DNA of 34,536 nt, from the NCBI GenBank assembly GCA_026196615.1, contig JAPHSW010000125.1, positions 1 to 34,536 on the forward strand, read 5' to 3'. A model generated the notes under the pieces. The model did no database searches. It saw only the letters and a list, made by a program, of their open reading frames with translations, and had not been told where the DNA came from. Of this stretch, positions 1 to 34,536 are shown piece after piece. Origin of the DNA: Gammaproteobacteria bacterium (GTDB lineage Bacteria > Pseudomonadota > Gammaproteobacteria > GRL18). Position 1 is the first letter of the stretch, and every line of letters starts with the position of its first letter. The position numbers were made by a program, and so were the translations under genes.

Positions 1-45
1 ACTTTATCAGTTTGGAATGGAACCTAATTTTGAGGTTCAAAATTA

Positions 46-95
46 ATAGGTAAGCCACTGAATAAAAATGATAAAATCCTTAAAGACTTACCTAT
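46..95. repeat. 9-bp inverted repeat, ATAGGTAAG / CTTACCTAT
   Basis: ATAGGTAAG at 46-54 is matched exactly by its reverse complement CTTACCTAT at 87-95, with a 32-base spacer. A shorter AACCT/AGGTT pair sits just before it (21-25 and 33-37), and the right arm could instead pair with ATAGG at 105-109. The segment is AT-rich and lies downstream of the minus-strand SCP2-like gene. It may be the transcript end of a gene outside the window or a structured RNA segment. No known riboswitch core was recognised. Confidence 0.35.
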
Positions 96-110
96 GAAAG
101 TTTAATAGGA

Positions 111-150
111 CCCATAAATTTATCATTCAATAAGCTTATGGGCTCTTTTA
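111..150 (+). terminator. Possible intrinsic terminator
   Basis: CCCATAA (111-117) pairs with TTATGGG (136-142) across an 18-base loop and is followed by CTCTTTTA. The T-run favours termination on the plus strand, for a gene ending left of the window. It also lies about 35 bases past the stop of the minus-strand SCP2-like gene. The loop is long and the stem only 7 bp, so this is a moderate candidate. Confidence 0.4.
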
Positions 151-177
151 TTGATGTAGCCTTTATGAGACAGAGAC

Positions 178-573
178 TTATACTTTTCCCATTGCTTCAA
201 AGCTTTTAACAAATGGGCCAGCCATTCTTGGATCTTTAATCATTGATTTAAAATCACCAGTTTTGAATTTCATTTTACCTGTGGTGACGGCCATACCCAT
301 GCCAGCCATACCAATGCCACTGCTCAACCATTTATCCCAATGTTTTTCATCAGCTCTAATGTCCCAGTTCAAATCCTGATCGTTATAAGTCCCAGCATCT
401 ATGATTTCACCATTAATGACAGAAATAAAGCCACGAGGCTTATCTTCACCTGGCACACCATAACCAATGGCTGAGTTAAATTCCAATTGAGCTAAAGCAT
501 CTTTTAGTCCAGGTTCATCATTCCAAACACTTTGAAATGTTTTCATCCAATCATCACTGAATAAAGTCGCCAT
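178..573 (-). CDS. SCP2-like (sterol carrier) domain protein
   Basis: A 131-residue soluble protein with no signal peptide or membrane segment. Its layout fits a small stand-alone SCP2-type lipid-binding domain: a helical N-terminus, a central strand region around SAIGYG and FISVINGE, and a C-terminal MKFKTGDFKSMIKD segment like the end of an SCP2 fold, where a hydrophobic ligand is normally held. The glycine/methionine-rich stretch near residues 85-97 would line such a pocket. The ATG at 573 is supported by AGGAG at 581-585 (read on the minus strand) with 7-8 bases of spacing. It seems to be transcribed alone. Family assignment is by resemblance only; the ligand and role are unknown. Confidence 0.6.
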   Translation of the reverse strand: MATLFSDDWMKTFQSVWNDEPGLKDALAQLEFNSAIGYGVPGEDKPRGFISVINGEIIDAGTYNDQDLNWDIRADEKHWDKWLSSGIGMAGMGMAVTTGKMKFKTGDFKSMIKDPRMAGPFVKSFEAMGKV

Positions 574-910
574 TAAAATTCTCCTAATATGGTTTTAAAA
601 AAAATGTAAGTAAAATTAAGCAATCTCTAAATTAGTTAAGAATAATGACTTTAAGAAAATAATTTTCATATAAACTCATTTGTCTTAAGGCTAAGTATTC
701 CCCAAAGAGTTTACTTAAATTAAAAAATTAGCTGTGTGAATGTTCACTCCGAGGCGTATTGCAACATAGAAAAAAAGTTTAAGTCATTAGAAAAAACCCT
801 AATTGACTAGAGTAAACCACTTTAATATATGTAAGTAGTCTATGTGTGCAAGACTCGGCTATTGTTTGTGAAGATGGAATTGAAATGAATTTTTTTAGCT
901 GAAGGGGTAT
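574..910. other. 337-base intergenic region, no gene seen
   Basis: It lies between two minus-strand genes and should hold the promoter of the SCP2-like gene plus the end of the sensor-kinase transcript. It is AT-rich. A short imperfect palindrome, GTGAATGTTCAC, is at 735-746. An AAGGGG followed by ATG near 903-915 on the plus strand opens a frame of only six codons, so it was not called. No convincing terminator or RNA gene was found. Confidence 0.5.
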
Positions 911-2716
911 TTATGATTGTGTTACTGGAATGATAAAGCTAAATTGTGCTTTTTCCTGAGTTTTTTTGTCTTTATTCTCAGCCCAAATTTTGCCCCCATG
1001 AGCTTGAATAATATTTTTGCACAATGATAAGCCTAAGCCTGTGCCACCAGAAATTTTATTGCTGCTTTGGGCAAATTTTTCAAAGATAAAATCCAACTGA
1101 TCTTCGGGAATACCAGCCCCTTCATCTTCTATGCTGAATTGAATAGCATTCTTTTCCTGATATATGCATGGAGTAATTGAGATATAAATATGTCCACCAT
1201 GGGGTGAATATTTAATGGCATTGGAAATGAGATTATTAATTGCCTGACCAATATAATGCTTATCAAATTTTGCACTGTGGTTGTAGGCGCCTGTTGAGGT
1301 TGTGATTTCTAATGCTAATTCATCAATTCGGGCTTCTTGTTCAGTAATAAATGAATCAACTAATGAGCCGATATCATTTGATTCAAACTCAAACTCCATT
1401 TTACCCGATTCAAATTTAGCACTATCTAATAAGTCATTGATAAAGTTTAGAAGCTTATTGCCACTGGTAAAAATTTTATTAAAATAATTTTCTAATTTAG
1501 AAGATGATATTGGTCTTTCAGATTGTTTGTCGATTGTTTTTATACCCAATCGAGAAAAACTAAGGATTGCATGAAGTGGTGTTCTTAATTCATGAGAAAC
1601 ATTGGCTAAAAATTCTGACTTAGCCTGATTAGCTCGTTCTGCTTTGTCTTTGTTTTCAATAATTGCATTTTCCATTGCTTTTTGTTGAGTGATATCTTTA
1701 ATTGAACAAGCGATATAAAGTTCATCCTGGCCATCAACAGGACTTAAACCAACTTCTGCAGGGAAAATTTCTCCTGATTTTCTGAGTGCTGAAATATTGA
1801 GTCCATTATTCATTTCTCTACTGGATGGCTTTTTAGAATACATACGTACAAAATGATGGTGTTTATGACGAATGTCTTCAGGAATAAGATTTGAAATATT
1901 CATGGTGGTTAATTCTTTTTGAGAATACATAAACAATTTCGCAGCATTATTATTCGCCATAATGATCTGTCCTTGTTTGTTTAGAATGATCAATGAAATA
2001 GGAGTAGAGTTAATTGTTGAGTGTAAAAAGCTTTCTGCTTTTGATAAAGCATTATTTTTATCCTGAATGGTTTTCTGGCTTTTAAATATAATTATGATGG
2101 CAAAGACACCAATAAGAAACGTGAGGTAAATTGTAAAAAGTTGAAGTTTCTCAGTTTTAGCTTGACCAATATCTTCATGTTCATGATATAACCTGGAGTT
2201 TTCCATAGTGTTGCTTCGTATGTAATGTAAAAAGTTTTGCATTAACACCTGAGTTTCATTTTGTGGCGTAATAATATTTTTAATAGCGAGATCTAAACGT
2301 TTTTCTTGAGTCGCATTCTGAATAAGTATTTTGTCATACTCCATTTGTTCCAGACGTATTTTTCCAGCCTGAAGATTGATTTGTTTGAGATATAATTTTT
2401 CAGCATCATCTAGATTAAGTTCTTCTAGTTCTATGTAGTGCTTTATATAAATTGAGCGCACTGCTGATGCGGTGACTACGAGTTCATCTAATTCAAAATA
2501 ATCGTCAGTGTTTGTGGTGGCCAGATAAATGCGAGTCAGGTTCTGCATTTGATTGAGCATAACAGTGATATGCATCAGTTTCGTAAAGCTTTGATCATAT
2601 TTTTCCCATGAGGTTTGGGATGAAATCGAGTTGTTATGGGTTTCTGAAAGGGTATAAATGAGCAAAGCAATAATAATTGCAAAACACAAAGTTAATATTC
2701 GATAAGAATGACGCAT
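911..2716 (-). CDS. Membrane-bound PAS sensor histidine kinase (orphan)
   Basis: A 601-residue hybrid-free sensor kinase. The N-terminus has a membrane helix (about residues 6-24), then a helical, presumably periplasmic sensor region (about 25-190), and a second membrane helix (about 193-211). A PAS domain follows (about 228-345, ending in the typical KDITQQKA linker). The HisKA segment contains SHELRTPL, with the phosphorylatable His at residue 375. The ATPase domain shows the N box (NNLISNAIKYS), G1 (DEGAGIPE), F box (IFEKFAQ) and G2 (GGTGLGLSL). No receiver domain is present and no response regulator lies nearby, so its partner is elsewhere. ATG at 2716; no strong ribosome site seen. The signal sensed cannot be told from sequence. 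Confidence 0.93.
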   Translation of the reverse strand: MRHSYRILTLCFAIIIALLIYTLSETHNNSISSQTSWEKYDQSFTKLMHITVMLNQMQNLTRIYLATTNTDDYFELDELVVTASAVRSIYIKHYIELEELNLDDAEKLYLKQINLQAGKIRLEQMEYDKILIQNATQEKRLDLAIKNIITPQNETQVLMQNFLHYIRSNTMENSRLYHEHEDIGQAKTEKLQLFTIYLTFLIGVFAIIIIFKSQKTIQDKNNALSKAESFLHSTINSTPISLIILNKQGQIIMANNNAAKLFMYSQKELTTMNISNLIPEDIRHKHHHFVRMYSKKPSSREMNNGLNISALRKSGEIFPAEVGLSPVDGQDELYIACSIKDITQQKAMENAIIENKDKAERANQAKSEFLANVSHELRTPLHAILSFSRLGIKTIDKQSERPISSSKLENYFNKIFTSGNKLLNFINDLLDSAKFESGKMEFEFESNDIGSLVDSFITEQEARIDELALEITTSTGAYNHSAKFDKHYIGQAINNLISNAIKYSPHGGHIYISITPCIYQEKNAIQFSIEDEGAGIPEDQLDFIFEKFAQSSNKISGGTGLGLSLCKNIIQAHGGKIWAENKDKKTQEKAQFSFIIPVTQS

Positions 2717-3014
2717 AAGCTGAGTATTTTTATAGTCCGTTAATACTAGTATATCCAGGTGAACATAGCTTCTATGCCGTGTTATGACTTAATCTATGGA
2801 TATCTAGAGATAATAACTGTTTATTTTCAGTCTAGTCTTTATTAATGGAAAAACAAGTTGGTTCCGTAAAATCTTATTGAATTTTCAAATCTTATCCTAT
2901 GTCAAATACATGAATTCATTTTTCTGTTAATCTGGTTTTTTAATTAATTAGTCATGTGGGTTTTGGAACGTATGTGTTCAATAAAATCTACCCTAAAACT
3001 ATAAGGAAAAGAAT
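2717..3014. other. Divergent intergenic region
   Basis: 298 bases between the minus-strand sensor kinase and the plus-strand CCGVCGG miniprotein, so promoters for both should lie here. The DNA is AT-rich, with no promoter that matches consensus well. I see no additional gene. Confidence 0.4.
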
Positions 3015-3152
3015 ATGAGTTGTTGTGGTGTCTGTGGTGGTCAAAAAACTGAGCAAACAAGTGAGCAGGATAAGAATAAGCAGCAAGAACAAGCTCAAGC
3101 TCAAGCTCAAGCTCAAGAGACTGAGCAAAAGCCGGAACAGGAAAAGAAGTAA
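3015..3152 (+). CDS. 45-residue CCGVCGG cysteine-motif miniprotein
   Basis: This is a very small gene: ATG at 3015, TAA at 3150-3152, preceded by AAGGAAAAG at 3003-3011. The product begins MSCCGVCGGQ, giving three cysteines (3, 4 and 7) with glycines in a compact motif that looks like a metal or redox site. The remaining 35 residues are a highly charged, disordered-looking tail of Gln, Lys and Glu that contains an AQ repeat. There is no signal peptide or membrane segment. I have the impression that miniproteins with a similar start occur in other gammaproteobacteria, but could not check. The function is unknown; metal binding is inference. It is divergent from the sensor kinase and convergent with the exported unknown at 3229-3720. 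Confidence 0.65.
   Translation: MSCCGVCGGQKTEQTSEQDKNKQQEQAQAQAQAQETEQKPEQEKK
3090..3113 (+). repeat. Hexanucleotide microsatellite (CAAGCT)x4
   Basis: Four perfect tandem CAAGCT units lie inside the miniprotein gene and encode the Gln-Ala repeat of its tail. The unit is two codons long, so slippage would change tail length without breaking the frame. Confidence 0.9.
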
Positions 3153-3228
3153 TATCTACTAAAGCTAACCTGATGGCTGATGTTAGTCGGCCAGGTAGCT
3201 TTACTTAATTAATTGTACTTAGTAATAG

Positions 3229-3720
3229 TTATTGTTTTCGACAAGCCGCTTCAATTTTTCGTGTTAATCGGGTATAACCTTTCAATGGTACGGTGACATC
3301 AATAGTATTTGACTCACTGTCAAAAGTTCTCATTGACAACATATTTCCAGCCATTAGTTGGCGGTGCAGGCTGTATTTTCTTTTTTCCATAAATATCAAA
3401 CCGTCAATTCGTATCATGCCATTTTGGTCAACCATGAGATAAGCCGTATCTACGGTCATGTCATCCAGATAAATAACATAAAGTGGCGTATCATCTGCTC
3501 GTATGTTTTCTGGATAAATAAGCAGTTTGAAGCGTTCATTACCTAGTAAGATATAACATTCCTTTTCTTTACTAGTGGGTTCTACTTCTTTGTATGCTGA
3601 AATAAAGGTGTTCTCAAATTTAACTGAATCCAGAAGGGTAATTTTTGCATGTGCATTGAAAACTAAAGTAATGCTTAATAATCCAAACAGAAACTGTACA
3701 ACAGGTTTAAAAAATGTCAC
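3229..3720 (-). CDS. Exported protein of unknown function
   Basis: 163 residues with a clear Sec signal peptide: positively charged start, hydrophobic stretch at about 8-22, and a likely AHA cleavage site before Lys26. The mature part is about 137 residues, mostly predicted strands, with two cysteines (in KECYILL and near the C-terminus in EAACRKQ) that could form a disulfide in the periplasm. The start codon is GTG at 3718-3720, supported by GAGG six bases upstream (TTTTTGAGGTATTTGTG). I do not recognise the family. The gene stands alone; its upstream region faces the start of the CvfB-type gene. Confidence 0.72.
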   Translation of the reverse strand: MTFFKPVVQFLFGLLSITLVFNAHAKITLLDSVKFENTFISAYKEVEPTSKEKECYILLGNERFKLLIYPENIRADDTPLYVIYLDDMTVDTAYLMVDQNGMIRIDGLIFMEKRKYSLHRQLMAGNMLSMRTFDSESNTIDVTVPLKGYTRLTRKIEAACRKQ

Positions 3721-3837
3721 AAATACCTCAAAAATAATATGGTTACCAGCAAGATATAAAATCTATCCTGTTATTTTTATTATAGTGTACAATTGAATCT
3801 TGTTTTACATGAATTTTCAATTAAGTTTTTTTAAGAG

Positions 3838-4680
3838 ATGACAATGATAGAAATCGGCCAAACTTATGAGCTTGAAGTGGTAAAAATTCTGGATTTTGGG
3901 GCTTATCTGGATGCTCAGGAGCTTGGGGAGGTTTTATTACCCTATAAGTTTATGTCTGATGAGCTTTCAGTTGGTGATTCTATCTGTGTTTTTCTCTATC
4001 TTGATTCAGAAGATCGGCCTGTGGCAACGACTCAAACCCCTAAAGCATCAGTTGGTGAATTTGCTTATTTAAGGGTATTGGATGTTAGTCGTGTGGGTGC
4101 TTTTCTTGATTGGGGGCTGGATAAAGATTTATTAGTCCCTTTTGCTGAACAACATACTCCTTTGGTGGAAGGGCACTCCTATCTTGTTTATCTCTACAGA
4201 GACAAAAATGATGGGCGGATTGCAGCATCTTCTAAAATTGATAAGTTCATTGATGAAGATAAACCGCATCATTTTAAACCAAAACAAGCTGTTGATTTAA
4301 TTATTGCCCATAGAACAGAGTTAGGCTATAAAGCTATTATTAATCATTGCTCATGGGGATTGTTGTATAACGGTGATGTATTTACACGGTTAAACTTTGG
4401 TCAAAAACAGAAAGGTTTTATTAAAACAATTCGACCTGATGGCAAGATAGATCTTACTCTACAAGGTGGGCAGGAAACACGAGATAAAAACGCGGATATT
4501 ATTTTAAGGTATTTAAATGCTAAGGATGGTTTTGCTCCTGTACACGATAAATCCGAACCCAAACTTATTTCTGAATTATTTGGCATGAGTAAGGGGGCAT
4601 TTAAGAAAACCATTGGACGTTTGTATAAGCAAAAAATAATTCGTATTGAGAAGGATGGAATTTATTTAAATACGAACTAA
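3838..4680 (+). CDS. CvfB-type S1-domain RNA-binding protein
   Basis: A 280-residue soluble protein, the usual length for the CvfB/YitL family. Successive S1-like OB-fold modules begin at about residues 4 (GQTYELEVVKILDFGAYLD), 67 (VGEFAYLRVLDVSRVGAFLD) and 140 (the third, more diverged). A C-terminal winged-helix segment (about 232-278, around ELFGMSKGAFKKTIGRLYKQ) completes the family layout. Family members bind RNA; in staphylococci CvfB affects virulence gene expression, but the role in gammaproteobacteria is not settled. ATG at 3838 has AAGAG directly before it; a second ATG two codons in (3844) has better spacing from that AAGAG and could be the true start. The stop overlaps the converging glutaredoxin gene by 4 bases. 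Confidence 0.9.
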   Translation: MTMIEIGQTYELEVVKILDFGAYLDAQELGEVLLPYKFMSDELSVGDSICVFLYLDSEDRPVATTQTPKASVGEFAYLRVLDVSRVGAFLDWGLDKDLLVPFAEQHTPLVEGHSYLVYLYRDKNDGRIAASSKIDKFIDEDKPHHFKPKQAVDLIIAHRTELGYKAIINHCSWGLLYNGDVFTRLNFGQKQKGFIKTIRPDGKIDLTLQGGQETRDKNADIILRYLNAKDGFAPVHDKSEPKLISELFGMSKGAFKKTIGRLYKQKIIRIEKDGIYLNTN

Positions 4681-5153
4681 CCTCGATACATTTTATCAAA
4701 TGCCTGGGCATCAAATCCATCCATTCTCTTTTTACCTACTAAAATAATGGGAACTCCACGACCTTGTAAGCGTTTATAATCCTTTCGTCCCTTAGATGTT
4801 TTTTCAATATCATATTCTTTATATGCAATACCTTGTCTATTAAAATATTTTTTTGCCTGTTTACAAACGCCACACCAGGTTGCACTGTACATGATCACTT
4901 TTTTGTTACTGTTCTTGTTTGAAACATTTTTTTTGCCATAGGATTCTGGAATGAGAGAATAATCAGAGACATGCGGGTTTTTAACACTATTAACTTTGAC
5001 TTCAACCTGCTCTGTTTCATGACCTTTTTGAGGTTTTTGGTCTGAAAACTGAATGTCGCCATTTTGATCAACCCACTTATAAATTTTGGAATAGGAAAGT
5101 TGAGAAAGGGTTAATAGGCATAAGATGATGAATAGAATTGTGTTTGTCTTCAT
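4677..5153 (-). CDS. Exported DUF4124-glutaredoxin protein
   Basis: 158 residues with three parts. First a signal peptide (about 1-22, hydrophobic core ILFIILCLLTLS). Next a short DUF4124-type segment, IYKWVDQNGDIQFSDQKP (about 24-41). After a low-complexity linker comes a glutaredoxin domain (about 84-158) with active-site CGVC at 94-97, a cis-proline motif GVPII (Pro135) and a DGFD segment near the C-terminus. It probably acts as a periplasmic or envelope-tethered thiol oxidoreductase. DUF4124 followed by a glutaredoxin is a recurrent arrangement in proteobacteria. ATG at 5153 is preceded by GGGAC. It converges on, and overlaps by 4 bases, the CvfB-type gene, with no terminator visible between them. 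Confidence 0.88.
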   Translation of the reverse strand: MKTNTILFIILCLLTLSQLSYSKIYKWVDQNGDIQFSDQKPQKGHETEQVEVKVNSVKNPHVSDYSLIPESYGKKNVSNKNSNKKVIMYSATWCGVCKQAKKYFNRQGIAYKEYDIEKTSKGRKDYKRLQGRGVPIILVGKKRMDGFDAQAFDKMYRG

Positions 5154-5221
5154 TTTGTCCCTAAAATTCAGTTGAGGTTGATGGATAAAATACTCTAAAA
5201 CAGTATCATAACATAGTGTCT

Positions 5222-5722
5222 TTATTGCTGCTTTATCTGTGTGATTGATGCTAAAGTTCTGGCGAGTTGATGAGCTTGTTTTCTTGAGTCTTGTCGCGTT
5301 CTTGAGCTGGTTATATCAATCCGATGGCCTTTTTTATTATATAAATAGGTCACAAACCGACTTCCTGGAGCCATTAATAATCCAATACAACGGCACCGTG
5401 TACCAATATGAGTAAAATCTTTAATGTCCAATTTTTTTTCAAGAGAAGGGAATAGAAAACCATTATGAATTTCTAATACTTGTTTATTCAGATCAATGAT
5501 GACAACATGACGCCAAAGTGCAATTAGTATAAAAGCTAAAATGAAACTAGTAGCAAAAAGTATGTGACTCAGGTTAGTGCTGCTCCAATAGTTGATGAGA
5601 TAAAATAAGACTAGAACAAAGGCTGAAATGGCAACATACAAAAGCATAAGCCTCATTTTTAGTGGGGCTTCTAAGAAATAACAGACTCGTGATTCATCAA
5701 ATAAATCCGTTGGAAATGCCAT
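5222..5722 (-). CDS. Small two-helix membrane protein, unknown
   Basis: 166 residues. Two adjacent membrane helices (about 24-43 and 53-70) follow a short cytosolic N-terminus. After them a roughly 95-residue domain (VVIIDLNKQVLEIHNGF onward) is rich in strands and basic residues, with a pattern like the small PH-like or DUF304-type cytosolic domains seen after helical hairpins. A CRC motif lies near residue 110. It sits between the glutaredoxin and YheT-type genes on the same strand, with 66-69-base gaps, so a loose operon is possible. The function is not recognised. Confidence 0.65.
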   Translation of the reverse strand: MAFPTDLFDESRVCYFLEAPLKMRLMLLYVAISAFVLVLFYLINYWSSTNLSHILFATSFILAFILIALWRHVVIIDLNKQVLEIHNGFLFPSLEKKLDIKDFTHIGTRCRCIGLLMAPGSRFVTYLYNKKGHRIDITSSRTRQDSRKQAHQLARTLASITQIKQQ

Positions 5723-5788
5723 AAGAATACTCTATTTAACTAAAACTAAGAATAATCACTACTGACTTTAAGTTTAGGATGAATATGC

Positions 5789-6823
5789 TCAAGATCCAGA
5801 AAATGAATTGTTTTCTATACTCATTATTTTGAAAAAATCAATGACATGGTTTTCTAACCAATAATGTGGTTTTAAAATATGATGACTGATGAAGCCCAAA
5901 TGACCGCCAGAATTATGAATTTCAAGCTGAATATTAGCTGGAATTGTTTCTTGGTCAGGCAAAATTTCAGATGACATAAAAGGGTCATCCAAAGCCTGAA
6001 TGATGAGTGTCTTTGTTGTGATTGCTGGTAAATATTGTTTGGAGCTGCATTGCTGATAATAATCTTCTGCAGATTTGAATCCATGAATAGGTCCTGTATA
6101 GACATCATCAAAATCCCAGAAACTTTTTAAATTGTTCACTTCTGTCGCTTCTATGCCAATCATTGACTTCATATCAAAGACGTCATATTTTTTTATCAAA
6201 CTGCATTTTAATTCTTTGAGTAAAACATATTGGTAAAATTTTGAGAATCCCTGATTCATCTGTGTGGCACAGACATCTAATTGTAGTGGTGCAGAGATAG
6301 ATACTGCTGCACATAATGGCGATGAGTTTCCCCATTCCCCCAAAAGCTTTAACAACACATTTCCACCCAGTGAAAATCCGATAGAAAAAATTTGTCGGTT
6401 AGGGTAACGTTGCTGGAGTCTTTCTATCCAGGCTTTTGCATCAGCGGTATCACCACTATGATATGAGCGTGGTAAACGGTTCATTTCATCTGAACAACCT
6501 CTAAAATGCATTAAAACACTACTGAAGCCAGCCTTATTGAGTGTGTGCATCATTCCTTGAATATAGGAAGATTTAAATGATCCCGTTAAACCATGAAACA
6601 AAACAACAATGGGAGGATGACTATTCTTTTTTGTTGTACAGGCTGCATGATGCCAATAACAATCAACAAAATCACCATCTGTTAATTCAAAACGTTCAAT
6701 CTCTATTTCAGGTTTGGCTAGCTTTCTAAAAAGAGAAGGAAAAATGGTTTGAAAATGTTTGTATTTTAAGCTGAGTGCGGGTTCAAAAGGCTCATAATAA
6801 TATTCATTTTTACGTTTTTTCAA
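5789..6823 (-). CDS. YheT-type alpha/beta hydrolase
   Basis: 344 residues matching the YheT/ABHD1-3 family: the N-terminal HFQTIFPSLFR signature (23-33), an oxyanion region VLFHGLTGS (74-82), the nucleophile elbow GFSLGG with Ser151, an acid in ALDDPF (Asp279/280) and the catalytic histidine in GGHLGF (His308). Family members are esterase-like hydrolases; the natural substrate in bacteria is not established. The start is TTG at 6821-6823. There is a stop codon two codons upstream and no in-frame ATG for a long way downstream, so TTG is the only start that keeps the conserved N-terminus. A GAG lies about 10 bases upstream. It is divergent from the antiporter gene. Confidence 0.88.
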   Translation of the reverse strand: MKKRKNEYYYEPFEPALSLKYKHFQTIFPSLFRKLAKPEIEIERFELTDGDFVDCYWHHAACTTKKNSHPPIVVLFHGLTGSFKSSYIQGMMHTLNKAGFSSVLMHFRGCSDEMNRLPRSYHSGDTADAKAWIERLQQRYPNRQIFSIGFSLGGNVLLKLLGEWGNSSPLCAAVSISAPLQLDVCATQMNQGFSKFYQYVLLKELKCSLIKKYDVFDMKSMIGIEATEVNNLKSFWDFDDVYTGPIHGFKSAEDYYQQCSSKQYLPAITTKTLIIQALDDPFMSSEILPDQETIPANIQLEIHNSGGHLGFISHHILKPHYWLENHVIDFFKIMSIENNSFSGS

Positions 6824-7027
6824 AGGCTTAGCTCAGAGTGCTTTGGAGAAATTAGTCTATACTAAAAGTGTAAGGACTCAAATTGAAAGATCTAGTTTTT
6901 TATGATTTGTACGAAACATTCTTATTATCGTACTGATGTTTAATATAACATTCCAGAGTAATTTTTACCTTGGCAATATTACTATGAGCATTTATTATTT
7001 TGATCACTTAAAGCGGAGATAAATCGA

Positions 7028-9097
7028 ATGCATAGTAGTGGCTTTTTAATACTCCTGTTTGTTATTTCTTCCCTCCTTATTGGCGCATTGTTAAAAGTCT
7101 TCATGCGTAATAGTCGATTACCTTACACTGTTGTTTTATTATTAATTGGAATCATTGCTGGCGGTGCAAATCATTTAGGTGTGTTCGGGCAGGATACCCT
7201 GGTGAGTAGTACTTTTGTTCAAGTTGGTCATATTGATCCACACCTGATACTTTATCTTTTTTTACCCACTCTGATTTTTGAATCTGCTTATTCAATGGAA
7301 CCGCATCTTTTTTTCAGAATTGCACCTCAAATTATTCTTTTAGCCATAATTGGTCTTATTATTTCTATGCTGCTCAGTGCCTTTGCAGTGAGTTGGCTTT
7401 TGTCCTGGAGTATGGGAGTTGCCTTGCTTTTTGGAGCTTTGATCAGTGCGACTGATCCTGTGGCTGTAGTTGCTTTATTAAAAGAAAAAAGCTCTCGTAA
7501 ACGCCTGGAGACACTTATTGAAGGTGAATCTTTATTGAATGATGGTACCGCAATCGTTTTTTTCTCTCTTTTTTATGGATTTGCCCTTGGAACCACTACG
7601 GAGATTAAAATGTTACCTGTGGTGGGTGAATTTTTATGGGTAGTTACAGCGGGTTTGTTGATAGGCGCGGCTATTGGCTGGGGAGTATTATGGATTATTG
7701 GTCGATTAATTAACCAACCAATGATTGAAATTACTTTGTCTATAACTGCTGCTTATCTTACTTTTATGATTGCAGAGTTTTTACATGTCTCAGGTGTTGT
7801 TGCTCTTGTTTCTTTGGCACTGATGTTTTCAACCATTGGTCGTATTCGTATTTCTCCTGAGATATCACATTTTTTGCATCAATTTTGGGAAGTCATGACC
7901 TATATGGCCAATACTCTGATATTTTTAATTGTTGGCATTGTAATTATGGCGCATACGACCTTTGATTCGCCAAAGCTCTGGTTGACTCTGGGAATACTGT
8001 ATATTTTGCTAACCATTATTCGTAGTGTTTCTGTTATTGTGCTTATGCCATTACTTGAAAGAATTGGTGTTGGTATTAACAAGAAAAAAGCCACAGTTTT
8101 GGTTTGGGGTGGCTTACGTGGAGCTGTCTCATTATCCTTAGCACTTTCTTTGGCACAAGATACAGCGATTCCAGAGCAGCTACGTGAACAAATTCTTTTT
8201 TTGACTGCGGGTATTGTTTTTCTTACGATTGTTATTAATGGATCGACAATGGAATGGTTATTACACTCACTCAAATTAGATAAATTACCAGCAGCCAAAG
8301 AAGCATCAGTTCAAAAAGCTCGGCAGGGACTTGATGTGCAAATGAAAGCCTTTCTTAAGACACTGGCTAATAATCCATTTTTCAATCGAGTTAAACTGGA
8401 TTCATTGGCCAGTTTTATGAATCAGAACTATGCTCAAAAAAAATCATCAAGTATCGATTCTATGTACTCTGAGAAACCTGTTATTAATTCTGATGAGGCT
8501 AGAGTGGCATTTATGCGCAGGCTTCTTGAAATTGAACGAAGTGACTATTGGCGACAATTTGAAGATGGGCACATTGGACGACAGGCAGCCTTTTTGTTGT
8601 CTCGCTCAATTGAAAATGCACTGGATAATAATCCTGTTATTGCACCACGGCAAACCCTTGATTCGGTATTAAAGGTGCCTACTCCTCCAAAATGGTTGCA
8701 TAAATTACCCTTTATGGGTTCCTCAATGGAAGAATGGCTCTTTACACATTTGTCATTAAGTTACGATATTGCTCGTGGTTTTGTTACGGCACAAGAAGAA
8801 ATGCGGACTCATATTAAAGCGTTGCAGCCTGATGAACAAACAGGGGCTGATATTGAAGATATGATTGATAAAAATTGTTCTCAAGCTTTTAGTTTTACCC
8901 GACATGTTAGTAATGAGTTTCCAAAACTGATCACGCAACTGCAATCTAAATCAGTCAGACGACTGTTATTGAATCATGAACGTTCATTGATTTGGAAAAT
9001 GGAACATGATGGTATACTTGAAGCATCTGAAGCACAACATCTGATTGATAATATTGAATCTCAGATGTTAAAAATGAGACGTGAAGAGAATCAATAA
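7028..9097 (+). CDS. CPA1-family Na+(K+)/H+ antiporter
   Basis: A 689-residue membrane antiporter. The first 420 or so residues are a 12-13-helix CPA1 (NhaP/NHE-like) core with the ion-binding signature SATDPVAVVALL (Asp143) and the GESLLNDGTA motif (Asn171-Asp172). The later WGGLRGAVSLSLALSLA segment is also typical. The C-terminal 270 residues are hydrophilic and helical, a cytosolic tail that in this family tunes activity by pH or ion level. It exchanges Na+ or K+ for protons across the inner membrane. ATG at 7028 has GGAG at 7015-7018. The next gene starts only two bases after the stop, so the two are almost certainly co-transcribed. Confidence 0.93.
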   Translation: MHSSGFLILLFVISSLLIGALLKVFMRNSRLPYTVVLLLIGIIAGGANHLGVFGQDTLVSSTFVQVGHIDPHLILYLFLPTLIFESAYSMEPHLFFRIAPQIILLAIIGLIISMLLSAFAVSWLLSWSMGVALLFGALISATDPVAVVALLKEKSSRKRLETLIEGESLLNDGTAIVFFSLFYGFALGTTTEIKMLPVVGEFLWVVTAGLLIGAAIGWGVLWIIGRLINQPMIEITLSITAAYLTFMIAEFLHVSGVVALVSLALMFSTIGRIRISPEISHFLHQFWEVMTYMANTLIFLIVGIVIMAHTTFDSPKLWLTLGILYILLTIIRSVSVIVLMPLLERIGVGINKKKATVLVWGGLRGAVSLSLALSLAQDTAIPEQLREQILFLTAGIVFLTIVINGSTMEWLLHSLKLDKLPAAKEASVQKARQGLDVQMKAFLKTLANNPFFNRVKLDSLASFMNQNYAQKKSSSIDSMYSEKPVINSDEARVAFMRRLLEIERSDYWRQFEDGHIGRQAAFLLSRSIENALDNNPVIAPRQTLDSVLKVPTPPKWLHKLPFMGSSMEEWLFTHLSLSYDIARGFVTAQEEMRTHIKALQPDEQTGADIEDMIDKNCSQAFSFTRHVSNEFPKLITQLQSKSVRRLLLNHERSLIWKMEHDGILEASEAQHLIDNIESQMLKMRREENQ

Positions 9098-9099
9098 TT

Positions 9100-9519
9100 A
9101 TGCGTATATTGCTGTGGTATTGTGAGAAATTTGATTGGACACCAGCTATCAAAACATTAGATTCAGAACCTGAACTACTCATTGGAATAAAGCAGGGTGA
9201 ATACCAGGATACTGTAGTGGCATTCATTCATGTTGAACCAACAGATGTGCTTGAAGGCAGTTCTTCTGAAAAAAAATTACTCAAACATTTAAAATGGCTT
9301 GCAAAAAAATGGAATAATAGTCCAATCATTTTGCATTCGTTTACACATTTGGGTGAGGAAAAAGCAGATGCACAAGACGCACGAAATTTATTGAATCGAG
9401 TCGAAACCAGGTTGAAAAAGGTTAACTATGATGTTATTCAAACACCATATGGTTATTTTCTGGATTTGGATATGCAAGCAAAGGGACATCCTTTGGCAAG
9501 AATATACAAAGAGTTTTGA
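9100..9519 (+). CDS. Stand-alone ThrRS-editing-domain-like protein
   Basis: A 139-residue protein resembling the N-terminal editing domain of archaeal threonyl-tRNA synthetase (DTD-like fold; Pfam tRNA-Thr_ED). Shared features are the MRILL start, VAFIHVE, the HSFTHLGEE segment (His83), the ETRLKKVNYDV helix/strand, and PYGYF followed eight residues later by KGHPLA. In archaea this domain hydrolyses mischarged Ser-tRNA(Thr); bacterial ThrRS uses an unrelated editing domain, so the role here is uncertain. From memory, archaeal enzymes have Tyr120, Lys121 and Glu134 where this protein has Phe120, Leu121 and Arg134; His83 is kept. It starts two bases after the antiporter stop with no clear ribosome site, suggesting translational coupling. 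Confidence 0.8.
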   Translation: MRILLWYCEKFDWTPAIKTLDSEPELLIGIKQGEYQDTVVAFIHVEPTDVLEGSSSEKKLLKHLKWLAKKWNNSPIILHSFTHLGEEKADAQDARNLLNRVETRLKKVNYDVIQTPYGYFLDLDMQAKGHPLARIYKEF

Positions 9520-9647
9520 ATAGGATTCAGTTATAAAAACCTACCTATCATAATGACCTATAAATATTAGCTCTTGTAAATAAAATATTTACCTATATAT
9601 AAATAATTCTTATTTAAAAAATAACTGAGACTCAAAGGAAACATCAT

Positions 9648-10247
9648 ATGAATGAATCAATATTTAACAAAACTATTCAACTTATTGATTCGGCCAATAG
9701 CAAAGATCCTAATTCTGAAGAAAGTGAAGGTAAAAGCTGGCCAAAGGAATTATTATATTCACACAGAATGACTGAGATGTTGGAACGATATAAGCCGGAA
9801 TCTGATGAAATTATGGGACTGGCTATTCGTGGCCAGCATATTGAACGTTGGAAATCACCTCGAAAAGATTACCCTATGAATAAAAAAGGGTATTATCAAT
9901 GGCGTACTAACCTTTATAAATTTCATGCAAATACGGTTGGTGATTTGATGAAAGAAGCGGGTTATGATGATGCAAGTATTGAGCGCATAAAAACAGTTGT
10001 TGGAAAAAAAGATTTGAAACACAATCTGGATACTCAACTACTGGAAGATGTGATTGCTCTGGTATTTATTGAACATTATTTATTGGATTTTTATCATGAC
10101 CATCCTGAATATGATGAAGATAAGTGGAAAGTCATTATCGTTCGTACCTGGAATAAAATGACAGAAGATGGTCATAAATTTGCTCTGTCGGGTGCACTCA
10201 AGTTGCCTGAATCTTTAGTACCATTGATACAAAAGTCTATTGCTTAA
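9648..10247 (+). CDS. DUF4202-family protein
   Basis: 199 residues, soluble and all-helical, fitting the DUF4202 family. Conserved-looking histidines and acids are spread in an HD-domain-like pattern: His39 in YSHRM, His64 in RGQHIERW, His93 in KFHA, and Asp134 in LLEDVIALVF. This suggests a metal-dependent phosphohydrolase-like fold, but that is inference; no activity is known to me. ATG at 9648 has AAGGA at 9635-9639 (8-base spacing). It lies 128 bases after the editing-like gene on the same strand and may have its own promoter in that AT-rich gap. Confidence 0.78.
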   Translation: MNESIFNKTIQLIDSANSKDPNSEESEGKSWPKELLYSHRMTEMLERYKPESDEIMGLAIRGQHIERWKSPRKDYPMNKKGYYQWRTNLYKFHANTVGDLMKEAGYDDASIERIKTVVGKKDLKHNLDTQLLEDVIALVFIEHYLLDFYHDHPEYDEDKWKVIIVRTWNKMTEDGHKFALSGALKLPESLVPLIQKSIA

Positions 10248-10452
10248 TTATTTCACTTAACTTGTGAATGGAGAGGCTTATACATAATATAGGCTTCGAA
10301 ATAAAGAACTTGGTGTATGGAATTTGCTATCGATAAATGACTTACTATAATTAATTATTTAGGATAGTTGTTTCTAGAAGATAATTATCCTGATGTTTAT
10401 TTCAAATTTAGCACTCATCAGCGAATTTTGAGTGTAGTAATGGGCCTAATTT

Positions 10453-11115
10453 ATGAAATACACCATCTCTATCATATTGCTGATCAGTTTGTCTGGAATA
10501 AGTATTCCTCAAGTGTTTGCTGAGCCACCACTTGCTTATGAAGGGCGAAGGTTATATGTATCCTATTGTCAGCTTTGTCATGGAGAAGAGGGTAAAGGTG
10601 ATGGTGCTTTAGCTAAGGCAATGGAAATCAGTCCAGCTGATTTGACCACAACGGTTCGCTCCAGAAGCGATACCATTCTGACTAAAATTATTACAGGAAA
10701 TGGAAGGCAGACAATAACAGGACGTGACCGTCATAATTTACTCAGTGATGCTATGCCCGAATGGAAAGATATTTTTAATGAGACTCAGGTTAAATCAATA
10801 ATTGCTTACCTGCGTTTTATGAGTAATACAAAATTCAAATTAATGGGTGATCCACAGGTTGGTATGCAACTTTATCAAAAATATTGTCATGTCTGTCATG
10901 GTGTTGACGGAGATGGGGACGGCATCATGGTGAATCTAATTGGCATCTCGCCTATGGATCACACCAATCCAAATGAGACCAATAGTTTGTCTAATGAAAC
11001 CATTGTTCAAAGTATCCTTGATGGTAAAGGTCGATTTATGCCAGCATGGCGAGGAGTACTCAAACAATCTGATGCTGAAGCTCTGGTAAGCTATATTCGT
11101 CTTCTTTCTCACTAA
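10453..11115 (+). CDS. Exported di-haem cytochrome c
   Basis: 220 residues: a signal peptide (about 1-23, ending VFA), then two class I cytochrome c domains in tandem. Haem-binding CXXCH motifs are CQLCH (Cys39, Cys42, His43) and CHVCH (Cys145, Cys148, His149), each followed by G(E/V)xGxGDG. Likely distal methionines are in DAMPEW and GRFMPAW. It would carry electrons in the periplasm, possibly membrane-attached through an uncleaved signal. The duplicated domains (about 30% alike by eye) resemble cytochrome c4/c553-type proteins. Neither partner nor oxidase is nearby. The 205 bases upstream hold no other gene. Confidence 0.92.
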   Translation: MKYTISIILLISLSGISIPQVFAEPPLAYEGRRLYVSYCQLCHGEEGKGDGALAKAMEISPADLTTTVRSRSDTILTKIITGNGRQTITGRDRHNLLSDAMPEWKDIFNETQVKSIIAYLRFMSNTKFKLMGDPQVGMQLYQKYCHVCHGVDGDGDGIMVNLIGISPMDHTNPNETNSLSNETIVQSILDGKGRFMPAWRGVLKQSDAEALVSYIRLLSH

Positions 11116-11180
11116 ATCTTTATATGATAGAGTTTTCCGTAGAAAAATTGCCTTTGAACACTGTATGAACAGGCTTATTA

Positions 11181-11528
11181 ATGACAAAGTATAAAAAGCA
11201 ACAACCATCAGCAGAAACAGTTGATGAAGCAATGAAAATTGCTCGAGCGACTCAGAAACCGAATCAGAGTAAAGAGCAAACCAAGTTGATTGCCCAAGGT
11301 ATACAGAAGGGGATTGCTGAGTATAAGAAACAGCAAAAGGGTAAAATAAGAGAATTAAACAAATTAAAAAAACAGTTCAATACTCAAAAAGAGAGTCATC
11401 CAAGTAGTAATGATATATCCGATACAGAGAATAATGAAACTATTCAGTGTAAGACTCAGTGGTTGCCCTGGACTTTATTGATCATTAGTTGGATAGTTTT
11501 TGCTGTGTTGATTGGCACTTCAAAGTAA
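11181..11528 (+). CDS. DUF2956-family membrane-anchored protein
   Basis: 115 residues. The N-terminal two-thirds (ETVDEAMKIARATQKP, then QTKLIAQGIQKGIAEYKK) is the DUF2956 signature: helical, basic and probably cytosolic. A linker is followed by one membrane helix at about 95-111 (LPWTLLIISWIVFAVLIG), which makes it a tail-anchored protein. The function of the family is unknown. It starts 65 bases after the cytochrome gene and may share its transcript; the hairpin at 11607-11644 closes the unit. Confidence 0.85.
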   Translation: MTKYKKQQPSAETVDEAMKIARATQKPNQSKEQTKLIAQGIQKGIAEYKKQQKGKIRELNKLKKQFNTQKESHPSSNDISDTENNETIQCKTQWLPWTLLIISWIVFAVLIGTSK

Positions 11529-11606
11529 TGATAGTTATTAATATTCAGTGAAGTGTATTAGTCTCCAACTTAAAGTTCTGAACTGAATTTTCCATTATTC
11601 TAAAGT

Positions 11607-11644
11607 AAACAATCATCTTTTTTTAGAAAAAAAATGATTGTTTT
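11607..11644. terminator. Bidirectional intrinsic terminator
   Basis: AAACAATCAT (11607-11616) pairs perfectly with ATGATTGTTT (11634-11643). Inside it, a T7 run faces an A8 run, so the stem can extend almost to a 2-base loop. T-runs on both sides suit termination both for the DUF2956 transcript (plus) and for the 61-residue gene (minus). Confidence 0.7.
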
Positions 11645-11700
11645 CATTCTACCTATATTGCGTGTAAATATTTAAATTCACCTGGAATCTCTTTTATCAT

Positions 11701-11886
11701 TTAAATGAAATTGGCTTTTAGGTTTTCCCCTGTTGACCGTAAATATTGTGCCGATTTATTGAGAAAAATTTCTACCTTTATGTCTACAAGTTGCTGCTTC
11801 AATGATTCATCTAATGAATTAAAATCTTCGATATTAGTGTTAATTGGAATATTTTGTTCCTTGTTCTTTATCTGATGCATTTTCAT
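11701..11886 (-). CDS. 61-residue protein of unknown function
   Basis: A small soluble protein with no cysteine, signal peptide or membrane segment; the middle (about residues 25-55) looks helical. I do not recognise it. It is probably a real gene: ATG at 11886 has a good GGAG at 11894-11897 with 7-base spacing, it follows the DsrC-like gene by only 56 bases on the same strand, and a bidirectional hairpin terminator lies 57-94 bases past its stop. A second ATG two codons in is possible. A job together with the DsrC-like protein is inferred from position only. Confidence 0.6.
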   Translation of the reverse strand: MKMHQIKNKEQNIPINTNIEDFNSLDESLKQQLVDIKVEIFLNKSAQYLRSTGENLKANFI

Positions 11887-11942
11887 TGCTTATCTCCAGT
11901 CAAAATGTAAACAGTTAAGTTTTATACTGTTACAGTTGACAC

Positions 11943-12278
11943 TTATTGTGTAATTCCATGGCCTTTATAAGTACCATTTTGAACTGTATAGCCTGCGAGG
12001 TAGTTAATCGTATTGATTGGTCCATTCGGAAACAATTCATACAAATGTCGGTATCCACCCTGTGATTTATAATGTTTTTTTAGACTACTTCTCAACTCAC
12101 GCAAACTGGGCTCTTTAAAATCTGATTGTGAGTAGACGCTTTTGACAAAATCAATTGCATTCCAATGTTCATCTGTTAGTTTTATTCCACTGTTGAAAGC
12201 CAATTTCACAGTTTCATCAATTGTGTTACCAGAATTATTAAATTGAGTATGAAAAATATTGTTTAGAATGCTATACAT
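11943..12278 (-). CDS. Cysteine-free DsrC/TusE-family protein
   Basis: 111 residues, the normal length of DsrC/TusE proteins, which carry sulfur or form a DsrAB-linked trisulfide. The family features are KLTDEHWNAIDFVKSVY (compare SPEHWEVVRFVRDFY of TusE, from memory), LRELRSSLKKHY, and the GGYRHLYELFPNGP loop before the C-terminal arm. The arm (GYTVQNGTYKGHGITQ) lacks the near-terminal cysteine essential in TusE and DsrC, and there is no cysteine anywhere. Such variants have been described as regulatory-type DsrC homologues (RspA). ATG at 12278 has GAGG at 12287-12290 (8-base spacing). The frame stays open to a TTG at 12458, but that has no ribosome site and overlaps a good promoter, so I chose the shorter start. 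Confidence 0.8.
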   Translation of the reverse strand: MYSILNNIFHTQFNNSGNTIDETVKLAFNSGIKLTDEHWNAIDFVKSVYSQSDFKEPSLRELRSSLKKHYKSQGGYRHLYELFPNGPINTINYLAGYTVQNGTYKGHGITQ

Positions 12279-12428
12279 TAGTTTATCCTCATCTTTATTT
12301 AGTAAGTCTGGGTTAGTCGGTGGCTGGTTATCATCTGCTCCTAAGTAGCCAGAGTTTATTAAGTTTTCATCAAACTTATTATTACTTTTTTTATTCAGTT
12401 TATATAATACCGAAATGGTATGGTTTGT

Positions 12429-12458
12429 ATTGTAGCTATTCCTTACTGTTTTAGTCAA
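12429..12458 (-). promoter_or_regulatory. Sigma-70-like promoter of the DsrC-like gene
   Basis: On the minus strand, TTGACT (12458-12453) and TACAAT (12434-12429) are separated by 18 bases, a close match to the -35/-10 consensus. Transcription would start near 12422 and leave a leader of about 144 bases before the ATG at 12278. This is the main argument that the TTG at 12458 is not the start codon. Confidence 0.6.
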
Positions 12459-12638
12459 GTATTTTTTTCAACCGAAATATATCAGTTATGTTTCAAGAAT
12501 TTATTTTTCTTATTAAGTATCAGATTACAAAAGGAAAATCATTGAATGTGGAAGTTTGGATAGACGCTATTAAATATTAAAAAAAATGACCTTGCTTATA
12601 ATTTTAAATCATACTCAACTGGTATTGTATTAAAGATA

Positions 12639-12647
12639 TGCTATACT
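12639..12647 (+). promoter_or_regulatory. Extended -10 promoter of the Rrf2 gene
   Basis: TGCTATACT is an extended -10 element, 65 bases before the Rrf2 start codon, with no good -35 hexamer at the proper distance. ATACTCAACTGGTATTGTAT immediately upstream (12611-12630) could be a regulator site. IscR-like autoregulation would fit, but the match to known Rrf2-family sites is weak. Confidence 0.4.
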
Positions 12648-12711
12648 GTCCGAAGAAAACATCCAAAAGTGACTGTCAATTCCTGTATTTTTTGTCTAGT
12701 GTTGGATTCTT

Positions 12712-13161
12712 ATGATTAAAATTGGAAAACTTGCTGACTATGCTCTGTTAATTACAGACTACTTAGCATCATCAAGAGATTCTCTTTGTACTACTGAGGA
12801 GCTCAGCAAAGAGACTCACCTGCCTGTTGCAACTGTTCGCAAATTATTAAAAAAACTGGTTGACGCTAAAATTGTTAATTCTTATCGTGGTAGTAATGGT
12901 GGTTACAGTCTTTCATCTTCGCCTAAAGAGATATCTGTTGCGAAAGTAATTGTCGCTGTTGAAGGACCTATTGCTATTACGGAATGTGCTATCAGTAATG
13001 AAATTTGTAGCCTGTCAAATGAGTGCCATTTAAAAGGTAACTGGGGAATTCTCAATAAGTTCTTTGTGGATACATTAAACAATATTAGTATTGCTGATAT
13101 GTCTCGAGCCTTATCAGAACATCCAATAAAGCTTAATCTTGGTTTAAAATCCTGGAATTGA
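12712..13161 (+). CDS. Rrf2-family Fe-S regulator (SUF-regulator type)
   Basis: 149 residues. A winged-helix DNA-binding domain fills the first 80 (LADYALLITDYLA, then the recognition helix around PVATVRKLLKKLV and the wing SYRGSNGGYSL). It is followed by the dimer helix with Cys92, Cys99 and Cys105, spaced nearly like the [2Fe-2S] ligands of IscR. It best resembles the SUF-system regulators of gammaproteobacteria, which usually precede sufBCDS; here no suf genes follow, and the next gene is a copper ATPase 63 bases downstream. It probably senses Fe-S cluster status and represses or activates its neighbours. The link to copper export is inference. Confidence 0.88.
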   Translation: MIKIGKLADYALLITDYLASSRDSLCTTEELSKETHLPVATVRKLLKKLVDAKIVNSYRGSNGGYSLSSSPKEISVAKVIVAVEGPIAITECAISNEICSLSNECHLKGNWGILNKFFVDTLNNISIADMSRALSEHPIKLNLGLKSWN

Positions 13162-13224
13162 GTAACCACCATTTCGTTTCTTAAAATATCTGTTAAATAT
13201 AAATTACATTCAGGTTTATGAATA

Positions 13225-16191
13225 ATGTCCCATGTTGATGTTGGAAATAATTATAAAGACAATCCATATAATATTTTAGTGGATGAAATGAGCTGTCAAC
13301 ATTGCGTTGGTGCGGTTGAAAAAGCTGTTTTAGCTGTTGATAGTGTTACATCTGCATCAGTTGACCTTGCTGGTGGTTTTGTCACTGTGACCGGTGGCTT
13401 ACCTCATGAAGTGGTTGAAGCCATTATTGAAGCCGGATACCCGGCAAAACCACAGGCAAAGACTCCTGAAAGTTGTGAACCTTGTTCTGAACATGAGCTT
13501 TCAGCTGAGAAAGAGCCTTCAGCCAGTAACAAGTCCTCAGTCAGTAATAAGTCTTCAGCCAATTCTTATCAAATTCAAATTTCTGATATGAGCTGTGCTT
13601 CGTGCGTAGGTGCAGTGGAACGTGCAATTCTGTCTGTTTCGGGTGTGTTGACTGTACAAGTGAATTTGATAGAAAAAAAAGCAAATGTCACAGGGGGGGA
13701 GCCTTCTGAAGCAGTTAATTCTGTCATTGAACAGGGGTATGATGCCAAAGTTATTGCTACTAGTTCTTCTGCTGAACAGCAGCCATATCAGATTAATATT
13801 GCTGATATGACTTGCTCTTCCTGTGTTGCAACCGTTGAGAGAACTGTTCTTTCCATAGCAGGTGTTACTCAGGCAGAAATTAACCTGATTGAAAAAACAG
13901 CGACGATAACCGGTGGTGACCCCACTGCTGTATTAAATGCAGTGATTGATCAGGGGTATGAGGCACAATTAATTAACGAAAGACTCATAGAAGATGTTGT
14001 TACTTTAAAATTTGCAGGCGATAGAGATGAAAAGCTGATTTTGTCTTTAAACAATTTAGGGACTGAGCATAATTATGATTGGCCTTTAGTGACTTTAAAA
14101 ACCAGTTTACATCCTGCTGATTTAATCATACAACTGCAAACTGCTGGCTATAGTGCTTCGCTTGAAGAACAAATTGAAGATCCTCATAAAACGCAATCTG
14201 AAGAAGCGGCTCATGAGATGCGGCTTTCCTGGCAACGGGCACTTTTAGCTGGAGTGATTGGAAGCCTTATAATGACAGGTGACATGGGTGGTTTTTTTCC
14301 AAAGTTAACAGCTGAGAGTGGGCAGTTTTTCTGGGCAATCATCTCAATAGTTTGTTTGTTCACTATGTGGTTTAGTGGTCGGAATTATTATAAAACAGCA
14401 CTTAAAAAAGCAAAACATTTTTCATCTAATATGGACACTTTGGTAGCATTGGGTACTTCAGCCGCCTGGCTATCCTCAATCATTATCATAATCGATCCTG
14501 ACTTTATCCCTGGCGGGGGTAACCATCTCTATCTGGATGCCTCTGTTATGATCCTTGCCTTTCTTCAATTTGGACATGCTTTGGAAACAAGAGCAAAACG
14601 AATCACCAGTGAAGCTATTGGTGCGTTAGTCCAGTTAACTCCAAAAACAGCACTCATCATTCGAGATGAATCTGAAGTTGAGATCCCTGTTTCTTTGCTT
14701 CGATTAGATGATCATATTCGTGTTAAGCCAGGAGATACAATTCCTATTGATGGTGAAATTATTTCTGGTTCATCTAGTATTGATGAGTCAATGTTGACAG
14801 GTGAATCATTGGCCGTAGCAAAAAGTGTGGGGGATGAGGTCATTGGTGGCACCACAAATCACGCTGGTAGCCTTTTGATTCGTGTGAGTCATATAGCCAA
14901 TGATACGACCTTGTCCAATATCATTAGTATGGTTCAGAAAGCGCAAATGAGTAAACCACCTATCGCCAGTTTGGTGGATAAAGTCTCTGCTGTTTTTGTA
15001 CCCACAGTTGTGGTCATTGCTGTATTAACATTTTTAGGATGGTGGATGTTTGGACCACAACCACAGCTTGCCTTTGCATTCACATCAGGAATTGCTGTAT
15101 TGGTGATAGCTTGTCCCTGTGCATTAGGATTGGCGACACCCATTGCCATTATGGTAGGGACGGGACGTGCTGCACAAATGGGGATATTGATAAAAAATAG
15201 TGATGCCTTACAAAGTGCTTCCCATCTTACTCATCTTGTTATGGATAAAACAGGTACTTTAACAGAAGGAAAACCATCGATTACTGAAATTATGTGTACT
15301 AATAATAATGATAGTAATCAGTTGCTAAAAGTTGCACTGAGTCTTGAAGTTGGTTCAGAGCATCCTTTAGCTGAAGCTATTGTTAGAGCGGCGGCTGAAA
15401 AAGAAATAAATGCAATTACTTGTCATGAATTTAAGTCAATGAGTGGTCTTGGAATTTCTGGTGTTATTGATCAGCAACAGTATTTCCTGGGAAATGAAAA
15501 ACTACTCTTCGAACAGAAAATTAAAATTGATTCTCAGTGGCAGGAAATTGCTTCACAACATGCCATGCAAGGCGGGACACCAATCTGGTTAGCTGATGAT
15601 GAAAAGCTTTTGGGGTTATTGATTCTTAAAGATCCTATTAGAGAGGATAGTGCCTTAGCCATCAAAGCTTTGCATGAGCAAGGAATTCAGTTAGTGATGT
15701 GCACAGGGGATCACCACAAAACAGCCACTGCTGTGGGAAATACCTTGGGAATTGACCGTGTTTATAGTGAGTTATTACCAGAACAAAAGCTCGAAATCAT
15801 TACTGAATTACAAGAGAAAGGTTATCGAGTTGGCATGGTTGGTGATGGTGTAAATGATGCTCCTGCGTTGGCTAAAGCTGATACAGGTTTTGCTATTGGC
15901 AGTGGTACGGATGTCGCTATTGAAAATGCAGATATTACTTTGGTCGGGGATTCTCTTAAAAGTGTCAGTACGGCCATTTTGATTTCTAGTGCCACATTAC
16001 GAAATATAAAAGAGAATTTATTTGGTGCTTTCATATATAATGTGATTGGAATTCCATTAGCAGCAGGCTTGTTTTACCCCCTCACAGGGTGGTTGCTTAA
16101 CCCCATGTTTGCGAGCTTTGCTATGGCGATGTCATCAGTTACTGTGGTCAGTAATGCAAATAGGCTAAGATTTTTTAAGGTTAAAGATTAA
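13225..16191 (+). CDS. copA: CopA-type Cu(I) P1B-ATPase with three HMA domains
   Basis: A 988-residue copper exporter of the inner membrane. Three N-terminal heavy-metal-associated domains carry CQHC (24-27), CASC (124-127) and CSSC (197-200). A fourth segment (about 253-312) has HMA-like spacing and ending but no CXXC. The ATPase core follows, with membrane helices from about 345, actuator motif TGES (525-528), the metal-binding CPC in a membrane helix (630-632), phosphorylated Asp674 in DKTGT, the HP dipeptide (713-714) and GDGVNDAP (873-880). CPC with CXXC domains points to Cu(I) or Ag(I). Between HMA domains 1 and 2 lies a Ser-rich linker with repeated (A/V)SNKSS. It probably forms an operon with the Rrf2 gene before it and the CopZ gene after it. 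Confidence 0.95.
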
Positions 16192-16217
16192 TATAGGAAC
16201 AATATAAGGAACAACAA

Positions 16218-16427
16218 ATGGCAGATACAACTCATCTAAAAATTACAGGTATGACTTGTAAACATTGTGTTATGAACGCAAAAAAAGCAATTGAGGCGGT
16301 AGCGGGTGTTGATAGTGTAGAAGTGACTCTAGAACCTGGCGGAGCTGTTATTGTTGGCAGTGCTGATAAAGAAAATTTGATAGCAGCAGTAACCACTGCA
16401 GGCTATGAAGCTGAGCTTGCTAACTAA
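16218..16427 (+). CDS. copZ: CopZ-type copper chaperone
   Basis: 69 residues, a single HMA domain with GMTCKHC (Cys14, Cys17) and the typical ending TTAGYEAEL. It would carry Cu(I) in the cytosol and pass it to the ATPase encoded 26 bases upstream. AAGGAAC lies just before the ATG (16206-16212). The stop overlaps by 4 bases the converging SPOR-domain gene. The small size and motif make the assignment secure as an HMA protein; copper specificity rests on the neighbour. Confidence 0.93.
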   Translation: MADTTHLKITGMTCKHCVMNAKKAIEAVAGVDSVEVTLEPGGAVIVGSADKENLIAAVTTAGYEAELAN

Positions 16428-19201
16428 GGCAATTTCTTTATCCAGGGATCGTTTTTCATTAAATAATCAGGTAGCTTCTGGAGACTTTCTTTGGCTTTTG
16501 AAAAGCTAGAGTAGCGCCCCTGAACTAAAATGTACCAAGGCTTATCCTGATAGGTAGTTTGGTAAATCTGGCTGCTTGATAACTGATGTTGTTTGATATA
16601 GCTTAATATGGATTCTTTTTGTAATGCACCAAGCAATTGAATGGTGTAGAACGTTTGTGAAATACTGTTCACTGCTGTGACTTCAAAATCAGATTTTGAG
16701 TACTTGGTAGAGTTTTCAGCAGAAATTGGCTGAGTACTTTTAAACTTTTGACTGATGGATTCCTGGAATTGATGAAATTGTTTGTTGATAGTATCGACTG
16801 TTTGAGAAAGTTGTCCCACTGTTTGATTTAGTTCCTGTTGTTCAGTTTGTGTTTTTGATAGGTCTTCTTGTAATCTATTTTGCTGCTCTTGCCATGAATT
16901 TTCTAAAGCCTGAATATTGGCGCCAGAATTATCTTCCTGATTTATTGGCTGAATGTTTTGTTGATTTAGTTCTGTTTGTTTTTTGACCTGCTCAATTGAA
17001 TTTCTTACTTGCTCAAATTGCTCATTGATAATACCGCTATTTTGTTTGGTTAAGGCATTAATTTGGGTAAATGTGTCATTGGTAATATCGGTCTTGATTT
17101 GGCTAATCAACTCTTGTTTATTAATATTATTTTCTTGTGTGAATTCTCCCTGAGTCAGTAGGTCCTGATTGAAGAAGAGTATGCCAGAAATGGCAAGTAC
17201 AGAAATGAGACCAATACTGAACAGTTGACTTCGGGTTTTTATTTGATCACTGAGTTTATTCAACGAAACGGATTGTTCCTGTTGATAGTTAACCATTTTT
17301 TGTTGATGACTTTCAATGTCTTGTTGATGACTTTCAATATCTAATTGACGAGCTTTTATGTCTTCTTGCTGTTTTTGTGTGTTTTTCTGGTGATTTGTTA
17401 ATAATTCAGTATTTTTTTGATTTTGACTATGGCTTTTGTCTACTTTTTGGCTGATAGTCTGGATGTCTGATTCTAGTTCACTTTCCAGATGTGAAAGTTT
17501 GTTTTGTGTATTGGCTAATTGTTCTAATGAATCTGAAATTTGATTAATTTGTTGTTCATTCATTTCTGTTTGAGTAATGAGTGGCGACAATTGAACAAGT
17601 TGGCTGTCATGACTTTCTAATTGCTGTTGTTGAATTAGATATTGTTTAGAAAGTTCATCTTGGTGTTCATTTTCAGAGTTTTGTTGTTCTTGTACCGTAT
17701 TGAACAAATTTTGTAGACTATTGGATTGTTCGGTAACATCAGATAATTGCTCTGATAACTGGGTTAATGTCTCATTAAATTGCTCAAACTGTAGGGAATT
17801 GGTGTTTTTATCAGATTCGTGTAATTGTTCAAGATGTTGTTTGAGTTCGTCTTGCGATTGTAATAGTTGAGCGTTAAATTGACTGACTTTATCACTTAAT
17901 GTTGACCAATTTTCTGTATCATCAGAAAGAGTTTCTTGTTGATTGGTATATTCTTTGCGTAATGACTGTATTGAATCTTCCAGTTCTGTCAGGTGTTTTT
18001 CAAGTGGTGCAATTAATTCCTGTTGTGTATTTTCAATATTTGAAATTATGTCGTTGAACTGTTGTTCATCCACGTTTTTCTGTAAGTTTGTGACAGTATG
18101 CTTGATGTCATCAATATCCTGCTGATGGCTCTCAATATCACGTTGATGGCTCAAACTCACCTGTTGAAAGTTATTGGTTTCTTCCTGCAGTGATTTTCGA
18201 ATACTTCCGGTATCGGTTTTCAGGAGTTTCAGCTGGGTATCATGATCAAGCAAGTTTGATTCTGCTTCTTTTTTTATCTCCTGAAGATTATCTTTGAATT
18301 CATTATTGTTGTTTTCAATATGTTCTCTATGAGTATTAAGTTCAGTTTGGAGTTGGTCAATATTTTTTTGATGAATTTGGACTTCATGTTGTAATGATTT
18401 TCTGATGTTACCGGCATCAGTTTGCAGTAATTTTATTTGAGTATCATGTGTTTCCACATTTCCACTGAGCTCATTAATCACCTGGTTAAGCAATTTGAGC
18501 TGTTTTGAAAATTCATCTGTGGATTGTTCAGGCTGAATAAACGTATCAGCAAATTGATTCAGTTCTTCCTCAAAAAAACTCACTTTTTTAAATAGAAGCT
18601 TGTTATTTTTGCTTAATTTTTTTAGCTTTTTTGCAGAAGGTGTAATGTCTTCCTGTTCTAAACTTTGGGTTTCCAAAACATGGATTTTGTGTTCAACACG
18701 ATGTGTTAAATCCTTTAGCAGGGTGATTTCTTTTGAGAGTTTACGGGTATCCTGATCAAATTGACTGGATTTTTTCTCAAGAGAAGCTTTAATTCTAAGC
18801 AGGTCTGTGTTTAATGCCAGCTCTGAATATTGAGATTTAGATTTTTTTAGTTGTTTATTGAGCGTTTTATGTTTTTTGTTAAGATCTTTAGTTTCTTCAT
18901 CAAGAGCTAAAGTTTGCCCACTCAAAGCGTTGGTTTGTTTGCTTAATTTTGAGGTGCTTTTTTGTAGTTCTTGAATTTGCTGGTTTTCTATTTCTCTTTG
19001 GGAAATGAGTTTATCCAGCTGGTTCTGTATTTTTTTTAATGAATTTAATGACTTATTATTGGGCGCAGGGGCATCCTTCTGAATAGAATTAAGACTTTTC
19101 AGTGGTTTTGACTCCATTTTAGGATGCTTTTTGGATTTCTGTTTTAATCCATGTTTTTTCTTGTCATCATCTTTATTTTTAGATGATTTTGTCTTGCCCA
19201 T
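16424..19201 (-). CDS. Giant coiled-coil membrane protein with SPOR domain
   Basis: 925 residues. A basic, low-complexity N-terminus (about 1-45) is followed by about 600 residues of Gln/Glu/Lys/Ser-rich heptads typical of long coiled coils (about 48-650). A single membrane helix lies at 660-677. Next comes a shorter periplasmic coiled coil (about 690-820) and a C-terminal SPOR domain (about 850-922, FYTIQLLGALQ ... KPWYILVQGRYSS). SPOR domains bind denuded septal peptidoglycan, and the topology (cytosolic part, one helix, periplasmic SPOR) matches DamX-type division proteins, though the cytosolic part here is far longer. A role at the septum is inferred. There are internal repeats at residue and DNA level. 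Transcribed alone, divergent from clpS. Confidence 0.82.
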   Translation of the reverse strand: MGKTKSSKNKDDDKKKHGLKQKSKKHPKMESKPLKSLNSIQKDAPAPNNKSLNSLKKIQNQLDKLISQREIENQQIQELQKSTSKLSKQTNALSGQTLALDEETKDLNKKHKTLNKQLKKSKSQYSELALNTDLLRIKASLEKKSSQFDQDTRKLSKEITLLKDLTHRVEHKIHVLETQSLEQEDITPSAKKLKKLSKNNKLLFKKVSFFEEELNQFADTFIQPEQSTDEFSKQLKLLNQVINELSGNVETHDTQIKLLQTDAGNIRKSLQHEVQIHQKNIDQLQTELNTHREHIENNNNEFKDNLQEIKKEAESNLLDHDTQLKLLKTDTGSIRKSLQEETNNFQQVSLSHQRDIESHQQDIDDIKHTVTNLQKNVDEQQFNDIISNIENTQQELIAPLEKHLTELEDSIQSLRKEYTNQQETLSDDTENWSTLSDKVSQFNAQLLQSQDELKQHLEQLHESDKNTNSLQFEQFNETLTQLSEQLSDVTEQSNSLQNLFNTVQEQQNSENEHQDELSKQYLIQQQQLESHDSQLVQLSPLITQTEMNEQQINQISDSLEQLANTQNKLSHLESELESDIQTISQKVDKSHSQNQKNTELLTNHQKNTQKQQEDIKARQLDIESHQQDIESHQQKMVNYQQEQSVSLNKLSDQIKTRSQLFSIGLISVLAISGILFFNQDLLTQGEFTQENNINKQELISQIKTDITNDTFTQINALTKQNSGIINEQFEQVRNSIEQVKKQTELNQQNIQPINQEDNSGANIQALENSWQEQQNRLQEDLSKTQTEQQELNQTVGQLSQTVDTINKQFHQFQESISQKFKSTQPISAENSTKYSKSDFEVTAVNSISQTFYTIQLLGALQKESILSYIKQHQLSSSQIYQTTYQDKPWYILVQGRYSSFSKAKESLQKLPDYLMKNDPWIKKLP
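17301..17342 (-). repeat. 21-bp tandem duplication in coiled-coil gene
   Basis: TGTTGATGACTTTCAATGTC plus T is followed directly by a second copy with one base change. Read on the minus strand it encodes a duplicated heptad SHQQDIE. Related IESHQQDI and IESHQRD-like segments recur near 18120-18155. The unit is exactly one heptad, so copy number can change while keeping the coiled-coil register. Confidence 0.8.
18185..18448 (-). repeat. 68-residue coiled-coil repeat (two copies)
   Basis: The protein segment HDTQIKLLQTDAGNIRKSLQ (residue 252 onward, 18389-18448) recurs as HDTQLKLLKTDTGSIRKSLQ (residue 320 onward, 18185-18244). The period is 68 residues or 204 bases, and the DNA copies are still clearly alike, so this is an internal duplication rather than chance heptad similarity. 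Confidence 0.75.
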
Positions 19202-19507
19202 TCATGCTTTCCTAGCAATTACTTTAACAATTATTATTAAGTTTATAATAACTATAGATAAAATTCCATTAAAGTATGCTAATTTAAAAATAAATAATTG
19301 TTGGAGTATCTAAACATTAAATGATGTGAACGAAATCATGATACAGGAGTCACTTGTAATAGGAGGAAAAAGCCCCATAAATAATTGAAGGAAAGAACTT
19401 TTGGCTTATCATCGTTATGTTGAAGAATTTTTGAAAAAGCCGGTATCAAAAAAGTTTTTTTATAAAAACAGAGAATTTTTTTTAGTTTTAGCTAGACTTA
19501 AATATAT
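19202..19507. other. Divergent region between SPOR gene and clpS
   Basis: 306 AT-rich bases holding the promoters of both genes. It contains AGGAGG at 19362-19367 with no start codon at a suitable distance, and the possible 36-codon ORF at 19401-19511. No consensus promoter stands out, and no terminator is apparent. Confidence 0.4.
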
Positions 19508-19511
19508 ATGA
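19401..19511 (+). CDS. Possible 36-codon leader ORF overlapping clpS
   Basis: TTG at 19401 follows AAGGA (19388-19392) with 8-base spacing and opens 36 codons, with TGA at 19509-19511. That stop overlaps the clpS ATG (19508-19510) as ATGA, the arrangement typical of translational coupling, and clpS itself has no ribosome site. The product would be a basic, aromatic peptide ([13 protein letters not shown]...). The T-rich DNA could produce such a frame by chance, and a TTG start is uncommon, so this stays a candidate. Confidence 0.3.
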
Positions 19512-19870
19512 CTAACGTAAGAAATTCAGATGAATGGTCTGATGATGAAATAAATGATAATGATTTTGGTGATGGCGCAGGTGATACTGCTGTTGAAACC
19601 GCCAAACCGAAACTGAAGAAGCCTCGGATGTACAGAGTGATTATTAATAATGATGATTACACTCCGATGGAGTTTGTTGTCCATGTATTAGAAAACTTTT
19701 TTTCTATGGATAGACCCAAGGCCACACGGATTATGATGGATGTTCATAACAATGGTAAGGGCATCTGTGGTTTGTTTACTAGAGATACGGCAGAGACCAA
19801 AACGCTGCAAGTGAATGATTATTCCAAAAAACACAATCATCCATTGATGTGTTCTATGGAAGTTGAATAA
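19508..19870 (+). CDS. clpS: ClpS, adaptor of ClpAP protease
   Basis: 120 residues: an acidic, disordered N-terminal extension (about 1-38), then the ClpS core with [20 protein letters not shown], the [11 protein letters not shown] segment that shapes the N-degron pocket and binds the ClpA N-domain, and the [10 protein letters not shown] ending. It recognises Leu, Phe, Tyr or Trp at substrate N-termini and hands them to ClpA. clpA starts 12 bases downstream, in the usual order. The start at 19508 lacks a ribosome site; no better ATG precedes the core. Both transferases that make such N-termini, Bpt and Aat, are encoded within 8 kb. Confidence 0.96.
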
Positions 19871-19882
19871 AGGAAATCTAAA

Positions 19883-22171
19883 GTGCTGAGTAAAGAGCTT
19901 GAATTTACACTGAACCTTGCATTTAAAGAAGCAAGAGAAAAGCGTCATGAATTTATGACGGTCGAACACCTATTGCTTGCTTTGCTGGATAACCCAGCGG
20001 CAGAAGAAGTTCTCAAGGCCTGTACTGTCGATCTTATTCAATTACGAAATGAATTAATGATTTTTCTTGATGAAACGACACCTGTTTTGTCTGAAATTGA
20101 TGAACGTGATACTCAGCCCACTCTTGGATTTCAAAGAGTGTTACAAAGAGCTATTTTTCAGGCTCAATCTTCTGGTAAAAAAGAAGTTAATGGCGCAAAT
20201 GTACTGGTTGCTATTTTTAATGAGCAAGAATCTCAGGCTGTGTATTTACTGGGCAAACAGGATGTTTCTCGTTTGGATATTGTCAGCTTTATTTCTCATG
20301 GTATCAGCAAAGTCGATGATAATAATGCAGGATTGGATGATGAAGAAAAAGGTGGGGAACCTGATGGTTCAGAAATGCCTAATTCGAAAACTGCACAAGA
20401 ACCTCTTGAGTTATATGCCGTTAATTTGAATGAACGCGCCTTAGATGGAAAAATAGATCCGCTCATTGGCCGTAAAGAAGAGATCAATCGTACTATTCAG
20501 ATTTTATGTCGTCGTAGAAAGAATAATCCTTTATTTGTCGGCGAAGCAGGTGTGGGTAAAACTGCTTTGGCAGAAGGCCTGGCGAAGAAAATTATTGATG
20601 AAGAAGTACCTGAAATTCTAGAAGGTAATACCATTTATTCTCTGGATATGGGGGCTTTACTGGCAGGAACAAAATACCGTGGTGATTTTGAAAAACGCTT
20701 AAAGGCTGTTTTGAATCAATTAAAAAAAGAACCAAAGTCCATTTTGTTTATTGATGAGATACATACTATTATTGGAGCGGGTGCGGCATCAGGTGGTGCA
20801 ATGGATGCTTCTAATTTGATTAAACCGGCGCTTTCAACCAGTGATCTTCGTTGCATTGGTTCAACCACTTATCAGGAATACCGAGGAATTTTTGAAAAAG
20901 ATCATGCTTTGGCAAGACGTTTTCAAAAAATTGATTTACCTGAGCCATCTGCTGATGAAACTTTTAAAATTCTTGAAGGTTTACGTTCTCGATTTGAAGA
21001 TTATCATCAGATTAAATATACCAAACAAGCATTACGTAGTGCTGCTGAGTTGTCTGAACGTTATATTAATGATCGTCATTTACCTGATAAAGCCATTGAT
21101 GTCATTGATGAGGCTGGTGCAAATCAACAACTTAATTCACCTTCCAGACGTAAAAAGACCATTGGTGTGAAAGAGATTGAATCAATTGTAGCTGCAATTG
21201 CTCGTATTCCACCTAAAACTATCAGTACCAGTGATAAGAATTCACTTAAGAAATTGGCTCGTAATCTGAAATTAGTGATTCATGGTCAGGATAAAGCCAT
21301 TGAAACCCTGGATGATGCGATTAAAATGTCACGAGCGGGTATTGGTCGAGAAGAAAAACCCATTGGCGCCTTTTTGTTTTCTGGGCCAACAGGTGTTGGT
21401 AAAACAGAAGTGTCGACTCAACTGGCCAAACTTATGGGGATCGAACTGATTCGTTTTGATATGTCTGAATATATGGAACGGCATACGGTTTCAAGATTGA
21501 TTGGTGCACCTCCAGGCTATGTTGGTTATGACCAGGGTGGCTTATTGACTGAAGCCATTAACAAGCATCCTCATGCTGTTTTATTGCTTGATGAAATTGA
21601 AAAAGCTCATCCAGATGTGTTTAATCTGTTACTACAAGTTATGGATCATGGAACATTGACTGATAATAATGGTCGTAAAGCTGACTTTAGAAATGTTATT
21701 TTGATTATGACCACCAATATGGGTGCAGAAGCGATGTCTCGCTCATCAATGGGATTCACACATCAGGATCACAGTTCTGATGGTATGGAAGCCATTAAAC
21801 GTGGTTTTACACCAGAATTTCGTAATCGTCTGGATGCTATTGTTCAATTCGGTTCACTTTCAACAGAAGTTATGATCCAGGTGGTTGATAAATTCATCTT
21901 TGAACTTGAAAGTCAATTGTCTGAAAAGAAAGTGGAACTCTATGTTGAACCTGATGCTCGAGAATGGCTGGCCAAAAATGGCTATGATGAGAAAATGGGT
22001 GCCAGACCAATGGCACGTCTTATTCAGGAAAGTATTAAAAAACCACTGGCCGAAGCTTTATTGTTTGGTGAATTAGAACATGGTGGGAAAGTCACTGTCT
22101 CGGTAGAAGACGAGCAATTAAAATTTGATTTACAAAGTGAAGTGGGCGGGAAGGTGGATAAAGTTCACTAA
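19883..22171 (+). CDS. clpA: ClpA, ATP-dependent unfoldase of ClpAP
   Basis: 762 residues, close to the usual length. The N-domain (about 1-145) docks ClpS. AAA+ module 1 has Walker A GEAGVGKT (220-227) with Walker B around LFIDEIHT. Module 2 has Walker A GPTGVGKT (501-508), and [12 protein letters not shown] follows. Module 2 should carry the hydrophobic IGF/IGL-type loop that contacts ClpP; I did not locate it with certainty. It unfolds substrates and feeds them to ClpP. The start is GTG at 19883 with AAAGGA at 19869-19874. A strong terminator follows at 22209-22246. Confidence 0.97.
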
Positions 22172-22208
22172 CTTTAAAACCCGATTCTAAAACCAGAGCG
22201 CAACACAC

Positions 22209-22246
22209 AAAAAGCCTGTACCACCATTTGATGGTACAGGCTTTTT
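22209..22246. terminator. Strong bidirectional intrinsic terminator
   Basis: AAAAAGCCTGTACCA (22209-22223) and TGGTACAGGCTTTTT (22232-22246) form a perfect 15-bp stem with an 8-base loop. The T-run ends the clpS-clpA transcript, and the A-run gives an equivalent signal for infA on the minus strand. Confidence 0.9.
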
Positions 22247-22261
22247 GTTATATTTCTTACT

Positions 22262-22285
22262 TATACGAATTCTTAAATTCGTATA
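22262..22285. repeat. Perfect 10-bp inverted repeat beside infA stop
   Basis: TATACGAATT, a CTTA loop, then AATTCGTATA form a perfect AT-rich hairpin 11 bases past the infA stop codon. It has no T-run, so the GC-richer hairpin at 22209-22246 is more likely the actual terminator. Stabilisation of the infA 3' end, or a protein site, is possible. Confidence 0.6.
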
Positions 22286-22296
22286 GATAATAGAGA

Positions 22297-22515
22297 CTAT
22301 TTAGCTCGGTAGGTAATACGACCTTTGCTTAAATCGTACGGTGTCAACTGAACAGTGACTTTATCGCCCGTTAAAATACGGATGTAATTTTTTCTCATCT
22401 TGCCTGAAATATGAGCGGTAACAACGTGACCATTCTCAAGCTCAACACGAAACATGGTGTTTGGCAGTGTGTCAACCACAGTGCCGTCCATTTCAATACC
22501 TTCTTCTTTTGCCAT
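22297..22515 (-). CDS. infA: Translation initiation factor IF-1
   Basis: 72 residues, the standard length, one S1-type OB fold: [24 protein letters not shown], then [32 protein letters not shown]. It binds the ribosomal A site during initiation together with IF-2 and IF-3. It sits convergently beside clpA, as in many gammaproteobacteria. No strong ribosome site is visible before the ATG. Confidence 0.98.
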
Positions 22516-22962
22516 ATTGCTACTGTATCTACTATAAAAAGTTAATTAATCTAAACGAGAATTTCAAGGCGTGCATATTGCCCCAATTAGAAAAAATTAG
22601 CAATACCTAAAACGTTATAATTTATTGTGCATTGATGTATTGAATAAGTTTATTTGTTTGGATTGTGTTTCAAGTTATTGAATGTAAAGGTTAAATTTGA
22701 AATTACGTTTCGCTCAGCTATATATTGAATTAACTTAAAAATTATTGTTTATCAATCAATAATTTCCATTACTATTTAATAATATCCTTTCTTAAACATA
22801 TGCAATTATTCTTGCGCAAAATAATTGGGTGAATAAATTAGCCGAACATTTTTTCGTACTTTATTAACGGACTTTTTCAGGTTTTATTTTAATTAGCCAT
22901 TATAGATTTTTCAATCATTGCCGCTATACTAAATACACTGGTTTTAAATTTTAAAGATAAGG
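22516..22962. other. 447-base divergent intergenic region
   Basis: This separates infA (minus) from the chemoreceptor gene (plus). I see no tRNA or ORF worth calling. It holds two AT-rich hairpins, ATTATTG/CAATAAT (22741-22747 and 22757-22763) and CAATTATT/AATAATTG (22803-22810 and 22820-22827), and the sigma-28-like promoter listed separately. Confidence 0.5.
22901..22927 (+). promoter_or_regulatory. Sigma-28 (FliA)-like promoter of the MCP gene
   Basis: TATAGATT (22901-22908), 11 bases, then GCCGCTAT (22920-22927) matches the flagellar sigma-28 consensus TAAAGTTT-N11-GCCGATAA at 6 of 8 positions in each half with exact spacing. It lies about 48 bases before the ATG of a chemoreceptor, the gene class this sigma factor usually serves. 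TATACT at 22925-22930 could alternatively be a sigma-70 -10 box, but it lacks a -35. Confidence 0.5.
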
Positions 22963-22974
22963 TTGGTAGGTACC

Positions 22975-24909
22975 ATGACAATAAGCAAAAAGATTCATAT
23001 TCCTCTCATTTCAGTACTCCTAATAGGACTTATCGTTGTTTTTTTTGTTTCCATGGATGGCCTAACTAAGATTGAAGAAGATGTTTTTTCTAAGGAAGAA
23101 ACTAAATTGATTGATTTCTTCGCGCAAAAGTTTCAGGCAAAAAAAGATGTGGCGATAACTAATGCAATTAATGTTGCGCAAAATTTTTATGTGGTTTCTT
23201 CATTGGAGAAGAACGATCGTCAAATTGCTATAAATGGACTAAAAACAATTATTGATGACTTTAAAAATAATACTAAATTTAGAAACATTAAAATTCATAT
23301 CCATAATAAAGATATATTTAGCTTTGTCCGTTTGTGGAAACCGGATAAGCATGGTGATGATCTTAAAGGTTTTAGAAAAACAATTGTTGAAGTTAAGAAA
23401 ACTCAAAAACCATTAGCTGCTATTGAAGTTGGTCGAGCAGGTCTTGTACTTAGGGGATTATCACCTATCATGGCAAATGGTGCATATTTGGGAAGTGTTG
23501 AGTTTATGCAAGGTTTGAATTCAATCATTAGAGATGGCAAAAAGAAAAATATTAATATTGTTATTCTAATGAAAAAAGAATATATGAGTATTGCTACATT
23601 ACTCAAAAATAAACCAGAATTGAATCAAGATTATGTACTTGCTTCTAAGAAAGAAGATCTTGATCAAGAATTTTTTAATGAACTGCAAGGGCAAGACATT
23701 ACTCAAGCAGGTAATACAGACAACTATTTCTATACAAGTACACCGATTAAGGATTTTAAGGGAAATATTGTGGCTTATGCCATCACAGGTGAAAATCTTA
23801 AGACAGTTAAGGGAATAATAAATGAAACAAAATCAGCCTTAATCAATCAAGTGATTATTATGGTGGTTCTCGATTTGTTTATTTTATTCTTTTTGATATT
23901 CATTATTAATAAAACTGTTGTTAATCCTATCAAGCAATTAGAAGGTATAGCTAAAGATATTTCAGAAGGTGATGGTGACTTAAACAAACGATTGAATATT
24001 GAAACCAAAGATGAGATTGCAGATGTTGCGACTTATTTCAATAAATTTATTGAATCGGTTCAGATCATTGTCAAAGAGGTTCAAGCGGGTACCCAGAGTA
24101 CAAAAAAAACAATTATTGAGTTAAATTCAGTTTCTCAACAAATTGGCAAAGCCTCTATTCAAACCAATCAACATTTACAGGCATCGAGTAAGGAAATGAC
24201 GGAGGTCACAGAATATACCCAAATGTCAGCTGATGGAATTTCTGAAACTTTAACTCAAATCAGAGATGCCAATGATTTAATGGCTCAGGCTAATCAATCG
24301 ATGTCAACACTTAAAAATAAAGTGCAAAAGAATGTTAATTCTGAAACAGTCATTAGTCAAAAATTAAATGGTCTGTCAAATGATATTGAGAAAGTGAATG
24401 GTGTGCTGGATGTTATCAAATCAGTTGCTGAGCAGACTAATTTATTAGCGCTTAATGCTGCTATTGAAGCTGCCAGGGCAGGTGAACAGGGGAGAGGCTT
24501 TGCTGTTGTTGCTGATGAGGTTAGGAATCTTGCGGTTAGGACACAGGATTCACTAGAGGAAATCAACACCACTGTAACTGAAGTTATCAACCAAATTCAT
24601 GGAATCAATAGTGAAATGAAGGATGGCGTGGATGAATTATCCGAGCTAATGGATACATCAAACACAGTCTCTCAACAAATTACCAGCAATTCTGAAATAT
24701 TGGATACTTCAACTAAATCATTTGAAGACAACATGGAAAAGATACAACTAGTCTGCGGTAAAATAAAGAGTGTGGATGGCTATATTAATTCAAGTGAAGA
24801 TCTAAGTAATAACAATACATCACTTATTGAGTCTATGATCACTAGTTTTAATGAGACATCTGAACAGGTAGAAAAATTAAACCGAGCAATTAATCGCTTC
24901 AAAGTCTAA
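22975..24909 (+). CDS. Methyl-accepting chemotaxis protein with Cache-like sensor
   Basis: 644 residues. Membrane helix 1 at about 7-25, then a periplasmic ligand domain (about 30-290) that resembles a double Cache sensor ([34 protein letters not shown]). Membrane helix 2 is at about 294-316, followed by a HAMP domain (about 317-370) and a cytosolic signalling coiled coil. The tip [20 protein letters not shown] starts at Glu486, where CheA and CheW dock. An upstream in-frame TTG at 22963 has no usable ribosome site; ATG at 22975 with AGG four bases before it is preferred. The ligand is unknown; this sensor type is one I associate with sulfur-oxidising Campylobacterota as well. It is inserted between infA and the bpt-aat pair. 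Confidence 0.94.
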
Positions 24910-24920
24910 TCATTAATCGG

Positions 24921-24963
24921 TTTGCTATTAAGATTAACCATCATGATTAATCTTAATAGCAAA
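24921..24963. repeat. Perfect 17-bp inverted repeat after the MCP gene
   Basis: TTTGCTATTAAGATTAA (24921-24937), a 9-base loop CCATCATGA, then the exact reverse complement (24947-24963). It begins 12 bases past the MCP stop, so it is well placed as a transcript end, but there is no T-run on either side. A terminator without a U-tract, an mRNA-stabilising hairpin, or a remnant of an inserted palindrome are all possible. Confidence 0.75.
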
Positions 24964-25121
24964 CAATATTCCGAATAAATCAATAAGAAAAGCCACACCT
25001 CAAGTTTATTTCCCTATTATTTATCAATGTATAAGCGGTATCATATTGAGATATTATTAGAGAGTTCAAATCTATATGAAAGGTTTTTTATAGAAGAAAA
25101 TAATACTGCCGGGCTTTGAGC

Positions 25122-25355
25122 TTAAGCAGTTTTGGAGTGTTTCCAGGCAATTTGTGCCCAGGAGACATAAGGTTTTGAAGAGGTTTCAACAATGACGATA
25201 TCCATGCCGATTAATTGAGCTAGTATCTCAATATCAGGCTCTGACAGCTGCTCTTTGAGCAGCTCTAATTGTGCCGTATTCACATAAAGCAGGTTAGGTC
25301 TGAAACCATGAGCCTGTTCGTATGAAAGAGTTAATCGATTAACTTTACTGAGCAT
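25122..25355 (-). CDS. 77-residue protein of unknown function
   Basis: A small soluble protein: MLSKVNRLTLSYEQAHGFRP at the start, a strand/helix pattern (NLLYVNTAQLELLKEQL, DIEILAQLIGMDIVIVETSS) and an ending rich in Trp and Lys. It has no cysteine and no membrane helix. The pattern of an exposed N-terminal helix followed by LLYVN and MDIVIVE resembles small conserved hypothetical proteins of sulfur-oxidising gammaproteobacteria, as I recall, but I cannot name a family. ATG at 25355 is preceded by CAGG. It lies 228 bases upstream of the bpt start side on the same strand and is probably transcribed alone. Confidence 0.6.
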   Translation of the reverse strand: MLSKVNRLTLSYEQAHGFRPNLLYVNTAQLELLKEQLSEPDIEILAQLIGMDIVIVETSSKPYVSWAQIAWKHSKTA

Positions 25356-25583
25356 AATTTGCCTGATCTGGTTATTTTTCAGGATTAGAAATAATTATTG
25401 TGATTAAACTTATTATCGTCCCCATAGAAATAAGCTTTAGTCATTTTCTTTAAAAATTTAAAAAAATAGTATATTAAATCATGAACTTATGTGAATTTTT
25501 GTCAAAAACTGCAACCATAACAAGAACTTGTTGAATGTTTCTAAAGTAATACCCAAGCTGGTTCAAAATTAAAGGGGTTTTAT

Positions 25584-26327
25584 TTATAGAAGGCCGGGAG
25601 GAACATCATGCCAGAGATGATTGTAATAATATTCTAGCGGTTGGTAATTGTCTTTATAACTCATTTTTCCACAGTTTTTAATCCAGTAGCCAAGATACAG
25701 CCATTTTAGACCGCGACGTTGTGCTTCTTCTATTTGCCATAAAATTGAGAAAACACCAGGACTTTGTTTCTGGTAATCAGGTGATGGATCAAAAAAAGTA
25801 TATACAGCTGAAAGTCCATCTTCGACGATATCTGTGACGGCAACGCCCATTGGCTTATTATGATCCCTAAATTCAAAAAAAACAGTATGACTCCATTGGG
25901 AAGTGAGAAAGTCCAAGTATTTGTCATTGGCTGGTTCATCCATGCCGCCACCAGGATGTCTTGAGGTGACATAGTTTGAATACAGCTGATATTGAGCTTC
26001 GTCATAAACGGGTTGTTTGGCTGCAACTGTTATAGTTTTATTTTTATTTCGGCAACGTTTTTGAGAACGACTTAATTCAAATTTTTGAACATTCAATCGA
26101 ACAGGAATACAGTCATGGCATTTTTTGCAATAGGGCGTGTAGACATAGCTACCACTGCGACGAAATCCTTGTGTAATAAGTTCAGAATAAATTTCTGCAG
26201 TCATTTCTTTTTCTGGATCGACAAACAGGCTATTGGCCTGACGATCAGGTAGATAGCTGCAATCATGCTCAGCAGAAAGATATAGGTTTATTGGTTTTTG
26301 CAGGAATTTATGTTCCATATTAGACAT
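25584..26327 (-). CDS. bpt: Aspartate/glutamate leucyltransferase (Bpt)
   Basis: 247 residues of the ATE1/Bpt family. It shows the N-terminal DCSYLPDRQANSLFVDPE, the cysteine cluster YCKKCHDCIPVR, the RHPGGGMDEP loop and the GNAT-like C-terminal WLYLGYWI..CGKMSYK. In bacteria the enzyme transfers Leu from tRNA to proteins starting with Asp or Glu, creating an N-degron for ClpS and ClpAP. The aat gene lies 55 bases upstream on the same strand, the usual pair. The start is ATG at 26327; a second ATG three codons in (26318) is also possible. Older annotation calls such genes ate (arginyltransferase). Confidence 0.94.
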   Translation of the reverse strand: MSNMEHKFLQKPINLYLSAEHDCSYLPDRQANSLFVDPEKEMTAEIYSELITQGFRRSGSYVYTPYCKKCHDCIPVRLNVQKFELSRSQKRCRNKNKTITVAAKQPVYDEAQYQLYSNYVTSRHPGGGMDEPANDKYLDFLTSQWSHTVFFEFRDHNKPMGVAVTDIVEDGLSAVYTFFDPSPDYQKQSPGVFSILWQIEEAQRRGLKWLYLGYWIKNCGKMSYKDNYQPLEYYYNHLWHDVPPGLL

Positions 26328-26382
26328 TTATATTATCCGAGCGCTTTCGTCCGAGAATCATATCTGAAAAATTATTTGCCAA

Positions 26383-27054
26383 TCACTGAGTGTATTGTTT
26401 TATTAATTTAAGAAATTGCTTCCTTGGAATTTCTTCTGCTCCCAGGCTCAACAAATGATCGGTTGTTACCTGACAATCTATTAAAGCATAGTCGCTCTTT
26501 TTCAATTCGTCTAGCAAATGAACAAAGGCAATTTTGGAGGCATTTGTTTGATGTGAAAACATGGATTCTCCAAAAAAAACTTTTCCAAGAGCTAAACCAT
26601 ATAAGCCTCCAACCAATTTATCTCCTAACCAGCATTCAGCACTTTGAGCGATACCTAGTTGATGTAAATGAAGGTAAGCTTGCTGCATATCATCAGTGAT
26701 CCAGGTGCCATCTTGATCTTTTCGAGGTGTCTCTGCACAGGAATATATGACTTGCTCAAAAGCTTGATTCATTGTTGTTTTGAAAATATTTTTACGAATT
26801 GCTTTCTTTAAACTTTTTGAAACATGCAATTTTTCTGGAAACAAAACTGCTCTTGGGTTTGGACTCCACCATAAAATGGGTTGGCCATGACTGTACCAGG
26901 GGAATATCCCATTTAGGTAAGCACTTATGATGCGTTTAGGAGACAAATCACCTCCTACTGCTAATAAACCGTCAGGTTCTGTTAGAGCATTGTCCGGATT
27001 GGGAAAAATGTAATTACTATCATCGGGATCAAGCCAGATAGGGTATTGATTCAT
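26383..27054 (-). CDS. aat: Leucyl/phenylalanyl-tRNA-protein transferase (Aat)
   Basis: 223 residues, standard length. Family motifs include FPNPDNAL.EPDGLLAVGGDL near the N-terminus, GIFPWY, WWSPNPRAVLFP, and VGGLYGLALGKVFFGESMFS in the acyltransferase core. It adds Leu or Phe to proteins with N-terminal Lys or Arg, marking them for ClpS-ClpAP. With bpt downstream, clpS and clpA within 8 kb, the full pathway except ClpP is encoded here. No strong ribosome site precedes the ATG at 27054. Confidence 0.96.
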   Translation of the reverse strand: MNQYPIWLDPDDSNYIFPNPDNALTEPDGLLAVGGDLSPKRIISAYLNGIFPWYSHGQPILWWSPNPRAVLFPEKLHVSKSLKKAIRKNIFKTTMNQAFEQVIYSCAETPRKDQDGTWITDDMQQAYLHLHQLGIAQSAECWLGDKLVGGLYGLALGKVFFGESMFSHQTNASKIAFVHLLDELKKSDYALIDCQVTTDHLLSLGAEEIPRKQFLKLIKQYTQ

Positions 27055-27304
27055 ATATGTTGAATGTCTTAATTTTAATTTAACTTAAATATAATCTACT
27101 TGAAAATTTGGGTTTCAACAAGTGTATTTACTGCACTGACCAACCGTCATATTAAGATCTATAAATCTGTGAAACTATTCATCTTATTTTAGATATAAAA
27201 TTGTATTAATTTTAGTTTTCTAAAACCTGTCATGTTCAATCAGATGGGGTATAGCATCGTGATGATTGATGAATTAAAATCAATACTCATTCTCAGGAGT
27301 TTTA

Positions 27305-27946
27305 ATGTCTGATTTAATAATTAATAAGCTGAATTTATCGTCTATATCTCCTAATTTTAGTCAATCATTTGATTTTTCCATTCCTTCGGGTACTTGTATG
27401 GGGCTCACTGGTCCATCAGGCATAGGAAAATCAGTTTTGTTAAAGGCTTTGGCTGATATGTTACCGCATCAAGGTGAAATTTTTCTTGGAGATATTGAGT
27501 CTCAAATGATTCCACCCCAGCAGTGGAGAAAAAAAGTGGCATTATTACCAGCAGAAAGTCAGTGGTGGTTCGACATGGTTGGTGAACATTTTCAAACCTT
27601 TAATGAAGAATTATTTGCCCATTTGGGGTTTAAAAAAGAAGTTCTGCAATGGCAGATCAGTCATTTATCCAGTGGTGAAAAACAAAGGCTGGCTTGTATT
27701 CGAGTTTTAATGAACGAGCCAGAGGCATTATTATTGGATGAACCAACTGCAAACCTGGACCCTCATAATCGTATTCAACTTGAAGAGCTTATTAAAGATT
27801 ATCAAAGTGAACATCAAATCCCAGTGGTATGGATCAGTCATGATAAAGAGCAACTAAATCGAGTCTGCCAACAAGTACTGACACTCAATAATAATCATTA
27901 CAAGGTGAATAAAATAAGCCTGGAACAAGAGGGTGCTATGATATGA
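27305..27946 (+). CDS. fetA: FetA-type ABC transporter ATPase
   Basis: 213 residues, a single ABC domain. Walker A GPSGIGKS is at 36-43, the signature LSSGEKQR at 121-128, Walker B LLLDEPT at 142-148 and the switch histidine in WISHDK. The short length, and its partner of the FetB/YbbM type, identify it as the ATPase of a two-component exporter linked in E. coli to iron export and oxidative-stress resistance. AGGAG sits 5-6 bases before the ATG. It overlaps fetB by 4 bases (ATGA), so the pair is translationally coupled. Confidence 0.87.
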   Translation: MSDLIINKLNLSSISPNFSQSFDFSIPSGTCMGLTGPSGIGKSVLLKALADMLPHQGEIFLGDIESQMIPPQQWRKKVALLPAESQWWFDMVGEHFQTFNEELFAHLGFKKEVLQWQISHLSSGEKQRLACIRVLMNEPEALLLDEPTANLDPHNRIQLEELIKDYQSEHQIPVVWISHDKEQLNRVCQQVLTLNNNHYKVNKISLEQEGAMI

Positions 27947-28737
27947 TTCATTTGACACCCTGGGACCTGGTCATTGCTTCGAGCATGATTATTCTTCTTG
28001 CCATTACCAGTTTATTGCTGCAACTTAATATTTCCAAACAACTCATTATTGCAGCAATTCGTAATGTGGTTCAATTACTACTGGTTGGTTATATTCTTAA
28101 ACTGATCTTTAATAGCAATAATTTATATTTGTTGGCGACTATTGCGACAATTATGCTTTTAGTGGCTGGGTTTGAAATTAACTCCAGACAAAAATACCCC
28201 TTAAAACGTTGGGTCGGATTTAGAATTGGTACAAGTGCATTGTTCATTTCATCCTTTGCTATGGCCTTATTAAGCCTTATGGTCATTGTTGCACCGACTC
28301 CCTGGTATTCACCTCAGTATGCCATTCCACTATTGGGGATGTTATTAGGTAATACAATGAATGGTATTTCTTTGGGAATGGATAAACTGAATCAAAGCGT
28401 TTATCAACAACGACTGGTGATTGAACAGAGGCTCATGCTTGGGCAAAGTTATCAGGAAGCCATTCATGAAATACGTTCAGAAAGCATTCGTACTGGTATG
28501 ATCCCAATTATTAACTCCATGGCAATTGCTGGTCTGGTCAGTTTACCAGGAATGATGACAGGTCAAATTCTTTCAGGCACACCACCCATCGAAGCTGTAA
28601 AATATCAAATATTGATCTTTTTTCTTATTGCAGCGGGAACAGGTTTTGGTATTATGCTAGCTGTTTGGATGATTGCTAAACGTTTGTTTGATGACAGGCA
28701 AAGACTTAATCTTGATATTTTACAGATTAAGCGTTGA
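27943..28737 (+). CDS. fetB: FetB-type ABC transporter permease
   Basis: 264 residues with about six or seven membrane helices. Family features include ITSLLLQLNISKQLIIAAIRN and VQLLLVGYIL near the start, PLLGMLLGNTMNGISLGMD in the middle, and the loop RSESIRTGMIPIINSMAIAG..SLPGMMTGQILSG, the most conserved part of the YbbM/FetB/DUF family. It forms the membrane channel of the exporter with FetA. No regulator is adjacent; the substrate (iron or another metal) is inferred from the E. coli pair. Confidence 0.88.
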   Translation: MIHLTPWDLVIASSMIILLAITSLLLQLNISKQLIIAAIRNVVQLLLVGYILKLIFNSNNLYLLATIATIMLLVAGFEINSRQKYPLKRWVGFRIGTSALFISSFAMALLSLMVIVAPTPWYSPQYAIPLLGMLLGNTMNGISLGMDKLNQSVYQQRLVIEQRLMLGQSYQEAIHEIRSESIRTGMIPIINSMAIAGLVSLPGMMTGQILSGTPPIEAVKYQILIFFLIAAGTGFGIMLAVWMIAKRLFDDRQRLNLDILQIKR

Positions 28738-28928
28738 AAGAATATGGTGAAGTTGTTAAAAGGTGTTAAAACTCTTTGCCAATGGTGCCACGATTTAAAA
28801 ATGTGTTGTTTTCATTATTATTAGGGTATCTGATCTCACTGTCAAAGAGATTATTTATTTCTTAGTTATGCCCCAACTAATTTCTATTGATAAAAGGTAT
28901 CTCTCTATTTTAAAGAAGGTGTCTTTAA

Positions 28929-30122
28929 CTAACGAGTTAATTCAGCATGAACTGCAGCAAAAGCAGCAATGGCTTTATCCAGATCATCTCTACTATGTGC
29001 TGCTGATATTTGAGTTCTTATTCTTGCCTTACCTTTTGGTACGACAGGAAAGAAAAAGCCAATGGCGTAAATGCCATGCGTCAGTAGCTTTTGTGACATT
29101 TCCTGAGCGAGTTTTGCATCACCCAACATGACTGGAACGATAGGGTGATCGCCTGGTGCAATATCAAAACCAGCCTGTTTCATTCCATCTCGAAAATATT
29201 GCGTGTTTGCTTCTAAGCAATCACGTAATTCTGTAGAGTGAGTGAGCATGTCAAGAACTTTGAGTGTGGCGGCACAGATAGAAGGGGCTAATGTATTTGA
29301 AAATAAATAGGGACGGGAGCGTTGGCGTAGCATGTCTATGATTTCTTTTCGACCTGAAGTATAGCCTCCAGATGCACCACCTAATGCTTTCCCAAACGTG
29401 CCTGTGATAATATCAACTCGATCCATGACGTTATGATATTCATGGATGCCACGGCCGGTTTTACCCATAAAGCCAACCGCATGACAATCGTCATGATGAA
29501 CCATGGCATCGTACTGATCTGCTAAATCACATATTTTATCTAATTGGGCAATGGTTCCATCCATAGAAAATACACCATCGGTGGTAATTAAAATTCTTCG
29601 TGCACCAGCTGCTTTTGCCTCTTTTAATTTGTCTTCAAGATCAGACATATTATTATTTTTATAACGATAGCGTGCTGCTTTACATAAGCGAACCCCATCT
29701 ATAATAGATGCATGGTTAAGTTCATCGGAAATAATTGCATCTTCTTTGCTTAGTATGGTCTCAAATAAGCCAGTATTTGCATCAAAGCAAGCGGCGTATA
29801 GAATAGTATCTTCCATTGCAAGAAAGTCAGTCACTTTATCTTCAAGTGTTTTATGGATGGTTTGTGTTCCACAAATAAAGCGTACAGAAGAAAGACCAAA
29901 ACCCCAGTGATCATAACTGTCTTTTGCTGCTTGAATCACTTGAGGATTATTCGCAAGTCCGAGATAATTATTTGCACACATATTAATGACTTCACTGCCA
30001 TCTGACAACGTGATGGCATTTTTCTGGTCAGAAGCAATAACTCTCTCTTTTTTCCAAAGACCTGCTGCTTTGATTTCAGCTAGTTCATTGGTCAGACTTT
30101 CTTTTGCACTTTTAAAACTCAT
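28929..30122 (-). CDS. kbl: Glycine C-acetyltransferase (2-amino-3-ketobutyrate CoA ligase)
   Basis: 397 residues, a PLP enzyme of the alpha-oxoamine synthase family, the same length as E. coli Kbl. Signature features include [29 protein letters not shown], the [15 protein letters not shown] segment and the PLP lysine in [10 protein letters not shown] (Lys245). It splits 2-amino-3-ketobutyrate with CoA to glycine and acetyl-CoA. It lies 27 bases after tdh, which makes the ketobutyrate. AGGAC precedes the ATG. An imperfectly placed small hairpin (TTAACT AACG AGTTAA, 28925-28940) overlaps the stop. Confidence 0.97.
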
Positions 30123-30149
30123 ATTTCATGTCCTGTTTTCTATCGCTGA

Positions 30150-31208
30150 TTAATCCCAGTTAAGTATGACTTTGCCGGATTCTCCTGAACGCATGACATC
30201 AAAGCCTTTTTGGAAATCACTATAGTGATATCGATGAGTGATAATTTTTTCCAAAGGGATGCCACTTTGTACCATCATGGTGCCTTTATACCAGGTTTCA
30301 AAAATTTCACGACCATAGATTCCTTTGATATAGAGTCCTTTAAAAACCACTTGATCCCAGTCGATTCCAGTTCCTTCAGGCATAATGGCCAGCATGGCTA
30401 TTTTTCCACCATTGATCATATTACTTAACATGTCTCTGAATGCATGGGGTGAACCGGACATTTCCATTCCAACATCAAAGCCTTCTAAAATGCCAAGGTT
30501 ACGCATAAAGCTTTTGGTTATTTTACTGTTATTGACATTTAAAGGAATGGCCTTTGGGACAATTTTTTTGACTAAATCCAGCCGATATTGATTTAGGTCA
30601 GTAATAACAATATTTCGTGCACCACTGTGAGCTGCCACCATAGCAGCCATAATCCCAATGGGACCTGCTCCTGTGATTAATACATCTTCACCAACCATGT
30701 TAAATGAAAGCGCTGTGTGAACGGCATTGCCGTATGGATCAAAACAGGCTAGAACGTCCGTTGGAATTTTACAGTTTGGACGATAGATATTTTTAGCCGG
30801 AATCGATAAGTATTCAGCAAAACAACCGGTTCGATTAACGCCAATGCCAATGGTATTCGGACATAGGTGACGACGACCTGCAAGACAGTTTCGGCAGCGT
30901 TCACAGACAATATGACCTTCACCTGAAACAATGTCACCCACTGATAACTCGCTAACATTTGTACCAAGTTCAACAATCTCACCTGCGAATTCATGACCAA
31001 TTGTCATAGGAACAGGAATTGTTTTTTGTGCCCAGGCATCCCAATTATAAATATGGACATCCGTACCACAAATAGCAGTTTTTTGTATTTTAACTAAAAC
31101 GTCATTATTGCCCACCTCTGGAATAGGGACTTCATCCAGCCATAAGCCTTCTTTTGCGTGTTTTTTTACAAGTGCTTTCATTGTTTTCATTGTCATACTC
31201 TGAGCCAT
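30150..31208 (-). CDS. tdh: L-threonine 3-dehydrogenase
   Basis: 352 residues as called, a zinc-dependent medium-chain dehydrogenase. The catalytic zinc site includes Cys48 (ICGTDVH) and GHE (71-73). Structural zinc cysteines are 102, 105, 108 and 116 ([16 protein letters not shown]). The NAD-binding loop is [12 protein letters not shown], and the C-terminal [11 protein letters not shown] matches E. coli Tdh. It oxidises threonine to 2-amino-3-ketobutyrate for Kbl. Four in-frame ATGs crowd the start (31208, 31196, 31190, 31181), none with a ribosome site. The last one (343 residues, [12 protein letters not shown]) aligns with the E. coli start and may be the real one. Confidence 0.97.
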
Positions 31209-31253
31209 TGGGGTAATGGTATAGTGTCTGGATTATTTGAATCTATTTATTTT

Positions 31254-31284
31254 AACTGTTTTATTCTGTTTTCACAGTTTTTTT
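31254..31284 (+). terminator. Terminator-like hairpin in the SLAC1 leader
   Basis: AACTGT (31254-31259) pairs with ACAGTT (31274-31279), followed by a run of T. A competing inner hairpin CTGT/ACAG (31266-31269 and 31274-31277) shares the right arm. The stem is short. It lies about 110 bases before the SLAC1-type gene and could be an attenuator or chance. Confidence 0.3.
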
Positions 31285-31394
31285 ATTTTATACGAAATAG
31301 TCATCTGGTGATAAAGTCACTTACTTCGCTTATGATTCCTTCTATGATTCACTACTAGTTCAATGTCCAGGTAAGAATATTCAGGAGTTTTCAG

Positions 31395-32354
31395 ATGTCA
31401 CAGGTTCAATCAAGACTGGCGTATTTTCCAGTATCGTTTTTCTCATCGGTAATGGGAATGGCAGGTTTTAGTATCGCTATTGATAAAGCAGAATCAATCT
31501 ATAAGCTTGAACCAAAAGTTTCTGTAGTGCTTTCAGTCGTGACATTAATTCTTTTTTTATCTCTATTGATGATTTATATGGCAAAAGTGTTAAAAGAAAA
31601 AAATGCCGTGATTCAGGAATTACATCATCCAATTAAAATAAGCTTTTTTCCAACGATATCTATCAGTTTGCTATTGCTTTCCATTTGTATGTTACACATT
31701 AATACTGAAATTTCCAGAGTGCTTTGGCTGATAGGGAGTAGTTTACATCTTATTTTTACTCTCTATGTGATGAATGCCTGGATTAATCATGATCATTTTA
31801 ATATTAATCATATGAATCCTGCCTGGTTTATTCCCATTGTAGGTAATATTTTAGTACCGATTGCTGGTGTTCCATTAGGCTATTCAGATATTTCCTGGTT
31901 CTTTTTTAGTGTGGGTATTATTTTCTGGCCTGTATTGTTGACCATTATTTATTATCGAGTTATTTTTCATCCTGCACTGCCTGAAAAATTGATTCCTACT
32001 TTTTTTATTCTTATTGCACCACCTGCTGTGGGGTTTTTATCCTATGTTCAATTAAATGGTGAGCTGGATAATTTTGCTAGAGTACTTTATTTTTCGGCTC
32101 TTTTTTTTACTTTACTGATTTTTACTAAATTTCGACAGTTTTCAAAACTAAAATTTTTCCTTTCATGGTGGGCTTATTCATTTCCATTAGCGGCTGTGAG
32201 TCTTGCAAGCATGCGCATGTTTCAACTAACTCAAAATGATGTCTACTCATTTTTGTCTATTATCTTATTGATGATTTTGACTGCTTTCATCAGTATGTTA
32301 ATAATTAAAACATTTAACGCTATTTTTGATAAACAAATTTGTGTTGAAGAATAA
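31395..32354 (+). CDS. SLAC1/TehA-type anion channel (TDT family)
   Basis: 319 residues with about ten membrane helices and short loops. The N-terminal LAYFPVSFFSSVMGMAGFSIA, the repeated hairpins, and the MNPAWFIPIVGNILVPIAG segment (with its conserved WFIPxVG motif) are characteristic of bacterial SLAC1/TehA proteins. Relatives conduct small anions such as chloride, nitrate or sulfite, or organic acids, or confer tellurite resistance; the ion here is unknown. ATG at 31395 has AGGAG at 31383-31387. It sits between tdh-kbl (divergent) and sdaA (same strand, 235-base gap). Confidence 0.88.
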   Translation: MSQVQSRLAYFPVSFFSSVMGMAGFSIAIDKAESIYKLEPKVSVVLSVVTLILFLSLLMIYMAKVLKEKNAVIQELHHPIKISFFPTISISLLLLSICMLHINTEISRVLWLIGSSLHLIFTLYVMNAWINHDHFNINHMNPAWFIPIVGNILVPIAGVPLGYSDISWFFFSVGIIFWPVLLTIIYYRVIFHPALPEKLIPTFFILIAPPAVGFLSYVQLNGELDNFARVLYFSALFFTLLIFTKFRQFSKLKFFLSWWAYSFPLAAVSLASMRMFQLTQNDVYSFLSIILLMILTAFISMLIIKTFNAIFDKQICVEE

Positions 32355-32589
32355 TTATTAATTCCCTTTCATTGAAGAACTCTATTACTAATAATCTTAA
32401 TATCAATAAGGTTATTAAAAATGCAACAGAATCATTAGAAAGAAATCTACATTAAAGCGTTGTCTGTCAGGTGTTTTAGTGTAGTAAGATTGATCCCTTA
32501 AATATGAGAATTTCTTAGAAAAAATGTTACATGTTTTTTTTAAATAATATAGGATAATGACATCATTAAGTAATTAATAAGAAACCTCT

Positions 32590-33957
32590 ATGTTTATAAG
32601 TGTATTAGAACTATTTAAAATCGGGATTGGACCTTCGAGTTCACATACGCTTGGCCCAATGGTGGCTGCGAATGATTTTATTCGTCTTATATTAGAACTT
32701 GATTTGGAACTAAACGACACTTTTATCAGGTGTACTCTAAAAGGCTCATTAGCTTTTACTGGTAAGGGACATTCAACTGATCGTGCAGTGGCTTTAGGAT
32801 TACATGGTTTTCTACCAGAAAACTTAACTGATAAAAATGTTTCTGATGAAGTTAAACGAATTTGGAAGACTGAGCATATTGATATAGATAATGAGCACAG
32901 AGTTTTATTTAATCCAAATACTCATATTATCTTTGATAAAGGTGAGCCCTTACCTGAACATTCTAATGGTATGATTTTTGATTTAATTAACAGTAATAAT
33001 GAGAAAGTGTTTTCAGAAACTTATTTTTCTATTGGTGGCGGTTTTATTAATACATTGGCAGAAATTAGTCATTTGAAGGCACCGCTTAAAATGAAGCCCT
33101 CTTCTTCATACCAATACCCATTTGATTCCGCAGATTCTATGTTACAGATGACTAAGGAAAGTCATCTATCAATTGCTCAGATGAAACAGATTAATGAGCT
33201 TGAGCATCTTACTGAAAGTCATCTATCTAAAGGTGTAAATAAAATTTGGCAAGCCATGAAAATATGTCTAGAAAAGGGATTGGATACAGATGGCATATTA
33301 CCAGGTGGTTTGATTTTACGACGTGCGAAAGATTTATATCAAAGTCTTATTGATAATCCAGATAGTGCAAACATTAATGACTGGTTATGTGCTTATGCAA
33401 TGGCGGTTAATGAAGAAAATGCCGCTGGTAATATGGTAGTGACAGCACCCACAAATGGTGCTGCTGGTGTCATACCTGCCGTTCTTTATTATTTTATAAA
33501 ACATGAAAATGGTTCTAAAGAACAAATCCAGGAGTTTCTTCTTACTGCTAGTGCTATTGGAGGTTTAATTAAACATCGGAGTTCCATTTCTGGAGCTGAA
33601 GTTGGTTGTCAGGGAGAGGTTGGTTCTGCAGCAGCAATGGCTGCTGCCGGTTTGTGTGCCATTCGTGGGGGTAATCCTCAACAAGTCGAGAATGCTGCTG
33701 AAATTGCTTTAGAACATCATCTTGGTATGACTTGTGATCCCGTTAATGGTCTTGTTCAAGTACCATGTATTGAACGAAATGGTTTTGGTGCTATCAAGGC
33801 ATATACTGCAGCTTCTCTTGCTCTTAGAGGGAGTGGGGAACATTTTATGCCACTGGATAATTGTATTGAAGCAATGAAACAAACTGGATTAGAAATGTCA
33901 CACAAATATAAGGAAACATCATTAGGTGGTCTTGCTGTTAGTATTACTGAGTGTTAA
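32590..33957 (+). CDS. sdaA: L-serine ammonia-lyase (single-chain, Fe-S)
   Basis: 455 residues, the one-chain type of bacterial L-serine dehydratase. The N-terminal beta domain begins [21 protein letters not shown]. The alpha domain carries GGLILRRAK, the [16 protein letters not shown] loop and the [4Fe-4S] cysteines, likely Cys340 (GCQGEVGSA), Cys382 (TCDPVNG) and Cys393 (VPCIERN). It converts L-serine to pyruvate and ammonia in the cytosol and is oxygen-sensitive through its cluster. No clear ribosome site lies before the ATG at 32590. The 235 bases upstream carry only an AT-rich imperfect hairpin near 32390-32420. Confidence 0.97.
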
Positions 33958-34536
33958 AAAAAGATATATAAATATTTATTGATGCGTATATGTAACGTTA
34001 GTTTTGATTGTTGAATTTATAAAATAATATGTTGAAAATTATGGAACATCTATGGTCGTCGCCTTTGTAGCAATTGTTTTTTGTACAATCTGTTAATTAT
34101 GACAATTCTTTCTTATCTTAAGACTAAATTTACCCTTTGAGCTTTTAAATTTAATAGAAGTGAAATGTAGTAGACTTTTCTTGGAAATTCCCGTTTTATT
34201 TATTAGTAAAAAATTTCGATTGTATCTATACGATATTTCAAATTGGCAGCTTTTTTATTGCCGTTGAATCTATATGAAATATGCGCCTTTACAACTATGT
34301 AACATTTAACCAATACTCTCTACTAGATTTTGATAAGGCATATAATCTGTTTTTCTCATTTCTCCAGAGTCACATGTGTTTTCTTCTTACCTTTGCTTTG
34401 AAATGAATCTTTATCTCCAAAGGCTTAATAAATTGATTTTATAAGTCATTGAAAATAAATAAAAATATAAATATTAAAAAAATAAGGCCATTTTTTTTCA
34501 CTTTTTACTAAACATTTACAAATAATCCTGGATAAA
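33958..34536. other. 579-base region without a gene, window end
   Basis: It is very AT-rich. The longest ATG frames on the plus strand are 9-14 codons (for example at 34051 and 34099), and no minus-strand frame enters from the right edge. There is no terminator directly after sdaA and no tRNA-like structure. It may hold the upstream region of a gene beyond the window. Confidence 0.5.

Follow-up and report, generated by a model that had tools for sequence, protein, structure and literature searches.

A bacterial stand-alone branch of the threonyl-tRNA synthetase editing-domain family whose pocket is consistently altered

Passages of two earlier papers describe the DTD-like fold as split between lineages, with DTD in bacteria and eukaryotes and the editing domain of threonyl-tRNA synthetase (ThrRS) in archaea (PMC4880308, PMC5802732). 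The archaeal editing domains (NTDs) of Pyrococcus abyssi (Pab), A. pernix (Ap), and M. jannaschii (Mj) have been studied by mutation. All three deacylate Gly-tRNA(Gly), and the 2′-OH of A76 is the catalyst; altering it abolishes Gly-tRNA(Gly) cleavage (PMC4491819). Exchange of Lys121 for Met, or the corresponding change in the other enzymes, severely lowers activity in all three NTDs and displaces a water in the Pab and Ap structures, though K121M still binds a substrate analogue with high affinity (PMC4491819). The double mutant Y120A/E134A of the Pab NTD and its A. pernix counterpart are at most 1.7-fold slower and discriminate fully between Ser and Thr, while Glu135-to-Ala abolishes the activity of the Mj NTD; in Pab, Glu134 reaches over from the other subunit to hold the alpha-amino group (PMC4491819). 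With His83 changed to Ala, the Pab enzyme is inactive on Ser-tRNA(Thr) and the Ap enzyme moderately active; because both mutants still cleave Gly-tRNA(Gly), His83 is held to be non-catalytic (PMC4491819). An NTD located apart from the catalytic synthetase has been described in A. pernix, whose ThrRS-2 links it to an anticodon-binding domain (PMC4491819).

The window—the whole 34,536-nucleotide stretch of gammaproteobacterial DNA that was analysed—contains an open reading frame, complete from ATG to stop (Table 1), that is present as a single copy in its source assembly (99.2% complete). The initial annotation had proposed that its product is akin to the archaeal ThrRS editing domain and lies in a bacterium unfused to any synthetase, and both proposals are borne out. 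PF08915 (tRNA-Thr_ED) matches the protein over profile positions 1–136 of 137 (E 4.4e-34; 118 bits, far above the gathering score of 30.2). Among PDB sequences the P. abyssi ThrRS-NTD is matched at 9e-16 (the best match, a mutant chain) and 3e-15 (wild type), residues 1–136 running without gaps in the printed alignments. The NCBIfam model for threonine--tRNA ligase reaches 75 bits against a cut-off of 484, and does so only over the editing domain. The protein has neither a fused synthetase nor an anticodon-binding partner and, unlike ApThrRS-2, is a bare domain.

Table 1. Positions of the stand-alone gene, its pocket residues and associated loci; nucleotide positions are those of the window.
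Feature	Position	Strand	Remarks
Stand-alone ThrRS-NTD-like gene	9100..9519	+	139 aa, PF08915
His44 codon	9229..9231	+	His in 70/73 stand-alones; Ala in 15/16 and Ser in 1/16 cis rows
Residues 55–74 (model helix 55–70)	9262..9321	+	Basic in stand-alones; proposed tRNA-binding face
Residues 79–83, HSFTH	9334..9348	+	SFT aligned with QFT of DTD (weak alignment)
Thr115 codon	9442..9444	+	Thr in 73/73 stand-alones; Ala in 16/16 cis rows
Phe120-Leu121, replacing Tyr120-Lys121	9457..9462	+	Lys121 in 0/73 stand-alones
Arg134, replacing Glu134	9499..9501	+	Arg in 69/73, Lys in 4/73, Glu in 0/73 stand-alones
Na/H exchanger	7028..9097		Between hydrolase gene and NTD gene
Archaeal-type ThrRS loci	L050–L061; L014, L015		Desulfosarcina class; another family of the window's phylum, respectively

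The protein is predicted to adopt the NTD fold of the DTD-like superfamily. A structure model built with AlphaFold2 on 36 family rows (pLDDT 90.1, pTM 0.85) gave a best Foldseek match at E 5.4e-14 with a TM of 0.88, and superposition on the Pyrococcus domain, which had been suggested as a check, returned a VIA-align Z of 20.8, followed by 19.9 for the Mj NTD and 19.8 for the Ap NTD. Both profile and predicted fold agree with the proposed kinship. DTD structures come next after the NTDs, most at Z 14.7–16.1; further down are 5xaq, a structure of the animalia-specific tRNA deacylase ATD (13.2), 1tc5 (11.9), and the first unrelated row (5.8). ATD, as a branch of the DTD fold with its own substrate, is a precedent for divergence of this kind, but it is structurally nearer to DTD than to the NTD and is eukaryotic, being absent from bacteria and archaea according to the relevant passages of PMC5802732.

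Pocket residues were compared between 73 distinct intact stand-alone homologues and NTDs in cis (16 rows; 14 NTDs come with an archaeal-type ThrRS in a bacterium). Wild-type Pab NTD served as the numbering reference, and the window protein shares its residue numbers at positions 83, 120, 121, and 134. Aligned with this reference, the window protein retains His83 and replaces Tyr120, Lys121, and Glu134 with Phe, Leu, and Arg, as the initial annotation had read from the sequence. Stand-alones as a group share with the archaeal NTDs His83 (72/73), Gly118, Gly129, and Glu46 (each 73/73), Pro131, and Asp49; they differ in having Phe120, Leu or Asn121, Arg134, His44, His79, Ser80, Thr82, and Thr115. 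Position 120 is Phe in 60 stand-alones, Tyr in nine, Leu in three, and Ser in one, and position 121 is Leu in 36, Asn in 33, His in two, Val in one, and Ile in one. His79 and Phe81 are invariant across the 73, with Ser80 in 71 and Thr82 in 59. By contrast, every one of the 14 NTDs belonging to archaeal-type ThrRSs in bacteria has Tyr120, Lys121, Glu134, and His83. The two groups also differ in the charge of residues 55–74, which averages +3.8 in stand-alones (range +2 to +6) and −1.9 in cis rows (range −4 to +1); Lys62, Trp66, and Lys70 in this segment are found in all 73 stand-alones. A Bacteroidota copy from outside the set (L135) carries Phe-Leu-Arg and agrees with the stand-alone pattern. 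On these alignments, the substitutions are a shared trait of the stand-alone branch and no lone oddity.

Phylogenetic analysis places one branch with 100/100 support between the 73 stand-alones and the 16 cis NTDs, in a tree that rests on few columns and midpoint rooting only, with L010 as a long branch and a program warning that long branches meet among the cis rows. dN/dS estimates (NG86) between the window gene and three genus relatives range from 0.072 to 0.134 at dS above 1, a fourth relative being saturated; among ten family sequences the non-saturated pairs give 0.044–0.235. As judged from these codon comparisons, the stand-alone gene is under purifying selection. Taken together, the stand-alones form a real and conserved bacterial branch within the ThrRS editing-domain family, and the pocket is altered consistently across it.

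The altered positions had been described in the initial annotation as catalytic residues. The residue changes themselves stand, but the term does not suit Tyr120 and Glu134, which are largely dispensable in two of the three NTDs. Because Lys121-to-Met cripples all three tested NTDs, the loss of Lys121 carries the most functional weight among the three substitutions. The activity losses of the Lys121-to-Met, Mj Glu135-to-Ala, and Pab His83-to-Ala mutants indicate that these side chains cannot vary freely, so the family could be inactive. Catalysis may have been lost altogether, and the protein would then serve as a sensor, carrier, or competitor by binding aminoacyl-tRNA or some other ligand that contains adenosine. 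We regard this as unlikely: the water-positioning Lys121 is gone, the charge at 134 is reversed, and the severely compromised K121M does bind a substrate analogue tightly (PMC4491819), yet published work finds the DTD-like fold to use no catalytic side chain, DTD itself has Met at position 121 (PMC4491819), and the stand-alones keep His83, Gly118, Gly129, and Glu46 almost without exception. A basic residue in place of the carboxylate that binds the alpha-ammonium would suggest a different ligand or geometry. The stand-alone protein need not be dead, but an optimal fit to Ser-tRNA(Thr) is unlikely.

The distribution of the protein is patchy. It was found in 11/24 genomes of the window's family, 6/16 of its genus, and 12/57 relatives overall, some of the 57 genomes being incomplete; since only 11 of the 24 family genomes, some incomplete, have it, the protein is inessential. 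Matches are rare both in the class (3/274 genomes) and in the phylum (3/398 genomes) of the host, and two of the three in the phylum are full-length ThrRSs. A scan of species genomes, with patterns built from bacterial rows, recovered at least 30 loci in Gammaproteobacteria, Deltaproteobacteria/Desulfobacterales, Acidobacteriota, Candidatus Eisenbacteria, and Bacteroidetes; among the matches listed, all were bacterial by record title. Of the 241 genomes in the class to which Desulfosarcina alkanivorans (G682) belongs, 58 match PF08915, 57 of them above the cut-off. In twelve genomes of this class the NTD comes with an archaeal-type ThrRS, in four of these together with a stand-alone, and by our own count a stand-alone or its remains is present in 49/241, with G800 left out as under the cut-off. 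The stand-alone copies of G909, G797, G750, and G870 appear disrupted or truncated and L044 is frameshifted, for which sequencing errors may be responsible. Among Bacteroidota (the phylum of G700), three of 247 genomes match, two above the cut-off; the third match (L137, E 1.6e-4) was judged to be due to chance, its open reading frame presumably resembling another protein. Given this bacterial spread, the Pfam label of PF08915 as "Archaea-specific" is too narrow. A mobile-element or defence role finds no support: plasmids, phages, and PADLOC returned no match to the window protein, and viral contigs, in a search that reached close relatives only, no confirmed relative. In the titles and abstract openings of the open-access literature we found no description of bacterial stand-alone NTDs.

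ThrRS-2 of A. pernix works beside a ThrRS without editing, unlike the window protein, which sits beside a ThrRS with TGS, tRNA_SAD, class II core, and anticodon domains; this host ThrRS contains an HSAAH motif that we take to be the editing HxxxH. A ThrRS above the cut-off is present in 37 of 38 genomes with a stand-alone, the exception, G684, having weak matches only. In 14 bacterial genomes, which may be incomplete, the sole ThrRS match (E 1e-60) is an archaeal-type enzyme whose NTD carries Tyr-Lys-Glu; NTD and synthetase share one open frame in 13 of these and are split over two frames in L055 (G925). The archaeal-type enzyme in these 14 bacteria looks like a replacement of the bacterial one. 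Four genomes, G856, G879, G921, and G925, contain both this enzyme with its Tyr-Lys-Glu NTD and a stand-alone (L090, L088, L087, and L089, respectively); the stand-alones at L087–L089 are of a divergent type, Leu-Asn-Lys, and sit on a long branch. Ser-tRNA(Thr) editing seems to be covered both in the host and in the four double genomes.

These data bear on whether the stand-alone protein is a trans-acting deacylase of Ser-tRNA(Thr), and of Gly-tRNA, that backs up ThrRS as in A. pernix and whose substitutions are neutral. Such a role is unlikely, if the best of the alternatives. The Pab and Ap double mutants at 120 and 134 retain activity and discrimination and the NTDs cleave Gly-tRNA(Gly) as well (PMC4491819); His83 is kept in 72 of the 73, and the NCBIfam Ser-tRNA(Thr) hydrolase model gives a weak match, over the editing domain only (35.8 bits; cut-off 362). 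However, K121M is severely compromised (PMC4491819), Arg or Lys at 134 in 73/73 stand-alones is too constant for drift, the host ThrRS already has tRNA_SAD, and in four genomes the stand-alone exists beside a Tyr-Lys-Glu NTD. A link to selenocysteine through Ser-tRNA(Sec) was also considered and set aside: at E 1e-30 selA was found in 0/24 family genomes, E. coli alone matching among the controls. One genus relative has a second ThrRS match (G007:C168:6088-7725; 696 bits, above the cut-off) in a 667-aa open frame, possibly a resistance copy.

DTD is another free-standing protein of this fold, and it is present in the host genome. The two are alike in fold, in having Phe-Thr at 81–82, and in lacking Lys121; a weak hhalign profile alignment (probability 37), of which only the short QFT stretch was used, places Ser80-Phe81-Thr82 on Gln-Phe-Thr of DTD. 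They differ at position 83, where the window protein has His and DTD has Leu (PMC4491819), and in the Gly-cisPro motif NxGPVT, the window protein reading KGHPLAR where the host DTD reads NDGPVT. In the profile search proposed alongside that for PF08915, PF02580 (DTD) was not among the Pfam matches of the window protein listed up to E 1. A DTD match accompanies the stand-alone in 31/38 genomes examined and occurs in 11/13 family relatives that have no stand-alone. It is very unlikely that the protein acquired DTD-like pocket features on the frame of an NTD and serves as a second D-aminoacyl-tRNA deacylase; the Ser-Phe-Thr stretch and the non-Lys residue at 121 speak for this reading, whereas the missing PF02580 match, the missing Gly-Pro motif, and DTD counts that give no sign of replacement speak against it. 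Replacement of either DTD or ThrRS by the stand-alone is likewise rejected, DTD being retained in 31/38 and ThrRS in 37/38 of the genomes. In one acidobacteriotal genome, a second, divergent PF02580 match (L127, G687:C230:15040-15650; E 1.9e-32) occurs beside a stronger one.

The tight link to a cation antiporter noted in the initial annotation holds as adjacency, the antiporter gene ending 2 bp before the start codon of the stand-alone gene, but not as a conserved arrangement. A search of 11 family loci found no antiporter match beside the stand-alone gene, and L082 and L083, two genus relatives with synteny, have a gene for an alpha/beta hydrolase directly upstream in its place; a functional link was rejected. 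In a third syntenic relative, L086, a contig edge cuts the upstream side. The exchanger may be an insertion in the window or have been lost elsewhere. A DUF4202 protein (9648–10247) lies just downstream of the stand-alone gene and recurs in L082; in L083 and L086 a cytochrome gene follows instead. Among 31 regions, no cluster of neighbours was found in more than four; with ORFs called simply and clustered by single-linkage BLAST, this figure is a lower bound. From 77 loci we picked same-strand neighbours, mostly close ones, 32 on the downstream and 36 on the upstream side, and tallied their Pfam families: the highest counts were methyltransferase (6/32) and DUF2058 (5/32) downstream and RNB (RNase II-like; 5/36) upstream. 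The RNB neighbours probably belong to close relatives, of the L017/L020 type with a neighbour of about 660 aa, and a TrmO-like tRNA methyltransferase lies downstream in one of the 32. There is no tRNA gene in the window, and promoter- and terminator-like sites near the stand-alone gene are at chance level.

We favour, at a probability of roughly 0.55, the interpretation that the protein is a trans-acting aminoacyl-tRNA deacylase of DTD-like fold, a member of a side branch that the archaeal ThrRS editing domain has in bacteria, and that it acts on a substrate other than Ser-tRNA(Thr). Among the functions proposed in the initial annotation, a trans-deacylase with altered specificity is the one we prefer. 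By analogy with published work on its relatives, the protein would form a homodimer that grips the 3′-terminal A76 of a charged tRNA with contacts made mostly by the main chain; the 2′-OH of A76 would activate a water and the ester bond would be cleaved, with Arg134 probably entering the pocket from the partner subunit. The basic helix within residues 55–74 may help to bind the tRNA body, and a rebuilt pocket, lined by His44, His79, Ser80, Thr82, Phe120, Leu or Asn121, and Arg134 among others, would set the substrate. The data establish the family, the predicted fold, the conservation, the rebuilt positions, and the co-occurrence with DTD and ThrRS; enzymatic activity, tRNA binding by the helix, a place in the pocket for every residue named, and a different substrate are inferences. 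Against this deacylase reading, there is no conserved neighbourhood that points to a substrate. A more specific and speculative proposal, which we consider somewhat less probable than a loss of catalysis, is a functional branch of the DTD fold, here bacterial only, in which the change from Glu to Arg or Lys at 134 tunes the enzyme to aminoacyl-tRNAs that have no free alpha-ammonium (N-formyl, N-acetyl, or aldehyde-adducted) or that carry an acidic group, for tRNA rescue. To our knowledge, the enzymes known for such rescue (DTD2, Pth) have another fold.

Set against the division of the fold between DTD in bacteria and an editing domain in archaea, a free-standing relative of the NTD occurs in bacteria from several phyla, mostly beside DTD. 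The contrast between stand-alone and cis domains falls on residues with measured roles in archaea, and so provides a natural test of substrate change in a fold without catalytic side chains. The stand-alones may point to a translation quality-control activity in bacteria that has not yet been assigned.
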